DNA of 64,000 nucleotides from Flavipsychrobacter sp. (GTDB taxonomy: Bacteria; Bacteroidota; Bacteroidia; Chitinophagales; Chitinophagaceae): assembly GCA_017849575.1 (NCBI GenBank), contig JAFIGV010000005.1:1-64000 (forward strand), in the 5' to 3' direction. Of this stretch, positions 1 through 64,000 are shown in pieces (within the stretch, counting starts at the first letter, position 1; each line of letters opens with the position of its first letter). Position numbers and translations under genes: made by a program. The notes under the pieces are model-generated. The model worked only from the letters and a program-made list of their open reading frames with translations. It had not been told where the DNA came from and did no database searches.

Positions 1-126
1 GGACATGCATTGCGAACAGGCTTTCCTACAGCCCAATGACGGAAATCAGTCTTGTTCTTTACCCTTTTTCTTCTGCAATGATTATCACTTCTAATTTATC
101 CTAAACACAGCGTTTTGCAAACATAG

Positions 127-181
127 GATGACGCCGCACTCGGTCAACGTTCGACATCCTACTCGCGTCTTTGCGAGAAGC
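127..181. repeat. Diverged partial copy of intergenic element (copy 1)
   Basis: These 55 bp match bases 476-530 at about 46 positions by eye. The best-conserved part is atcctactcgcgtcttt followed by cgagaagc. This copy lacks the terminal inverted repeats of the copy at 443-559, so it looks like an eroded or partial element. Confidence 0.7.
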
Positions 182-190
182 CTATTCAAT

Positions 191-222
191 GTGCTAATGT
201 GCTAATGTGCTAATGTGCTAAT
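191..222. repeat. Tandem repeat, four units of gtgctaat
   Basis: Four perfect head-to-tail copies of the 8-mer gtgctaat. The same phrase recurs singly near 957-965 next to gatttgaag motifs. It is a simple microsatellite-like array in non-coding DNA and could vary in copy number by slippage. Confidence 0.9.
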
Positions 223-442
223 TGGATTTGAAGATTTGAGAATTTGAGGATTTGGAGATAATGTGACAATGAGCTAATTCGGCAATTTCCCGATGTTGAA
301 TGAAATTCATGGCTCAACGACCTCCCCTCTTGAGAGGGGACGTGCGGTGGCCTGGCGCCGGGCAGGGGTGTGTCATGACTATCAAAATCTCAAAAACGCC
401 CCCCAAAAACAAAACATAAAAAACAAATCAACATCCCACCCA

Positions 443-559
443 CAGATTGCTTCCTGCTTCGTTCCTCGCAGTCGCAATGACGCCGCCCGCAGTCAAAGTC
501 TGCCATCCTACTCGCGTCTTTACGAGAAGCGAAGCAAAGCGGAGCGACGAAGCAATCTG
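443..559. repeat. Small MITE-like element with 11-bp terminal inverted repeats
   Basis: The ends are perfect inverted repeats: cagattgcttc at 443-453 and gaagcaatctg at 549-559. The interior has phrases such as cttcgttcctcgcagtcgcaatgacg, which resemble short intergenic elements I know from many bacterial genomes. It encodes no transposase and would have to be non-autonomous. Whether it is mobile is inference. A diverged copy of its centre lies at 127-181. Confidence 0.6.
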
Positions 560-693
560 GTTTAATTCGAAAATTTGAGAATTTGAAAATTTGAAAATGG
601 CTCGTCGCGAAGGTGCAATGAACGATTTCACGACTTTACAACTTTACGAATAAACAAATCCGCACAAAAACAGATCAACACCACTCATTGCCC

Positions 694-723
694 CTTCTTC
701 TTTTGCTTGATCAAAAGAAGAAG
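694..723. repeat. Palindrome, 12-bp arms with 6-bp loop
   Basis: The arms cttcttcttttg (694-705) and caaaagaagaag (712-723) are perfectly complementary around cttgat. A similar palindrome lies at 1289-1322, so this is a recurrent local motif. It could act as a transcription terminator or be a repeat-family palindrome. Confidence 0.75.
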
Positions 724-736
724 CAAGAAAAATCAA

Positions 737-913
737 GGGCTGGGATAAAAAGCCTAAAGTTGAAAGTCCTTCCGCTACAATGAAGAATAAGCTTACTATG
801 GGGCGTTTTGCAATTCCTAACCTTGCAGTCATCTGCCGATTATCGCTATGCACCATCTTCATTGCTTAACGCTCCAGAACTTCAACTTCTTAACGGCTTT
901 TTATCCAAGGCCC
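737..913. repeat. Long imperfect inverted repeat
   Basis: The left arm (about 737-789) and right arm (about 851-913) are imperfect inverted copies of each other. The core ggataaaaagcc pairs exactly with ggctttttatcc, and gttgaa and caatgaaga are matched further in. The loop is about 60 bp. The arms are too diverged and gapped for a recent duplication. The structure could fold as a long hairpin in RNA, or be a decayed small element. Confidence 0.6.
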
Positions 914-1211
914 GCATCCGTATCGCCTGCGGCAAAATTGATTTGAAGATTTGAAGATGTGCTAATTTGAAGATGATGAGAAAGTGAGCCAATTAGCGAA
1001 AGAGCCAATGGTTTGGAAGGGTGCCGCCGGACTAATTGCAAATCCACCCCTACATATTGAAAAATGAATGTTGAAGAACGAAAATTCGTTCAGCCCATGA
1101 TGGCGCCTTTTTCCTGCTTTGACTGAGTTGACAGTCGCTTTCAGCTAAGGGCTGATTTTTTGCTACATAGCTCCCTCTAGCTCTGGTCAGGAAAACCAGC
1201 GCCATGGCGAT

Positions 1212-1322
1212 GAATAGCGAACTGCTCGCAAGCGTTTAGCTATTCGGAAAGCGGCGGAGCAATCGCTTTCCGAGGTCCTTTTCTTTTGTTTCTTTTCTTT
1301 TGGACCAGCAAAAGAAAAGAAA
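1212..1322. repeat. Cluster of three consecutive hairpins
   Basis: Three inverted repeats follow each other: gaatagc/gctattc (1212-1218 and 1239-1245), cggaaagcg/cgctttccg (1245-1253 and 1264-1272), and a 14-bp perfect pair tttcttttcttttg/caaaagaaaagaaa (1289-1302 and 1309-1322). The last lies about 30 bp beyond the folP stop codon and could end folP transcription on the minus strand, although no single-sided T tract is clear. Confidence 0.65.
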
Positions 1323-1351
1323 AACCAAATCAACACAAAAACAAATCAACA

Positions 1352-2206
1352 CTATTCCAGCCACTGAAAAAGACGGATCACTTCGCAGGCTTCTTTCACA
1401 TCGTGTACGCGAAGGATGCTGGCGCCTTGCTGCAGGGCCACCATGTGCAGAGCGGTAGTGCCATTGAGGGCTTGCGCGGGACTGATGTGCAGGGGCTTAC
1501 ACACCATAGACTTACGGGAGAGACCGGCAAGAACAGGCTTACCCAGCATACGCAGCGTATGCAGACCGCTCAACAGACTGAAATTGTGGGCCACCGTCTT
1601 GCCAAAGCCAAAGCCGGGGTCCACGATAATATCACTTATACCCGCGTCGGCACAATGGACCACCGACTGACGCAGGGATTCGCGTACTTCATACACTACA
1701 TCGTGATATTGAGGGTTGAGCTGCATGCTTTCCGGCAGGCCCTGCATGTGCATGGTGATATACGGAACGCCCAGTTGTGCCACCGTCCGCAGCATCTGTT
1801 CATCGAGGCGCCCTCCGCTTACATCGTTGATCATCGATGCGCCGGCATCGACGGCCTCGCGGGCCACAGCGGCATGGTAGGTATCTACCGAAATCCAGAC
1901 CTCGGGAAATCTCTGGTGCAAGGCTTCTACAACCGGCAACACCCTCCGCCGTTCTTCCTCTGCATCCGACACCGGGGCACCCGGCCGGGTAGAGGCGCCG
2001 CCTACATCCAGCATTTGCGCACCTTCGTCCAGCATTTGAGCCGCGAGACCGAGCAATTCGGCAGGTGAGCTTCCCCGCCCTTTGTTATAAAAACTATCGG
2101 GCGTGGCATTGAGTATGCCCATGACTACCGGGGCAGAAAGATCGAACAGACGACCCTTGCTCTGCAGGGTAGTTTGTACGGGTAAAAATGTATTTTTGGA
2201 CGGCAT
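1352..2206 (-). CDS. folP: Dihydropteroate synthase
   Basis: This is the folate-pathway enzyme that condenses p-aminobenzoate with 6-hydroxymethyl-dihydropterin diphosphate in the cytoplasm; it is the sulfonamide target. The 284-residue product has the family landmarks in order: GILNATPDSF near the N-terminus, DVGGASTRPG, SVDTY, INDVSGG, VDPGFGFGKT and AGLSRKSM near the C-terminus. The start at MPSKN (ATG at 2204-2206) is chosen because an upstream in-frame extension adds a hydrophobic stretch foreign to the family and runs into the divergent gene. The 37-bp gap to the plus-strand gene at 2244 must carry both start regions. Length is normal and no key residue seems missing. Confidence 0.96.
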   Translation of the reverse strand: MPSKNTFLPVQTTLQSKGRLFDLSAPVVMGILNATPDSFYNKGRGSSPAELLGLAAQMLDEGAQMLDVGGASTRPGAPVSDAEEERRRVLPVVEALHQRFPEVWISVDTYHAAVAREAVDAGASMINDVSGGRLDEQMLRTVAQLGVPYITMHMQGLPESMQLNPQYHDVVYEVRESLRQSVVHCADAGISDIIVDPGFGFGKTVAHNFSLLSGLHTLRMLGKPVLAGLSRKSMVCKPLHISPAQALNGTTALHMVALQQGASILRVHDVKEACEVIRLFQWLE

Positions 2207-2243
2207 TGTCTGCAAAATAAAGCAAGAGACGGTGAGCACCAAT

Positions 2244-2798
2244 ATGAGCACGGAAAGAACGACGGCACAGTACGAAAAGGTTGTAGCACACTGCAAAGAA
2301 CTCTTTGTGAAAAAAGCGGCCGACTACGGCACATCGTGGCGGGTACTGCGCACCATTTCCATCGTAGATCAGATCTATATCAAAGCCTGGCGCATCCGGC
2401 AAATACAGGAAATGGGCTTTCAAAAAATTCCGGACTCGATAGAAAGTGAATTTGTGGGTATAGTGAACTACGGCATTATAGCGCTGATACAAATGACAAT
2501 GGATGCGGAGGAAGGCATGGAGCTGACGGCGGCAGAGGCGGGCCGCTGGTATGAGCGCGAAGCCCAGAAAACGGAGGCGCTGATGCTGCAAAAAAATCAT
2601 GACTACGGCGAAGCCTGGCGGGATATGAGCCAGCAGTCGTTTGCAGACCTGATTCTGGTAAAATTGTTAAGAATAAAACAAATACTGGCCAACAAGGGCA
2701 AAACGACCGTCTCTGAAGGCATTGACGCCAACTTTGCCGACATTGTAAACTATGCTGTGTTTGCCTTGATACAACTGGACGAAGGGAAGGAAGAATAG
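2244..2798 (+). CDS. DUF1599 family protein
   Basis: This 184-residue cytoplasmic protein is built of two similar halves. Each has a DYGTSWR- or DYGEAWR-type motif (near residues 31 and 119), then a hydrophobic/basic helix (KAWRIRQIQ, KLLRIKQIL) and a D/E-F-x-x-IVNY motif (VGIVNYGI, ADIVNYAV). This matches DUF1599, whose biochemical role I do not know. The ATG at 2244 gives the family-like N-terminus; an earlier in-frame ATG at 2103 would run through the divergent folP start. In other Bacteroidota, genes of this family also neighbour folP and a BT_3928-type DoxX gene, as here, which suggests conserved linkage rather than a proven shared pathway. Confidence 0.85.
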   Translation: MSTERTTAQYEKVVAHCKELFVKKAADYGTSWRVLRTISIVDQIYIKAWRIRQIQEMGFQKIPDSIESEFVGIVNYGIIALIQMTMDAEEGMELTAAEAGRWYEREAQKTEALMLQKNHDYGEAWRDMSQQSFADLILVKLLRIKQILANKGKTTVSEGIDANFADIVNYAVFALIQLDEGKEE

Positions 2799-2910
2799 CA
2801 GCAAAGGTATTGTGGTGGAGAACGGGCAGGTATATGGTATCAGTGAGCAATCCGCAACGAATATTTTAGGTTAAATCATACGCAGCACAAAATCAAATTA
2901 TCGCAGCAAC

Positions 2911-4044
2911 ATGAAATACATACTCTGGCTTTTAAGGATCATTGTAGGGGTACTGTTTATCTTTTCGGGCCTGGTGAAGGCAAATGACCCCCTGGGACTC
3001 AGCTATAAGATGAATGAATTTTTTGAAGTCTGGGGTACCACCTGGGCTATAAAATATTCTCTGGCGCTATCGGTCACTATGATTGCCTTCGAGATCATTT
3101 CGGGTGTAGCGCTTTTGCTGGGAGCGGCTTTCAGGCTGTTTTCCTTTTTGCTGCTGCTGCTCACCGCTTTCTTTACCTTCCTTACTGCCTATGTCTATCT
3201 TACCGATAAGATCAAAGAATGCGGATGTTTTGGTGATTGCATCAAGATATCGAATGCAGAAACCTTCTGGAAAGATGTGATCCTGCTGCTGTTTGTAGTG
3301 ATTCTGTTTGCCTACCGCAGGCGCATACGGCCCCTGATGAGCGGCTACCCCACCGCCGCGCTGGTGATCTTCACCAGCTTCCTCGCCTTTTTTATACAAT
3401 GGTGGGCTTTGGAACATCTGCCTTTTCACGACTGTCTGCCCTATAAAGTAGGGGCCAATATTTATAAAAAGACACAAATACCGCCGGGCGCTATACCCGA
3501 CCAATATGAAACCATGATGGTATATGAGAAGGACGGAGTGAAAAAAGAATTTACAACGAAAGACTATCCCTGGCAGGATACCACATGGAAATTTGTGGAC
3601 AGTAAAAGCAAGCTGATCAGGAAAGGGAACGCCGAGCCTGAGATCAAAGATTTTGTGATCAGCGACTTTGACCGAAACGACCATACTCAGGAGATACTGA
3701 CCTCGCCGGGCTATACCTTTCTGCTCTTTGTGCGCGATCCGGCAGGTGCCCGTCACGACAACTTCGACCGTTTGCGGCAGTTGATGAAACAGGCCAGCGC
3801 GCTGGGCATTCCGTTTTATGTATTGAGCTCCGGCGATCAACAGGTGACGCAGGCCTTCCGCGATGAGAACCAACTCTACCCTGCCGACTATATGGTGTTG
3901 GATGGTACGGCCAGCAAGACGGCCATGCGATCGAACCCGGGGCTGATGTTGCTGCAGGACGGAACGATTGTTCACAAATGGAGTTTCAGAGATTATCCTA
4001 AAAGCATTTCTGTACAAGGCGACCATTTAAACATAGAAGAATAG
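2911..4044 (+). CDS. DoxX/MauE-like membrane protein with thioredoxin-like C-terminal region (BT_3928 type)
   Basis: Residues 1-170 form about four or five membrane helices of DoxX/MauE type, starting with LLRIIVGVLFIFSGLVKAND. A CGCFGDC motif near residue 107 is typical of MauE-like proteins that handle thiol redox chemistry. The remaining 200 residues are soluble and look thioredoxin-fold-like (TFLLFVRDPAGA, then GIPFYVLSS), but I see no CxxC in that part. It probably works in envelope redox or respiration-linked chemistry; the substrate is unknown. The stop codon overlaps the GTG start of the next gene by one base, so the two are probably translationally coupled. Confidence 0.82.
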   Translation: MKYILWLLRIIVGVLFIFSGLVKANDPLGLSYKMNEFFEVWGTTWAIKYSLALSVTMIAFEIISGVALLLGAAFRLFSFLLLLLTAFFTFLTAYVYLTDKIKECGCFGDCIKISNAETFWKDVILLLFVVILFAYRRRIRPLMSGYPTAALVIFTSFLAFFIQWWALEHLPFHDCLPYKVGANIYKKTQIPPGAIPDQYETMMVYEKDGVKKEFTTKDYPWQDTTWKFVDSKSKLIRKGNAEPEIKDFVISDFDRNDHTQEILTSPGYTFLLFVRDPAGARHDNFDRLRQLMKQASALGIPFYVLSSGDQQVTQAFRDENQLYPADYMVLDGTASKTAMRSNPGLMLLQDGTIVHKWSFRDYPKSISVQGDHLNIEE

Positions 4045-5105
4045 TGTTGCGCTATCTGGCACGTCGGCTACGCTATAGTCTTTTTGTGCTGCTGGGGGTG
4101 GTGACACTGGTATTCTTTCTGTTTAACGTGCTGCCGGGCGACCCGGCGCGCCTCACTATGGGTCAGCGGAGCGATCTGCAGTCGCTGGAGAATATGCGCC
4201 GCGAAATGAATCTGGATAAGCCGGTATGGACCCGATATGTAATTTTTATTGGCGAGCTCTCCCCGCTCTGGATTTATCCTAACGACACAGCCATGCAGCA
4301 ACGGTACCATTACCTGAAGCTGTTACCGATGCCCGGCGAGCGCAGCCTCACGCTTAAGTATCCTTATCTGGGACGCTCGTACCGCACCAAGCGACTGGTG
4401 GGCACCGTGCTGGCGGAAGCGCTACCCGGAACCGTGATCCTGGCATTGGCGGCAATGACCCTGGCTACCGTGCTGGGCATTTTGCTGGGTGTGCTGGCGG
4501 CGGTAAAAAAAGACAGTTTTATCGACAGTTCGTCTATTGCGGCGAGTGTTGCGGGTATTTCGATGCCCTCATTCTTTGCCGGTCTGCTGATAGCCTATGT
4601 ATTTGGCTTTCTGCTCAGCGACTATACCCATCTCTCCATGACCGGTAGCCTTTGGGAGTATGATGCGCTGAGCGGAAGACGACTGGTACTATCGAACCTT
4701 ATCCTGCCCGCTATAGCGCTGGGTATTCGTCCGTTGGCCATCATCACGCAGCTCACCCGCAGTGCTATGCTCGACGCTTTGTCGCAGGACTATATCCGTA
4801 CGGCCTATGCCAAGGGACTGTCCACCCGGCGGGTGCTTTTTCGTCATGCCCTGCCCAATGCACTCAACCCCGTGGTGACCGCCATTTCGGGATGGCTGGC
4901 TGAGCTGCTGGCCGGGTCGTTTTTTGTGGAATATATTTTTGGATGGAAGGGTGTGGGCCGGCTAACGATTGATGCGCTGGACAAATTTGACTTTCCGGTG
5001 GTGATGGGTTCGGTCTTGCTGACCGCCTTCATCTTTATAGGGGTCAACCTGTTTACCGACCTGATCTATGGCTGGATTGACCCCAGAATACGGTTACAAA
5101 ACTAA
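4044..5105 (+). CDS. ABC transporter permease, DppB/OppB type
   Basis: This 353-residue integral membrane protein resembles the first permease of peptide/nickel ABC importers. It has an N-terminal helix (RYSLFVLLGVVTLVFFLFNVLPGDPA), a long periplasmic segment, then about five helices. The cytoplasmic coupling region YIRTAYAKGLSTRRVLFRHALPNALNP at about residues 251-277 is the EAA-type loop that contacts the ATPase. It starts with GTG at 4044, overlapping the stop of the DoxX-like gene (TAGTG). No second permease, ATPase or binding protein is nearby, so its partners must be encoded elsewhere or it works in an unusual complex. Confidence 0.88.
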   Translation: MLRYLARRLRYSLFVLLGVVTLVFFLFNVLPGDPARLTMGQRSDLQSLENMRREMNLDKPVWTRYVIFIGELSPLWIYPNDTAMQQRYHYLKLLPMPGERSLTLKYPYLGRSYRTKRLVGTVLAEALPGTVILALAAMTLATVLGILLGVLAAVKKDSFIDSSSIAASVAGISMPSFFAGLLIAYVFGFLLSDYTHLSMTGSLWEYDALSGRRLVLSNLILPAIALGIRPLAIITQLTRSAMLDALSQDYIRTAYAKGLSTRRVLFRHALPNALNPVVTAISGWLAELLAGSFFVEYIFGWKGVGRLTIDALDKFDFPVVMGSVLLTAFIFIGVNLFTDLIYGWIDPRIRLQN

Positions 5106-5178
5106 GTTAACATCAACGTTAAGAAATTATTACCATTTCATTATTTCTTCTTTCTGTGAAAGCAGCCGAATAGTTTTG
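5106..5178 (+). promoter_or_regulatory. Promoter with putative phosphate-response operator upstream of porin gene
   Basis: A -7 element TAGTTTTG (5171-5178) fits the Bacteroidota TAnnTTTG consensus, but no TTTG lies at the -33 distance. At 5118-5138 is GTTAAGAAAT followed by TATTACCATTT, nearly identical to the sequence at 6553-6573 and at exactly the same 53-base distance from the -7 box. TTA triplets recur at 5119, 5130 and 5141, an 11-bp period expected for tandem binding of an OmpR/PhoB-type regulator. The regulator's identity is inferred from the genes controlled. Confidence 0.6.
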
Positions 5179-5193
5179 CGCGCAATTCGATTT

Positions 5194-6516
5194 ATGCGTT
5201 CATTAAAGACTCTTTTCGCATGCGTTATGCTTATGGCTTTTAGCATAAGTGTACAGGCTCAGAAATTTCTTACCGACATGATGGACACCTCTACTGAAAT
5301 GGGGAGGGGCATGTTGTCCATCTATCAAAAATTCGGCTCCATTAAGTTTACCGGCTATACACAGCCTCAGTTTCAGTGGGCCGAAAGCAAGGGAGCGAAG
5401 GGCTTTGCCGGAGGAGATTTTGCTGCCAACTCCAATACGAGATTTATGCTTCGACGCAATCGTATTCGTCTGGACTATGCTTACAATAACAAGCGTGATG
5501 AAGTTGCCGCTTACTTTGTATTTCAGTTTGATGCTACCGAGCGCGGTGTGTTTGCCCGCGATATGTGGCTCCGGCTGTTTGAGAACAGATGGCAGGCCTT
5601 TTACCTTACCACCGGTTTGTTTGCCCGTCCGTTTGGTTATGAGGTAAACCTCTCATCGGCCGACCGTGAAAGTCCTGAGCGCGGACGGATGTCGCAAACC
5701 CTGATGAAAGTGGAGCGCGACATCGGCATCATGCTGAGCTACGAACCCCGGAGGCTGGAAAGCAAGCTGAACATGCTAAAGATTGACCTGGGCGTGTTTA
5801 ACGGACCTGGCCTCAATAACACCACCGATTATGATAGTTATAAAGACATTATCGGAAGGATCAGCATCAAACCTACCAAAATAAAACCATTGGGCATCTT
5901 CGTCTCCGGCGGCATATCGTACCTGCACGGGGCGGTGGGAAATTTTTCGCCCTGGCTGTATGAGATGAAAGAAAGCGGCGGCCAGCAGCAATTTGTGGCA
6001 GACAGCACCGCAGCCCATGTGGACTATGCCGCACCGAGGCATTACTACGGTGCCGACATCCAGATAAAAATACCTAACCGCAAAGGCTGTACGGAGCTGC
6101 GCGCCGAGTACATACGCGGTACACAACCGGGCACAGCCAGCAGTTCTGAAACACCGGGCACCTACCCCATTTATACGGCGGGCGTTGCACAACCTCTGTT
6201 TATTCGTCCTTTTGACGGTGCCTACTTCTACCTGCTGCAGAACCTGTTCAGCACACAGCATCAGCTTGTGGTGAAATACGAGTGGTATGATCCCAACACT
6301 GCGGTGCAGGGAGAAGAACTGAGTGCTGCACGCGGACTATCGGCAGCAGATATAAAATACAGTACGCTGGGTGTGGGCTATGTGTACTACGCTAATCCAC
6401 ACCTGAAGGTGACCGCTTACTATGACATGATCACTAATGAAAGCACCAAACTACCCGGATATACGGGAGATGTGAAGGACAATGTGTTTACCCTGCGCAT
6501 GCAGTATAGATTTTAA
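5194..6516 (+). CDS. Outer membrane porin, phosphate-selective porin O/P-like
   Basis: The 440-residue product has a clear Sec signal peptide (MRSLKTLFACVMLMAFSISVQAQ). Its mature part is rich in alternating polar/aromatic strands such as FMLRRNRIRLDYAY and AAYFVFQF, and it ends in the aromatic outer-membrane signal FTLRMQYRF. This fits a 16- to 18-strand porin of the OprP/OprO family. The ATG at 5194 puts the signal peptide at the N-terminus. Its position just before a DUF47 regulator and a PiT transporter, with a matching promoter element, suggests phosphate passage across the outer membrane. Substrate selectivity is inferred from family and context. Confidence 0.85.
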   Translation: MRSLKTLFACVMLMAFSISVQAQKFLTDMMDTSTEMGRGMLSIYQKFGSIKFTGYTQPQFQWAESKGAKGFAGGDFAANSNTRFMLRRNRIRLDYAYNNKRDEVAAYFVFQFDATERGVFARDMWLRLFENRWQAFYLTTGLFARPFGYEVNLSSADRESPERGRMSQTLMKVERDIGIMLSYEPRRLESKLNMLKIDLGVFNGPGLNNTTDYDSYKDIIGRISIKPTKIKPLGIFVSGGISYLHGAVGNFSPWLYEMKESGGQQQFVADSTAAHVDYAAPRHYYGADIQIKIPNRKGCTELRAEYIRGTQPGTASSSETPGTYPIYTAGVAQPLFIRPFDGAYFYLLQNLFSTQHQLVVKYEWYDPNTAVQGEELSAARGLSAADIKYSTLGVGYVYYANPHLKVTAYYDMITNESTKLPGYTGDVKDNVFTLRMQYRF

Positions 6517-6540
6517 ATAATACATGGGCTTAGTTTTTAT

Positions 6541-6613
6541 GTAAAATCAAAGGTTAAGAAATCATTATCATTTTCGATGATTCCTGCAACCGCCTTATTC
6601 AGAAATACTTTTG
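6541..6613 (+). promoter_or_regulatory. Promoter with putative phosphate-response operator upstream of DUF47-PiT operon
   Basis: The -7 box is TACTTTTG at 6606-6613, again with no good -33 TTTG, consistent with activator dependence. The element GTTAAGAAAT then CATTATCATTT at 6553-6573 differs from the porin-promoter copy at only two positions over about 21 bases and sits at the same spacing. The predicted transcription start is a few bases after 6613, giving a short leader before the ATG at 6637. Confidence 0.6.
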
Positions 6614-6636
6614 CAAACTATAAATAAACAACAGTT

Positions 6637-7284
6637 ATGGGATTGACATCCTTCGTAAAAATGTTCATGCCGAAAGACAAGGTTTTTTATGGCCTTTTCG
6701 AGGAGGTAGCCGTGGTGCTTTCGGACATGGCCTCTGTCTTTACCGCAGCCATCAATGAAACCGATGCGGGAAAGAGAAGCCAGTTGCTGAAAAGCCTGGA
6801 AGAACTGGAGCACAAGAATGACGAAATAACACACAAAATATTCATCGAGCTGGGCCGAAATTTCATTACCCCGTTCGACCGGGAAGACATCCACTCCCTG
6901 GCCACTTCGCTGGATGATATTGCCGATTTTATCTGGGCGGCAGCCAAGCGCATTACCAACTATTCGATGGAAGACACAGACCCGATCACGCTGGATTTTT
7001 CGGCGGTGATTACCAAGTCCATCAACTCGCTGAACAAAGCCGTGCGTGAGCTGCGCGATATGAAAGACCTGCGCTCCATTACCGAGAGCTGTGTGATCAT
7101 CAACAGCCTTGAAAATGAAGGCGACGAACTGCTGGATAAGGCCATGATGAATCTATTTTCCTCCTCAATTGATCCCGTGGAGATCATCAAACGCAAAGAC
7201 CTCTACGAGATGCTTGAAATTGTGACCGATAAGTGCGAGGATGCTGCGAACGTTATCGAATCAATCATTATCAAGTACGCTTAA
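6637..7284 (+). CDS. DUF47/PhoU-like phosphate transport regulator
   Basis: The 215-residue all-helical cytoplasmic protein has the DUF47 features: an N-terminal FVKMFMPKDKVFYGLFEE segment, the motif LEHKNDEITHKIF near residue 65, FDREDIHSLATSLDDIADF near residue 87, and a second NSLENEGDELLDKAM metal-binding-type motif near residue 155. Such proteins resemble PhoU and are usually coded beside PiT transporters, whose activity they are thought to control. The PiT gene follows 24 bp downstream, almost certainly in the same operon. Confidence 0.93.
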   Translation: MGLTSFVKMFMPKDKVFYGLFEEVAVVLSDMASVFTAAINETDAGKRSQLLKSLEELEHKNDEITHKIFIELGRNFITPFDREDIHSLATSLDDIADFIWAAAKRITNYSMEDTDPITLDFSAVITKSINSLNKAVRELRDMKDLRSITESCVIINSLENEGDELLDKAMMNLFSSSIDPVEIIKRKDLYEMLEIVTDKCEDAANVIESIIIKYA

Positions 7285-7308
7285 ATAAAAGCATAGCACC
7301 CCAACTTT

Positions 7309-8745
7309 ATGACGGTTTTGCTCATAACGATCATTGCACTGGCACTGATTTTCGACTACATCAACGGATTTCATGATGCCGCCAATTCCATTGCAACGAT
7401 CGTCTCCACAAAAGTACTGACGCCCTTCCAGGCGGTATTGTGGGCAGCAGTTTTCAACTTTGCAGCCTTTTTCATTTTCAAAGACCATGGCGTGGCCAAC
7501 ACCATAGCCAAAACGGTGAAAGAAGATTTTATCACCCTGCCGGTGATCATCTCGGGGCTGATTGCAGCCATTGGCTGGAACCTCCTTACCTGGTGGTTTG
7601 GAATACCTTCCTCTTCATCGCACACCCTTATTGGTGGCTTTGCCGGAGCTGCCATAGCCCATGCGGGCATTAATAGTGTGAACCCCGAGCCGGTGATTAA
7701 AACAGTAAGCTTTATTGTGCTCGCCCCCCTCGTTGGGATGATCATGGCTTTTATCATCTCATTGTGGTTTATCAACTCCTTTAAAAAAGGAATACTGCCC
7801 AAGCTATTTTCGCTACTGGTTATTGGTGCCACCATTTATTTTGTAACCGGCACATTAACCACAAGCCAGACGCAGCTCCTGGGCATGAAAACCGATGGCA
7901 GACATTCTGAAATCGGCCTTTTCATTGCTGAGGTTCCCAACAAGTCGTCTGCACAGATGATCGGCTTTAAAAAAGAAGACACACTGCTGGCAGTAGAAGG
8001 TATTCCCATCAAAAACGAAAAACAACTCGACAAGATATTGATGAGCTACCACCAGGGCGACAGCATCCACCTTACTGTGGAACGCAAGGGGGTTATTAAA
8101 ACAGTGGGCAGGGTGTATGAAACCAAGATCGAGGCGCATTTTTGGCAGGTAGTATTCTTTGGTCATAATTTCAAATGGATACTGCTCGGGCTGATCCTGA
8201 TCATCATGGCAAGTTTCACCCTTTTCCTGAGCAGCCTGAATGTGGCGCGGTCCACCCTTTGGTTTAAAAGGTTGCAGTTGATCTCTTCTGCAGCCTTCAG
8301 CATAGGGCACGGCGGCAATGATGCGCAAAAGGTTATGGGTATCATCACCGCAGCCTTAATAGCCGGCGGACGGATAGATACATTTGAACAAATGCCTGTC
8401 TGGGTGCCACTGGCCTGTTATACCTCCATGGGTCTCGGAACGATGAGCGGAGGCTGGAAAATCATTAAGACCATGGGTACGCGCATTACCAAGGTTACCC
8501 CTTTTGAGGGCGTAGCTGCAGAAACTGCAGGTGCCATTACCCTTTTTGTTACCGAGCAGCTCAAAATTCCGGTGAGTACAACGCACACCATCACAGGGTC
8601 TATCATCGGTGTTGGCGCCACCAAGCGATTGTCTGCTGTACGCTGGGGTGTCACTATCAATCTGCTTTGGGCATGGATACTGACCATACCTGTAAGCGGG
8701 CTGATGGCCGCCATCATCTATTTTATCTGGAATCTGTTTTCCTAA
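7309..8745 (+). CDS. pit: Inorganic phosphate transporter, PiT family, with inserted PDZ-like domain
   Basis: A low-affinity, cation-coupled phosphate transporter of the inner membrane (478 residues). The two inverted halves carry the family motifs GFHDAANSIAT (near residue 20) and GHGGNDAQKVMG (near residue 330), with SSSSHTLIGG and STTHTITGS as the paired loops. Between the halves, at about residues 198-272, is a soluble segment (GLFIAEVPNKSSAQMIGFKK, then DTLLAVEGIPIKNEKQLDKI and LTVERKG) that reads as a PDZ domain. By membrane topology it should face one side between helices. It is one intact frame, so this is not a frameshift artefact. A strong terminator follows at 8793. Confidence 0.93.
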   Translation: MTVLLITIIALALIFDYINGFHDAANSIATIVSTKVLTPFQAVLWAAVFNFAAFFIFKDHGVANTIAKTVKEDFITLPVIISGLIAAIGWNLLTWWFGIPSSSSHTLIGGFAGAAIAHAGINSVNPEPVIKTVSFIVLAPLVGMIMAFIISLWFINSFKKGILPKLFSLLVIGATIYFVTGTLTTSQTQLLGMKTDGRHSEIGLFIAEVPNKSSAQMIGFKKEDTLLAVEGIPIKNEKQLDKILMSYHQGDSIHLTVERKGVIKTVGRVYETKIEAHFWQVVFFGHNFKWILLGLILIIMASFTLFLSSLNVARSTLWFKRLQLISSAAFSIGHGGNDAQKVMGIITAALIAGGRIDTFEQMPVWVPLACYTSMGLGTMSGGWKIIKTMGTRITKVTPFEGVAAETAGAITLFVTEQLKIPVSTTHTITGSIIGVGATKRLSAVRWGVTINLLWAWILTIPVSGLMAAIIYFIWNLFS

Positions 8746-8792
8746 GGGCCAGGGCGGTAGCGCCCCTAAAGAACCGACCGGAACATTCTTAA

Positions 8793-8830
8793 AAAAACAT
8801 CCTGGCTCCACGGCCCGGATGTTTTTATTT
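8793..8830 (+). terminator. Rho-independent terminator after PiT gene
   Basis: The perfect 10-bp stem aaaaacatcc (8793-8802) and ggatgttttt (8817-8826) encloses a 14-base loop and runs into a T-rich tail. It ends the DUF47-PiT transcript before the sigma-factor gene. Confidence 0.85.
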
Positions 8831-8895
8831 TACGAGGCGGACAAGAAGCTTATGAAAAAAATGCTTTTCCGCATCTTTACAACAGAGAAACCACC

Positions 8896-9459
8896 TTGCC
8901 GCAAAAACAAAAACATAGCGACCTGAGCGATGAGGAACTGCTGGGTAAATACCGCAGTACCGGCGACAATGAGTGGCTGGGCATATTGCTGCAACGCTAT
9001 ACTTTGCTCCTGCTCGGTGTGGGGCTCAAATACTTAAAAGACCGGAGTGCGGCCGAAGATGCTGTGCAGCATATCTTCGAAAAAACACTGAAGCAACTAC
9101 CGCCGGGTACCATTCACAACTTTAAAGGCTGGTTGTATGTGCTGCTTAAAAACCATTGTTTGCAAATACTCAGGAGCAAAAAAATACATTTCAGCGACGA
9201 GCAACTACACACCCTTGCCGAGGATGACGGACGACTGGATGAAATAAGACAAAAAGAAGCGACCCTTGCGGAAATGGAGCGATCGCTCGATGAACTGAAT
9301 GCAGAGCAACGCTGCGCGATAGAGCTTTTTTACCTGAAGAAAATGAGTTACCAGCAAATAATGGAACAGACCGGCTATAGCTTTATGCAAGTGAAAAGCC
9401 ATATCCAGAATGGAAAACGTAACTTGAAACTGATACTCAATAAAAAACTTGGCCGATAG
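8896..9459 (+). CDS. ECF-type RNA polymerase sigma factor
   Basis: This 187-residue sigma-70 family protein has region 2 around residues 25-95 (LLQRYTLLLLGVGLKYLKDR, then AAEDAVQHIFEKTLK and FKGWLYVLLKNHCL) and region 4 around residues 125-185 (LNAEQRCAIELFYLKKMSYQ, QIMEQTGYSFMQVKSHIQNG). I see no in-frame ATG upstream, so the start is taken as TTG at 8896; the downstream in-frame ATGs are inside the conserved domain. The next gene starts 5 bp after its stop and encodes a single-pass protein that is probably its membrane anchor or anti-sigma partner. Confidence 0.9.
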   Translation: MPQKQKHSDLSDEELLGKYRSTGDNEWLGILLQRYTLLLLGVGLKYLKDRSAAEDAVQHIFEKTLKQLPPGTIHNFKGWLYVLLKNHCLQILRSKKIHFSDEQLHTLAEDDGRLDEIRQKEATLAEMERSLDELNAEQRCAIELFYLKKMSYQQIMEQTGYSFMQVKSHIQNGKRNLKLILNKKLGR

Positions 9460-9464
9460 CCGCC

Positions 9465-9824
9465 ATGAGCAGAGAACAGGACATACCATTGTTTAATAAC
9501 GACCCGCCGGGCAAGCTTACGGAAGAGCGACTGCGCGCCTACATAGACGGGAGCCTGAGCCCGGCCGAACAACACGAAGTGGAACAATGGCTATCGGAGG
9601 AAGGTATGGAAAGTGATGCGCTGGAAGGCCTGCAACCGGCCGCGGCGGAAGAAAACATTCGGTCGGCAGAGCGGGTGAACCGACGACTTGCCCGGCAACT
9701 ACGTAAGGATAAGCTTCGCAAAAAACACCCGTACACTACCTACTGGACCGTCATCGCATTGCTGGTCATCCTGCTCGTATGCATCCTGGGCTATTGGGTG
9801 CTGCGACTTTCGTTAGGAAGCTAA
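9465..9824 (+). CDS. Small single-pass membrane protein, probable anti-sigma-type partner
   Basis: The 119-residue protein has a cytoplasmic segment with a pattern often seen in Bacteroidota sigma-factor partners: LTEERLRAYIDGSLSPAEQHEVEQWL, then SDALEGL near residue 52. A basic linker (RRLARQLRKDKLRKKH) and one C-terminal membrane helix (VIALLVILLVCILGYWVL) follow. Longer relatives continue into periplasmic sensor or TonB-like regions; this one stops just after the helix. It is 5 bp downstream of the ECF sigma gene and overlaps the convergent SET gene by 4 bases. An anti-sigma role is inferred. Confidence 0.7.
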   Translation: MSREQDIPLFNNDPPGKLTEERLRAYIDGSLSPAEQHEVEQWLSEEGMESDALEGLQPAAAEENIRSAERVNRRLARQLRKDKLRKKHPYTTYWTVIALLVILLVCILGYWVLRLSLGS

Positions 9825-10426
9825 GCGGCAAGACGGCTGCCGTCATCGAAATAGCAGCCCAGTGTGGAATCCATTATTTCCTGTCCGGCGGCAACGGCCC
9901 TTACCTTTTCCTGAAAAGCAGGAGCGATCCATTGTGCCAATGTCTGCGGAACGATATTGAAGCGGGCAAAAGCACTCACCAGTTGTGCATCCCACATTTT
10001 GTAATAGCGGGGCAGGTCGTCGGGCAATACCGCACTACGGCTGCCATCCTGATCTGTGGTGAAATATACAGGTTCCTGAACATTGAAGAATCCATAGTCA
10101 TTAGTGATCTCTTCGCCCGGAAATATATCGCGGACAGCCAGTTCAAAACCATAGGGCGTAAGCAAACTGTTGGCATGAAAGCTATGGCTCACAAACCTGG
10201 CATGATCCCAGCACAATACCAGTTCTCCATGTTGATTGCGATAAGCATAGCGATCAAGAAAATTTCGTGTTAACGGTTGCATTTCGTGTACCGCTTCGGG
10301 GGTAAAGATCCGGTCGAGCGGATCCAGTATCCAGGTAATTGTTCCTTTGGGTATAAATCCGGCAGCCACCACACCGGGCTCCCGATCTGCGCTTTTCCAT
10401 TGTAATATGGTTTCCGGATGCATCAT
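9821..10426 (-). CDS. SET-domain protein (putative lysine methyltransferase)
   Basis: The 201-residue cytoplasmic protein contains SET-domain landmarks: GVVAAGFIPKGTITW near the N-terminus, RFVSHSFHANSLL near residue 79 (the family RFxNHSxxPN motif with Asn replaced by Ser and Pro by Ala), and AVRDIFPGEEITNDYG near residue 98, which supplies the catalytic-type Tyr. SET proteins move methyl groups from S-adenosylmethionine to protein lysines. The bacterial target cannot be read from the sequence. It converges on the sigma-factor operon and lies downstream of lipB and a membrane-protein gene on the same strand, though a gap of about 150 bp separates them. Confidence 0.78.
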   Translation of the reverse strand: MMHPETILQWKSADREPGVVAAGFIPKGTITWILDPLDRIFTPEAVHEMQPLTRNFLDRYAYRNQHGELVLCWDHARFVSHSFHANSLLTPYGFELAVRDIFPGEEITNDYGFFNVQEPVYFTTDQDGSRSAVLPDDLPRYYKMWDAQLVSAFARFNIVPQTLAQWIAPAFQEKVRAVAAGQEIMDSTLGCYFDDGSRLAA

Positions 10427-10579
10427 CGGCCTTCGATTTTCTTATAAAAGTGCAATCAATTTTCGAGCCATAACGCCGGCAAATTGTCGCCCTAACTTCA
10501 GAAAACGGTCTGCGAAAAGCGAATGTTGCGGCGCTCAAAAAAACTGACCGAAGCGTGACGATCTCTGTAAAGCGTAGTA

Positions 10580-11206
10580 TTAATGCTCCTTGGTCCAGTC
10601 CACTTCTTTCATAATCGCCTTCCATTCTTCGCCCAGTTGCAGCGAGGTGCCAGAGTATAGGCGGATCATACACACGAGTTCCTCAGCATGCCAGGAATAG
10701 ATGCCTCTGGCAAACCGGACCTGTGCATGATTATAATTGAAGAAAAGATTGCCATCGTGGTGGAGGTCCTGCACCAGCCGCTCCTGCGTATCGAAGCCGA
10801 AGTAGTCGAAACACTTGCCCTTGAGCGGATGATCGGTTTTCGATTCTTTACCACTGTAATGTAGAGCGCCCATACGTTCCCAGTCGTAGCTCACAATGCG
10901 CTGCCGGAAAGGCGTTTGGCTAACCAGTGTAAAATGTGTGTTGCTCACCATGATTTTCTCCCGAAAAAACATGCGGGAAAAGAAACGATAAGAGGCCAAC
11001 AGGTAAATAATACCGATGCCTACGCTGGCCGCCACATGCAGCCAGTTGGCGTGCACTGCCATAGACTGCAGCAAAAAAATGGTGGCAATGCCTACGGTGA
11101 TCACAAACTCTATCCAGTAAATAATCCGGATTCTCGGCTCTATCCTGTTGCCGAGATTGATGAGCAAATGGTTGTCGCCCCAATAATATTTAATCTTCGC
11201 CTTCAT
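10580..11206 (-). CDS. Two-helix membrane protein of unknown function
   Basis: I do not recognise a named family. The 208-residue protein has two membrane helices around residues 28-70 (IIYWIEFVITVGIATIFLLQ and LHVAASVGIGIIYLLASYRF) and a soluble C-terminal part with a beta-rich, PH-domain-like look (KIMVSNTHFTLVSQTPFRQR, then FFNYNHAQVRFARGIYSWHA). Its start codon lies inside the 3' end of lipB (17-base overlap), so it is probably coupled to lipB translation. Nothing ties it to lipoate metabolism beyond this. Confidence 0.75.
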   Translation of the reverse strand: MKAKIKYYWGDNHLLINLGNRIEPRIRIIYWIEFVITVGIATIFLLQSMAVHANWLHVAASVGIGIIYLLASYRFFSRMFFREKIMVSNTHFTLVSQTPFRQRIVSYDWERMGALHYSGKESKTDHPLKGKCFDYFGFDTQERLVQDLHHDGNLFFNYNHAQVRFARGIYSWHAEELVCMIRLYSGTSLQLGEEWKAIMKEVDWTKEH

Positions 11207-11951
11207 TCACCAGGGAAAAAACAGAATCATATTTCGTTACGAGATGCGCTTCGAATACGTCTGCAAATTCTTTTTTGAGCAGTGCTTTCACTTCCTCTTC
11301 ATCCACGGGGTGCCCGAGCTCCTGAGCGAGCGAGGTCACAGACTTGTCCACAATGCCGCAGGGAACAATATGATTGAAGTACTGCATATCGGTATTTACG
11401 TTCAGCGCGAAGCCATGTATCGTCACCCAACGACTGCACCGCACGCCCATGGCACATATCTTCCGCGCTTTCAGCCGATCCTGCGGATCGAGCCATACGC
11501 CTGTAGCCCCCGGCAGACGATCGCCTGTGATGCCAAAATGGGCAATGGTTCTGATGATCACTTCCTCAAGACTGCGCATATACCTGCCGAGGTCTGTAAA
11601 AAAATGTTCCAGGTCCAGTATGGGGTATCCTACGATTTGACCAGGGCCATGATAAGTGATATCTCCGCCGCGATTGGTCCGGTAAAAAGACACGTTCAGC
11701 TCTTTGAGCCGCGCGTCGTTCAGCAGCAGATGCTCCATGTGTCCGCTTTTCCCCAAAGTGTAAACATGCGGATGAGCGCAGAACAACAAATGATGTTTTG
11801 TAGCGGGCAGCGGGAGCGAACCGTCGCCGCTGTTGCGATGGTGGTAGCACGACGCTTTGATGTCAAGATTCTGTTTCATGAGCTGCTCCTGCAATTGCCA
11901 GGCTTCACCATATTCAACAAGACCCAGATCGTGATAAAAAACTGTGTTCAT
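11190..11951 (-). CDS. lipB: Octanoyl-[acyl-carrier-protein]:protein octanoyltransferase
   Basis: Transfers octanoyl groups from acyl-carrier protein to lipoyl domains, the first step of lipoate biosynthesis. The 253-residue protein has the family blocks: HVYTLGKSG near residue 68, RGGDITYHGPGQIVGYPI near residue 98, the catalytic-lysine region KARKICAMGVRCSRWVTIHG near residue 166, and the catalytic-cysteine region FNHIVPCGI near residue 198. The start at MNTVF (ATG at 11949-11951) fits the family; an upstream in-frame Met adds 25 unrelated residues. Divergent from the processing-protease gene. Confidence 0.95.
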   Translation of the reverse strand: MNTVFYHDLGLVEYGEAWQLQEQLMKQNLDIKASCYHHRNSGDGSLPLPATKHHLLFCAHPHVYTLGKSGHMEHLLLNDARLKELNVSFYRTNRGGDITYHGPGQIVGYPILDLEHFFTDLGRYMRSLEEVIIRTIAHFGITGDRLPGATGVWLDPQDRLKARKICAMGVRCSRWVTIHGFALNVNTDMQYFNHIVPCGIVDKSVTSLAQELGHPVDEEEVKALLKKEFADVFEAHLVTKYDSVFSLVNEGED

Positions 11952-12046
11952 AGCCAGTTGCAAGTTACGCCGAAACCCTTGTAAAATCACCCTTTCACTG
12001 CCCTTACGGCACGATTTGATTAGCACATTATTAACAGCAAATCCTA

Positions 12047-12054
12047 TACATTTG
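12047..12054 (+). promoter_or_regulatory. Putative -7 promoter element of protease gene
   Basis: TACATTTG fits TAnnTTTG and lies 30 bp before the ATG at 12084, in the divergent lipB/protease gap. A TTTG at 12015-12018 is 28 bases upstream, farther than the usual 19-21, so the -33 assignment is weak. Confidence 0.4.
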
Positions 12055-12083
12055 TTACAGACTCATTTTTCAACGATCAGATT

Positions 12084-14282
12084 ATGTTGCGTTTCATGAA
12101 GAACAAGATTCTTATACCAATTCTCATCCTTGGCGCCCTTGCTACTTTCTTTTCTTTCAGGTATGGATCGGACGACAGGAGTGATGCGGATAAGAGAAAA
12201 CAGATTGTGCTCGAGACCGTGATGAAGGCCATCAGAGAAGGACATTTTTCACCGCGCGCTGTGGACGATAGCTTTTCGCAGCGAGTGTTTCATAAAATTC
12301 TCGACAATCTTGACTACGACAAGAAATTTTTTACTGCCGGCGATATTGCGGCTCTCGGAAAATATGAATACAAAATAGACGACGAGATTAATGAAGGCTC
12401 TATTGAATTCTTTAACGAACTGAGTGCAACATTTACTAAGCGCATCAATGAAGCCGAAAAATATTATACAGAAATATTGAAAAACCCATTTGAGTTTGCC
12501 TCTCAGGATTCCATACAGCTCAATGGCGAAAAAATAGGGTATGCTCCGGACGAAACTGCGCTGCAAAAGCGCTGGCATCAATACCTGAAATACCGGGTGC
12601 TCAGCAAGTATGTTGACCTTAAAAAAGACCGCGATAAGGCCCGCGATAATAAAGATGGCGATAAAAAACTGGCGGCACGCACCGATGCGCAACTTGAAAA
12701 AGAAGCCCGCGAAAGCGTATTGAAAAATCAGGATAGCTTCTTTAAGCGCCTGAAAAAAATAAGCGACGACGAGCGCTTTGCCATCTACATCAACAGCATT
12801 ACCAATACAGAAGATCCGCATACCGACTACTTTCCGCCCAAAGACAAACAACGTTTTGACGATGCCATGAGCGGCAGCTTTTCCGGTATCGGCGCACAAC
12901 TGAAGGAAGATGAGGGCAAGATAAAAATTGTAGCCATCATTACAGGCGCGCCCGCCTGGAAACAGGGTGAGCTGAAAGCCGGCGACGAGATCATGAAGGT
13001 TGGTCAGGGCAAGGAGGAGCCTGTAGATGTGCAGGGCTATGATATTGATGATGTGGTATCGCTGATACGGGGTAAAAAAGGCACCGAAGTACGCCTGACC
13101 GTAAAAAAGATTGATGGTGCGGTAAAAGTGGTTCCGATCATTCGCGGAGATGTGTTGCTGGAAGAAACCTTTGCCAAATCCGCTATCATTGAAAGTCCGT
13201 CGGGACCCATTGGTTATATCTACTTACCGGAATTTTACGCCGACTTCAATCATATGAACGGCAGAAGAAGTGCTGTGGATGTGGCCATGGAGGTACAAAA
13301 GCTAAAAGCCTCAAAGGTGAGCGGCATTATCATTGACCTTCGCAATAATGGCGGTGGTTCGCTCAGCGATGTAGTGGACATGGCAGGCCTGTTTGTCCCA
13401 TCCGGTCCTATTGTGCAGGTAAAAACGAGCGGAACTGTAGCAGAACAGATGCGCGACCGCGACAACGGAAATGTGCTCTATGACGGGCCTTTGGCGATAA
13501 TGGTGAACGAAAACAGCGCCTCGGCCTCGGAGATACTTGCAGCCGCCATGCAGGACTACAAACGTGCGGTGATTGTAGGAGCGCCCACCTTTGGCAAGGG
13601 CACCGTGCAGCGTATCATTCCGCTGGACGAGCTGGCAAAACACAGCAATCCGCTGGGGCTGCTTTCCAACAACGGCAGCAGCGTGCTGGGAGAGAACGGA
13701 ATTGGCGCTATCAAAATGACCGTACAGAAATTCTATCGCATCAACGGCGGCTCAACACAACTGAAGGGCGTAACCCCGGACATCAAGTTGCCCGATGCTT
13801 ACTCTCAGATAGAGATGGGTGAACGCAGAGATAAAGCAGCCCTGAAGTGGGACGAAATTTCACCCGCAAATTATAAACCTTACGGCACCGGTTTTGACCT
13901 TGCGGCCCTGCAGAAAGCCAGCGCGGAAAGAGTGAATGCCAATTCGACCTTCGACGTGGTAAAAGAAAGTGCAGCACGCATCAAACAAAAAGAGCAGGAC
14001 GATTTTTATCCGCTTAATGAAACGGCCTACCGCGCAGAAATGGATGAGGCTAATGCTACCTCTAAAAAACTGGAGGAGCTCGACAAAAAAGCCGCAAAAC
14101 TTACGGTAACGAATGTAAAAGACGATATGGAGGCCATCAACCGCGATAGCACCACGATCACCAAAAACAAGGAGTGGATCAAAGGAGTGCAAAAAGACAT
14201 CTACATAGCGGAAACAGTAAACATTGTCAACGACCTCATAAAACAGCAGGCAAAGGTGAGTATGGAAACAGGCATGAGATAG
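12084..14282 (+). CDS. C-terminal processing (tail-specific) protease, S41 family
   Basis: The 732-residue periplasmic serine protease has an N-terminal signal/anchor (ILIPILILGALATFFSFRY). A helical region up to about residue 240 follows, then a PDZ domain (SGSFSGIGAQLKEDEGKIKI onward, about 255-345). The peptidase domain has GIIIDLRNNGGGSLSDVV near residue 414 and the catalytic Ser480 in NSASASE with Lys505 in FGKGTVQR, the same spacing as in E. coli Tsp. Its C-terminal region (about 600-732) is Tsp-like and helical. A second ATG at 12096 would also preserve the signal. Expected to trim or degrade envelope proteins by their C-termini. A terminator follows at 14313. Confidence 0.94.
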   Translation: MLRFMKNKILIPILILGALATFFSFRYGSDDRSDADKRKQIVLETVMKAIREGHFSPRAVDDSFSQRVFHKILDNLDYDKKFFTAGDIAALGKYEYKIDDEINEGSIEFFNELSATFTKRINEAEKYYTEILKNPFEFASQDSIQLNGEKIGYAPDETALQKRWHQYLKYRVLSKYVDLKKDRDKARDNKDGDKKLAARTDAQLEKEARESVLKNQDSFFKRLKKISDDERFAIYINSITNTEDPHTDYFPPKDKQRFDDAMSGSFSGIGAQLKEDEGKIKIVAIITGAPAWKQGELKAGDEIMKVGQGKEEPVDVQGYDIDDVVSLIRGKKGTEVRLTVKKIDGAVKVVPIIRGDVLLEETFAKSAIIESPSGPIGYIYLPEFYADFNHMNGRRSAVDVAMEVQKLKASKVSGIIIDLRNNGGGSLSDVVDMAGLFVPSGPIVQVKTSGTVAEQMRDRDNGNVLYDGPLAIMVNENSASASEILAAAMQDYKRAVIVGAPTFGKGTVQRIIPLDELAKHSNPLGLLSNNGSSVLGENGIGAIKMTVQKFYRINGGSTQLKGVTPDIKLPDAYSQIEMGERRDKAALKWDEISPANYKPYGTGFDLAALQKASAERVNANSTFDVVKESAARIKQKEQDDFYPLNETAYRAEMDEANATSKKLEELDKKAAKLTVTNVKDDMEAINRDSTTITKNKEWIKGVQKDIYIAETVNIVNDLIKQQAKVSMETGMR

Positions 14283-14312
14283 AACGTCTGCAGCAACGCC
14301 CATGGGCGACAG

Positions 14313-14347
14313 AACAGCTTCGCTTGCAACGGCGGGGCTGTTTTTTT
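14313..14347 (+). terminator. Rho-independent terminator after protease gene
   Basis: An 11-bp stem, aacagcttcgc (14313-14323) with gcggggctgtt (14332-14342), includes two G-U pairs and is followed by seven Ts. Confidence 0.7.
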
Positions 14348-14413
14348 GCCGTACGCTCCTCAAAGAGTGGTACACCCGAACGAGAAAAACCGATTCGGTA
14401 TTTTTAACCCGCC

Positions 14414-15073
14414 ATGATGCCACTGAAAGATCATTACCGCACATTGGGCGTAAGTACAAGCGCTACCCCGGAGGAAATCAAAAAGGCATACCGGCAGCTT
14501 GCACACCGGCACCATCCCGACAAAGCGAACAATAGTTCTTTGGCCCACGAGATGTTTTTAGACATACAGGAAGCCTACAACATTCTCTCCCACCCGAAAA
14601 AACGCAAACGATATGATGAAGAACGCTTTTTCTCCGGACTGAGTAGCCGCAGGGATCCGGAGCAAATCTCGGGGGCATGGCTGCTGCAACAAACTGCGAA
14701 ACTGCAGGCACACATGCAACAGGTAGATAGCTATCGCATGAACCATCTGGCATTGTACGAATATTTGTTACTGTTGTTGTCCAACAGTCATATCGCCCTC
14801 CTGAAAGCTGAGCAACATAATGAGACAAGCGTCAACATAATAAGCATGCTGCTGGACGCTACCCGCCTGCTCCGTTACGAATACTTTGCTGCCATCACGG
14901 ACAAACTCTATCTTATTGCCGGGCAAGACGCTACACTAAGACAAATGATACAAGACGAACAGGTACGCCGCAGGAAAAGAGCCCGCGAAAGCCGCTTTAC
15001 TCCCTGGATGGTTGTAGCACTTGCGCTGCTGCTCTGTCTGTTTATGTATCTCTACGCAAGAAAAGCGCTATGA
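14414..15073 (+). CDS. J-domain protein with C-terminal membrane helix
   Basis: Residues 5-72 are a J domain (DHYRTLGVSTSATPEEIKKA, the HPD signature in HRHHPDKAN, then AYNILSHPKKRKRYDE), which stimulates Hsp70 ATPase. The middle (about 90-190) is helical without the DnaJ Gly/Phe, zinc or substrate domains. One membrane helix lies at the extreme C-terminus (WMVVALALLLCLFMYLYARK). The protein would therefore be tail-anchored in the inner membrane with its J domain in the cytoplasm, recruiting DnaK to the membrane. The client is unknown. A second ATG immediately follows the first and could be the true start. Confidence 0.85.
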   Translation: MMPLKDHYRTLGVSTSATPEEIKKAYRQLAHRHHPDKANNSSLAHEMFLDIQEAYNILSHPKKRKRYDEERFFSGLSSRRDPEQISGAWLLQQTAKLQAHMQQVDSYRMNHLALYEYLLLLLSNSHIALLKAEQHNETSVNIISMLLDATRLLRYEYFAAITDKLYLIAGQDATLRQMIQDEQVRRRKRARESRFTPWMVVALALLLCLFMYLYARKAL

Positions 15074-15235
15074 AAAAAGCCTCCGCTTCAATAGCTTTAG
15101 CCTAAACCAGAAGTTTCGAAAAAAGACCTTTCGCCCCAACCTTTGAAAAATTTTAGCCGTTGCACTAACATTTTCGGTGGTACGTGCGTCATCAGGTAAG
15201 AACAAAGATTTAGCCTTTGGTAAACGTCTAATTAT

Positions 15236-15829
15236 TTGTCCGAAAAGGATAACATAGTGCAATCGCTTGCTACTGAAAGCAGCCCGGCCTCAGGTAAAAA
15301 CACCCCTTACGACCTGATAGAGCTTTGTATTGCTCAAAACCGCGCGGCCCAGAAAAAGCTGTATGACCATTATGCCCCTTTACTGTACGGAATTATTAAA
15401 CGTTACACCTATAATAACGGGCAAGCCGATGAGATATTGAATGATTCGTTCTTCAAGATTCTCACCAGCCTGCAGAGCTATTCCTTCAAAGGTTCTTTTG
15501 AAGGATGGATGCGGCGTATTGTGATTAACACCATTACCGACAACTTCCGCAAATACATTAAAAAGGAACCTGCCTATAAGGTAGAGATTGAGACCACGGA
15601 TGTGCATGTGGAAGGAGAGGTTATGGGCAGACTTGGCTACAAAGAGCTGCTGGCGTTGGTACACAGTCTGCCCGACACACAGCGAACGGTGTTTAATCTG
15701 TTTGTGTTCGAACAGTTTTCGCACAAGGAAATTGGAGAACACCTGGGTATAAATGAAAACAACAGCCGCTGGCATCTCAATGACGCAAGACGGCGACTAA
15801 AAGAAAAAATAAGTTCGATGCAGGACTAA
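15236..15829 (+). CDS. ECF-type RNA polymerase sigma factor
   Basis: This 197-residue sigma-70 family protein has region 2 from about residue 25 (YDLIELCIAQNRAAQKKLYD, then ADEILNDSFFKILTSL and FEGWMRRIVINTITDNFRK) and region 4 from about residue 135 (LVHSLPDTQRTVFNLFVFEQ, SHKEIGEHLGINENNSRWHL). The assigned start is TTG at 15236, with no ATG upstream in frame. The next gene begins one base after its stop (TAAAATG), so the pair is coupled. That gene encodes an unusual membrane/barrel protein likely to be its regulatory partner. Confidence 0.92.
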   Translation: MSEKDNIVQSLATESSPASGKNTPYDLIELCIAQNRAAQKKLYDHYAPLLYGIIKRYTYNNGQADEILNDSFFKILTSLQSYSFKGSFEGWMRRIVINTITDNFRKYIKKEPAYKVEIETTDVHVEGEVMGRLGYKELLALVHSLPDTQRTVFNLFVFEQFSHKEIGEHLGINENNSRWHLNDARRRLKEKISSMQD

Positions 15830-15830
15830 A

Positions 15831-18071
15831 ATGGAAGACCGCAGAAAACATATTGATGATCTGTTCCGGGAAGGACTAAGCGAGTATCGGGAAACCCCGC
15901 CACCCGCGGTCTGGAGTGCTTTGGAACAAAGGCTTCCCAAGCCGGAAGGGCCTGACAGAAAAGGCTTGTGGCTGCTGCTCCTGCTGCTGCTGGCAGGCAC
16001 CGTTGGCTACATGGTCTTCAGAGCTGCCACCGATGTGCCTGATGTGCCGAAAACGGCAACAAGAACTGCTGCGGCCCCGAAAGACCTGAACGCGCAAAGC
16101 GCGGAATCAGCATCCACGGGCCAACAGGACGATGCATCAATAACCGGCGACAAAAGTCCCGATCAACCGTTCCGGAACACGGCAACTACAAAATCAGAAA
16201 AATCGAACAGGAGCCGGGCCAACAGGCTAACAAGCCCGGCTGCACAAAACCCGGGAAATGGCCAGGTTACTACCGCCGGCAAATGGCGCAAAGACAATCG
16301 GAACCTGAATGGAAGCGAAAAATATTCCGATAAAAAAGAATCCGGAACGGCGCAGAATGCCGGGAAAACGCCCAGGCAAAATCCATCCGAAGTACAAGAC
16401 GCTGCACGAACTGAAAACCCTGAAAAAACGACTACCTCAGACAAAGGAAGGAGAGAAAACCGCAAGGGGAATGCGGGCCCGACCTCTGCCCGGCTGGTGA
16501 AGGACGGACAAAACATGGGTGAAAAAAAACGAAGCGCCACCGTACCATCAGCAGGACGTGAGCCTTCGGCAGGAACCGTGCACAAGGTAAACCGAGATTT
16601 GTCCGCGCACCCTACCAAGAAACCCAAGGCGACATCTTCAACAAAGGATGACAGCTATCTCCTGCAACCTGTACCTGATGATCAGGAGACCGATGAAACT
16701 GTGGGAACCCGAGCCAAGGAAGGCTTTTCAGGATCGAAGCCAGACGATGGAGACAATGAAGGACTACACTATGTGCCCAAAGAAGGCGTGTCCAGAATCA
16801 ATGCCGGAGCGGTGACGGCACAAACTGATGAAAAGAAAGCCAGCCAGACCCGCGAGGACGTTGGTGTAGAAGGGAAGACTACACAGCCCGAGCCGATCAA
16901 TGTAAAGCCTGCCGAGGCCAAGGCCACACCAGAAACAGTAGCAGGAGCATCGGCGAATAACAAACCCATCCCTGTTAGTGCAGCCACTTTTAAAAAGAAC
17001 AAAACAGAAACAGACCCACCGGGAACCTTCAAAAAGTCGCGAATGTCGGTAAGCTCCGAGGTGAAAAATGAGGGAAAAACCGCGGTATCCGTACAAGGCG
17101 CGCGTTTTGAGGGTGCATTTGCCGCGGACCAGACCACAAATCCTGCCGGAACCTTTGCAGCCAACAGCAGCAACTATCAGGAAGCTGAACAGAATGAAAC
17201 CGCTCAACCCACAGGCGGTGGTGGCGGTGGCGGCGGCGCGAAACCAGCGAAAAAAGGTGGAAAATTTCGCTTCGACCTCGGTATCAAAGCCGGTTATGAA
17301 CGAGGACTGCAATCACTCACAACAAATACACTGATTTTTGCGCCCTACCTGCAATGGAACATTTCGAGCAACTTTTCCTTTGTATTCCAACCCGGTTTCC
17401 GATACAATTCTATCAGCAGCAACAGTCTTCAGTCGGTCAATAACGCCTACCACCAAGTCACGGCAGCTTCTCTGGATTCTGCACATGTGGTGAGCTCCGA
17501 TACTTTTGGTAACTACATTCAGCGCAACTATATTTATTCCAATACCTACGACTCCATATTGATCGGCCGGTCGCTGAAGACCCGAAACTATTGGGAAATT
17601 GAGCTTCCGATCATGCTTCGCTACAAAATAGCTTCGAATATTGCCATGTTTGGCGGTATTTCGCTCATGTTCGGCAACATCATTCAGATGGATGAAGATC
17701 GTCAGCAATATTCCAACCTGACAAAGACGTCCAACCTGTCCTTTCCGAAGGTACCGTACGCCAACGGCACGCAGCCCCCCACGCCTACCATACCCTCTCT
17801 TAGCAACTATTTTTCTTACAATACTCCCGACATTTCGGCGGCTACAGCCACGAGCGATAACCCGGCAACCAACCCTGCGCGGATGGGTATTATGTTTGGT
17901 ATTTCTTACGAACTGCAAAAGCGCATTACCATAGACCTGCTGTATAAGCAAACCATTTCTGACATGCGGTACGTGCCCAATGAAGATATACGAAAAATAT
18001 ACACGCAGCCCTATTTGCGCGTAATGGTTGGCATCAAGCTGTTTGACGGATCGCGGAGCAAAAAGGAATAG
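15831..18071 (+). CDS. Sigma-factor-linked membrane protein with long disordered linker and C-terminal beta-barrel domain
   Basis: The 746-residue protein has three parts. Residues 1-40 are a cytoplasmic head (DDLFREGLSEY, then PPPAVWSALEQRL), a pattern common in proteins coded after Bacteroidota ECF sigma genes. Residues 45-66 form a membrane helix (LWLLLLLLLAGTVGYMVF). Residues 70-470 are hydrophilic, repetitive, Lys/Thr/Ser/Pro-rich and probably disordered, ending in an eight-glycine run. Residues 480-746 resemble an eight-strand outer-membrane barrel (FRFDLGIKAGYERG, then YLQWNISSNFSFVFQPGF) and end IKLFDGSRSKKE. This suggests one chain reaching from the inner membrane through the periplasm to the outer membrane. 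An anti-sigma role is inferred. Confidence 0.8.
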   Translation: MEDRRKHIDDLFREGLSEYRETPPPAVWSALEQRLPKPEGPDRKGLWLLLLLLLAGTVGYMVFRAATDVPDVPKTATRTAAAPKDLNAQSAESASTGQQDDASITGDKSPDQPFRNTATTKSEKSNRSRANRLTSPAAQNPGNGQVTTAGKWRKDNRNLNGSEKYSDKKESGTAQNAGKTPRQNPSEVQDAARTENPEKTTTSDKGRRENRKGNAGPTSARLVKDGQNMGEKKRSATVPSAGREPSAGTVHKVNRDLSAHPTKKPKATSSTKDDSYLLQPVPDDQETDETVGTRAKEGFSGSKPDDGDNEGLHYVPKEGVSRINAGAVTAQTDEKKASQTREDVGVEGKTTQPEPINVKPAEAKATPETVAGASANNKPIPVSAATFKKNKTETDPPGTFKKSRMSVSSEVKNEGKTAVSVQGARFEGAFAADQTTNPAGTFAANSSNYQEAEQNETAQPTGGGGGGGGAKPAKKGGKFRFDLGIKAGYERGLQSLTTNTLIFAPYLQWNISSNFSFVFQPGFRYNSISSNSLQSVNNAYHQVTAASLDSAHVVSSDTFGNYIQRNYIYSNTYDSILIGRSLKTRNYWEIELPIMLRYKIASNIAMFGGISLMFGNIIQMDEDRQQYSNLTKTSNLSFPKVPYANGTQPPTPTIPSLSNYFSYNTPDISAATATSDNPATNPARMGIMFGISYELQKRITIDLLYKQTISDMRYVPNEDIRKIYTQPYLRVMVGIKLFDGSRSKKE

Positions 18072-18080
18072 GTTTTGGGT

Positions 18081-20459
18081 TTATAGTCGTCCAGCTTCCT
18101 CTGTTTTCGATTCCTGCCTTCTGATATTAAGATGCTGTCCGAAATTATAACTAAAGGCCAAAGCAAGGTTCTGCGTGGCAAACTGCAGGTCGGACTCGGT
18201 ACGGACACCCTTCCATTCGGCTGTGGGCCTGTAGTGATAAAGGCGGAAAGGATCCTGCACGGACAGTTTTAGCGTGGCCGTATCCCGAAGTATTTTTCGA
18301 GAAAGGGTTGCCTCCATCCATATATTTTCCGCATTTCGCTCGGTGAGACTTTGCAGGTCGCCGGAGTTGTATTGTACAAAAAGAAACAAAGACCATTGGC
18401 CATGCCGCAGTTCATTACTGAGGGCAAGGCTTTGCCCTACAGATGAAGCCAGCACCTGCTGCTGCTCATCACGATATTCGTTAAAATAGTAGTCGTAGGA
18501 AGAGGAAAGATTCCACCAGGGGTACATCTCCTTATTGAGATTGATGCCTGCATGCAAATTGTACTTCATGCCATAGTTTCTTAACGTCTCCAGAACCACT
18601 TTTGCAGACTGGTCGTAGAGCAGCTCCGGACTGATCAGGTTGGTGCTTTTGCTGCCGCCGATCTCAGTAAAGACGGTGTTTTTATAATTGTGCCGCAGGC
18701 TTATGGTCTGGCGAAACTGGGGTAAAAGATTGCTGTTACCCGACTCGGTAGCATACTGCGAACGATAGCGCACAAACGGATTGAGTTCGCGATAGGATGG
18801 TCTTTGGATCCTTCTGCCGTAATTGAACTCGAGGCGGTGTGCATCATTAAACTGCCAGGCTATGAAAAATGTTGGGAACAATGATCCAAACGACTGGTGG
18901 AATCGGGTATTGCCGGCACGCTGCAGGCCATCAATAACCGTATATTCATAACGAAGCCCGCCCTTAAGCTCGAGTTTTTTGTGCTGATACGCAGCCGACG
19001 CATAACCCGCATAGATATGCTCGCTGTAGGTAAAATCGTTTGACCGGGAGGGGTCAGGTGCCCACTGTCCCTGACTAAAGGACTCGAAGACCGGTGCTGT
19101 ATGATTCTGCAGGAAACTGGCTTTTGCGCCCGACTCTATCTTTAAAGCTCCCGATATGCTGGCTTCATAGTCGGCCCTTACCGCTACGAGATTTATACTA
19201 TGTGGTGCTTCACTTCTAAAAATAGTACCCGTGTCTGTAATGCCGGTTTGCGGATCGGTAATCTGGCTCGATAAATCCTGTCTGTTTTTCTGAGACCACA
19301 TAAAGCCATCTGCCTGAGCCGTCAGCTTGCGGCCACCCAACAATTTGCTTTCCAGCATAAGACTTCCTTCGAGATACTTGCGCAGCAAACCCTGGTCTAT
19401 ATGCGTTTCATTCAAGAACTGTTGACCCTTCACTAAGTCGTTTACTGCCGATGCGGAGAAATCCATTTCGGCATTCGGATGATACACGCCGTTGACGTTG
19501 CCGGAAACAGAAAACGAATCGGTGAAGGCGTAGCTGCCCCCCAGTTGAAAACGGTAATCTTCAAATACTTCCTTCCGAAAACTGCGTTCCTGAAAAACAG
19601 CCAGAAGCCGATCGCTGGTATCGCGCGTAAAGCTGTGAGTAAGCTGGTCAAGAAAGCCTGTGGCATGAAAAAAACCAAGACTGCCATAGGCGGTTACCTT
19701 TCCCTTTTTGAAATTGAGCGAGGCCTGCTCCTGCACATTGGGATAGACCCCCTGAGTGTAACTGCTGTTCAGGCTACCATTCCATCCCGGCTTTCTGTTT
19801 TTCTTTAAAATAATATCCACAACGCCAGCATCACCTGCAGCATCATACCGGGCAGAGGGCTGCGACTGAAGTTCTAACTGAGCCACCGTAGCTGCGGGTA
19901 TGCTTTTCAGGTAGTTAGTGAGGTCTTGTCCGGAGAGATAAGACTGCCTGCCCTCCACAAACACCACTACCGACTTTCCGTTCATCGAAATATGACCAAG
20001 ACCGTCTATCTGCACACCGGGCGAACGGCGCAATAAATCCAGCACATTATCGCTGCCGGTCACGGTGGCCTGGTCAAAATTTACCGTGAGCTTTCCGAGA
20101 GAAGACCTGATGGCGGGCACATGACTTTTTATGACGACTTCTGCAAGTGCATTGCTTATGGGCTCAACGATGATGCGTTGCGGAGCTTTTCCCTCCCAGG
20201 CTACCACCTTATGCTGATAGCCGGCTGCAGAGACATCAAGAAGCAGCTTGCCCTGTACGGCCGTAAACTGAAATTGCCCCGAGTCGTTTGTCAGCACCGA
20301 CTGCAGCCAGGAACTGTCACTTGCCCGCAACAACGACACCGTAGCCGCCACCACCGGACGCATTGATGCATCGGTAACGGTTCCGGCTATCAACGACTCC
20401 CGGGCATTGAGAGAAAAACAGGAGCATAGGAGCAGCAGTAAGGAGAGCAAAACGCGCAT
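18081..20459 (-). CDS. TonB-dependent receptor-like outer membrane protein with carboxypeptidase-regulatory domain
   Basis: The 792-residue protein has a signal peptide (MRVLLSLLLLLCSCFSLNA) and a carboxypeptidase-regulatory-like beta-sandwich at about residues 25-105 (IAGTVTDASMRPVVAATVSL, then SGQFQFTAVQGKLLLDV). A plug-like domain at about 110-225 contains LLRRSPGVQIDGLGHISMNG. A long barrel with many aromatic strands follows. It lacks an obvious SusD partner nearby, so it belongs to the stand-alone barrel group rather than a SusCD utilisation locus. Its substrate cannot be told. It ends 9 bp from the convergent barrel-protein gene with no terminator visible between. Confidence 0.88.
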   Translation of the reverse strand: MRVLLSLLLLLCSCFSLNARESLIAGTVTDASMRPVVAATVSLLRASDSSWLQSVLTNDSGQFQFTAVQGKLLLDVSAAGYQHKVVAWEGKAPQRIIVEPISNALAEVVIKSHVPAIRSSLGKLTVNFDQATVTGSDNVLDLLRRSPGVQIDGLGHISMNGKSVVVFVEGRQSYLSGQDLTNYLKSIPAATVAQLELQSQPSARYDAAGDAGVVDIILKKNRKPGWNGSLNSSYTQGVYPNVQEQASLNFKKGKVTAYGSLGFFHATGFLDQLTHSFTRDTSDRLLAVFQERSFRKEVFEDYRFQLGGSYAFTDSFSVSGNVNGVYHPNAEMDFSASAVNDLVKGQQFLNETHIDQGLLRKYLEGSLMLESKLLGGRKLTAQADGFMWSQKNRQDLSSQITDPQTGITDTGTIFRSEAPHSINLVAVRADYEASISGALKIESGAKASFLQNHTAPVFESFSQGQWAPDPSRSNDFTYSEHIYAGYASAAYQHKKLELKGGLRYEYTVIDGLQRAGNTRFHQSFGSLFPTFFIAWQFNDAHRLEFNYGRRIQRPSYRELNPFVRYRSQYATESGNSNLLPQFRQTISLRHNYKNTVFTEIGGSKSTNLISPELLYDQSAKVVLETLRNYGMKYNLHAGINLNKEMYPWWNLSSSYDYYFNEYRDEQQQVLASSVGQSLALSNELRHGQWSLFLFVQYNSGDLQSLTERNAENIWMEATLSRKILRDTATLKLSVQDPFRLYHYRPTAEWKGVRTESDLQFATQNLALAFSYNFGQHLNIRRQESKTEEAGRL

Positions 20460-20626
20460 GTAAGGGATATTTTAGATGAACTGAACAGTGTAGAAGACCA
20501 GTGAATGCACATAAACGTTAGCCTGGACAAGAGGTTTTCCGACGGTCTTAACTTTTCAAAAGGGCGGGAGAAAGGCGAGAAAATCTGCAGCATATTTGTA
20601 ACTTACTCACCTACAATTCCAACTTT

Positions 20627-21373
20627 ATGTCTCAGGACTACAAAGCATCTATCAGTGTTACCACCGCGCTTTCCCGTTCCTGGTCGGCAGTCACCAATAA
20701 TATCGGGCCATTTGCCGGCTTCACACTGCTCTATTTTGTGGTCAGCTCCATTCTCGGCAAGATACCGGTCCTCTCCACGATATCTTCATTTCTGGGCTTC
20801 GTTTATCCGGTTTGTATATACTATGGCTTTTATGCTATTGACAAATATGGCAGTCTGAGTTTCAACAATTTCTTCGACTGGATTACCAGCTTCTGGAAAC
20901 TCCTGTTAGGCTCTTTAGTCTTCGGTTTACTCTGTCTGGTCATGTTTATACCTGCGGTGGTGATCATAGTTACAGCAGCAGGGGGTCTTGAGGCGATATC
21001 AGAAATACTTCAGGGTTATGAGGCAGCGTCACCCATACTTCTGCTTAGTGCCGGCGGGCTGTTGTTGCTGTTTATGATACCCGTGCTTCTGCTCGAGTTT
21101 TCCTACCTGTTTCTGCTTTGTTTCGGTGATCATCAAATCGGCTACACGCTTGGGCTGGGCTGGCGCGTAGGATATGCCAACATAGGTAGCATCCTGGTAT
21201 TTGCACTGCTGGCTTTAGGCATTGCTATCCTCGGCATTCTGTGTTTGCTGGTAGGTTTGCTGGTAGCCATGCCGGTGATTGTGGGCATACAGTATTATTT
21301 CATGCGCAGCATTTTCCCGTTGCAGCAGGATGAGGAGTGGGATTTTATGAAAGACTACCCGCCTGCCCAATAG
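20627..21373 (+). CDS. Multi-pass membrane protein of unknown function
   Basis: I do not recognise a characterised family. The 248-residue protein has about six membrane helices (for example FAGFTLLYFVVSSIL, LGSLVFGLLCLVMFIPAVVI, LLLLFMIPVLLLEFSYLFLL and the long AIPLG-rich stretch near 190-225). A soluble N-terminal ISVTTALSRSWSAV resembles the amphipathic start of DUF975-like or glycerophosphodiesterase-membrane-domain proteins. Its charged C-terminus is QQDEEWDFMKDYPPAQ. It stands alone, divergent from the receptor gene and convergent with smc. Confidence 0.75.
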   Translation: MSQDYKASISVTTALSRSWSAVTNNIGPFAGFTLLYFVVSSILGKIPVLSTISSFLGFVYPVCIYYGFYAIDKYGSLSFNNFFDWITSFWKLLLGSLVFGLLCLVMFIPAVVIIVTAAGGLEAISEILQGYEAASPILLLSAGGLLLLFMIPVLLLEFSYLFLLCFGDHQIGYTLGLGWRVGYANIGSILVFALLALGIAILGILCLLVGLLVAMPVIVGIQYYFMRSIFPLQQDEEWDFMKDYPPAQ

Positions 21374-21442
21374 ACGGTCGTTTATTGTTTGCGCTGCGAT
21401 GGGCAAAGCCTTCCCTGCGTGCCCGGTCTGCGGAAAATTTAT

Positions 21443-24400
21443 TTAGTTAAGACTTCTGAAATCTACCGGCACCAGCTTGCTGACCCCCGCTTCCTGCATC
21501 GTGACACCGTAGATCACATCCACGGCGGCCATGGTTTGCTTGTTGTGGGTGACAATGATAAACTGCGAGTTGTCTGAGAATTTGCGAATCATGTTGGTAA
21601 ACTTACCTACGTTGGCATCATCGAGCGGCGCATCCACCTCATCGAGAATACAAAACGGTGCGGGCTTTATCAGATAGATGGCAAAAAGAAATGCCGTGGA
21701 AGTGAGCGTCTTCTCACCACCAGAAAGCTGGGTAAGGGTACTTGGTCGCTTACCTTTGGGCTGTGCATAGATCTCAATACCACTATCGGCTACATTGTCG
21801 GGGTCGGTAAGCCGCAGATCACAGGTATCTTCTTCGGTGAAGAGGGCTTTAAACACCTGAACGAAATTTTCACGAACCTGTTCGAAGGTTTCTTTGAATT
21901 TGGTATTCGCTGTGTTCTCCACCTCTTCTATGGTAGCCAGCAAACTTTCCTTTGCATTGACCAGATCCGTTTTCTGCTCCACAATAAAGTCGTGGCGGGC
22001 TTTCATTTCCGTATAGGCTTCTATGGCGGTAGGATTTACCTCACCCATATTTTCCAGCCGCTTTTTCATCCTTTCGGATTCGGCAGTCAGCTCTTCGAGG
22101 GTCAATTCATTTTTGCGCGGCTCATCGAGAATCTCGTCAAGGTTCACGCGAAATTCCACATTCAGGCGCTCCTTGAGTCCGGACAATCGTAGCTTCATTT
22201 CGTTAAGCTGATCCTTGATACCGTTCATGAGCACATCTGCCTGTTCTTTCTCGCGCCTTTTCTGATTGAGCTGACCCTCCTTCGCCGCTATGCTGTTGCG
22301 CATTTCATAGTACTGGCGATCTTTTTCGTTCAATTCCTTTTCGTCCTTTTCTTTTTTCGTCATCAGGTCATAGAGTTCCGAATCGCCTCCGTGTAGCCTG
22401 CCTTCGGTCTCAGTGAGCTGCAGTGTGGTTTGCTTGAGCTGTTCTTTGTTGCTGGCAATCTGGCGCTGCAGGTCATTGACTTGGTTGCTCCGGAAACTTA
22501 ATTCCTGTCTCAGGCCTTCCAGTTTACTCTGTTGCCGGGTGTATTGAATATTTTGCTGATTGTATTGCTGAGAGGCAAAATTGAACTCCTGCTCTACCGA
22601 TTGAAATTCAGTTTCGGCGTTCTTTATTTTCTGGTGAATTGACTGGAGTATTTCCGTGATCTCGTCGAGCTCCGTTCGGGTGTCGCCGATTTTTTCATGG
22701 GTCTGGTCGAGTTGTTCCTGCAAATCATTCAGCCGTTTTTCCGCAGTCTGGTTGAGTTGTTCAAAATTCTCTATCCGGTGTGCGATGTTCACGAGGCTGT
22801 TCTGCAGTTTGTTGATCTCTGCCCGCGCCTGTTCTATAGCCTTGTCATTAAGCTCCTGGTTGTATCCGGTAATGCGCAACTGAGTTTCGAGGATCACCTG
22901 TTTCAGTTCGTCTGTCTTTTTGGTACGCACGGATATTTCCTCCACCAGACGCTCAAGATTTTTAGCACGTCCCAGTTTATTCCCTTCGAACGCGCCCACT
23001 GAGCCACCACTAATACTGTACTTTCCACGGACCATCTTTCCGGTCTGATGTACGATGACGGTACGTTCCTGAAGGGGATAATCCAGCACATCGGCGTCGC
23101 GTGTAGCGATATAGACATGACCAAGCAGATGCTGCGCCAATGCTTTATAAGCGTCATCCACGGTCACAACATCTAGCGCATGAACCAATCCTTCCACCTC
23201 CCGCTTTTCGTAAAAATCGGGGCCTTTGAACTGGTCGAGGATGAAAAAGTTTGCCTTTCCCTTTTTGTTGGTCTCCAGCAAATGTAACGCTCGCGCTGCT
23301 TCGGGCAAAGTGTCGACGAGGTAGTAATTCAGATAGCTTTCCAAAAGATTTTCCAGCGCGGTGCGATACTCTGCCTGCACTACAAACACATCAGACAGAA
23401 GCGGAGCACTGCTGTTCCATTCTTTGTTCTTTTTCAGAAATTTTATACTGTCCGGATATCCCTCGAGGCTATCTACGAGTGATTTCAACAGGTCATGTTC
23501 ATTACGCCTTGCATCCAGCTTCCGGTTTTCATCGACAAGTTCTGACCGCAGGCCTTCCAGTTGTTCCTGATTCTGCAGAATTCTGTTTTTCACCTCCTCG
23601 TGCTGAGCGACAAGCTCGTGTAAACCAGCCTGTTGATCATCCAGCAGGTGTTGTGTTTCCGTCTTCTCCGCGAGCAGTTGTCCGATCTGTGCATGCCTTT
23701 GCGAACGCTCTTCCATGATCTGCTGCCGGCTGCGCTGCAGGTTCATCACAGAGGTATCGGCCACGGCCACTTTTTTCTCTGCATCAAACTGCGCACGCTG
23801 ACGTTGCAGATGCTCGCCGCGTAGCTGCTCCAGCGCTTTTTTCTTTTCGTCGAAGGCCTCTCGCTTTTCATCCACAGACGAACGCAACGACTCAAGCTGA
23901 TCGCGTAGTTCTTCCAGGGTTTCCGTTTCATCACTGATCTGGTTGTCGGCAAAAGCTATGGATTCTTCGAGCTGTTTGAGCTGCATATCGGCTCCCGACA
24001 GAAACTCATTGAGGCTTTTCTCACGATCTTTCAGGTGTTCGAGTCTCTGGGCAGCCAATCGCTTATCGCTTTCTAACTGCCGGATGCGGTTGACCAGCTC
24101 ATTAAACTGCTTTTGAGCAGTGTTTAATTCCTGTTCGCGTTGCACCAGTTTTAGCTTCTGCTGTTCTACGGCCGCCTCTTCGGTAGCTACGGCAGCATCA
24201 AGTTCAGATTTCCTATCCAGTTCACGATCGTGTGCTTCGTTTAGCTCTTTATATTGATCATTAAACTGCTCGAGCGAAGCCTTAGCCAGCTCAACGCTCA
24301 CTTCTTTATATTCGTTTTTTATCTGAAAGTAGCGCTCTGCTTTTTTCGCCTGATTTTCGAGCGTGCGTACATTATTGCCGATTTCAAACAGCAGGTCTTC

Positions 24401-24973
24401 GATGCGGGCTATGTCCTGCTCGGTAGCATCGAGTTTTTGCTTTGCCTCTTTCTTCCGGGTTTTATAGATCGAGATTCCGGCAGCCTGCTCCAGCATTCTC
24501 CGCCTCGAGCCTTCTTTGTCTTTGATGATGTCATCCACCATGCCCAGCTCGATGATGGCGTAGGAATCGTTGCTGACGCCGGTGTCGAGAAAGAGGTTGT
24601 GAATGTCCTTGAGCCTGCAGCTCACATCGTTAAGCCTATATTCACTTTCTCCGTTTTTGTAAAACTTACGGCTGATGGTGACGGTAGTAAACTCGGTAGG
24701 TAGCAGGTTGCGGGTATTTTCGAAGGTAAGCGATACCTCGGCCATGCCGCTGCCCGCCCGCGTGCGCGATCCGTTAAAAATCAGATCTTCCAGATTGTCG
24801 GAGCGCAGAGCTTTGATCTTATGTTCGCCAATCACCCAGCGGATGGCATCCACAATGTTCGATTTACCGCAGCCATTCGGCCCCACGATTCCGGTTATCG
24901 GGTGGTCGAGCACAACGTGGGTTTTGTCAGCAAAGGACTTAAACCCTTTTATTTCCAGCGACTTTAAACGCAA
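21443..24973 (-). CDS. smc: Chromosome segregation protein SMC
   Basis: The condensin ATPase organises and separates sister chromosomes. Its 1,176 residues match bacterial SMC: an N-terminal ABC head with Walker A GPNGCGKSN near residue 32, a coiled coil from about 165, and a hinge around 500-680 (LEGYPDSIKFLKKN, then NYYLVDTLPEA and ISGGSVGAFEGNKLGR). A second coiled coil follows, then the C-terminal head with signature LSGGEKTLTSTAFLFAIY and Walker B CILDEVDAPLDDANV. The start is TTG at 24971-24973, giving the canonical beginning MRLKSLEIKGFKSFADK. The kleisin partners scpA and scpB are not adjacent. Confidence 0.97.
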   Translation of the reverse strand: MRLKSLEIKGFKSFADKTHVVLDHPITGIVGPNGCGKSNIVDAIRWVIGEHKIKALRSDNLEDLIFNGSRTRAGSGMAEVSLTFENTRNLLPTEFTTVTISRKFYKNGESEYRLNDVSCRLKDIHNLFLDTGVSNDSYAIIELGMVDDIIKDKEGSRRRMLEQAAGISIYKTRKKEAKQKLDATEQDIARIEDLLFEIGNNVRTLENQAKKAERYFQIKNEYKEVSVELAKASLEQFNDQYKELNEAHDRELDRKSELDAAVATEEAAVEQQKLKLVQREQELNTAQKQFNELVNRIRQLESDKRLAAQRLEHLKDREKSLNEFLSGADMQLKQLEESIAFADNQISDETETLEELRDQLESLRSSVDEKREAFDEKKKALEQLRGEHLQRQRAQFDAEKKVAVADTSVMNLQRSRQQIMEERSQRHAQIGQLLAEKTETQHLLDDQQAGLHELVAQHEEVKNRILQNQEQLEGLRSELVDENRKLDARRNEHDLLKSLVDSLEGYPDSIKFLKKNKEWNSSAPLLSDVFVVQAEYRTALENLLESYLNYYLVDTLPEAARALHLLETNKKGKANFFILDQFKGPDFYEKREVEGLVHALDVVTVDDAYKALAQHLLGHVYIATRDADVLDYPLQERTVIVHQTGKMVRGKYSISGGSVGAFEGNKLGRAKNLERLVEEISVRTKKTDELKQVILETQLRITGYNQELNDKAIEQARAEINKLQNSLVNIAHRIENFEQLNQTAEKRLNDLQEQLDQTHEKIGDTRTELDEITEILQSIHQKIKNAETEFQSVEQEFNFASQQYNQQNIQYTRQQSKLEGLRQELSFRSNQVNDLQRQIASNKEQLKQTTLQLTETEGRLHGGDSELYDLMTKKEKDEKELNEKDRQYYEMRNSIAAKEGQLNQKRREKEQADVLMNGIKDQLNEMKLRLSGLKERLNVEFRVNLDEILDEPRKNELTLEELTAESERMKKRLENMGEVNPTAIEAYTEMKARHDFIVEQKTDLVNAKESLLATIEEVENTANTKFKETFEQVRENFVQVFKALFTEEDTCDLRLTDPDNVADSGIEIYAQPKGKRPSTLTQLSGGEKTLTSTAFLFAIYLIKPAPFCILDEVDAPLDDANVGKFTNMIRKFSDNSQFIIVTHNKQTMAAVDVIYGVTMQEAGVSKLVPVDFRSLN

Positions 24974-24996
24974 GGGACAAAGATTTTGGGGGAGAA

Positions 24997-25004
24997 CAAA
25001 AATA
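24997..25004 (-). promoter_or_regulatory. Putative -7 element of smc promoter
   Basis: Read on the minus strand this is TATTTTTG, a perfect TAnnTTTG match, 24 bp upstream of the smc TTG start. No clear -33 TTTG is visible upstream. Confidence 0.4.
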
Positions 25005-25181
25005 GGGTTTTCAGTTGTTTATTATATGTGCCCTTTACGACAGGATTTTACAGCTAAAAACAACGCTTTACACAGCCTGAGCAGGTATAAATTTTTGGCC
25101 GCGTATTTTTTCCCCAGGCCATTTGACCCCACCGGAAGGATGGTACTGATAGATTTCCCTACACGCCGGAGGCATTCCACA

Positions 25182-26483
25182 CTATGCCTCGGCCATACCA
25201 TCGAGCTGATGATGTTCGGCTGCCAACTCTATCTGTTTGCGGGTTGGCAGTAAAATGAGTCGCAGCGTAGTATCGTTGGTAAAATAACTGATGGCCCAGT
25301 TGATAAAGATGATCAGTTTGTTCTTAACACTCAGGATGAGCATCAGGTGTAGAAACATCCAGACCAGCCAGGCGAAAAAGCCCTGAAAGCTCCAGAAAGG
25401 CAGGTCAACAACGGCTTTACGCTTTCCCACCGTGGCCATCGTGCCGGGATTTTTGTACACAAACGGTTTCGGCTCCAGTCCGTTTTCTATAGCTCTCAGA
25501 TTTTTCACCAGATGTTTTGCCTGGTTGATGGCCACATTTGCCAGTTGCGGATGTCCCTTGGGCCAATCCGGCGATTCCATATAGGCTATATCTCCTATGG
25601 CAAACACATGCTCCATTCCCTCCACCCTGTTGTAGCGATCTACCTTTATGCGGTTGCCCAGCACGAGACACTCCCGCGGAATGCCATCCGGCACTACTCC
25701 GGTAACGCCTGCCGCCCAGATCAGGTTGTTGCTGCGTAGGGTACGACCGTCCTTAATCGTGATGGTCTTGCCGTCATAGTCCTGTATCAGTGCATTCGTC
25801 CAAACCTTCACACCCATGTCCTCAAGATACTGCTGCGATTTTTGCTGAGACTCTTCCGACATCGGAGCAAGCGTTACGCCGGCACCTTCAATCAGAAACA
25901 CATTGAGCTGTGAAAAATCCATATCCGGATAATCGCGAGGCAGCACGTTCTTCTTCATTTCGATAAGGGCACCCGCCAGCTCCACACCGGTAGGTCCGCC
26001 CCCGGCAATAACCATATTCATTATGCCCTCCTTTTCCTCTTCGGAGCAGTCGAGCGCATCTTCAAAATTGAGTAGAATACGGTTGCGCAGAGTGATGGCT
26101 TCCTGCGTGGATTTCATCGGGAAGGCGAAACGTTCGATGTTCTTGTTCCCGAAAAAATTGGTGGTACAGCCCGTTGCAATCACCAGAATATCATAGTGAA
26201 AATCGCAGGCATCGGTATGTACGATCTGCTGTTGGGTATCTACTGATTTTACGCTCGCTACGCGCACATGCACGTTGGCCCTTTTGTGAAAGACCTTGCG
26301 CAAGGGAAAGGAAATAGAACTGGGCTCCAGACCACCGGTTGCCACCTGATAAAAAAGGGGTTGAAACTGATGAAAGTTATGTTGATCGATAAGCGTGATC
26401 TCGAAGCTGTGATCTTTTAGTCTGCGGGCAAATTGAAGTCCTGCAAACCCCGCACCAAGTACCACTATTTTTTTAGCTGCCAT
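25182..26483 (-). CDS. Type II NADH dehydrogenase (NDH-2-like NAD(P)/FAD oxidoreductase)
   Basis: A peripheral inner-membrane flavoprotein passing electrons from NADH to quinone without pumping protons. The 433 residues contain the FAD-binding motif VVLGAGFAGLQFARRL at the N-terminus, the NDH-2-type FQPLFYQVATGGLEPSSISF near residue 40, the NAD-binding motif VIAGGGPTGVELAGALIEM near residue 163, and the C-terminal FAD motif VFAIGDIAY near residue 298. The C-terminal hydrophobic segment (FFAWLVWMFLHLMLILSVKN) is the membrane-attachment region. The start is the ATG at 26481-26483 (MAAKKIVVLG); an earlier ATG adds only seven residues. Confidence 0.92.
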   Translation of the reverse strand: MAAKKIVVLGAGFAGLQFARRLKDHSFEITLIDQHNFHQFQPLFYQVATGGLEPSSISFPLRKVFHKRANVHVRVASVKSVDTQQQIVHTDACDFHYDILVIATGCTTNFFGNKNIERFAFPMKSTQEAITLRNRILLNFEDALDCSEEEKEGIMNMVIAGGGPTGVELAGALIEMKKNVLPRDYPDMDFSQLNVFLIEGAGVTLAPMSEESQQKSQQYLEDMGVKVWTNALIQDYDGKTITIKDGRTLRSNNLIWAAGVTGVVPDGIPRECLVLGNRIKVDRYNRVEGMEHVFAIGDIAYMESPDWPKGHPQLANVAINQAKHLVKNLRAIENGLEPKPFVYKNPGTMATVGKRKAVVDLPFWSFQGFFAWLVWMFLHLMLILSVKNKLIIFINWAISYFTNDTTLRLILLPTRKQIELAAEHHQLDGMAEA

Positions 26484-26623
26484 ATCCTTGTTTGAGCAAG
26501 GCAAAGTTCCACCACTTCCTCCTGCTGTTTGATATTATTGTCTTACAGCAGAATGCTAAAAAGCTATGCCAGTTAACTTTTAAGGGTAAGAAAGTGGCAA
26601 GAACGATGGCGAAGGTTGGTCTG

Positions 26624-27343
26624 CTACAGCAAATCGGTTCCGGCGTTCATAACGATATGCGTACCATTGATTTGCTGGCTAGCCTTACTCAGATAGGCAA
26701 CGGTATCGGCTACCTCTTCGATGTCCAGCAGCCGTCCCAGCGGATGTTGTTCCTGCAATTGCTCTACCGTACGGTGGTCATAATCGCCGGTAAGTCCTGT
26801 CTTCATAAAGGCCGGAGAAACACAGTTGGAGGTAATATTAAACCGGATGCCTTCAGTGGCCCAGGACTTGCTCATGGAAAGCATATACGACTTCTGCGCA
26901 GCATAGAGCGACATACCGACGGGTGGCTTGTTGACCACGGCAGAGCTGATGATATTGATGATCTTGCCAAACTTCTTTTTTCGAAAACCAGCAATAGCTT
27001 TCTGGGTGATACGCAGGGCAGGCAGCACGTTTAAAATAAAATCTTCCACGAACCGCTCGGGTGTAATTTTATGAAAATGCTGCTGTACATATTTTGCGTG
27101 AGCATTATTGACCAGCACATCGATATCCAGCAATTCCATATTCTCCAGAAAGGCATCTACGGATTCCGCCTCAGCGAAGTCGCAGTGAAATGCGGTAATA
27201 TTACGATACTGCGCCTCCAGCTCGCTGGCCATCAATGCATTGCTGCGATAGGAGATATAAATATTATCGTCTGCTTCAAGAGCCAGCTTCTCTGCTATGG
27301 CCCTTCCCAGGCCCGAAGACCCGCCGGTAATAAGAATGTTCAT
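26624..27343 (-). CDS. Short-chain dehydrogenase/reductase
   Basis: The 239-residue classical SDR has an N-terminal NAD(P)-binding TGGSSGLGRAI, an NNAH version of the NNAG motif near residue 86, a catalytic Ser in INIISSAV near residue 136 and the YxxxK pair in SLYAAQKSYM near residue 149. The closest functional model is a FabG-like 3-oxoacyl reductase, but SDR substrate cannot be assigned by motif. Its ATG overlaps the stop of the upstream MaoC-like gene (ATGA), showing translational coupling and suggesting that the two enzymes act on successive acyl intermediates. Confidence 0.88.
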   Translation of the reverse strand: MNILITGGSSGLGRAIAEKLALEADDNIYISYRSNALMASELEAQYRNITAFHCDFAEAESVDAFLENMELLDIDVLVNNAHAKYVQQHFHKITPERFVEDFILNVLPALRITQKAIAGFRKKKFGKIINIISSAVVNKPPVGMSLYAAQKSYMLSMSKSWATEGIRFNITSNCVSPAFMKTGLTGDYDHRTVEQLQEQHPLGRLLDIEEVADTVAYLSKASQQINGTHIVMNAGTDLL

Positions 27344-27732
27344 ATCAGTCCGATTTGCACTTTACCGTAACACACCCTTTCATTCCCCTCGTTTAAAAAT
27401 TTAAACCTGAGTTCGTAAGTCTTTACAGCTTCAGAAAAATCAATAACCTCTGCGTGCAGTGTCAGCACATTGCCGAGATATACGGGTTTGGCGAAAAAAA
27501 ATTCCTGCCGGTGTATGATCACATTATTTAAAGGCAGGAGTTCCCCAACAAAACGGGAGATAAAACCCGCCAGAATATTTCCGTGTACTACTTTATCGCG
27601 AAAGCCCTTGCTGCGGGCGTAGGAAGCATCCGTGTGCAGCACATTGCGATCTTCAAAGGTTTGGATAAAACCCTGGTACACTTTTTCAGACACCGGAAAA
27701 ACATGGTGAAACTTATCGCCTTGCTGCATCAA
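27340..27732 (-). CDS. MaoC-like hot-dog-fold (R)-enoyl hydratase
   Basis: The 130-residue protein has the MaoC/R-hydratase fingerprint: FEDRNVLHTDASYARSKGF near residue 27 (the D-x-N-x-x-H hydratase motif) followed by VVHGNILAGFISRF. These enzymes add or remove water across 2-enoyl thioesters. Paired by a 4-base overlap with an SDR gene, it could perform the dehydration/hydration step next to a ketoreduction. No acyl carrier protein, ketosynthase or thiolase is close by, so the pathway is open. Confidence 0.85.
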   Translation of the reverse strand: MMQQGDKFHHVFPVSEKVYQGFIQTFEDRNVLHTDASYARSKGFRDKVVHGNILAGFISRFVGELLPLNNVIIHRQEFFFAKPVYLGNVLTLHAEVIDFSEAVKTYELRFKFLNEGNERVCYGKVQIGLI

Positions 27733-27803
27733 TAGAGCGGTAAATTAGTAAATGATAAGAGCAAATAAAACGCAGCAACAGGAATTAACAGGCCACGGAA
27801 GAA

Positions 27804-28166
27804 TTAATCTTCAAAAAGTGTAAAACCGAACCGGCTGGTAACCCCTTTTTTGAGGATCAGATTTGGATAGCTGCCGGTCTCAAAGCCGTCCTTGCTAAAG
27901 CTTACCGAATAGCTTCCTGCAGGCAGGCCTTCCACACGAAATTTTCCCTGCTCATCCGTATTGATAGTTTTGTGAACATCCGAAGTGGTCGATTGAAGGG
28001 TAAGCTGTACATCACTTAAGGGCTGATAGTTGCGCACATTACCCACGGTGCCGGTCAGCACGGTAGCCGACGACGATTCGGGGGTTTCATTTTTTTCTTT
28101 GTTTTCGGAACTGGCGTAGCAAAATAATGGTGACGCTATTAAAAGCGTAATGAATAATCTTCTCAT
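27804..28166 (-). CDS. Small secreted carboxypeptidase-regulatory-like domain protein
   Basis: The product has 120 residues. An N-terminal signal peptide (MRRLFITLLIASPLFCYA) precedes a short acidic linker and one beta-sandwich domain (TGTVGNVRNYQPLSDVQLTL, then NTDEQGKFRVEGLPAGSYSV and FSKDGFETGSY) of the CarboxypepD_reg type that usually precedes TonB-receptor plugs. Here it stands alone, so it is probably a periplasmic or surface binding module. The ATG at 28164-28166 is preferred because it places the signal peptide first; an earlier start adds 20 non-signal residues. Confidence 0.8.
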   Translation of the reverse strand: MRRLFITLLIASPLFCYASSENKEKNETPESSSATVLTGTVGNVRNYQPLSDVQLTLQSTTSDVHKTINTDEQGKFRVEGLPAGSYSVSFSKDGFETGSYPNLILKKGVTSRFGFTLFED

Positions 28167-28291
28167 AGTGAATTGGTTTTGTCTTACAAAGTTAAGGCAA
28201 AGAGACCGCCCAAACACTATAAACACTGTTAAAGAACCAATATAACTAATTGATTTTCACATAGTTTTTGCATTGCAAAAGACCAAAAGGA

Positions 28292-30178
28292 TCACAACCC
28301 CATCGCTTCCACCAGATCTTTTTCTACACGCAGGTTGTCGATGATAAAACCTTGTCGTTGCGGCGTGTTTTTACCCATGTAGTATTCCAGCAATTTCTGG
28401 ATGTGCTCCTCCTGATGCAGCAATACGGGTTCCTTGCGCATGTCTTCGCCGATGAACATAGCAAACTCTTCGGGAGATATTTCTCCAAGACCTTTAAAGC
28501 GGGTAATCTCTGGCTTGGCTCCCAGTTCCCTCATCGCTGATTGTTTTTCGGCCTCATCGTAGCAATAGATCGTCTTCTGTTTGTTGCGCACCCGGAACAA
28601 CGGAGTTTCCAAAATATACACATGGCCGTTTCGTACCAGGTCCGGAAAAAACTGAAGAAAAAACGTCATGAGCAGCAAGCGGATGTGCATCCCATCTACA
28701 TCGGCGTCGGTAGCGATCACAATATTGTTGTATCGAAGCCCGTCAAGGCCTTCCTCTATGTTCAAAGCATGTTGCAGCAGGTTAAACTCTTCATTTTCAT
28801 ACACTACCTTTTTGGTCAGACCGTAGCAGTTCAGCGGTTTGCCCCGCAGGGAAAATACCGCCTGCGTTTCTACATTTCTGCTTTTGGTGATCGAGCCGCT
28901 GGCGGAGTCTCCTTCGGTGATAAAAATGGTGGATTCTTTCTGCTTCTGAAAAAAATCGTCCTTGCTTTTTGAAGGGGCATCATCATTGAGATGTATTCTG
29001 CAATCGCGCAATTTTTTATTGTGGAGGTTGGCCTTTTTAGCCCTTTCGTTGGCAAGTTTCCGAATGCCGGATAGCTCCTTGCGTTCGCGCTCGCTTTGCT
29101 CAATCCTTTTCTTCATCGCCTCGGCTACCGAAGGATTTTTATGGAGAAAGTTATCGAGCTCTTTGGCCAGAAAATCATAAACAAAAGACCGCATGGTAGG
29201 CCCGCCCTCCCATACATTCAGCGAACCGAGCTTGGTTTTGGTCTGCGACTCAAACACGGGCTCCTGTACCCGCACGGAAACGGCGGCACAAATGCTCTGG
29301 CGGATATCTGCCGCATCATAATCTTTTTTGAAAAAATCGCGCGCCACTTTTACAAAAGCCTCTCGAAATGCTGCCTGATGAGTGCCGCCCTGTGTGGTAT
29401 GCTGACCATTGACGAAAGAGTAAAGATCTTCGCCATAGTCGCCGGTATGTGTCAGTGCCACCTCTATATCATTGCCTTTAAGGTGAATGATGGGGTAACG
29501 CATAGTTTCCGGGTTCGTCTTGCGGGTGAGCAGATCGAGCAGGCCGTTTTTTGACAGATAATTTCTCCCGTTGTAGTGAATGGTGAGACCAGCATTGAGA
29601 AAGCAATAATTCCAGATCTGGTTTTCTACATACTCGCTGATAAAGTGGTAATGTTTAAAAACAGTCTCGTCGGGCTTAAAGCTGACAAGTGTGCCATTTT
29701 GCTGATCCGTGGCCGATTCTTTATGCTCCCGGGTAAGCACGCCTTTCTCAAATTCAGCAGCCTTGCTTTTGCCCTCTCTGAAAGCCTCTACACGAAACCA
29801 CGCACTCAGGGCATTTACCGCCTTTGTACCCACCCCGTTGAGGCCAACGGATTTTTGAAAAGCATTGCTATCGTATTTAGCACCGGTATTGATCTTTGAT
29901 ACTACATCTACCACCTTACCCAGCGGTATGCCCCGGCCATAGTCACGCACCGTGACCATGCCCTCAGCAATACGCAGATCTATACGTTTGCCGAATCCCA
30001 TCGTGTACTCATCAATAGAGTTATCAATCACCTCCTTGAGCAGGATATAGATACCATCATCCATGCTTGAGCCGTCTCCCAGCTTCCCGATGTACATGCC
30101 CGGGCGAAGACGAATGTGTTCGCGCCAATCGAGCGACTTGATACTTTCTTCTGTATATTGGTTCAGCAGTTCCGCCAT
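28292..30178 (-). CDS. parE: DNA topoisomerase IV subunit B
   Basis: ATPase subunit of the type IIA topoisomerase that decatenates chromosomes. The 628 residues show the GHKL ATPase motifs ([16 protein letters not shown] near residue 44, [11 protein letters not shown] near 75, [14 protein letters not shown] near 107) and a TOPRIM domain with EGDSASGS near 425 and [10 protein letters not shown] near 500. It is called parE rather than gyrB from its short length and the Bacteroidota-type beginning [20 protein letters not shown]. The ParC-type subunit is not adjacent. The ATG at 30176-30178 removes an unlikely 15-residue extension. Confidence 0.9.
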
Positions 30179-30319
30179 TGCTCCACGTTTGAGTTGAATG
30201 CTGCAAAGATGTGGAAATAGCACTTGTTTTGGTAACAGTTCCCCAAAACTTTCCCCCTTGCATCCTCAGCAATTTAAGTGTAGGAATCCTATATTTACCG
30301 TTCTCCAAACAAGAAAACA

Positions 30320-33172
30320 ATGAAGCGAATTTTATTAAGCCTTTCTGCTGCTGTATGGCTCTGCACACCCGTCAGCTCTTGGGCTCAGGCAAAGCTTTTA
30401 GAGAAGGTGACAAAAAAGGGAAGTGAAGTGGTGATACCTTACGAAAAATACCGGCTTCCCAACGGGCTTACGCTCATCGTGCACGAAGACCATTCCGACC
30501 CAATTGTCCATGTAGATGTTACCTACCACGTAGGCTCTGCCCGGGAAGAAATCGGCAAATCGGGCTTTGCTCACTTTTTCGAACACATGATGTTTCAGGG
30601 CTCAGACAATGTAGCCGACGAACAGCATTTTAAAATTATAACAGAAGCGGGCGGCACTTTGAATGGCTCCACCAACCTCGATCGGACCAACTATTTTGAG
30701 ACGGTGCCGAGCAACCAATTGGAGAAAATGCTTTGGCTTGAGGCCGACCGCATGGGCTTTTTGCTTGATGCTGTCACCCAACAAAAATTTGAAGTGCAGC
30801 GTGCTACAGTGAAAAACGAACGTGGTCAGCGCTACGACAATGTGCCTTACGGTCTTGTTCGCGAGGTGAACTCAAAGAATCTGTATCCCTATGGCCATCC
30901 TTACTCATGGCTCACCATCGGGTACATTGAGGATCTGAATAGGGTGAATGTCAACGACCTGAAAAACTTCTTTCTCCGCTGGTACGGCCCAAATAATGCT
31001 GTACTGACCGTTGGGGGCGATGTAAACACTCAGGACGTAGTGAAGATGGCAGAAAAATATTTTGGTTCCATACCCAAAGGACCTGAGGTAAAACCGATGA
31101 ACATACCCCTGCCGGTGCTCAGCAACGACAGATATGTATCCATGATAGACGACTATGCCAAGCTGCCCCAACTGCGCATCACTTACCCTGCTCCGCCCGC
31201 CTTTAGCAAAGATGAGGCGGCACTCGACTGCCTCGCTGAGATCATCGGACAGGGAAAGAATTCTATTTTCTACAAAAATTTTGTGAAGAACCAGAAAGCA
31301 GTAAATGCAGCGGTGTACAACAGCACAAGCGAACTTTCGGGAGAATTCATTATTTCCGTGATTCCTTACCCGGGCCAAAAGCTGGCAGATATGCAGCAAA
31401 TCGTGCAGGCATCTCTTGAGGAGTTTGAGAAGCGCGGTGTAACCGACGACGATATCGCCAAGTTCAAGTCACAGCGCGAAGCCGATATCATTCGCGGACT
31501 CGAAAGTGTATCGGGCAAGGTAGCGCAACTTGCGGCCTTCCACACCTTCACCGGCGATGCTAACTACATTGGGAAAGAACTGAACCGGTACAATGCCGTA
31601 ACGAAGGCCGACGTGCTTAGGGTGTACAACCAATATGTGAAAGGAAAACACGCCGTAGTGCTGAGTGTGTTGACTAAGGGCAATGAAGACAACAAAGCAG
31701 GCGCGGATAATTACACGGTTTCGAATGCCGGTTACAAAGCGCCGGATTATGGCTATGCCGGACTGAAATACATAAAGGCTAAAGATAATTTTGACCGCAG
31801 CAAAATGCCGGGCAACGGTGCAAATCCGGTCGTGAATGTTCCCGGTTTCTGGAAAGAAACTGTGGCAGGAACCGTGACCGCTATTGGCACACGCTCAGAT
31901 GAAATACCTGTGGTAACGATGGTATTTAAGTTCAAGGGTGGAAAAATGATGGATGCACTGACTCCGGGGAAAGCGGGTATGGCAAGTATGTTTACCGACA
32001 TGATGGCGGAAGACACGAAGAACTACACCGCTGAAGACTTCAGTACTGCCTTAGATAAGCTTGGAAGTTCGATTGATGTATATACCGATGATGACGCTAC
32101 TGTGGTGAATGTGCGCAGCCTCAAAAAGAATCTTGACAAAACACTGTCCTTGCTCGAAGAGCGATTGCTGCAGCCAAAATTTACGGAAGAAGCGCTGGCT
32201 ACCTATAAGAAGCGAACGATTGAAAATATCAGGAATGCAATGAACCGTCCGAACTATGTAGCGTCAACGGTTTATCCGCGCATTCTTTACGGAGCAGACA
32301 ACGTGCTGGGCTGGGCAACAACGGGCACGGTAAACACAATTGGCGCGATTACACTCGACGATGTGGAAAGTTATTACAACAACTACTTTTCACGCAGGGA
32401 TGCTGAGCTGATTGTGGTAGGCGACGTAAGCAAGGAAGAGCTTTTGCCAAAACTCGCCTTTCTGAGCAAGATGAAGGACAACGAAGTGAAGCTGCCGGAA
32501 CTGAAACCAGCGCCGCAGATCACCAGGACAAAGATCTATTTTGTTGACGTCCCTAATGCAGCGCAGACAGAGTTCAGGGTGGGCTACGTGACCGGACTGA
32601 AATTCGATGCAACCGGCGATTATTTCAAAGCAGGGGTGATGAACTATGCGCTGGGCGGTGCTTTCAACAGCAGACTCAACATTCATCTGCGAGAGGAAAA
32701 AGGCTGGACCTATGGTGCTCGCGGCGGATTTGACGGAAACAAATACACCGGCGATTACAGCTTTAGTGCCGGCATTAAGGCCGATGCAACGGATAGTGCG
32801 CTCGCCGATGTTATGCAAATCATTACGGACTATAGAAACAAAGGACTTTCTTCTGAAGAGCTGGAATTTACCCGAAGCTCTATGGGACAAAGCGATGCGC
32901 GGAAATATGAGGCGGCTTTTCAAAAAGCAGGCTTCCTGAGCCGTATTCTCGATTATAACCTTGCTCCTTCTTTTACCAAAGACCAGAATGAGCTTCTGAA
33001 AAATCTTCAACTTTCGGAGATGAATACGCTGGCTTCACGATATACACCTGACCCATCAAAAGTGGCCATTGTATTAGTAGGCGACAAAGGAAAACTATGG
33101 GATAAGCTTCAAAAGCTTGGTTATGACATGGAAGAGATTGACCGCGACGGAAATCCAGTGAAGGCCAATTAA
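30320..33172 (+). CDS. M16-family zinc metallopeptidase (insulinase/pitrilysin type)
   Basis: The 950-residue exported protein has a signal peptide (LLSLSAAVWLCTPVSSWAQA) and two tandem M16 halves. The N-terminal half carries the inverted zinc motif HFFEH (His85, Glu88, His89) and the distal Glu167 in VKNERGQ. The C-terminal half (from about residue 500) has the same fold pattern, for example VRSLKKNLDKTLSLLEERLL, and the R/Y motif ending HLREEKGWTYGARGGF. It lacks a zinc motif, as is usual for the closing half. It likely degrades peptides in the periplasm. A terminator follows. Confidence 0.92.
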   Translation: MKRILLSLSAAVWLCTPVSSWAQAKLLEKVTKKGSEVVIPYEKYRLPNGLTLIVHEDHSDPIVHVDVTYHVGSAREEIGKSGFAHFFEHMMFQGSDNVADEQHFKIITEAGGTLNGSTNLDRTNYFETVPSNQLEKMLWLEADRMGFLLDAVTQQKFEVQRATVKNERGQRYDNVPYGLVREVNSKNLYPYGHPYSWLTIGYIEDLNRVNVNDLKNFFLRWYGPNNAVLTVGGDVNTQDVVKMAEKYFGSIPKGPEVKPMNIPLPVLSNDRYVSMIDDYAKLPQLRITYPAPPAFSKDEAALDCLAEIIGQGKNSIFYKNFVKNQKAVNAAVYNSTSELSGEFIISVIPYPGQKLADMQQIVQASLEEFEKRGVTDDDIAKFKSQREADIIRGLESVSGKVAQLAAFHTFTGDANYIGKELNRYNAVTKADVLRVYNQYVKGKHAVVLSVLTKGNEDNKAGADNYTVSNAGYKAPDYGYAGLKYIKAKDNFDRSKMPGNGANPVVNVPGFWKETVAGTVTAIGTRSDEIPVVTMVFKFKGGKMMDALTPGKAGMASMFTDMMAEDTKNYTAEDFSTALDKLGSSIDVYTDDDATVVNVRSLKKNLDKTLSLLEERLLQPKFTEEALATYKKRTIENIRNAMNRPNYVASTVYPRILYGADNVLGWATTGTVNTIGAITLDDVESYYNNYFSRRDAELIVVGDVSKEELLPKLAFLSKMKDNEVKLPELKPAPQITRTKIYFVDVPNAAQTEFRVGYVTGLKFDATGDYFKAGVMNYALGGAFNSRLNIHLREEKGWTYGARGGFDGNKYTGDYSFSAGIKADATDSALADVMQIITDYRNKGLSSEELEFTRSSMGQSDARKYEAAFQKAGFLSRILDYNLAPSFTKDQNELLKNLQLSEMNTLASRYTPDPSKVAIVLVGDKGKLWDKLQKLGYDMEEIDRDGNPVKAN

Positions 33173-33199
33173 ATTTTGTTGTTTAATTCTTCTGTAAAA

Positions 33200-33228
33200 G
33201 GGTTGTCTTAGTGGACAACTCTTTTTTT
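33200..33228 (+). terminator. Rho-independent terminator after M16 peptidase gene
   Basis: An 8-bp stem, gggttgtc (33200-33207) with gacaactc (33214-33221), contains one G-U pair around a 6-base loop and is followed by seven Ts. Confidence 0.85.
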
Positions 33229-33373
33229 GTTGGGACTGCTTTGAACAAAAGAATGGGTGAAGAGGGAAGATAATGCAATGTGACGCCCTCAAGATTCAAA
33301 GACACTAATGGGCGCATCAAATTAACACCTGCTGATAACGAGTTTATACCGGCCAAACTGAAGTTCATCCGAA

Positions 33374-36300
33374 TCACTTCAGCAAAGAAACATCGCCCTT
33401 TACACTAACCGGATCTCCGTTGCTACAAAGCGCATCAACAAAATATACAAACACATCCGAAGGAAGTTGCTTGCCCTGGAACGTACCGTCCCAGCCATAG
33501 TGTGGATCGTTTGCAGGGATATCGCTCGCTTCAAACACCTTCTGGCCCCAACGATTGAAAATTACAAACTGCCTGACGATGGAGATACCCCGGCCAATAG
33601 GATAATAAACATCATTATTACCGTCGCCATTGGGTGTAAACGTGTTGGGCATGAAAAGAACCGAGTTGTCGCACATCACACGAACATTCATATCATCTCC
33701 CGCCATGCAACCGAGGTCGTTCTGCACCGTGGCAACAATGCGGACATTATTTAATGCCGTAAAAACCGGGTTCGTGCAATCGGTACAACTAAGGGATTCT
33801 GCCGGCGACCATGCTATTGTAGTTGCATTGCTGATCTGTGGCATCAAAGTCCAGGTAGTGCCGGAAAGCACTGTAGTATCTTGTCCGAGATACACTGAAG
33901 GAAGCGGGAACACATTCACTGTCTGGTAGAGTGTATCCTTAAAACAATTATTCTCCGTGATCACCACCTGATAACGAGTAGTCGTTTCCGGGCGGGCCAC
34001 GGGGTTAGCCGCGAAACGATCCGACAAGGTTTCTGCAGGCGACCATAGATATGCTGTTCCGCCCGTAGCCAAAAGAGATGTATCCTCGCCCTCACAGATT
34101 CCGATATCCGGACCGACATCCGTAGGCACGCGACCTATGAACACAAGATGTACATCATCCGTATCGCTGCAGTTCTCAGCGTTGGTACCCACAACATAGT
34201 AAGTAGTATCCTTTGTAATCGTAGCAAGGGGATTACTGCAGGATGTACAGGACAAACCGTAGGAGGGATACCAGAAAAAGCTGTTAGCTCCGACGGCCTG
34301 CAGTTGTACCGTTCTGCCGGCACAAGCTTCAAGGTCATTACCAGCGTTCACCACGGGTGAGGTATAGTTGAGAACGTTAACGGTAGCCGTGGCTATGCAG
34401 CCATGGGCATCTGTCGCCGCAACGGAATATTGTCCTGCTGTAAGTTGGACTATAGTGTCGCTCGTACCATTATTGCTCCAAAGAAAACTGTAAGGAGCTA
34501 CACCGCCAGACGCATTGCAGTACGCGATGCCATTCTGCGCACCGGCACAGGTACCCGAACTGCCGGTGGAGATTTGCAAAGCCGGTGGTTCTGTAAGGGT
34601 AACTGAATCCACCTGAACACAACCGTTACTGTCCGTAATACTTACCTGATAGGCGCCGGCCGCAAGTGCTGTAGCCGTGGCACCAAACTGCGGTGGCGCC
34701 GTTGACCAGTTGTAACTGTACGGTGGCTTTCCTCCCGATATATTGACCGTGACACTGCCGGTTTGCGCTCCGAAACAAAGCGGATTTACAACATTGCTAA
34801 TCGTTGACAATAGCGGCACCGCATCGGCAATATATGCGCTGTCGGCAACGGTACAACCATTGTTGTCGGTGACGGTGACAGACACCTTACCCGGAGGCAA
34901 TTGATTTGCAGCGGGGCCCGACTGCGGTGGTGAGGTTGACCAGAAATAGGTGTAGGGTGGCATTCCACCAGATGCACTTACCGCAGCAGAACCATCAGCA
35001 TTGCCCACACAGTGCACGGGCTGAATATTGGTAACTGTCGCCAGCAACGCCGAAGGCTGCAGGATTACAATGCTGTCTGCCTTCGAACATCCATTTTGAT
35101 CCGTGACCATACAGATATAGGTGCCTGCAGCGAGGTTGCTTAGAGCGGCGCCATTCTGCACCGGTACGGTGTTCCAGGTAAAATTGTAAGGTGCAAGCCC
35201 GCCCGTTACGGCGATGGAAGCAGTGCCCGTAGCGTTGCCAAAACAATTGTTATTTGTACCGGTGATGTTGGTTTGCAGCGCGGGTGGTTGTGTTACCTGT
35301 ATCGAGGCTGTTGTCACGCATCCGTTGGTATCTGTAATACTGACGGTATAGTTGCCCGCATTCAGGTTGGCGGCTATTGCCGTAGTCTGTACCGGACTCG
35401 TATTCCAGGAATAAACATAGGGCGCTGTGCCGCCGGTAACATTGGCCTGTGCCGAAGCATTACTGCTACCGTTGCAGGACACCGGTGTCACAAGACTGAT
35501 TGTTGCTGCCAGCGATGCAGTAGGCTGCGTCACGCCCACAGTATCAGTAAAGCTGCAGTTATTATCATCCGTAACCACTACTGTGTAAACCCCTGCGGCA
35601 AGTCCGGTAGCTGTCGCCGAACTTTGAGCAGGCACCGTGTTCCAGGAATAGCTATAAGGTGCAGTACCACCAGTTCCTGCGGCTGTAGCTGTTCCGAGTC
35701 CGCCAAAACAATTGATAGGTGTAGTGCTGACCACCGCAGATACCGGGGTGGTCGGCTGCATGATGGTGATGGTATCACTTACTGTGCAGCCATGGGCATC
35801 CGTAGCCTGAACCCAATAGCTGCCGGCTGTTACTGCGGAAAGACTTGCTGTTGTCTGACTCGTGCTCCACAGAAATACATAGGGAGCTGTACCACCTGTC
35901 ACGACCGTACTGGCCGACCCTGTATTTTGACCAAAGCACAAAACATCCACCACACCTGACTGCATTGATAATACCGGTGGCTCGGAAACAATGGCTGTTG
36001 CCGTATCCGTACAACCATGATCATCCGTAACAATCATCTGGTAATTTCCCGCACCAAGTGTGTTTATGGAAGCTGTACTTTGAGCAGGCGATGTATTCCA
36101 GGCAAAACCATAAGGTGCTGTGCCGCCGAGGGCCGAACCGGTAACAGCCCCGTCTGTGCCCCCATGGCAAGTTACATCCACTGTACTTACAATCGTTGCC
36201 TGAAGCGCCTGCTGCGGCTGCGAAATGCTAAAGGTATCTGTGAGCGTACAGCCCAGGTCGTCCGTGACGGTAACCTGGTAGGAGCCGGCGAACAGATTTC

Positions 36301-38974
36301 CGGCCGATGCGGTATTTTGAACGGGTGCAGTGTTCCAAACGTAGGAATACGGCGCTGTCCCTCCGCTGACCGCAACAGCGGCAGAACCGAAACCACCAAA
36401 GCACAAAACATCGGTCTGGCTTTTCGTCGATGACAGAGGCGCAAGGGGTTGTGTGATGACCACACTGTCTGTTGCGCTGCATCCATTGCTATCAGAAACG
36501 ACAACATAATATACGCCGGCTGTAAGCTGGCTTAGAGAAGAAGTATTTTGGGCGTTGCTCCACTGTATGTTATAGGGCGGCTTCCCTCCCGACACCTGAA
36601 CAGTGGCTGTGCCTGTAGCCTCGCCAAAGCAATTGACGTTTGTATGGTTTACCGAAAGCGTAAGTACGGGAGGCTCGGAAATGGTAACCAGGAGGCTGGC
36701 AGTGCAGGCGTTACTATCCGTGATCTGAACGGAGTACCCGCCGGCGGTCAACTGGGAAGCAGTAGCTGTGTTCTGCGCAGGATTGCCCGACCACAGAAAC
36801 TGATAAGGAGGTGTACCACCAGTGGCCGACACGGTTGCATCGCCCACACCACCGTTGCAGGGTGCATCGTGCTGCGCGATGATTGCTGCAGACAAAGGAG
36901 AAACAGGCTGGGCTACGGTTGCCGTTGCGTTGGCCGCACAGCCGTTCTGATCTGTCACCACAACACCGTAAGACCCTGCAGGAAGGAGTTTCGCCGTATC
37001 TGTATTTTGTTGAGGACTTACTGCCCACTGATAAACGTAGGGAGCCGTACCGCCGGACGGAGTGACCACAGCAACACCTGTGCTATCGCCAAAACAGCGC
37101 ACATTTTCTGAAAAAATGGAAAGGCTGAGCGCTGAAGGTTCTGTGATCATGGCCATAGCGGTGTCGCTGCATCCGTTGCTGTCCACCACCGTAAGGATGT
37201 AACTGCCGGCAGCAAGCGCAGTGGCCACCGCCGATTGTTGCACCGGTGCCGTGGTCCAGGTAAAGGCATAAGGCTGAGTGCCTCCCTGAACTACCGCTGT
37301 TGCACTGCCGTTGTTATAGCCGTAGCAACTAACATTGATCTGAGTATCAATTGCTACATCCAGAATAGGCGGCTCGCTGATGACTACGGAAGAAGTATCT
37401 GCACAACCCTGAAAGTCTGTGGTAACTACGGTATAAGTACCTGAGGAAAGGCCTGAAACTGAAGCTGTCTGCTGTGCAGGAGCAGTATTCCAAAGAAAGC
37501 TGTACGGTGTCGTACCACCGGCGGCACTTACTGTGGCCGTACCATTACCGGCTCCGAAGCATAATGCCGGAGTACCCGAAACGGAAATCGCCAATGCAGC
37601 AGGCTGACCCACGATAGCTACGGCCGTATCGGTGCAACCATGGCCATCGGTAACCAGAGCGGTGTAGGTGCCTGCCGGCAGGTTGAATGCTGTGTCCGAA
37701 TTCTGTGCCGGTGTGGAATTCCAGGCTACAGAATAGGGTGGCGAACCCTCAGTATAGCTTACTACGGCGCGACCATCAGCAGAGCCAAAACAAAGAGCAT
37801 CGCTGGTCAACGCATGGGCAAAAGGGCCCACGGTAAGCTGCGTACTATCCGTTTTGGAACATCCGTTGTTATCCTGAACCGTGACCCGATACTTTGTGCT
37901 CACTGCAGGATTTGCCACCGGGTTAGCACAGTTGGTGCAGCTCAGTCCGGCAGCAGGCGTCCACGAATAGGTATAGCTTGAGGCCGAGCCCGTGGCCATA
38001 GCTGACAAAGTAATGGGAGTAGCTCCGCAAGAAAAAGTATCATTTGTTACCGCAAGGTTGAGACTCGAAACGGAAACGGTAGTGGTGAGCGTATCCGGGC
38101 AACCATATCCCGCATAGGGTGTCAGCACAACATGATATTGGGTAGTGGCGGGCGGCGTAGCAATGTTGATGGTCTGACCCGAACCCATGAAAGTGTAACT
38201 GGCATTATACCAATAATAATACTGAAATCCCGGAGGTGCCGATAAAGTGGTGATGGGTGATCCGTTACAATTAACGCTGACGATTTGAAAAAGGCTGCAG
38301 GTAAGATCAATATAGCCGTAGCCAAAGTGTCCACCCAGGTCGCAGTCGCCACTGGCAAAATCCACGGCAATGGTTTTACCGCCCTGCCCCGAAAGATTGA
38401 GGCTGGCCGTGGACCAGCTTTTGTAATAGACCTGAGACCCATAGGGAGATAATTGAAAGCCGGGCAAAGAGGAAGCGGACACATAGGTAAATTGCGCACA
38501 GCTAACATTCAGACCCGTCGCCGAATCGTAGGCCCTTACTTCGAAACGGGGCTGGTCGGCAGCCTGGTGGCCGGGGTTCTGAAACACTACAGCATAACGA
38601 TAAATCAGACTATAATTGCCCGTGCCCGACGGAACATGAACATAGTACCGCGCTCGTTCTGCCTCCGCTCCCGAACTGCTATTTCCCAGTTTGAGAGAAT
38701 AGGAGCCACCACCGGGCGCCACTATCGGAAACGAACCGTAGAAATCGAGTCCTGTACCGGAGGTTATCGTGTGGCGATTAAATACTGCACCTGAATTAGT
38801 TGGTGTATTAATAGGACAGCAGTAGCCCGTAAAGAACTGCCAGTTGCTGGTATTTCCCGCTTCAAAGTCAATGTTGGGCGGACAAGTTTGACCATTTGCC
38901 TGCAGTGCGAACATAAACGTCCATCCTGCAAGACAGGCCAAACCGTACGAACAAATATTAAAAAGTCTTTTCAT
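33374..38974 (-). CDS. Giant SprB-repeat surface protein with type IX secretion C-terminal domain
   Basis: The 1,866-residue secreted protein begins with a signal peptide (YGLACLAGWTFMFALQANGQ). A lectin/adhesin-like N-terminal region follows (about 30-230) with NYSLIYRYAVVFQNPGHQ. One Ig/PKD-like unit comes at about 300-380, then 15 consecutive SprB repeats (about residues 384-1530). Each has a CFG/CNG-type start, GG-x-x-PY-x-x-x-W in the middle and D-x-x-GC at the end. Three NAGNDLEAC-type Ig units lead to the gliding-motility-associated C-terminal domain (PNTFTPNGDGNND, FVIFNRWGQKVFE, GWDGTFQGK) that directs secretion by the type IX system. It is probably a gliding or attachment adhesin; type IX machinery is not in this window. 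Confidence 0.93.
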   Translation of the reverse strand: MKRLFNICSYGLACLAGWTFMFALQANGQTCPPNIDFEAGNTSNWQFFTGYCCPINTPTNSGAVFNRHTITSGTGLDFYGSFPIVAPGGGSYSLKLGNSSSGAEAERARYYVHVPSGTGNYSLIYRYAVVFQNPGHQAADQPRFEVRAYDSATGLNVSCAQFTYVSASSLPGFQLSPYGSQVYYKSWSTASLNLSGQGGKTIAVDFASGDCDLGGHFGYGYIDLTCSLFQIVSVNCNGSPITTLSAPPGFQYYYWYNASYTFMGSGQTINIATPPATTQYHVVLTPYAGYGCPDTLTTTVSVSSLNLAVTNDTFSCGATPITLSAMATGSASSYTYSWTPAAGLSCTNCANPVANPAVSTKYRVTVQDNNGCSKTDSTQLTVGPFAHALTSDALCFGSADGRAVVSYTEGSPPYSVAWNSTPAQNSDTAFNLPAGTYTALVTDGHGCTDTAVAIVGQPAALAISVSGTPALCFGAGNGTATVSAAGGTTPYSFLWNTAPAQQTASVSGLSSGTYTVVTTDFQGCADTSSVVISEPPILDVAIDTQINVSCYGYNNGSATAVVQGGTQPYAFTWTTAPVQQSAVATALAAGSYILTVVDSNGCSDTAMAMITEPSALSLSIFSENVRCFGDSTGVAVVTPSGGTAPYVYQWAVSPQQNTDTAKLLPAGSYGVVVTDQNGCAANATATVAQPVSPLSAAIIAQHDAPCNGGVGDATVSATGGTPPYQFLWSGNPAQNTATASQLTAGGYSVQITDSNACTASLLVTISEPPVLTLSVNHTNVNCFGEATGTATVQVSGGKPPYNIQWSNAQNTSSLSQLTAGVYYVVVSDSNGCSATDSVVITQPLAPLSSTKSQTDVLCFGGFGSAAVAVSGGTAPYSYVWNTAPVQNTASAGNLFAGSYQVTVTDDLGCTLTDTFSISQPQQALQATIVSTVDVTCHGGTDGAVTGSALGGTAPYGFAWNTSPAQSTASINTLGAGNYQMIVTDDHGCTDTATAIVSEPPVLSMQSGVVDVLCFGQNTGSASTVVTGGTAPYVFLWSTSQTTASLSAVTAGSYWVQATDAHGCTVSDTITIMQPTTPVSAVVSTTPINCFGGLGTATAAGTGGTAPYSYSWNTVPAQSSATATGLAAGVYTVVVTDDNNCSFTDTVGVTQPTASLAATISLVTPVSCNGSSNASAQANVTGGTAPYVYSWNTSPVQTTAIAANLNAGNYTVSITDTNGCVTTASIQVTQPPALQTNITGTNNNCFGNATGTASIAVTGGLAPYNFTWNTVPVQNGAALSNLAAGTYICMVTDQNGCSKADSIVILQPSALLATVTNIQPVHCVGNADGSAAVSASGGMPPYTYFWSTSPPQSGPAANQLPPGKVSVTVTDNNGCTVADSAYIADAVPLLSTISNVVNPLCFGAQTGSVTVNISGGKPPYSYNWSTAPPQFGATATALAAGAYQVSITDSNGCVQVDSVTLTEPPALQISTGSSGTCAGAQNGIAYCNASGGVAPYSFLWSNNGTSDTIVQLTAGQYSVAATDAHGCIATATVNVLNYTSPVVNAGNDLEACAGRTVQLQAVGANSFFWYPSYGLSCTSCSNPLATITKDTTYYVVGTNAENCSDTDDVHLVFIGRVPTDVGPDIGICEGEDTSLLATGGTAYLWSPAETLSDRFAANPVARPETTTRYQVVITENNCFKDTLYQTVNVFPLPSVYLGQDTTVLSGTTWTLMPQISNATTIAWSPAESLSCTDCTNPVFTALNNVRIVATVQNDLGCMAGDDMNVRVMCDNSVLFMPNTFTPNGDGNNDVYYPIGRGISIVRQFVIFNRWGQKVFEASDIPANDPHYGWDGTFQGKQLPSDVFVYFVDALCSNGDPVSVKGDVSLLK
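34378..37825 (-). repeat. Coding tandem array of 15 SprB repeats
   Basis: About 3.4 kb of the adhesin gene is a head-to-tail array of units of roughly 230 bp (about 76 residues). The units are well diverged at DNA level, with no long identical blocks by eye, so the array is old and not prone to simple recombination. Two cysteines per unit (in CFG and DxxGC) could form one disulfide within each repeat. Confidence 0.85.
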
Positions 38975-39062
38975 GGTTTCAGAAATCCTTTTTTACGCAG
39001 TGATGCTTCGTAATTGCCTAAAAACAGTGAAGGGGTATTGAAAATCAGGAGAAGGGTGAATT

Positions 39063-39093
39063 CAAAAATAATAATAATTGATCGCCGGCACAA
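39063..39093 (-). promoter_or_regulatory. Promoter of SprB-repeat adhesin gene
   Basis: On the minus strand a TTG at 39093-39091 is followed after 20 bases by TATTTTTG at 39070-39063, a good match to the Bacteroidota -33/-7 pattern. The predicted leader is about 80 bases before the ATG at 38974. Confidence 0.55.
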
Positions 39094-39207
39094 TGACCTC
39101 CGACAGTAAAACGAGACACGACACCTGTCAACCCAAAACAACCATTGGCCATACCCAAAAGACGGACGTAAAAGGAGCTGGCACAATTTTAGAAAAATTC
39201 CGATGTT

Positions 39208-40140
39208 ATGTTCCGACCATTATCCTTGAGTGCACTCCTTGCCGGCATTGTCCTCCTGCTTACATTCTCTGCGCAGGCACAGTACGCCGGCGGTGATACG
39301 GCAAGCGTCCAACAACTCATTGACACCTTGCAACAACATGAGGAGACAACGCCGCATAAATACCGAATGAACTATCTGCTCAGCGGATCGTTTTCTCTTG
39401 TAGCCACTGCCGCAAACATCTATGCGATTCCCAAGATCATAAAAGCTAAACCCGACTTCACCGATCAGGAAATCACTTCGTTGAACCGTGGTGTCTTCAA
39501 TGATTTCGACCGGTGGGCGCTACAGCAAGACCCTTCACAACGCGATCAGTTTTATCAGGCTTCGGACTATGTGCTGCCCGCCATCATTGTATCGGCAGGA
39601 GCGCTGGGCTTCGATAAAAAAATTCGTAAAGACTGGCTGCGCATACTGGCCATGTATTACGAAATGCACGCAGTTACTTTTAGCCTCTACAACTTTAGTT
39701 TTTTCGGCCCGGCCTTTCAGAACAAACCGCGCCCATACGTTTATTACGATCAGTTTTCTCTCGATGCACGCAGAGGCGGTAATAACCGAAATTCACTTTA
39801 TAGCGGGCATACGGCCACCGCAGCAGCATCCACCTTTTTTATGGTAAAAGTATATGCAGATTATCACCCAGAGCTGGGCGCAAAAAAGTACTGGCTTTAC
39901 GGACTGGCTTCTATACCGCCCCTGGTGGAGGGATACCTGCGCGTGCGGGCGCTGGCACATTTTCCTACCGATGTGATGGTGGGCTTTATGATTGGCGCTA
40001 CAGTGGGAGTTGCCATACCGGAGCTTCACAAATTTCATGACCGTCGGTTTCACATCGGGCTTGCGGCGACCCCGGCCGGACCAGGCTTCTGCGCATCGTG
40101 GATACCTGAAAAAAGATCCCGCAAAATTTTTACTTTTTAG
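39208..40140 (+). CDS. Exported PAP2-superfamily phosphatase
   Basis: The 310-residue protein has a signal peptide (LSALLAGIVLLLTFSAQAQY) and a C-terminal PAP2 region: QNKPRPYVYY near residue 173, SLYSGHTATAAAS near 196, and RVRALAHFPTDVMVGFMIG near 249, which supply the second and third motif His, Arg and Asp. The first motif is imperfect: the usual Lys seven residues before the Arg-Pro pair is Pro here. Members dephosphorylate lipid phosphates such as undecaprenyl diphosphate or phosphatidate. Which one applies cannot be told. Confidence 0.83.
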   Translation: MFRPLSLSALLAGIVLLLTFSAQAQYAGGDTASVQQLIDTLQQHEETTPHKYRMNYLLSGSFSLVATAANIYAIPKIIKAKPDFTDQEITSLNRGVFNDFDRWALQQDPSQRDQFYQASDYVLPAIIVSAGALGFDKKIRKDWLRILAMYYEMHAVTFSLYNFSFFGPAFQNKPRPYVYYDQFSLDARRGGNNRNSLYSGHTATAAASTFFMVKVYADYHPELGAKKYWLYGLASIPPLVEGYLRVRALAHFPTDVMVGFMIGATVGVAIPELHKFHDRRFHIGLAATPAGPGFCASWIPEKRSRKIFTF

Positions 40141-40278
40141 TTTCTGCAACTACCTCATGGTCGCAGACTTATAGGAGGAAAAAACCAGCATGAACAGATA
40201 GAACTGGCGGGCAACATAATCCCAAAGGCTTCGTCCCTAAACAAATACACCCAGGGAAATCCTGTACCCGTCCGCAAC

Positions 40279-40312
40279 TTGTAAACAACTTTAGTCCACA
40301 GTCCTATCTTTG
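40279..40312 (+). promoter_or_regulatory. Promoter of accC with very short leader
   Basis: TTG at 40279-40281, then 23 bases, then TATCTTTG at 40305-40312, a perfect -7 match. The ATG of accC is only 8 bases after the box, so transcription would begin at or within a few bases of the start codon. Confidence 0.55.
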
Positions 40313-40320
40313 CGCTCGTT

Positions 40321-41805
40321 ATGCAAAAAATTCTTGTTGCCAATCGTGGAGAAATTGCCATGCGGGTAATGCGCACTGCAAAAGAAATGGGGATTAAAAC
40401 CGTTGCTGTTTTTTCAGAGGCGGATCGCAATATGCCCTTCGTTCGCTATGCTGATGAAGCTGTTTGTATTGGTCCGGCTTTATCGGCTCAGAGTTATCTG
40501 CGGGCCGAAAAAATTCTGCAGGTAGCACACGATACCGGCGCGGATGCTATCCATCCCGGCTATGGCTTTCTTAGTGAGAATGCATCATTTTCGAAGGCCT
40601 GTGCCGATGCAGGAGTTATTTTCATCGGACCCTCAGAATACAGTATCAACATGATGGGCAGCAAGATTGCGGCAAAGCAAGCAGCAAAAAAGTTCAATGT
40701 GCCCATGGTGCCCGGCACCGAAGACCCTATCGAAACGGTAGAGGAGGCGAAGGAGATTGCCGCCCGTATTGGATTTCCGATTTTGATCAAGGCGTCCGCA
40801 GGCGGTGGAGGAAAAGGAATGCGTGTGGTTGAAAACATGGAATCGCTGGAAGAACAAATGAGAATGGCCAGGAGCGAAGCCATGAGCGCCTTTGGCGACG
40901 ATGCTGTTTTTATCGAAAAATATGTAGGCGCGCCGAGGCATATAGAGATACAACTGATGGGCGATCAGCACGGAAACTATGTCTATCTGTTCGAGCGCGA
41001 ATGCTCCATTCAGCGTCGCCACCAGAAACTCATAGAAGAAGCGCCATCAAGCTGCCTCACACCCGACATACGCAAAGCCATGGGCGAAAGTGCCGTAGCC
41101 GTAGCGAAAAGCTGTAATTATTACGGGGCGGGAACAGTAGAATTTCTAGTGGACGAAAACCTTAATTTTTATTTTCTGGAAATGAACACAAGGCTTCAGG
41201 TTGAGCATTGTGTTACGGAAATGATCACCGGTATCGATCTGGTAAAAGAACAAATAAGAGTCGCCCGCGGCGAAAAGCTTAGCATTACACAAAACGACCT
41301 TAAAATAAATGGACATGCACTGGAACTGCGTGTCTGTGCAGAAGATCCATTGAACAATTTTTTACCCGACACCGGAAAGCTGGAGATGTACCAGCCGCCA
41401 AAGGGACCGGGCGTACGGGTGGATGATGGTTTTGAGCAGGGCATGGAGGTACCCATCTACTACGATTCTATGATTGCAAAGCTTGTGGTGCATGCAGCCA
41501 CCCGCGATGAAGCTATAGAAAGGCTGTGCCGTGCTATCGACGAGTATCACATAAAAGGTATCCACAACACACTTTCCTTTGGGAAATGGGCGGTGAGGAC
41601 AGAACCCTTCCGCAGTGGACATTTCGATACCAAGTTCATCGAAAATTATTTTAAGCCAGAATACCTCCGCAGTGAAAACGCTGATCAGGAAACCGTCGCT
41701 GCGCTATTAGCAACAGCCATTTGGGAAAAGGATCGACAGGCCGAAAAGCCGCAAAGCATGGCGACTGTTGCTGCGGGCAATGGATGGAAAATGCGCAGAG
41801 GATAA
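40321..41805 (+). CDS. accC: Biotin carboxylase (acetyl-CoA or related acyl-CoA carboxylase subunit)
   Basis: ATP-dependent carboxylation of biotin on its carrier protein. The 494 residues carry the complete ATP-grasp set: N-terminal ILVANRGEIAMRVMRTAKEM, DAIHPGYGFLSENASF near residue 75, the glycine-rich KASAGGGGKGMRVV near 159, ERECSIQRRHQKLIEEAPS near 226 and LEMNTRLQVEHCVTEMITG near 286. The last 40 or so residues beyond the usual end are a short extension. No biotin carrier or carboxyltransferase gene adjoins it, so it could serve acetyl-CoA or propionyl-CoA carboxylase. It abuts the convergent GNAT gene without a gap. Confidence 0.93.
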   Translation: MQKILVANRGEIAMRVMRTAKEMGIKTVAVFSEADRNMPFVRYADEAVCIGPALSAQSYLRAEKILQVAHDTGADAIHPGYGFLSENASFSKACADAGVIFIGPSEYSINMMGSKIAAKQAAKKFNVPMVPGTEDPIETVEEAKEIAARIGFPILIKASAGGGGKGMRVVENMESLEEQMRMARSEAMSAFGDDAVFIEKYVGAPRHIEIQLMGDQHGNYVYLFERECSIQRRHQKLIEEAPSSCLTPDIRKAMGESAVAVAKSCNYYGAGTVEFLVDENLNFYFLEMNTRLQVEHCVTEMITGIDLVKEQIRVARGEKLSITQNDLKINGHALELRVCAEDPLNNFLPDTGKLEMYQPPKGPGVRVDDGFEQGMEVPIYYDSMIAKLVVHAATRDEAIERLCRAIDEYHIKGIHNTLSFGKWAVRTEPFRSGHFDTKFIENYFKPEYLRSENADQETVAALLATAIWEKDRQAEKPQSMATVAAGNGWKMRRG

Positions 41806-42369
41806 CTATCGCTTCCTGACAAAAAAATAATGGCGTTCAGACAAACGCTGTTCCGGATCGGCGTCGAAACCGCAACGCTGTAAAAGCTTCTGCGCGGCAA
41901 GGTTCTCCTTTGCCGTCATGGCGTGCAGATAATAAATTTGGGGATAGGCATCGAGAACATAGGCTATAAACGATCTCAGAGCATCCGTCATGATACCCTT
42001 TCTGCGCAGATCAGGACGAAGAGCAAAACCGACCCAACATCTTTTATCGTTTTCGAAAAAAGCTTCGAGGCTCAGATCATACAAGTGAATGATGCCCGCA
42101 TATTGTCCGGAAGATTTGAGTCGAAAAAGCCAATCCTGCCCGCCATGTTTCGCCATATAAGCACCATGAACCTCCCGCAATCGTGCATACGACTCCGCAC
42201 CCTGGTAGGTTTTAAACTGTTCATCCGTAAAATGCGAGTCGTCTCCCTCAAACATCAGGTAGAGTTGTGAGAAGTTCTCCGACGTAAGCTTTTCAAAAGC
42301 GAACTTATCGTTATCAGGTATCTCCGGAAAGCGAAACAGTGGCTCAATTGGCGATGGAGGCATTATCAA
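41806..42369 (-). CDS. GNAT-family N-acetyltransferase
   Basis: The 187-residue protein has the RimJ/RimL-like acetyltransferase pattern: KLTSENFSQLYLMFEGDDSH near residue 27, GIIHLYDLSLEAFFENDKRC near 90 followed by WVGFALRPDLRRKGIMTDAL (the acetyl-CoA-binding R-x-x-x-G-I/A motif), then ENLAAQKLLQRCGFD near 155. Its acceptor is unknown; the RimJ-like group acetylates N-terminal amines or small amines. It converges end to end on accC with no intervening base and no visible terminator. Confidence 0.85.
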   Translation of the reverse strand: MIMPPSPIEPLFRFPEIPDNDKFAFEKLTSENFSQLYLMFEGDDSHFTDEQFKTYQGAESYARLREVHGAYMAKHGGQDWLFRLKSSGQYAGIIHLYDLSLEAFFENDKRCWVGFALRPDLRRKGIMTDALRSFIAYVLDAYPQIYYLHAMTAKENLAAQKLLQRCGFDADPEQRLSERHYFFVRKR

Positions 42370-42629
42370 ATTTAGTATTCGGGTGTCATCAATTCAGGCG
42401 GTTTTTTTTTTGATCTATAAGACCCTAAAGATTGCAATGAACTGACGCCTGCCGTTAAATGCTCTTTACGGAAGTGCAAGAGCTTTCCGAGAATAGCTTC
42501 AATAGTAAAAACTCCGGCTGTTGTCCTTCAAAGCATCCCCAACCGTACAACAAACAAACTTTTTTCTGCCCAGAGCAAAAACTGGCAAGGCCTTTGCCAT
42601 AGCATGTACAAACCAAAAAATGCAGGTGT

Positions 42630-42998
42630 ATGAAAACGAAATTTGCTGTGACCACGATTGTGGTAATGTTTGCGGCCATGCTTTGGAGTAATGATTTGCT
42701 GGCTCAACGATGTGGCCCGCGCCAGGGTGGCTATTATCGCGCTCCCAAAGTGGTGATCGCTGTGCGGCCTCCGGTAATAGTAAGTCGTCCTCCACTGGCC
42801 GGCAGATATTACGGACCGCGTTATTACCACAGAAGACATCATCCACGCGGATATCGCTATAACCGGGGTGCGTATCGTGGACAATCTTACCATCAGAACT
42901 ATGGACCAGGATATCAGAAAGGCTATGGCCAGCAACAAGGTAACTATGGCCCTCAGCGCGGAAACGCAAACCGTCGCTATCAAAACAGCCGCTACTAA
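42630..42998 (+). CDS. Small secreted Tyr/Gly/Arg/Pro-rich protein
   Basis: The 122-residue product begins with a Sec signal peptide (FAVTTIVVMFAAMLWSNDLLA) followed by a low-complexity basic chain rich in Tyr, Gly, Arg, Pro and Gln (PRYYHRRHHPRGYRYNRG, then GYQKGYGQQQGNYGPQRG). There is one Cys just after the predicted cleavage site (AQRCGP). I know no characterised homologue. It would be exported and disordered, perhaps cell-surface or matrix associated. Codon use and the strong terminator after it support a real gene. Confidence 0.7.
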   Translation: MKTKFAVTTIVVMFAAMLWSNDLLAQRCGPRQGGYYRAPKVVIAVRPPVIVSRPPLAGRYYGPRYYHRRHHPRGYRYNRGAYRGQSYHQNYGPGYQKGYGQQQGNYGPQRGNANRRYQNSRY

Positions 42999-43014
42999 TG
43001 GAATGATATAATGC

Positions 43015-43051
43015 CTTCCGGCGCACAATGATGGGCGCCGGAAGTTTTTTT
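43015..43051 (+). terminator. Rho-independent terminator
   Basis: The perfect 10-bp stem cttccggcgc (43015-43024) with gcgccggaag (43035-43044) is followed by seven Ts; it ends the transcript of the small secreted protein. Confidence 0.88.
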
Positions 43052-43054
43052 GTT

Positions 43055-43609
43055 CTAATCTGCTTTCTTTTCGATCGCCTCAGTTATTTCACTGCTCATT
43101 GGCTTCACACCCGGAGCAAACACCGCGATGAGCTTGCCTTTTTCGTCAATCAGGTATTTTTGAAAATTCCATTTTACACTGCTGCTTTTAAAGCCATTGT
43201 AGTCTTCATTCGTGAGCCATTGATAAATAGGTGCCATCTTTCTGCCTTTCACCGTTATCTTGGCCGCCATAGGAAAGGTAACCCCATAGTTTTTCTTGCA
43301 AAAAGCAGCAATCTCTTCATTGCTTCCGGGTTCCTGAAAAAGAAAATCGTTTGCCGGAAACCCTACGATTACCAGGCGGTCGTTGTATTTTTTATATAAC
43401 GCCTCCAGTTCTTCATACTGTGGTGTATAGCCGCATTTGGAGGCCGTATTTACGATCAGAATCTTCTTTCCTTTGAAGGAGGAAAAGTCTATCGTACCGC
43501 CCGTCAGGCCATCCACTTTAAAATCATAAATGGTTTTGGGAATGTCTTGCCCGCCTCCCGGCGCAGCGCCAAATAGAAATCCGAAAAACAGAAGCATACT
43601 GTAAAACAT
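43055..43609 (-). CDS. Exported glutathione peroxidase-like thiol peroxidase
   Basis: The 184-residue protein has a signal peptide (MLLFFGFLFGAAPGGG) and a thioredoxin-fold peroxidase domain with the peroxidatic Cys in NTASKCGYTPQYEELEALYK near residue 59 and the Trp-Asn pair in VKWNFQKYLID near 145. The usual Gln of the catalytic tetrad is Asp (FPANDFLFQEPG). A second Cys in AFCKKNYGV near residue 108 could serve as the resolving Cys, as in thioredoxin-dependent members. It would detoxify hydrogen peroxide or lipid peroxides in the periplasm. Confidence 0.88.
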   Translation of the reverse strand: MFYSMLLFFGFLFGAAPGGGQDIPKTIYDFKVDGLTGGTIDFSSFKGKKILIVNTASKCGYTPQYEELEALYKKYNDRLVIVGFPANDFLFQEPGSNEEIAAFCKKNYGVTFPMAAKITVKGRKMAPIYQWLTNEDYNGFKSSSVKWNFQKYLIDEKGKLIAVFAPGVKPMSSEITEAIEKKAD

Positions 43610-43684
43610 CTTGTGCTTTTTTGAAAAATTAAACCTTAAATCCTTTTATCAACAATTACAACAGGAAAAAGTTCTGGGAAACTC

Positions 43685-44476
43685 TCACCATCCATCGCCG
43701 TCTATCAGATTGCCAAGTCCACCGAGTACGCTGCCTTCTTCTTTTCGCTTTACGGTTGCATAGCTTAGTATCCGGCCGGCGAGACGACTAATGGGCAAGG
43801 TCTGTATCCACACCGTGCCGGGACCACGCAGCGTTGCAAAAAACACGCCTTCACCACCAAAAAGAGTGTTCTTGATTCCGCCAACAAACTGGATATCATA
43901 TTGCACCGAATGGGTAAAGGCAACAATGCATCCCGTATCCACTTTCAATAGCTCGCCTGCCTGCAGCACCTTTTCGGTCACATGTCCGCCGGCATGCACA
44001 AAGGCCATCCCATCGCCTTCCACTTTTTCCATGATAAAACCCTCACCTCCAAAAAGACCAGTACCGAGTTTCTTCTGAAATTCAATGCCGATAGATACTC
44101 CTTTTGCTGCACACAAAAATGCATCCTTCTGGCAAACGATTTTTCCACCCAGCCGAAGCAGATCGAGCGGAATGATTTTGCCCGGATAGGGAGATGCAAA
44201 GGAAACCTTCTTCTTCCCCTGCCCAATGTTGGTATAGGCAGTCATAAATAAGCTTTCGCCCACCAGCAGTCGCTTACCAGCGCTCAGTAGCTTTCCCAGA
44301 ATGCCGCTTTGCTGCTGACTTCCGTCGCCAAAAATCGTCTGCATCTGTATGCCGTCTTCCATCATCATAAACGCGCCTGCCTCGGCAACAGCGGTTTCCA
44401 TGGGGTCAAGTTCCACTTCCACATACTGCATTTCTTCGCCGTGTATGTGGTAGTCAATCTCGTGATTTGTACGCAT
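43685..44476 (-). CDS. TIGR00266/AIM24-family protein
   Basis: The 263-residue beta-rich cytoplasmic protein opens with HIHGEEMQYVEVELDPMETA. It has AGAFMMMEDGIQMQTIFGDG, LLVGESLFMTAYTN, FGGEGFIMEKVEGDGMAFVH and FGGEGVFFATLRGPGTVWIQ in the usual order of the TIGR00266 (AIM24-related, tryptophan-RNA-binding-attenuator-like fold) family. No enzyme activity is established for bacterial members. The 74-bp gap to the downstream peroxidase gene is compatible with cotranscription but does not prove it. Confidence 0.85.
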   Translation of the reverse strand: MRTNHEIDYHIHGEEMQYVEVELDPMETAVAEAGAFMMMEDGIQMQTIFGDGSQQQSGILGKLLSAGKRLLVGESLFMTAYTNIGQGKKKVSFASPYPGKIIPLDLLRLGGKIVCQKDAFLCAAKGVSIGIEFQKKLGTGLFGGEGFIMEKVEGDGMAFVHAGGHVTEKVLQAGELLKVDTGCIVAFTHSVQYDIQFVGGIKNTLFGGEGVFFATLRGPGTVWIQTLPISRLAGRILSYATVKRKEEGSVLGGLGNLIDGDGW

Positions 44477-44741
44477 TTCTTTGCCCTTTAATTTTTATCC
44501 AAATGTAAAGGCAGACCCACAATTAAATACAAATGCAACGTTGGAAAAAACTTAAATCCTGGCCCCGGTCCTTCCGCAGGAAAATCCGTTGATAGCGTAC
44601 ATCTTCCACAGCATCCCCTCCGGAAATAGCAGGAAACATCTCGCTTCGGCAACGTAAAACGGGGTGCGGGCACGTAGTTTTTATCAAGTTTGGCAAGAGC
44701 CTTACAGGCCTGGAAAATTGATCACAAGAAAATTTACGAAC

Positions 44742-44972
44742 ATGAACCATCAGCAAAAAAGTGAAAACAACAGCAACGAAACCGATGTGACCCGCTCGCA
44801 GCAGGAGGCAGCCGCAAAAGGCGCCCGGCCGGGTGGTGAAGAGCAACGACCTGAAGGCAGCGAGAAAAAAAGCAATCCCGATCATCATCACGGCTCACAC
44901 CGCGAAGGGCAGGCTCCGCACCAAAGCGACGATCCTACGATGCACCCTTCTGATATGGACGAAGAACATTAG
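44742..44972 (+). CDS. Small acidic, His-rich disordered protein
   Basis: The product has 76 residues with almost no hydrophobic amino acids. It is rich in Glu, Gln, Ser and His (SNPDHHHGSHREGQAPHQS, then MHPSDMDEEH). The ATG at 44742 starts the compositionally uniform part; an earlier ATG at 44664 would add a different, non-conserved-looking segment. No family is recognised. It lies in front of two more tiny genes, the last CsbD-like, so a stress or desiccation role is possible by association only. Confidence 0.55.
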   Translation: MNHQQKSENNSNETDVTRSQQEAAAKGARPGGEEQRPEGSEKKSNPDHHHGSHREGQAPHQSDDPTMHPSDMDEEH

Positions 44973-45046
44973 GTCTGGCGCACAGGCAAGCTCGTTTTAA
45001 CCGGTGGCACATTATTTTTTGGGTTGACGCTATAAAACTTACAACA

Positions 45047-45241
45047 ATGAATAAAGACGCTATAAAAAATCTCATTGATAACACTTTTTCAAAACTCGCA
45101 GCGCCGGCACAGGGTCACGGGATGTATGCAGAATTGGAAAAAGCACTGATAGAAGCATACAACATGGGGAAAGCGCAACAGGAAAGTCACCACCACATCA
45201 GGCCAAAAGACGAGCTGATGTACAATTTTTTCAGAGCGTAG
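45047..45241 (+). CDS. Small conserved-looking hypothetical protein
   Basis: The 64-residue product is largely helical (IKNLIDNTFSKLA, then MYAELEKALIEAYNMGKAQQ) with a His-rich patch ESHHHIRPKDEL near the end. I do not recognise a family. It sits 74 bp after one small gene and 48 bp before the CsbD-like gene, on the same strand, suggesting a small-protein operon. Confidence 0.6.
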   Translation: MNKDAIKNLIDNTFSKLAAPAQGHGMYAELEKALIEAYNMGKAQQESHHHIRPKDELMYNFFRA

Positions 45242-45289
45242 AGCGCAGGGCTGGCATGAATTTTACCTCATCAATAGAAAACATAGATT

Positions 45290-45478
45290 ATGGACCGTTT
45301 AGAGCTTAAAGGAAACTGGAACGAACTGAAAGGAAAGGTGAAACAGGCACATGGCAACCTCACCGACGATGACCTGAAATATGAAGAAGGTAAAGACGAT
45401 GAGTTGCTGGGTCGCCTACAGACAAAACTCGGTAAGACCCGCGAAGAGGTAGTGGACTGGCTGAAATCGCTGGGATAG
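45290..45478 (+). CDS. CsbD-like stress protein
   Basis: This 62-residue protein is a full-length CsbD family member: [20 protein letters not shown] at the start, then [19 protein letters not shown] and [13 protein letters not shown]. CsbD-like proteins are small, abundant and induced by general stress in other bacteria; their molecular role is unknown. It ends just before a strong bidirectional terminator. Confidence 0.9.
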
Positions 45479-45503
45479 TACGCTTGGAATTATTGTAGAA
45501 AAA

Positions 45504-45537
45504 CGGCTGAAGCTTTTGCGTTCAGCCGCTTTTTTTT
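45504..45537. terminator. Bidirectional terminator between convergent genes
   Basis: The 8-bp stem cggctgaa (45504-45511) and ttcagccg (45521-45528) is followed by a T run on the plus strand (45530-45537) and by TTTTTC on the minus strand. It separates the CsbD-like gene from the convergent gene ending at 45536. Confidence 0.85.
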
Positions 45538-46081
45538 ACTCCCGGCCGCCAGACCCGGAAAACTGATGATGATCTTCTTTGAATAAAATATTGAAGGTCG
45601 TGAGCGAGCCGTATATGCCCGTGATGTATTGCTGAAGATCAATTTTCTCTTGTTCCGAAAGGCCTTTATGAGCATTGACCTTCTGTTCGATCAGTCGTAG
45701 CCGGTCGCGCACCATGACTATCTTGTGAAAAAAGGTTTCCAGGGGTACTTCCCTCGGCTGCAGGCTTTCGTCGCCCGGGCGTAGCACCAGGGTACCATTT
45801 TGCCACTTATTGGCCATGGGCACTAACTGAAATTCGTTGAGTCTTCGATCCAGCACATGTTCTATGGCCTGCTCGATGGTGGCCAGGGATAGATTTTCCT
45901 CCGCGGCCGGCACAGCCGATGTGGCTTCGAGCACGCGCAACTCGCCGTAGCCGGTGCTTACACTTTTCGCAGCCTTTTGGGACCTAAACCAAATGCTGTA
46001 AAACTCAGACGTGGATTCTACCACCACACCTCTTCCAAAATGCGGATGCTCCACCCTGCTGCCGATTCCTAACTGTTCCAT
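45536..46081 (-). CDS. Conserved hypothetical protein with N-terminal SH3/Tudor-like motif
   Basis: The 181-residue product begins with MEQLGIGSRVEHPHFGRGVV, whose G-x-x-V-x-H-x-x-F-G-x-G pattern resembles the small beta-barrel found at the C-terminus of UvrD/PcrA helicases. A helical region (ATIEQAIEHVLDRRL, then HKIVMVRDRLRLIEQKVNAH and GLSEQEKIDLQQYITGIYGS) follows. I do not know a function. It may bind nucleic acid or RNA polymerase through the N-terminal barrel, by analogy only. It follows the transglutaminase-like gene by 33 bp. Confidence 0.7.
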   Translation of the reverse strand: MEQLGIGSRVEHPHFGRGVVVESTSEFYSIWFRSQKAAKSVSTGYGELRVLEATSAVPAAEENLSLATIEQAIEHVLDRRLNEFQLVPMANKWQNGTLVLRPGDESLQPREVPLETFFHKIVMVRDRLRLIEQKVNAHKGLSEQEKIDLQQYITGIYGSLTTFNILFKEDHHQFSGSGGRE

Positions 46082-46114
46082 AAGTATGTTTTCAAAAAAA
46101 TAAATGGTGTTTGA

Positions 46115-47068
46115 TTATGAGTGCTTTTTCTTGCTTACTTCGGCTAAAAAGCCATAGGCCGGTGCATTATTGATGTAGAGGTAAATAGGATATTTTCCGG
46201 CGTCCGGCGTGGGTAAATCCACCGACAGAATATTACCCTGTATATAGAAATCGGTAGCAATGATTTGCCCGTCGATCACCGAATGAACTTTCCGGATCAT
46301 ATCCGGCTGCTTCATTTCGAAAACTAACCTTTTGCAATCTCCCTGCTTACTTCTTACCCGGCCTCTGAGTCCTTCATCCGGCAACACCTGATACACCACA
46401 GCCGACTCACGCACAACAGGAGCCATATTATAAGCGAGTTTGCTGATCGCATTATCTTTCACCGGGCTCTTTCTATCAGTTGGGAAATGGCTCAGATAAA
46501 AAAGCTTCCGGTTAGTAAAAAACCAGGCATCCGTGTACTGGGGATGGAACTCACGAAATTTTTTATTCACCCTGCCGGCACCCCAGCAGGCGTCAATGCA
46601 ATACCATGTATTTTTGATCCGCACGGCATTCCAGCTATGTTGTAAACGGCTGCTGTTGCTGCCTATGTATTCCGGATCGGGCCGGGCCACGCCTGTTTGC
46701 ACTACGCATTCCACACGTGCATAATCGCACATGGCCTTAAAAAGCTGGGCATAACCTTCGGAGGTGGTACTGCGCTGATTGAGTGCGGCAGAGGCGTTGA
46801 GTTTCGCGTGTCCTTTGTGATGAAAATCCTTTTCACTGAAGCTCACCTGATGTGTGATCCAATAATAAATGGCGAAGGTCATTTCCACCTCATCGTATCG
46901 TTGAGTCTTGAGCCGGTCTATGATCTCAGCGATGGTTGCACCTTCCATGGGTCCGAGTTCGGTCATGAAATAGCCTACTTTTTCGGTAAGCTTATTTTTG
47001 TCTATAGGCTGTGCGACCGACCAAAGCGAAGAAACGATACAAACAAAGAGGAAAAACAGTTGCTTCAT
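46115..47068 (-). CDS. Exported transglutaminase-like protein lacking the catalytic Cys
   Basis: The 317-residue protein has a signal peptide (MKQLFFLFVCIVSSLWSVAQ) and a transglutaminase-core domain of the kyphoscoliosis-peptidase type. It contains EMTFAIYYWITHQVSF near residue 59, the core STTSEGYAQLFKAMC near 100, LQHSWNAVRI near 142 and WYCIDACWGAGR near 156. His144 and Asp159 of the triad are present, but the position normally held by Cys (GVCEGYA) is Ser103. The C-terminal part (about 205-317) is beta-rich. This is either a pseudoenzyme or a variant; the motif spacing is otherwise intact. Confidence 0.82.
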   Translation of the reverse strand: MKQLFFLFVCIVSSLWSVAQPIDKNKLTEKVGYFMTELGPMEGATIAEIIDRLKTQRYDEVEMTFAIYYWITHQVSFSEKDFHHKGHAKLNASAALNQRSTTSEGYAQLFKAMCDYARVECVVQTGVARPDPEYIGSNSSRLQHSWNAVRIKNTWYCIDACWGAGRVNKKFREFHPQYTDAWFFTNRKLFYLSHFPTDRKSPVKDNAISKLAYNMAPVVRESAVVYQVLPDEGLRGRVRSKQGDCKRLVFEMKQPDMIRKVHSVIDGQIIATDFYIQGNILSVDLPTPDAGKYPIYLYINNAPAYGFLAEVSKKKHS

Positions 47069-47135
47069 TATCAGAAATTAAACTGCAAATCAAAGAGAAT
47101 TTCGCACACGAAGTGTCACCCAAAAGGAACAAGCT

Positions 47136-49142
47136 TTAATTGATCAGCACCCAATTGAAACCAAAACGGATCATGGCATTTTGCTGGGGGTAGCCCGGTG
47201 CGTTGATGATATTGTCGGTAAAAAGGGTTTGCAATTGGTCGCCCATAAGAAAAGCTCTGAAATTCTTAATTCTGAAATTAAAGAACACCGCTATTTCGGG
47301 TGCGTTACTTACACGGTAGCCGTCCTGATAGTAGAAGCGACTAAAAAGCGGCGCATAACCTGCAGGCTCGAAACTGCTATGCCAGCGTGCATCGATGCCG
47401 GTTGCTATGCTTAGCGCGTTGCTAAACAAGTGTGTTTCGATGCTGAGCTGATGCCTACCCATAAACTGCGGAAAGTTTACCGGCGCGTTCCCGGTTTTTT
47501 GCTGATAAACCAATTGGTTGTCGAGTACCCAGATACCCTTTTGAAATCTTTTCTGAAGATGCACCTGCGTGATGTTGAAGGCATCAGCATATTGCTGAAA
47601 CTGCCCTGCAGCATCGAGGTAGATATAATTTGCAATGAGGTAGTTGCGCAAGCCGGCGGAAGCATGCCACAGCGGGCTGCTCAGCGTAGCAAACACCTGG
47701 GTTACCGTCTCCTTTTCGTAGCTCTTTCTTTGTTCATAAAACTGATTGTGGTACACCTGAAAATTGTAAGGAGCATTGTTGATCCTTTGCTCAAACCCGG
47801 CATCCACCAGCGCTGCTTTTTTGCCTATAGACTTGCCGGCATTGGCCTGCAACACGAGATTGCCCGCAGCCTCGCCCGAAACAAATATCCGGGCATAGGC
47901 ATGGTAACTCCAGGCGCCTTCCTGCAGGGCTTCTTTGCTGATCTCACCTACCAGATAGTTGCTGATCATATCGGTAGAAATGTCTCCCACGGCGTACATC
48001 GTCCTGAACTTATCAAAACGATTGCCCGCACCTGCGGACACCTGTAGTGCCTGCGAACGCTTGCCGACAAATCCGCTGAGCATGATGGCATTGTCAACAT
48101 ACACCCACTTTTGTTCGGTAAACACGGAGTCCTCGCCGGAAAATGTATAGGGAAAAATTAGTGCATAGCGCATAGAGTCGGGTCGCAAATCTTTGAACTG
48201 ATACTTTTCTGTCCCCAGACGGAACTGGTGCGCTACTCTGAACCGGGGCACAAGCTCTACCCGGTAGCTGGTAGAATCCTCATTGTAAAACGTATCAGTG
48301 CGCCCCACGGTATAGCTATGGGCCAGCAGGATATTGAAGTCGCGCTGTAGGTTCGTCACGGCCGATCTGCGGTTACTGTAGGATGCGTTTTCAAAGTTCA
48401 CGGGTATGGTCTTCCGGTCATCGAAGCCTGGCAAATAGAGGAAGCTGTCAGACTGTATGCCTCCATTTTCATCGTTCTGAATTTTATTGTAAGCTGCAGC
48501 AGCATGTAGCGTATAGTGTTGATCTCTGCTGCTGTATTGAGTGGTGAGCAGCGCGAGGTCATGATTGGTGCGTTGAATTTTATAGCTGCCGGGAGAATTG
48601 ATTTTCCTGTATCGTGCGGCAACATTCCAGGTGGGCGAAATATTCTGGGTGTGTAATATCTCTGCCATTTGCTCGGCACGGCTCCCTAACTGATAACTAA
48701 AAGAACTGTAAGGCCGGGTGGTATTAAAATAGTCGGCACTATCCACATCAAACCGATAGATATTGAAGGCAGTGTATCCCAGACTGGGTCCGGTTCGGGG
48801 CACGGGTGTAAACAAGTAGTTGACCACTGGTGATCCGAGATTGCCGAGGTTGTGCTGCCAGTTGGGTTCAAACGGACGGCGGTGAAAAAAATGAAGACCT
48901 GTATCGGGGTGAAGTCTATGCGAAGCGTGAAGCCTGGCGAAATAGATCTGCGCCCGCTCCGACTGCCACTGTGCAGTATTGGTCTTGTCTGATGTATCGC
49001 GTTGAGGTTCGTTCAGCAAGGTTACAGGCGTGCCGGGAACCGGAGAATTTCGCTGCGCCTTTAGCGAAAGGGCAGAAAAGAGCATACAGAGGCAAAGGAG
49101 TTTTGCTTTGCCGATGGAAATTCTCAGGTTGTACTTCGCCAT
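47136..49142 (-). CDS. Putative outer membrane porin (Porin_10-like)
   Basis: The 668-residue protein has a signal peptide (IGKAKLLCLCMLFSALSLKA) and a long beta-barrel. The N-terminal part has PFEPNWQHNLGNLGSPVVNY and a Y-S-S-F-S-Y-Q-L-G motif seen in the Bacteroidota putative porin family, and the chain ends in an aromatic strand (NAMIRFGFNWVLIN). The ATG at 49142 is used; another lies two codons upstream. Substrate is unknown. It is downstream of the gene ending at 49198 and upstream of the transglutaminase-like gene on the same strand. Confidence 0.82.
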   Translation of the reverse strand: MAKYNLRISIGKAKLLCLCMLFSALSLKAQRNSPVPGTPVTLLNEPQRDTSDKTNTAQWQSERAQIYFARLHASHRLHPDTGLHFFHRRPFEPNWQHNLGNLGSPVVNYLFTPVPRTGPSLGYTAFNIYRFDVDSADYFNTTRPYSSFSYQLGSRAEQMAEILHTQNISPTWNVAARYRKINSPGSYKIQRTNHDLALLTTQYSSRDQHYTLHAAAAYNKIQNDENGGIQSDSFLYLPGFDDRKTIPVNFENASYSNRRSAVTNLQRDFNILLAHSYTVGRTDTFYNEDSTSYRVELVPRFRVAHQFRLGTEKYQFKDLRPDSMRYALIFPYTFSGEDSVFTEQKWVYVDNAIMLSGFVGKRSQALQVSAGAGNRFDKFRTMYAVGDISTDMISNYLVGEISKEALQEGAWSYHAYARIFVSGEAAGNLVLQANAGKSIGKKAALVDAGFEQRINNAPYNFQVYHNQFYEQRKSYEKETVTQVFATLSSPLWHASAGLRNYLIANYIYLDAAGQFQQYADAFNITQVHLQKRFQKGIWVLDNQLVYQQKTGNAPVNFPQFMGRHQLSIETHLFSNALSIATGIDARWHSSFEPAGYAPLFSRFYYQDGYRVSNAPEIAVFFNFRIKNFRAFLMGDQLQTLFTDNIINAPGYPQQNAMIRFGFNWVLIN

Positions 49143-49197
49143 GACCAATAGCCGGCAAAGTTAATTGAATAGCGATAATAAACGGTGTGCGGTTGTT

Positions 49198-49911
49198 TTA
49201 GCCTGCATGGGCAAGATGCCTTACCAGCATGCGCTTGGCGATGGGCAACAGGGTCTCTTCGAGCGGAAGGGACAGGCCGGTTTCAACAGAAAACACAGCG
49301 GGATTGGGAAGTAGGGGATAACTCCGGATGATCTCGCGCTTGATATTTTCGTAGGTATTGACCAGAGTGCCCGTCCAGCTTTGCACATAGTTTATCCGCA
49401 CCCCTCTGTAGCGGGCGTCTTTGTGCTCAAAGAGAGTGACGTTGTAACTGTAGGCGCGCACCTCGGATAGTTCACCAATGCGCAGCAGCAGATAGCCCTC
49501 GTCTTTGTACAAGGGTAATATGCCAATGGGTTCTATGCGCGTTTGTTGCTCCACAAGTTCATAGATCTCTGCGCCATTGTCTATGGTCTTCTTCATTTTA
49601 TCGGCAGCATAGCGGGTAATGCTCTCCAACTCATTCATCAATTCATCATCAGCCAGCATCTCTTCATACATCAGCTCCAGTTTCTGAAGATTCAACTGAT
49701 CGATACGCCGGGGAAACTGATCCTGCAGAAACTGCTTATTGCTGCGGAAGGCAATTAGATTATTGTAATGAAAAATTACGTCAGAAAGCTGGGGGTAAAG
49801 CTTGTTTTGATTGAAGTATCCGTTTACTTCTTTGAGATAGGCAAGCAGGCGATATTTTTGCATTTCGAAATCCACTTGCCCTTCCATAAACCAGGTTTCA
49901 CTCAAGACCAT
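49198..49911 (-). CDS. Conserved hypothetical cytoplasmic protein
   Basis: I do not recognise a named domain. The 237 residues fall into a helical N-terminal half (KYRLLAYLKEVNGYFNQNKL, then LQKLELMYEEMLADDELMNE, with coiled-coil propensity) and a beta-rich C-terminal half (PIGILPLYKDEGYLLLRIGE, VRINYVQSWTGTLVNTYENI). There is no signal peptide or membrane segment. It is divergent from the flavin-type gene at 49998 and could share a promoter region with it. Confidence 0.7.
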   Translation of the reverse strand: MVLSETWFMEGQVDFEMQKYRLLAYLKEVNGYFNQNKLYPQLSDVIFHYNNLIAFRSNKQFLQDQFPRRIDQLNLQKLELMYEEMLADDELMNELESITRYAADKMKKTIDNGAEIYELVEQQTRIEPIGILPLYKDEGYLLLRIGELSEVRAYSYNVTLFEHKDARYRGVRINYVQSWTGTLVNTYENIKREIIRSYPLLPNPAVFSVETGLSLPLEETLLPIAKRMLVRHLAHAG

Positions 49912-49997
49912 AGCAATTAACCTTTTATACTAATTTAGGAAAACAAAAAAAATGCCACAAGATATTGGAGTGGCGGTTTCATAAATCAAGGCGCAAC

Positions 49998-50417
49998 ATG
50001 ATGGATCAGGAAATTGCAGCATTTATCGCCGGGCAAAAGGTAGCTACCGTTGCCTGCGCTTCGGAAAATATCCCCTACTGTTTTAACTGTTATTATTCGT
50101 TTATGGAGCAGGAGGGTTTGCTGGTGTACAAGTCATCTTTCGGTACACACCACGAAGATCTGCTGTTGCGCAACAAACTGGTGGCAGGCACCATTATTCC
50201 GGAAGAAATATCGGTTGCCACGATCCGGGGCATACAGTTTGAAGGCGTGCTGCTCGATGACCAGCTCGACCTTTCCATTAAAGCTTCCTCCTCCTATTAT
50301 CTCCGGTATCCCTTTGCAATGGCCATGCCTGGTAAGATCTACGTCCTGGAGATCCGGCATATTAAGTTTACGGACAACAGGCGTGGGTTTGGGTTTAAAC
50401 AAGAGTGGACGCGGTAG
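49998..50417 (+). CDS. Pyridoxamine 5'-phosphate oxidase-like flavin-binding protein
   Basis: The 139-residue split-barrel protein has QEIAAFIAGQKVATVACASE at the start, a middle strand pair GLLVYKSSFGTHHEDLLLRN, GTIIPEEISVATIRGIQFEG and a C-terminal IYVLEIRHIKFTDNRRGFGF. Members bind FMN or heme. This short type is usually a reductase or general flavin-binding protein rather than true PdxH. Two adjacent ATGs (49998, 50001) are possible starts; an earlier one at 49965 adds 11 basic residues. Its 3' end overlaps the convergent histidine-kinase gene by 23 bases. Confidence 0.8.
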   Translation: MMDQEIAAFIAGQKVATVACASENIPYCFNCYYSFMEQEGLLVYKSSFGTHHEDLLLRNKLVAGTIIPEEISVATIRGIQFEGVLLDDQLDLSIKASSSYYLRYPFAMAMPGKIYVLEIRHIKFTDNRRGFGFKQEWTR

Positions 50418-51804
50418 CAGAAGGCGGCATCAGCGCCGAATTTAAAACTATGGTGAAGGTGCTGCCTACCCCCATCTGTGACGAGAGCTCAATATGACCG
50501 CCGTACAGTTTTACGATCTGGTTAGCAAGCGGAAGACCCAGGCCGGAGCCAGCCACAAGGCCATTGGTCTCTGCGCTCCGGTAAAACGGACGGAAAATGA
50601 GTTCCTGCTCTTCGGGAGCTATGCCGGGCCCATGGTCTGCCACCGTGATGAAAAGCTGATACCCCTGTACGCGTAGGGCTACACCCGCGGTGTTATCGGC
50701 AGCATACTTGCAGGCATTCAATACCACATTCTTAATGGCAGACCATAGTAATTCTTCATTGCCAAAAACAGTGAGCTCCTGCTCCTCGTCCGGCAATTCT
50801 TCAAAACTTAATTTCACATCGTAGGCGGCATTGATCTTACGCAGTTCGGAGGGCAGGCGCATGAGCAGTTCGTCAATTCGAATGGGCGACAATTCGATGC
50901 CCTGGGCCGACCCGCTCACCTTGGCAATTTCGAGCAGACTACGGACCAAAAGATTCAGCCGCTGTGTGTCGTCATAGATGGAATGAAGAACATTCCTGAA
51001 TTCCTGAGCCGAGCGTTCGCGCTGTAGTGCCACTTCTATCTGGCTGCCAATGGAAGCTAAGGGCGTTGAAAGCTCGTGGGACGCATTGTCAATAAAACGC
51101 CGCTGAGTGTCGAAAGAAGACTGCAGCCTATCGAGCAAATCGTTAATGGTAGCCGCCAGCTTCTGCAACTCATCGCGCTCGCGGCCCGTGGGCAATCGCT
51201 TTGAGAACTCCTGCAGGGATATTCTGTTGATCTTGCCCGTAAGATCGCTGATAGACTTCACCAGACCGAGAGAAAAAATATATCCCGATACCACCACAAT
51301 GCTAAGACTGACGATAAAACTGAGCAGAAGAATGAGTCTTAGCTTGGGCAACCATTCCGCCTTATCACCATCATAAGCGGCAGAAATGATGTAGAAGTTG
51401 CCTTTCGGACCGCTGTAGCGTAAAGCAATGGCATCGCGCTCGCCGGCAGCAAACAGAAAGTGGTCGCTGCTCTTCAGTCTTTCAAAAACTTTTGGCGGAA
51501 CCGTAAGAGAATCTTCAGGGTGCTCCCAAAATGAAAACACCTCGTGTAGCTGGTCGTCATAGATTATCACAGCCTTGTCCAGCAGGGCGCTGGGCGCGGT
51601 GTAGTTTATGTTACGCACCATCTCTGGCGCCACATTGTATTTCCACAGCATATCGGCCGTGCTGATGGCCTTTCGTTCGAGCCGGGTATAAAATTGTTTG
51701 GTGCGGTTTTGCGATGAGAAAAAATAAACGGAACTACAGAGAAGTAACAGAATGATTGTTACGATAACACTGTAAACAAGCGTTATTCTGTAGCGTATCT
51801 GCAT
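50395..51804 (-). CDS. Two-component sensor histidine kinase
   Basis: The 469-residue inner-membrane kinase has two membrane helices (about residues 9-30 and 155-178) flanking a periplasmic sensor of about 125 residues. A HAMP linker follows, then the phosphoacceptor His in NASHELSTPLASIG near residue 242. The ATPase motifs are IKNVVLNACKYAAD near 358, ADHGPGIAPEEQELIFRPF near 391 and GSGLGLPLANQIVKLYGG near 418. It follows its response regulator with no base between the regulator stop and this ATG. The sensed signal is unknown. Confidence 0.94.
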   Translation of the reverse strand: MQIRYRITLVYSVIVTIILLLLCSSVYFFSSQNRTKQFYTRLERKAISTADMLWKYNVAPEMVRNINYTAPSALLDKAVIIYDDQLHEVFSFWEHPEDSLTVPPKVFERLKSSDHFLFAAGERDAIALRYSGPKGNFYIISAAYDGDKAEWLPKLRLILLLSFIVSLSIVVVSGYIFSLGLVKSISDLTGKINRISLQEFSKRLPTGRERDELQKLAATINDLLDRLQSSFDTQRRFIDNASHELSTPLASIGSQIEVALQRERSAQEFRNVLHSIYDDTQRLNLLVRSLLEIAKVSGSAQGIELSPIRIDELLMRLPSELRKINAAYDVKLSFEELPDEEQELTVFGNEELLWSAIKNVVLNACKYAADNTAGVALRVQGYQLFITVADHGPGIAPEEQELIFRPFYRSAETNGLVAGSGLGLPLANQIVKLYGGHIELSSQMGVGSTFTIVLNSALMPPSATASTLV

Positions 51805-52503
51805 TTAGTTCTGATCGTCCTTTAAAATGTAGCCCATGCCTACCTGAGTATGAATGAGCTTTGGCGTATAGCCCTTATCAAGTTTTTTTCGCAGAAAGTT
51901 TACATACACGTCTATTACATTGGTCTGAGGGTCAAAATCCGTGTCCCAAACAGATTTCGAAATATCCTCGCGGGAGACCACCTTGTCTTTGTTGCGCAGT
52001 AAAAATTCCAGCAGTTGAAATTCCTTCGCTGTGAGCGTTATTTTTTGTCCGCCACGGCGGGCTTCCTTCCGGTTCAGATCCAGCTCCAGATCGGCAACCT
52101 GCAGCACGGGCACTTCCTGCTCTGCCGGACGGCCCAATTCGGCACGCCTCAGCAATGCCTTGATCCTTGCCAACAGCTCCTTAAACTCAAAGGGTTTTGA
52201 GATATAGTCGTCTGCACCCAGCTCAAAGCCTTCCACTTTGTTGTCCGTAAAGTTTAATGCTGTAAGCAGCACCACGGGTACAAGCTTGTTTTTCTGGCGA
52301 ATAAATTTGCACAGCTCGTATCCGTTTATATAGGGAAGGTTGATATCAAGAATGATGAGATCGAAACCTGTAGCCGAAAACATGTCTTTCCCCTCCTTTC
52401 CGTTGTAGGCTATGGCTACATCATAGTCGTGCTCTTCAAGACCCGCCTGTATGGTATTTGCTAATTTTTTTTCGTCTTCAACTAATAAAATCTTTGGTTT
52501 CAT
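51805..52503 (-). CDS. Response regulator, OmpR/PhoB family
   Basis: The 232-residue protein has a receiver domain (residues 1-120) with acidic pocket VEDEKK, phospho-accepting Asp in LIILDINLPYING near residue 53 and Lys in DDYISKPFEFKEL near 105. A winged-helix DNA-binding domain (about 135-230; LTAKEFQLLEFLLRNKDKVV, then TNVIDVYVNFLRKKLD) follows. It belongs to the family whose members bind tandem 10-11-bp repeats. It is translated immediately before its kinase. The ATG at 52501-52503 gives the canonical start MKPKILLVEDE. Confidence 0.95.
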   Translation of the reverse strand: MKPKILLVEDEKKLANTIQAGLEEHDYDVAIAYNGKEGKDMFSATGFDLIILDINLPYINGYELCKFIRQKNKLVPVVLLTALNFTDNKVEGFELGADDYISKPFEFKELLARIKALLRRAELGRPAEQEVPVLQVADLELDLNRKEARRGGQKITLTAKEFQLLEFLLRNKDKVVSREDISKSVWDTDFDPQTNVIDVYVNFLRKKLDKGYTPKLIHTQVGMGYILKDDQN

Positions 52504-52617
52504 GGTTGTTTTTTTATTAGGTAAAGCTTTAGAAATGCAGTCGTAAAGCCGTAGGCCAAAATACAAAATAAAAAAGGCCTTTCAAGAACGGCTAAAATTA
52601 TAAAAAGATTAGGAACA

Positions 52618-55482
52618 TCAGGACTGCTGTAATTCCTCCTTCAGGTACCTGCCGGTATGGCTTTCTGCCACTGCTGCTATTTTTTCGGGTGTGCCGCTGG
52701 CCACTACAATGCCGCCGCCTTCGCCACCCTCGGGCCCCATGTCTATCACATAGTCGGCAACTTTGATCACATCCAGATTATGTTCAATCACAAGCACTGT
52801 ATTGCCCCGGTCCACCAGTCGGTTGAGCACGGTAAGCAGGTGACGGATATCTTCAAAGTGAAGCCCTGTAGTGGGTTCGTCCAAAATATACACGGTCTGG
52901 CCGGTGTCGCGCTTCGAAAGTTCTGTGGCCAGTTTTACTCTTTGCGCTTCGCCGCCGCTCAGGGTCACTGCGCTTTGTCCCAGCGTCACGTATCCGAGTC
53001 CTACGTCCTGCAGGGTCTTGATCCTGCGGTGGAGGTAAGGCACGTTGATAAAAAATTCCACCGCTTCGTCAACGGTCATGTTCAGTACATCGGAGATAGA
53101 CTTCCCTTTGTAACGTATTTCCAGCGTCTCACGATTATACCTTCTGCCATTGCAGGTTTCACAGGGCACATATACGTCCGGCAAAAAATTCATTTCGATC
53201 ACGCGCATGCCGCCGCCCTGGCAGGCCTCACATCTGCCCCCTTTCACATTGAATGAAAATCGGCCGGGATTATATCCGCGGATTTTTGCTTCCGGCACCT
53301 GAGCAAATAGCTGACGGATTTCATTAAAGAAACCACAGTAAGTAGCGGGGTTGCTGCGCGGAGTTCGCCCAATAGGGCTCTGATCAATTTCTATGACTTT
53401 ATCAATAGCTTCAAGACCTTCTACCTTTTGGTAGGGCATGGGCTGCTGCTTAAAGTTGGGATAGCAATGGCGTGCAAGTATGGGATACAGGGTTTCGTTG
53501 ATGAGGGTACTTTTTCCGCTGCCGGATACGCCGCTGATACAGGTAAAAGTGCCTAACGGTATCTGCACCGTTACCGATTTGAGATTGTTACCGTTGGCTT
53601 TCCTGAGCACCAGCTTTTTACCGTTGCCCTTGCGCCTTTCCTCGGGGAGGGCGATCCGCAGCCGGTGGTTGAGATAACCAGCAGTGATGGTATCGCCCTG
53701 TATCACTTCCATCGGGGTACCTTCACTCACTATTTTTCCGCCGTGCACGCCGGCTGCCGGACCAATGTCAATAAGGTGGTCGGCAGCAAGCATAATGTCT
53801 TTGTCGTGCTCTACGACCAGCACTGAATTGCCGCTATCCCGCAGATTTTTCAATGCTCCGATGAGCTTATGATTGTCGCGTTGATGCAGTCCTATAGAAG
53901 GTTCGTCGAGAATGTAGGTAATGCCCGTCAATTGTGATCCGATCTGGGTGGCAAGGCGGATGCGCTGACTTTCACCTCCACTCAGCGTGCGTGTAGCTCG
54001 GTCTAAGGTAAGGTAATGCAAACCCACGTCCAGCAAAAAGCGCAGCCGGTCTCTGATCTCTTTGAGAATGTCTTTTGCGATGATCCGTTGCTTTTCTGCA
54101 AGCCTGCTGTCAATACCTTCAAACCAGTCATAGAGTCCGGCCAGCGGCAGGGAAGCCAGCTCAGCAATATTCTTATTGTCGATCTTGAACCAGAGACTTT
54201 CCTTTTTAAGCCTTGCACCCTGACATTCGGGGCAGGTACTCAACTGCATAAACTGTTCTGCCCAGTCGCGGATGGCCTCCGAAGTGGTTTCATTAAACCA
54301 GCGGACGATCATATTGACCACACCTTCGTAGTTGTGTTCCGCATTCTTCTCGTTATATACTTCGGCATCTTTATCCTCATAGGTCATCAATCCTTCCTCA
54401 TTGCCGTACAGCAAAATGTTCAGCGCTTTCTGGGGAATATCCTTCACCGGCGTGTTGAGTGATATTTTATTTTTCCTCGCAATAATCGTAGCCTGCTGAT
54501 AGGTCCAGGCATCGCGCTCGCCGCCCAGCGGGGCAATACCTCCGTCATGAATACTTTTAGAAGGGTCGGGCAATACCTCCTGCATATTGACCTGATAAAT
54601 TGTGGACAGGCCTTTGCACTTCGGGCAGGCACCGTACGGCGAATTAAAGGAAAACGTGTTCGGCGAAGGTTCTTCATAAGAAATACCCGTGTCGGCGCAC
54701 ATCAGTTGTTTACTGTATTGGGTGATCGCTTCTTTTTCGACATCCAACACAAACATCAGTTCTTTACCCATCTGCAGCGCCTTTTGCACACTTTGGCCCA
54801 CGCGAGCACGGGCATCGGGCTGCACAATAAGGCGATCAACCACTAATTCTATATCGTGGATCTTGTAGCGGTCGAGCTGCATGCGCTCTTTAAGGTCCAG
54901 TATCTCTCCATCCACCCGCACCTTAAGAAAACCTTGTTTTCTCAACTGTTCGAATAATTCGCGATAATGCCCCTTACGCCCGCGAATAACAGGAGCGAGT
55001 AAAATAATCTTTTTGCTGTCGTACTGACTGAACAGATGGGCTACGATCTCTTCCTCCGAAAATCGGGTCATTTTCTTTCCCGTGTTGTACGAGAATGCCT
55101 CCCCTACCCTTGCAAACAGCAGCCTTAGAAAATCGTACACTTCGGTGACGGTGCCCACGGTGGAGCGTGGGTTTCGGTTGGTTGTCTTTTGTTCTATGGA
55201 GATGACGGGCGAGAGGCCTGTGATCTTGTCCACATCCGGTCGTTCGAGGTCGCCCATAAACTGGCGGGCATAGGCCGCGAAACTTTCCATATAGCGGCGT
55301 TGCCCTTCGGCAAAAATGGTATCGAAAGCCAGAGAAGACTTGCCGCTACCACTGATGCCGGTAATGACAACAAGTTTGTTTTTAGGGATATTTACGTCAA
55401 TGTTCTTAAGGTTGTGCACCCGTGCACCTTCCACCGCTATGTGCCCGCTCTCAAGCCGGGGCATCTTTTCCTGATTTGCCAT
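52618..55482 (-). CDS. uvrA: Excinuclease ABC subunit A
   Basis: DNA damage-recognition ATPase of nucleotide excision repair; 954 residues, the expected length. Two ABC ATPase modules are visible: Walker [10 protein letters not shown] near residue 46 and GVSGSGKST near 640, and signatures [16 protein letters not shown] and [16 protein letters not shown]. Zinc-binding cysteines occur in [18 protein letters not shown] and the [11 protein letters not shown] / [10 protein letters not shown] pair. The ATG at 55480-55482 ([11 protein letters not shown]) is preferred over an upstream one that adds 12 residues. uvrB and uvrC are not in the window. Confidence 0.97.
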
Positions 55483-55537
55483 ATACTCTTCCTCTGCAAG
55501 ATAAGCCGATATAGGCAAATGCGGCGTAGAGAGGTAC

Positions 55538-56500
55538 TTAGTACTTACGCTCTATTACATAGCTCACAAGCTCTTCCATAGCGCGCCTTGCCTCGGAGTC
55601 AGGGTAAGTGGCGAGCATTTCCATAGCCTCCGCCTGATAATCCTTCATTTTCCGGTAGGCATATTCTATGCCTCCGTGGTGCTTCACCAGTGCAATCACT
55701 TCATTGACTTTTGCCCGGTCGGTGTTTTGATTTTTGACGATGTAGATTATTTTCCGTCTCGTTGCCGTATCCGCTTTTTGCAGGGTATAAATCAGCGGCA
55801 GTGTCATTTTCTTTTCTTTGATGTCTATGCCGGTAGGCTTGCCTATGGCTTCGTCGCCATAATCGAAGAGATCGTCTTTGATCTGAAAGGCGATACCCAC
55901 CTTTTCACCAAAAAGCCTGAAGAATTCGGCCACCTCATCGCTGGCCGTGGCCGAGCAGGCACCAGCCGAGCAGGCCGCCGACAACAACGAAGCCGTTTTG
56001 GCACGGATGATCTCGAAGTAAACCTCTTCGCGTATATCCAGTTTGCGTGCCTTTTCCATTTGCAGTAGCTCGCCTTCACTCATTTCCTTTACTGCCCGCG
56101 ATGTGATCTTGAGAATATCATGATCATCATTTTCCAGAGAAAGCAAAAGCCCTTTGGAAAGAAGGTAATCGCCCACCAAAACAGCAATCTTATTTTTCCA
56201 GAGTGCATTGATTGAGAAAAAATTTCTACGCAGCATGGCGTTATCCACCACATCGTCATGCACAAGTGTGGCCGTGTGCAACAATTCTATGAGCGATGCG
56301 GCCCGATAAGTACGTTCGGAAATACCTCCGGCGATCTGCGCCGAAAGGAACACAAACATGGGTCGCATCTGCTTGCCTTTACGACGTATTATAAACTGCA
56401 TGATGCGATCAAGGAGCGGATTACTGCCTTTTACACTTTCTGAAAATTTCTTTTCAAAAATATCCAGCTCAGAACCAATAGCGTGTTTAACGAGTTTCAT
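55538..56500 (-). CDS. Polyprenyl diphosphate synthase
   Basis: A long-chain trans-prenyltransferase making the side chain of menaquinone (or similar). The 320 residues have the RRKGKQMRPMFVFLSAQ substrate motif near residue 39, the first aspartate-rich motif LVHDDVVDNAMLRR near 78 and the second one IKDDLFDYGDEAIGKPTGID near 207 followed by KKMTLPLIYTLQ. Chain length cannot be set by eye; heptaprenyl or octaprenyl is typical. It lies 55 bp upstream of uvrA on the same strand. Confidence 0.93.
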   Translation of the reverse strand: MKLVKHAIGSELDIFEKKFSESVKGSNPLLDRIMQFIIRRKGKQMRPMFVFLSAQIAGGISERTYRAASLIELLHTATLVHDDVVDNAMLRRNFFSINALWKNKIAVLVGDYLLSKGLLLSLENDDHDILKITSRAVKEMSEGELLQMEKARKLDIREEVYFEIIRAKTASLLSAACSAGACSATASDEVAEFFRLFGEKVGIAFQIKDDLFDYGDEAIGKPTGIDIKEKKMTLPLIYTLQKADTATRRKIIYIVKNQNTDRAKVNEVIALVKHHGGIEYAYRKMKDYQAEAMEMLATYPDSEARRAMEELVSYVIERKY

Positions 56501-56614
56501 CGGCGCCCGGCGCGTTTAAGTGTGCAAAAATCGCCTTTGAATTTGATTATCTGCATTAAAATCTGGCACAGTCCTTTTAAAGCATTTGCCAGTTATAAAA
56601 AAAAATGCAGTTAT

Positions 56615-56645
56615 TTTGTTTTTTTGCAACCGCACTATACCTTTG
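56615..56645 (+). promoter_or_regulatory. Consensus Bacteroidota promoter of first OmpA-like gene
   Basis: TTTG at 56615-56618, exactly 19 bases, then TACCTTTG at 56638-56645: a textbook match to TTTG-N19-TAnnTTTG. The predicted leader is about 45 bases. It fits the codon pattern of a highly expressed gene. Confidence 0.75.
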
Positions 56646-56695
56646 TTTCATATATCGTTTTTAACCAAAAGCTTTTTTAAATAAACACATCTGTT

Positions 56696-58480
56696 ATGGT
56701 CAACAAAAAGTACCTATTGCTTGCTGGTCTTTGCTCGGTCTTCGCAGCGCAGCCGGCTATGGCACAAGAAAGTATGAACACGTCCGCTAGCTGGGGGAGC
56801 CGTGATATGACTTATCGCGGTGAGGGCTACGACGTTTTGGATTCAAGCTACTACTCCGGAAAAAAGAAACTTAGTCAGTACAGGAGGTACATGAACCATC
56901 AGACTCCATTCCCTCCGAAGCCCAATAACCAATGGGAGATCGGTCTGAATGTTGGTTTTTCCAACATCTTTGGTGATGTTACTTCCAAAACTCCGTTTAC
57001 AGCCAAGAAGGCTACCGACGCGATTGGTTTTGGTGTAACCGTTCGGAAGGCTATTGGTTACTACCTTTCCCTGCGTTTGCAATATATCCATGCACGCGCT
57101 GAAGGTTTCGACTATCGCAGCCGCCCTATTAACGAGCGTCCTTGGAATAACGCAACTACCTCTACCGGAGCTATCGCTTATCCCTGGATGGCAAATACCA
57201 ACCAATTTGTATTTGGCAACTACCGCACTACAATCAATGAACTGACCTTGCAGATGGTAGGATCGCTGAACAACATTCGCTTCCACAAAGGCAAGAACAA
57301 AGGAAGCCTTTACGGATTTTTGGGTGGTGGTCTGATGGCTTACGACCCACGCGTAAACGCGACTAAAAATGGTCAGCCTTACGACTTTGCAAAATCTCCC
57401 AACGCTCAGCCTGGCGCCACTCAGCTTTACAGCGACCGCAAGGCCATGATGGATTGGTATAAAAACGAGCTGGATGATAGCTGGGAAAGCTCTCCAAGAA
57501 AAAGCTCATGGAAGGGCAATGAAAACACCAACATCATCCCCGTGCTTACACTGGGTCTTGGTTTTCAATTCCGCCTCAGCAATCTGCTGACTCTGCAAAT
57601 TGAAGATAAGATCACATTTACGGGCGACGATCTGCTGGATGCAACGCAAATTCAACCTTATGGCGGATATTCGCCGGGACCTGGAAACAACACCTATCAG
57701 CCGGCTCCGGGTACTAACGCTTCTACTGCTACCTACCAAACACCGGATAAAGACATGTGGAACTATGGTTCTATCGGTCTGAACTTCAACATCGGTAACA
57801 AGAAGAAGAATGTAGCTCCGCTGTGGTGGGTTAATCCTTTGGATCATGCTTACAGCGAGCTCAGCGATCCTCGTCATATGCGTCTGCCTGAGCCCATCCT
57901 GCCGGATTCTGATGGCGATGGTGTAGCTGATCAGTTTGACAAATGTCCGGGCACTCCTGCTAACGTAGCAGTAGATACACACGGTTGTCCGATGGATACT
58001 GACGGCGATGGTGTTCCTGATTACAAAGACAAGCAATTGATCACACCTACCGAGTGTCAGCCTGTTGATGCAGATGGTGTTGGTAAGTGTCCTTGTCCTG
58101 ATGGTTGTGGTGGAATGGTATCTGCCTGCGGAAACATTGGTGCTGGCAGCCTGAACTTCTCTGGCAACAGCAGCCGCATCACTCCGGGTATGCAATCACA
58201 ACTTTCTAACCTTGCCGCACAAATGTCAGCCAACCCAACTTGTAAGGTGGTGATCATAGGTGCCGGTAACTCAAGCAAGGTTCAGCAACAACGTAGCTGG
58301 GATCGTGTAAACGCTATCATCGAGTACATGAGCGAAAAACATGGTATCGATCGTAACCGTTTCATCTTCCAATACGGCGCACCTGGCGATGCAGAATCAG
58401 TAATGTATCGTTCCGCTAATCAAGGTGAAGAAGGTCCTGCTAACGTAGCACCTCCATTCCCGAATCTGAGAAGAGACTAA
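56696..58480 (+). CDS. OmpA-like outer membrane protein with calcium-binding TSP3 repeats (paralogue 1)
   Basis: The 594-residue protein has a signal peptide (MVNKKYLLLAGLCSVFAAQP) and an N-terminal conserved SRDMTYRGEGYDVLDSSYY. A barrel covers about 75-390 (NQWEIGLNVGFSNIFGDV, then RLSNLLTLQIEDKITF). Two thrombospondin-3-like calcium motifs follow (PDSDGDGVADQFDKCPGTP and MDTDGDGVPDYKDKQ, about 405-450), then a C-terminal OmpA-like domain (about 485-580). Where OmpA has GHTD the sequence is GAGN (residues 522-525), so the peptidoglycan-binding Asp is missing, while Arg537 is kept. Codons favour ggt, gct and cgt, suggesting high expression. A paralogue follows. Confidence 0.88.
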   Translation: MVNKKYLLLAGLCSVFAAQPAMAQESMNTSASWGSRDMTYRGEGYDVLDSSYYSGKKKLSQYRRYMNHQTPFPPKPNNQWEIGLNVGFSNIFGDVTSKTPFTAKKATDAIGFGVTVRKAIGYYLSLRLQYIHARAEGFDYRSRPINERPWNNATTSTGAIAYPWMANTNQFVFGNYRTTINELTLQMVGSLNNIRFHKGKNKGSLYGFLGGGLMAYDPRVNATKNGQPYDFAKSPNAQPGATQLYSDRKAMMDWYKNELDDSWESSPRKSSWKGNENTNIIPVLTLGLGFQFRLSNLLTLQIEDKITFTGDDLLDATQIQPYGGYSPGPGNNTYQPAPGTNASTATYQTPDKDMWNYGSIGLNFNIGNKKKNVAPLWWVNPLDHAYSELSDPRHMRLPEPILPDSDGDGVADQFDKCPGTPANVAVDTHGCPMDTDGDGVPDYKDKQLITPTECQPVDADGVGKCPCPDGCGGMVSACGNIGAGSLNFSGNSSRITPGMQSQLSNLAAQMSANPTCKVVIIGAGNSSKVQQQRSWDRVNAIIEYMSEKHGIDRNRFIFQYGAPGDAESVMYRSANQGEEGPANVAPPFPNLRRD

Positions 58481-58500
58481 TCAAGTCACGGAATTACTAT

Positions 58501-58537
58501 AAAAAAGAAGCTTCCTTCGGGAGGCTTCTTTTTTTGT
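58501..58537 (+). terminator. Strong rho-independent terminator with TTCG tetraloop
   Basis: The 15-bp stem aaaaaagaagcttcc (58501-58515) with ggaggcttctttttt (58520-58534) has one G-U pair, closes on a TTCG loop and ends in a T run. It separates the two paralogues into distinct transcripts. Confidence 0.92.
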
Positions 58538-58794
58538 TTGGGAGATAAGTAACTGATGCTGAATAATATGGAATTCAATCAAAAAAAAGTTTACAAAAAC
58601 ACTCATTGAAAGAAGAAAATACTATAGTTTTGTTTCCCTTAAGGAAAGAACGCAGTTCCCACACTACGAGAAGCCAGCCCGACATCCTGGGTTAGGTCTT
58701 CTGAGATATAAGGCAGAGACGGAGAATGTTATTTAATGTAAACATGAAAATGTCAACAATGCCTGTATCGTTTAACATCCCAAAACAATTGTCT
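58538..58794 (+). promoter_or_regulatory. Promoter and long leader of second OmpA-like gene
   Basis: TAGTTTTG at 58625-58632 fits the -7 consensus; a TTG at 58606 is 16 bases upstream, shorter than usual. From a start near 58638 the leader would be about 155 bases to the ATG at 58795, with short self-complementary segments (ccag...ctgg around 58672-58688). I see no known riboswitch. An in-frame ATG at 58726 falls inside this leader. Confidence 0.5.
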
Positions 58795-60597
58795 ATGGTC
58801 AACAAAATGCATTTTTTGTTTGCCGGTTTGTGTCTGCTGTTCTCAGCAAAGCAAAGCCACGCGCAGGACTATCCGTCCACAACAACAACTACGACGACCA
58901 CAACCAGTTGGACCAACAGAGACATGACCTACCGCGGCGGAAGCTACGATGTGCTGGACACGAACTATGTGCCCGCCTACCGGATGGACCAGCATCGCAG
59001 GTTTCTTAACAACGAGTATAACTTTCCGGCTAAGCCGAGGAATATGTGGGAAATCGGTGTGGGAGCGGGCCTCTACAACGTGTCTGGCGATGTGCCGACA
59101 CTGATGCTGTGGGAGCGCGGCGGATACGGCTTTCATGCCCATATCCGCAAGGCATGGGGCTACATGTTTTCAACCCGACTGCAGTACATCTATGGCATCG
59201 CAAAAGGCCTGCAATGGCAGGAGTCTGTTAATTACAGCCGCAATACGGCCTGGTACAATGACGATATTTCTCCCAACGATCCTGCCAACAAATATCATCC
59301 GGAGTTGCTCATAAAAAATGAAACTACCGGCCAGGTTACTTATCAGGAAGCTCGCGATGTAATACACTATAATTACCGCATGGAGGCGCATCAGCTCAAC
59401 CTCGACTTCATCTTCAACACCAACAATATCACCTGGCACAAAGCCCGGACAGGCCTATCCTTCTACGGGTTTATCGGACTGGGAGCTTTCGCCTATAATA
59501 CGCGGGTTAATACGCTCAATGCTTCGGGCGATGCCTATGACTTTAACGCTATTGTTGGCCGCGATATAGAGCAAGTACACAAGAACAGGCGGGAAATCAA
59601 ACGCAGGCTACAGGATGGCATGGACAATTCTTACGAGACTGAAGCGGAAACCATACGAGGTGTGCGCCGCCCTACCATCTTCGGCAATAAGACACTCGAC
59701 TGGGCTTTTTCCGGCGGCCTCGGCGCTCAGTTTAAAATATCGAGACTCGTCAACCTGGCCATTGAAGACCGCATCACTTTTCCCCACGACGATGATTTGC
59801 TCGATGGGCAACGCTGGGCCGAACAAACGCTCGGTGACCCTGTATTTACCCAGGACAATGACATGGTGAATTATTTTTCGGTGGGTATCAACTTCAACGT
59901 AGGCAATACAAGAAAGAATGTGGAACCGCTTTACTGGCTCAACCCGCTCGACTATGTATATACAGAAGTGAGCACGCCGAGACATATGCGACTGCCCGAC
60001 CCCAGCCTGCCCGATGCGGATATGGATGGTGTGACTGATCAGTTTGACCAATGCCCCGGAACGCCTGAGGGTGTGCCCGTGGATGTGAACGGGTGTCCCA
60101 TGGATACGGATGGAGATGGTGTGCCGGACTACCGCGACAAACAACTCATTACACCAACAGAGTGTCAGCCTGTTGATGAAGATGGTATCGGTAAATGTCC
60201 CTGTCCTGATGATTGCAACGGTGTGTCCACTGTCAGCGGCCCCTGCTCTAACATTGGCTCCGGAACAATCATCTTCGATCATAACTCCGCGCGCATAAAA
60301 CCCTACAACCAGGCTCGCCTTGCATCGCTGGCCGCACTGATGAAAGCAAACCCAGACTGTAGGGTGGTGCTGATAGGATCGGGTGCCGGCAGCAAGCTGC
60401 AGCAACAACGTTCGTGGGATCGTGTGGAGGCCATGATCACCTATATGAGTGAGCGCTACCATATTGATCGTAACCGGTTCATCTTCCAATACGGACAACC
60501 CGGCGATCCGAATACCGTAATGTACCGTCCGGCTATGGACGGCGAGGACGGCCCGTCGAACGTGGCGCCTCCTTTCCCGAATTTAAGGAGAGAATAG
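58795..60597 (+). CDS. OmpA-like outer membrane protein with calcium-binding TSP3 repeats (paralogue 2)
   Basis: The 600-residue protein is collinear with the preceding one: signal peptide MVNKMHFLFAGLCLLFSAKQ, then RDMTYRGGSYDVLDTNYV, a barrel (MWEIGVGAGLYNVSGDVP onward), TSP3 motifs PDADMDGVTDQFDQCPGTP and MDTDGDGVPDYRDKQ, and the same C-terminal domain ending NVAPPFPNLRRE. The OmpA GHTD position reads GSGA, again without Asp. A Thr-rich linker follows the signal peptide. The ATG at 58795 aligns with the paralogue start; one at 58726 would bury the signal peptide. Codons are far less biased to ggt/gct/cgt, suggesting lower expression. Confidence 0.87.
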   Translation: MVNKMHFLFAGLCLLFSAKQSHAQDYPSTTTTTTTTTSWTNRDMTYRGGSYDVLDTNYVPAYRMDQHRRFLNNEYNFPAKPRNMWEIGVGAGLYNVSGDVPTLMLWERGGYGFHAHIRKAWGYMFSTRLQYIYGIAKGLQWQESVNYSRNTAWYNDDISPNDPANKYHPELLIKNETTGQVTYQEARDVIHYNYRMEAHQLNLDFIFNTNNITWHKARTGLSFYGFIGLGAFAYNTRVNTLNASGDAYDFNAIVGRDIEQVHKNRREIKRRLQDGMDNSYETEAETIRGVRRPTIFGNKTLDWAFSGGLGAQFKISRLVNLAIEDRITFPHDDDLLDGQRWAEQTLGDPVFTQDNDMVNYFSVGINFNVGNTRKNVEPLYWLNPLDYVYTEVSTPRHMRLPDPSLPDADMDGVTDQFDQCPGTPEGVPVDVNGCPMDTDGDGVPDYRDKQLITPTECQPVDEDGIGKCPCPDDCNGVSTVSGPCSNIGSGTIIFDHNSARIKPYNQARLASLAALMKANPDCRVVLIGSGAGSKLQQQRSWDRVEAMITYMSERYHIDRNRFIFQYGQPGDPNTVMYRPAMDGEDGPSNVAPPFPNLRRE

Positions 60598-60614
60598 ACT
60601 CTTGATCTATAACA

Positions 60615-60648
60615 TAAAAGCCCCGGTTCTGCACGTCCGGGGCTTTTA
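60615..60648. terminator. Bidirectional terminator between paralogue 2 and pfkA
   Basis: The perfect 12-bp stem taaaagccccgg (60615-60626) with ccggggctttta (60637-60648) has a 10-base loop and short T runs on both strands, suiting the convergent genes on each side. Confidence 0.85.
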
Positions 60649-60675
60649 CCTTTTAGCTGCCATATGATAGGCTAC

Positions 60676-61659
60676 CTACACTGCCAACACCCGTATCATC
60701 TCTATAAGATCATCGCTGATATGGGCGTTCTCCTTGCCCACTTGTTCGAAAGGCGTGTACACCAGCTTATCATTAATGATGCCCACCATGACCTGAGTAT
60801 CTCCCGCACGGAGCGCATTCACCGCGGCATAACCCAGCCGGCTTGCCAAAACGCGGTCTGCATAGGTGGGCGAGCCTCCGCGCTGGATATGTCCGAGAAT
60901 AGTAGCCCGGGTATCAATGCCAGGAAAGCGCTCTTTCACCAGCCTCATCAGCTCCGCCGCCCCTCCAAAGTCATCGCCTTCGGCCACGACAAGAACGTGA
61001 ACCGTCTTTTTCCTTCGTTCATCATAGTCAATTCTTTTCAGTACCTGATCTATATGCGTCACCAGCTCGGGGATCAGAATATCTTCGGCGCCACAGGCTA
61101 TCCCGCTGTTGAGGGCTATGTATCCCGCATCACGACCCATTACCTCCACAATAAATAAGCGGTCGTGCGCCTCGGCTGTGTCCCGGATTTTATCTATAGC
61201 TTCCACGGCCGTATTCACAGCCGTATCGAAACCAATAGTGTAGTCGGTGCCGGACAGATCGCGATCTATAGTACCGGGTAGGCCAATAGCAGGAATGGTG
61301 TACTGTTTGAAAAACTCCACGGCACCCCGAAAAGTACCGTCGCCACCAATCAATACCAGGGCTTCTATGCCGTGTTTCTGAAGCTGCTCAAAAGCGGTTC
61401 GCCTCCCTTCATCCGTCATGAAAGCCTTGCTGCGGGCGGTCTTTAGAATCGTACCTCCCCGGCCGATGATGTTGGCAACATCAGTTGTTTCCATGCGGAA
61501 GATATCCCCCTCTATCATTCCCTGATAGCCTCTGCGAATGCCATAAACCTCAATTTCGTAGTAGAGTGCTGTACGAACAATAGCGCGTATAGCCGCGTTC
61601 ATACCCGGGCTGTCTCCACCCGAGGTCAACACCCCTATTTTTCTGATGCTGTTTGCCAT
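60676..61659 (-). CDS. pfkA: ATP-dependent 6-phosphofructokinase
   Basis: Phosphorylates fructose 6-phosphate in glycolysis. The 327 residues contain GVLTSGGDSPGMNAAIRAIV near the N-terminus, GGDGTFRGA near residue 109 (Gly, not Asp, after GGD, so ATP rather than diphosphate is expected as donor), PGTIDRDLSGTDYTIGFDTA near 128 and EVMGRDAGYIALNSGIACGA near 168. The conserved TIDND reads TIDRD here: Asp132 and Asp134 stay but the Asn between them is Arg133 (codon CGC). Otherwise the length and motifs are normal. Confidence 0.94.
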   Translation of the reverse strand: MANSIRKIGVLTSGGDSPGMNAAIRAIVRTALYYEIEVYGIRRGYQGMIEGDIFRMETTDVANIIGRGGTILKTARSKAFMTDEGRRTAFEQLQKHGIEALVLIGGDGTFRGAVEFFKQYTIPAIGLPGTIDRDLSGTDYTIGFDTAVNTAVEAIDKIRDTAEAHDRLFIVEVMGRDAGYIALNSGIACGAEDILIPELVTHIDQVLKRIDYDERRKKTVHVLVVAEGDDFGGAAELMRLVKERFPGIDTRATILGHIQRGGSPTYADRVLASRLGYAAVNALRAGDTQVMVGIINDKLVYTPFEQVGKENAHISDDLIEMIRVLAV

Positions 61660-61731
61660 AAAACCATCTGTTTTGGTTACTGAAACTAAAAAAAATCGGG
61701 GCCCGGCTTCTGGTAATTTCTACGAAAAACA

Positions 61732-61760
61732 AAAAAGTAAGGCTGCCCAGAAGAGCAGCC
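61732..61760 (-). terminator. Rho-independent terminator after carbonic anhydrase gene
   Basis: On the minus strand ggctgc (61760-61755) pairs with gcagcc (61746-61741) around an 8-base loop, followed after four bases by six Ts (61737-61732). It ends the SulP-carbonic anhydrase transcript. Confidence 0.7.
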
Positions 61761-61811
61761 CGTTTGTGTTCCCCCTTATTGAACACTATAAAATCCTCAT
61801 GGGCAAGAGAA

Positions 61812-62495
61812 TTACTTTTCTAACAGCACACCTTCCTTCACAGGAGATGGTGTATCGGGAAATAAGGATTCATCGAAAAAAGAAACATAACCTGTGGCCA
61901 CATCATACATGGCCGGCACTATGGCCACCTTTTGCTGTGCTATGAGCTCTCTGATCACTTCGCTGTGCTTCAGGATCTGGTTTACGCTGTTATGCACATT
62001 TAGCCTGGCTACTGCCGCTACAAATTCCGGGTTGTTGCTGTCTCTTCCCTGCATGACCGTATTCTCGGCTTCTACAGAGGGTCTTATCTTCTGCAGCAAA
62101 GACGTAAGGTTGCCAAACCGAACATCGTCGCAGGCACCTTTTACGGCGCCGCACCCGGTATGGCCCAGCACCAGGATCAACCTCGAGCCAGCTACCGCAG
62201 TAGCATATTCCAGACTCCCCAGTGTGCCCGGGGTGATAACATTTCCTGCGATCCGAATGCTGAAAATATCTCCCAGTCCCTGATCGAAAATTAACTCGGC
62301 CGAAGTACGGCTATCCATACAACTCAGGATGGCAGCGAAAGGCCATTGGTCATTTTTAGTATCGTTTACCTGCTCTAACAGATCCCGGTTCAGCTTCAGG
62401 TTGTTGACAAAACGAAAGTTGCCTTCCTTCAGTCTCTTCAAAGCGCCCTGTGGTGTAAGGTCTTGCGGCACAGGTGCTGTATCATGTATTCCCAT
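61812..62495 (-). CDS. Beta-class carbonic anhydrase
   Basis: Zinc enzyme interconverting CO2 and bicarbonate. The 227 residues carry the zinc ligands and catalytic dyad of the beta class: Cys and Asp-x-Arg in ILSCMDSRTSAELIFDQGLG near residue 58 and His-x-x-Cys in GHTGCGAVKGACDDV near 115. GDIFSIRIAGNVITPGTLGS lies between them. The N-terminal part (LTPQGALKRLKEGNFRFVNN) is typical. It starts 8 bp after the stop of the SulP transporter gene, so the two form an operon and probably a bicarbonate-handling pair. No signal peptide is seen, so it is cytoplasmic. Confidence 0.95.
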   Translation of the reverse strand: MGIHDTAPVPQDLTPQGALKRLKEGNFRFVNNLKLNRDLLEQVNDTKNDQWPFAAILSCMDSRTSAELIFDQGLGDIFSIRIAGNVITPGTLGSLEYATAVAGSRLILVLGHTGCGAVKGACDDVRFGNLTSLLQKIRPSVEAENTVMQGRDSNNPEFVAAVARLNVHNSVNQILKHSEVIRELIAQQKVAIVPAMYDVATGYVSFFDESLFPDTPSPVKEGVLLEK

Positions 62496-62503
62496 AGTGA
62501 TGT

Positions 62504-64000
62504 CTATTTAATATTCTGACTATTCTGATCCGTTTCTTTTTCGGCCAGTTGCCTCAATAATTTTTTATAATCGCCGGACGAACGTGCAGGACGCTCCCTC
62601 TGCTCAAGGAAGGGTGAAATAATCTCCCGCTCATCTCCCGTAGCCGGAACTTTGTAAACGTTTTTAAAACCGACGAGCGACATCTTGATGTTTTTCTCCG
62701 GCGCTTTTGTCTCATGAAATTCACGGATCAGATCGAGCACGTCGAAATCAATGTACTCAGTGCTGCTGGCGTCAATGATCACGCTGCTGTTGCCCGGCAA
62801 CTTGTTCAGGGTGTCTTTTATGCTTGCCTTATTAAGAAAAGAAACCTCCTGCGCCAGCGTTAGCTTGATGAGATCTCCGTTGCTGTAACTGCTGCGGTTA
62901 TAATAGTAAGACACGCGCATGTTTTGACGGAGGATGTAAAAGATGCTGATCAGCAAACCAATACCCACACCTTTTAACAGATCGAGTGAAACGACAGCAA
63001 TAGCGGTGGTGACAAACGGTACGAACTGGGTTACGCCTCCCTCCTTCCACATATGCCTGAACACTTTGGGATTGCATAGCTTGTAGCCGGTAAAAATGAG
63101 AATGACTGCAAGGCTTGCTTTGGGAATTTTATTGAGTAAAACCGGAATGGTTGCTACACAAACCAGCAGCAAAACCCCATGCAATATTGCCGAGGCTTTG
63201 GTACGCGCCCCCGCGTTGATATTGGCAGACGACCGTACGATAACACTCGTCATCGGCAGCCCCCCAACCAATCCGCTGAGCACATTGCCGATTCCCTGCG
63301 CCTTCAGCTCACGATCTGTGGGTGTGTAGCGCTTATGCGTATCGAGTTTGTCGGTGGCCTCGATGCACAATAAAGTTTCTATAGAAGCGACAATGGCAAT
63401 GACGATGCCGGTACTCCAGACCTTAGGATTGCTAAACCCACTGAAATCGGGGAGCGTAAACTGACTGATGAACTCGCGGGGCGTATTGGCCACCGGCAAA
63501 TTGACCAGATGAGCGCCACCCAGAAAAAGTTCGGAGCCCCTGGCCCGGAACAACTCATTGATTAGCGTACCCGCAGCCACTACCAGCAATCCACTCGGTA
63601 TCAGCGATAGTTTTTTGAACGCTTTGGTCTGCCAAGCTATCAGCAATGCAAGGCCTACAAGTGCAATGATCACCGCTCCCATCTCCACATGATGCAGCGA
63701 TGAGGTAAAGAACTCGAATGAAAAACCGTCGTCTGCATCGCCGGTACGTGGCTCTTTGATCAAAGAATAACCAATAGCATCCGGTATCTGTTTAATAATG
63801 ATGGTAAGACCAATGCCTGCCAGCATACCTTCTATAACAGAAGACGGAAAATAATTGGCGATGCTGCCCGCGCGAACAAAGCCAAGAATGAGCTGCAATA
63901 CTCCGGCCACAATAACCGAACACAAAAAAATGTCGAAGGCGCCCAGCTCGCCGATGGCCGTAAGAACAATGGCCGTAAGCCCTGCGGCCGGGCCCGCAAC
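62504..64000 (-). CDS. SulP-family anion transporter with STAS domain (5' end beyond window)
   Basis: The reading frame is still open at base 64000, so the N-terminus is outside the window. About 498 residues are visible. They include the SulP signature segment GPAAGLTAIVLTAIGELGAF at the truncated end, YFPSSVIEGMLAGIGLTIII, multiple helices including LSGLVGGLPMTSVIVRSSAN, and a C-terminal cytoplasmic STAS domain (SSVIIDASSTEYIDFDVLDL near the end). Family members carry sulfate, bicarbonate or dicarboxylates. The adjacent carbonic anhydrase favours bicarbonate. This is inference; sulfate cannot be excluded. Confidence 0.9.
   Translation of the reverse strand, partial: VAGPAAGLTAIVLTAIGELGAFDIFLCSVIVAGVLQLILGFVRAGSIANYFPSSVIEGMLAGIGLTIIIKQIPDAIGYSLIKEPRTGDADDGFSFEFFTSSLHHVEMGAVIIALVGLALLIAWQTKAFKKLSLIPSGLLVVAAGTLINELFRARGSELFLGGAHLVNLPVANTPREFISQFTLPDFSGFSNPKVWSTGIVIAIVASIETLLCIEATDKLDTHKRYTPTDRELKAQGIGNVLSGLVGGLPMTSVIVRSSANINAGARTKASAILHGVLLLVCVATIPVLLNKIPKASLAVILIFTGYKLCNPKVFRHMWKEGGVTQFVPFVTTAIAVVSLDLLKGVGIGLLISIFYILRQNMRVSYYYNRSSYSNGDLIKLTLAQEVSFLNKASIKDTLNKLPGNSSVIIDASSTEYIDFDVLDLIREFHETKAPEKNIKMSLVGFKNVYKVPATGDEREIISPFLEQRERPARSSGDYKKLLRQLAEKETDQNSQNIK

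Follow-up and report, generated by a model that had tools for sequence, protein, structure and literature searches.

The promoters of a porin gene and of the DUF47-PiT operon that follows it each carry a 21-bp element of 11-bp direct repeats, beginning exactly 53 bp before the -7 box. Both lie in the window, the 64,000-nt stretch of Flavipsychrobacter sp. DNA analysed here. The sites and their spacing are conserved among relatives, they recur at phosphate genes, and in several relatives they adjoin genes of the PhoB-PhoR type. The elements are probably a Pho box to which PhoB binds, most likely to activate the porin and PiT genes at low phosphate; PhoB as the binder, activation as the sign and low phosphate as the signal are what we infer from these sequence comparisons. 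The features of the locus, all on the plus strand, are the following.

5103-5113, +, possible extra forward half-site TAAGTTAACAT, directly 5' of the porin element (weak match to the forward-box model R2 described below, 5.3 bits, E 3.5)
5118-5138, +, porin-promoter element, candidate Pho box in reversed orientation, GTTAAGAAATTATTACCATTT, with a third TTA at 5141
5171-5178, +, porin -7 box TAGTTTTG, 53 bp from the element start
5194-6516, +, porin gene, weak Porin_O_P match (PF07396, 19.0 bits vs a cut-off of 20.9)
6553-6573, +, DUF47-PiT promoter element, GTTAAGAAATCATTATCATTT
6606-6613, +, DUF47-PiT -7 box TACTTTTG, 53 bp from the element start
6637-7284, +, DUF47 gene (PhoU_div, PF01865)
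7309-8745, +, PiT phosphate transporter (PF01384) with a PDZ domain inserted at residues 192-266

The two elements and their rarity in the genome

The near-identity of the 21-base elements at 5118 and 6553, and the -7 box exactly 53 bp from the start of each, had been pointed out in a first-pass annotation and were found as described. The same holds for the lack of a TTTG at -33, which is absent from both window promoters, and for the DNA between element and box, which shows no visible similarity between the porin and DUF47 sites. The 11-bp period of TTA triplets that had also been claimed stands at the porin site, where three are found at 5119, 5130 and 5141; at the DUF47 site there are two (6554 and 6565), and as the third is missing the period is weaker there than had been implied.

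When up to three mismatches were allowed, the pattern shared by the two elements matched twice in the window, compared with a mean of 0.01 in 100 shuffled versions, none of which reached two. In the whole genome (3.61 Mb) it matched both window sites without mismatch and two others with three mismatches, and a reversed control pattern gave two matches in the same 3.61 Mb. A sequence-only covariance model, R1, was then built from the DUF47 upstream regions of 52 relatives, the window being excluded from training. Within the window, R1 scored the porin element at 20.9 bits (E 2.7e-5) and the DUF47 element at 18.7 bits (E 1.4e-4), the next-best match reaching 7.3 bits. Among the 150 of 1276 first-look candidates that were scored in the 3.6-Mb genome, the window sites ranked second and third, behind C24:55246 (22.6 bits) and ahead of C24:7632, a match without clear support (E 0.72). 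The top-ranking site (L095:1506-1552), likewise without clear support, lies 5' of a gene with an aspartyl-protease domain and has a TTTG out of phase.

Positions 8896-9824, beyond the PiT gene, encode a sigma factor of the ECF type and, after it, a short protein that has a membrane stretch at its C-terminus and by eye resembles an anti-sigma factor. No homologue of the ECF-type sigma factor was detected by tblastn in the loci of 80 relatives.

Conservation at the promoters of relatives

Upstream regions of DUF47 were compared in 80 relatives, which include Taibaiella, Flavipsychrobacter and other Chitinophagaceae. A position weight matrix (PWM) of the element reached its threshold 5' of DUF47 in 78 of them, and a TAnnTT[TC]G box stands 52-55 bp from the element start in 72 of these 78. 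The cultured soil relatives Taibaiella soli (L005) and Taibaiella lutea (L053) are among those that have the element at DUF47. The threshold was reached in 5 of 4000 windows of Markov sequence. A few of the 78 are doubtful, such as L025, where the match is low-scoring and a clear site is found at the porin promoter instead. Around the conserved elements the flanks change among relatives. The sigma promoter consensus of Bacteroidota consists of a -7 box, TAnnTTTG, with a TTTG at -33. A -33-like TT[TG]G, 17-27 bp 5' of the -7 box, is present in 5 of the 72 relatives with a box and absent in 67, and its lack there and in both window promoters is as expected if an activator is needed.

Since the PWM had been fitted on the same 80 loci together with the DUF47 site of the window, a hold-out was made in the genomes of the family. 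DUF47 is present in 58 of 60, with the element upstream in 50 and without it in eight. After removal of nine near-copies of training loci the element was found in 42 of 49, with the box at 52-55 bp in 37; with the window's own locus also removed, the numbers were 41 of 48 and 36. A PiT ORF adjoins DUF47 in 75 of the 80 relatives, with lengths of 320 to 591 aa, and none was found in the other five.

A porin homologue on the same strand precedes DUF47 in 13 of the 80 relatives. In 11 of these 13 a site lies 1.2-1.5 kb 5' of DUF47 with a box at 53-54 bp, while the remaining two (L008 and L012) have a weaker site and no box. The recurrence of the element thus covers the orthologous porin genes as well as the DUF47-PiT operons. 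Weaker R1 matches also occur in the family genomes, many of them without a spaced box and not 5' of DUF47 or porin genes. The genome of the window contains a second DUF47 gene (C32, L271:3600-3850), with a sub-threshold site of the window type (4.7) and TAGCTTTG at 54 bp; no PiT gene was seen beside it in the surrounding 7 kb.

A forward box at pst and other phosphate genes

PstC was not found in the genome of the window, and the pst promoters of relatives were therefore used as a test. Two matches to PBP_like_2 were obtained in this genome, one in a PstS-like lipoprotein (L099) and one in a stretch of an OxyR-type LysR-like gene (by eye). In the family, PstC scored above its cut-off in 18 of 60 genomes, at 23 places, from which 20 pst regions were taken. 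Ten of these, of the porin-pstS type, entered a motif; the other ten (L210, at a contig end, L215, L216 and L218-L224) were left out, as they either showed no TTAACA array or ran into the end of the contig. The ten porin-pstS promoters contain tandem repeats such as GTTAACATTAAGGTAACATTCCGGTAACATT.

DUF47 is also present in 49 of 119 genomes of the class, 45 of them outside the family, and 26 of these 45 were obtained as loci. Tandem 11-bp repeats of the form CTTAACATTAACTTAACATT, hereafter the forward box, are found in the ten family pst promoters and in 15 of the 26 out-of-family DUF47 promoters. Three others, from one genus of another family (L292, L294 and L300), have the orientation of the window with the box at 42 bp, one turn closer than 53, and in the last eight neither version exceeded its threshold. 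A TTTG lies 31, 42 or 53 (±1) bp from the forward box in 22 of the 25 promoters, as compared with a mean of 1.8 and a maximum of 7 of 25 when the downstream DNA was shuffled. The forward-box threshold was reached by 5 of 3600 Markov sequences.

The family element and the forward box are related by reversal. Against the forward PWM, the reverse complement of the element reached a correlation sum of 17.6, compared with 12.0 in the same orientation and with a column-shuffle null of mean 7.9 and maximum 13.8 (n = 2000). When the family PWM was run over all 20 pst regions, a minus-strand match coincided with the pst box in L208, L212, L213 and L217, four of the ten promoters of the porin-pstS type. 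The half-sites are GTTAAG/ATTA in the window type and CTTAACATT in the forward type. Self-correlation of the PWMs peaks at a lag of 11, with values of 0.50 for the family element and 0.79 for the forward box, so that both consist of direct repeats with the 11-bp period of a Pho box.

A second sequence-only covariance model, R2, was built from 24 forward boxes; like R1, it scored part of the first-look candidates, 150 of 722 in the genome of the window and fewer per genome in the other scans made with either model. In the window the porin element was the best R2 match, on the minus strand at 5113-5132, although a weak one (7.1 bits, E 0.88), and the DUF47 element was not among the R2 matches. 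Over the class, 50 matches were obtained in 40 of the 119 genomes, 30 of which were taken as loci and examined. Eight were training sites and 22 were new, some of them in genomes that also gave training sites. The gene assigned to each site was the longest same-strand ORF starting within 350 bp. Ten of the 22 new sites precede phosphate-transport genes, namely DUF47 (two), Na/Pi cotransporter (two), PiT (one), PstS- or PstC-type (two) and Porin_O_P genes (three, one of which falls 0.3 bits short of the cut-off). Another three stand before outer-membrane genes (two TonB receptors and one Omp85), four precede genes for an aspartokinase, a fatty acid hydroxylase, an M10 peptidase and a K+ transporter, and five have no ORF over 106 aa behind them. 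A TT[TC]G at 31, 42 or 53 (±1) bp was present at 10 of the 13 phosphate or outer-membrane loci and at none of the nine others.

The first-pass annotation had suggested that the elements would define a phosphate box of Bacteroidota. This proposal is supported by the recurrence at DUF47-PiT and porin promoters and, in the opposite-strand form, at pst, Na/Pi, PiT and Porin_O_P genes, with the refinement that the window sites themselves belong to a reversed subtype typical of their family and are not the general box.

Among 60 family genomes R2 gave 11 matches, including three pst training sites. One more lies at a TonB receptor gene divergent from DUF47 (G014), and one, in G032, is cut by the contig end but has a TTTG in phase; by eye, none of the others is beside an evident phosphate gene. 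No strong R2 match was found in the genome of the window among the 150 of 722 candidates scored, the best having an E of 0.32 (C9:26691). This match and C30:111099 (E 1.0) are without clear support. C9:26691 (L302) and a site in a family genome (G023:C18:30989, L311) both lie some 80-120 bp 5' of DnaB-like genes (by eye), and no spaced TTTG was seen near either in the stretch inspected. The second-best match, C28:2255 (E 0.40; L316:2199-2287), is a weak forward box between a TonB receptor gene and a lipoprotein gene, with TAGCTTCG in phase and TTCG at 53 bp. In G014 it is homologues of this gene pair (35% and 44% identical) that stand divergent from DUF47, and their forward box is at 31 bp. 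The divergent region in that genome (L317:7620-7780) contains both box types, forward for the TonB receptor and reversed for DUF47. In F. johnsoniae, some pairs of TonB receptor and lipoprotein belong, according to the available text, to the most strongly induced genes under low phosphate (PMC8115612).

The candidate regulator and comparison with known systems

Eight OmpR-type regulators were found in the genome of the window. The highest PhoB scores were those of the regulator encoded at G000:C1:57259-57945 (the C1 regulator), which is followed by a PhoR/PnpS-like kinase, although its scores are under the curated PhoB cut-offs (TIGR02154, 214.9 < 296.2; NF053854, 212.4 < 270). The window itself contains an OmpR-type regulator gene at 51823-52050 that is closest to heavy-metal models (CzcR/CopR-type), below their cut-off, and not to PhoB.

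In four family genomes (G036, G055, G023 and G029), orthologues of the C1 regulator and its kinase are encoded directly 5' of DUF47 on the same strand, and the element sits between the kinase gene and DUF47. The regulators of G036, G023 and G029 share 59-62% identity with the C1 regulator, and none shares more than 37% with any of the other seven. At a further locus, L084, which is at a contig end, only the kinase was seen. The synteny of phoB-phoR with DUF47 is present in at least 4 of 58 family loci, a lower bound as the flanks were short. Of 27 class loci, 7 were flagged as having a homologue of the regulator or the kinase close to DUF47. Sites of the TTAACAATT type are found 5' of phoB in the four family genomes; at least in G036, G055 and G023, the region also lies 5' of a divergent gene. 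Upstream of phoB in the genome of the window there was no PWM match, and a weak CTTAACA was seen by eye.

The self-similarity at lag 11, the recurrence at phosphate genes and this synteny together support the earlier suggestion of a tandem site for an OmpR/PhoB-type activator. The 11-bp half-sites would be bound head-to-tail by the phosphorylated C1 regulator. With the -7 box assumed to begin near -11, the elements would span about -64 to -44, an activator position, and from there PhoB~P would most likely recruit RNA polymerase to both promoters under phosphate scarcity. The window elements run in reverse of the CTTAACATTAACTTAACATT box, which the family has at its pst genes and other members of the class have at genes for DUF47, Na/Pi, PiT and porin. 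As a tentative explanation, PhoB of Bacteroidota may perhaps activate from tandem arrays in either orientation provided that the helical phase with the -7 box is kept, the arrays at PiT and porin genes having been flipped in this family at 53 bp and in one genus elsewhere at 42 bp.

The orfA gene of S. meliloti is presumably DUF47-like. According to the available text, the orfA-pit operon is repressed on phosphate starvation, with the box just 5' of the translation start (PMC3131613). PhoB could likewise bind and repress the porin and PiT operons at low phosphate, the reversed orientation marking repressed targets, and this would agree with the reversal of the family's DUF47 boxes relative to its pst boxes and with OprP of F. 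johnsoniae, for which no significant change at low phosphate is given in the available text (PMC8115612). Such repression is considered unlikely. The S. meliloti box sits by the start codon, whereas the elements described here stand 5' of a -7 box at a tightly fixed distance with no -33; 15 of the 26 out-of-family DUF47 boxes share the orientation of the pst box; and repression of PiT under scarcity would be odd in a genome where no PstC was found.

It is also improbable that the elements are bound by another OmpR-family regulator in response to another signal. Motifs within this family overlap, that of R. anatipestifer PhoP being likened to the ArcA motif in the available text (PMC9603813), and the C1 regulator is below the curated PhoB cut-offs; but the synteny singles out one regulator of the eight, whose orthologue adjoins DUF47 in four genomes, and forward boxes are found again before genes of the Na/Pi, Pst, PiT and porin types. 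Chance resemblance of AT-rich 21-mers, or the copying of one promoter to the adjacent gene, which the first-pass annotation already thought unlikely, has a negligible probability in view of the shuffling result, the rarity in the genome and a conservation that extends to 78 of 80 relatives although their flanks differ.

A candidate Pho box that is searchable and tied to an unusual -7 promoter could allow phosphate regulons to be predicted from genomes in Bacteroidota, where PhoB regulons have been studied, in the available texts, by expression, bulk binding or DAP-seq (PMC9603813, PMC8115612, PMC3547664). Plant-associated Bacteroidetes are reported, in the available text, to be without PstSABC (PMC8115612). 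The present data suggest that in lineages lacking Pst it is PiT that comes under phosphate control. The reversed subtype offers a natural experiment on the contacts between a tandem activator and the polymerase.

The Pho half-site of E. coli is CTGTCAT, and box sequences differ between phyla. The elements resemble the E. coli-type box in their 11-nt direct repeats, their association with phosphate-uptake genes and their position 5' of the core promoter, but their half-sites are of other sequence, they are spaced on a TAnnTTTG -7 box, and those of the window are reversed relative to the pst boxes of their own family. As the CTGTCAT half-site is absent, the element was not filed as an E. coli-type box.

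That Pho boxes generally consist of two or more 11-nt direct repeats bound head-to-tail is already known from the available text of PMC4415409, as are, from the texts cited below, the binding of PhoB at pst in B. fragilis and the TTTAACA core in R. anatipestifer. A literature search that covered few subscription papers and no bioRxiv preprints did not return a description of the Bacteroidota box, of the phasing it keeps with the -7 element or of its reversed form at PiT and porin genes, so that these three appear to be new as far as searched. Among the closest systems, and in the same phylum, is the motif of R. anatipestifer PhoP, whose DAP-seq core is TTTAACA and whose PhoPR system is linked to phosphate starvation (PMC9603813). 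Unlike the elements of the window, it is associated with many non-phosphate targets, the DAP-seq giving 583 target genes or peaks, and neither a -7 spacing nor the porin/DUF47-PiT architecture is given in the available text (PMC9603813). In B. fragilis, PhoB binds at the pst promoter, and pstC expression under low phosphate depends on it; the available text reports binding to a 512-bp fragment without giving the site sequence (PMC3547664). The S. meliloti orfA-pit operon is, like the present one, a pit operon with a Pho box, but it is repressed and its box is near the start codon (PMC3131613, available text), whereas the elements described here lie 5' of the promoter.
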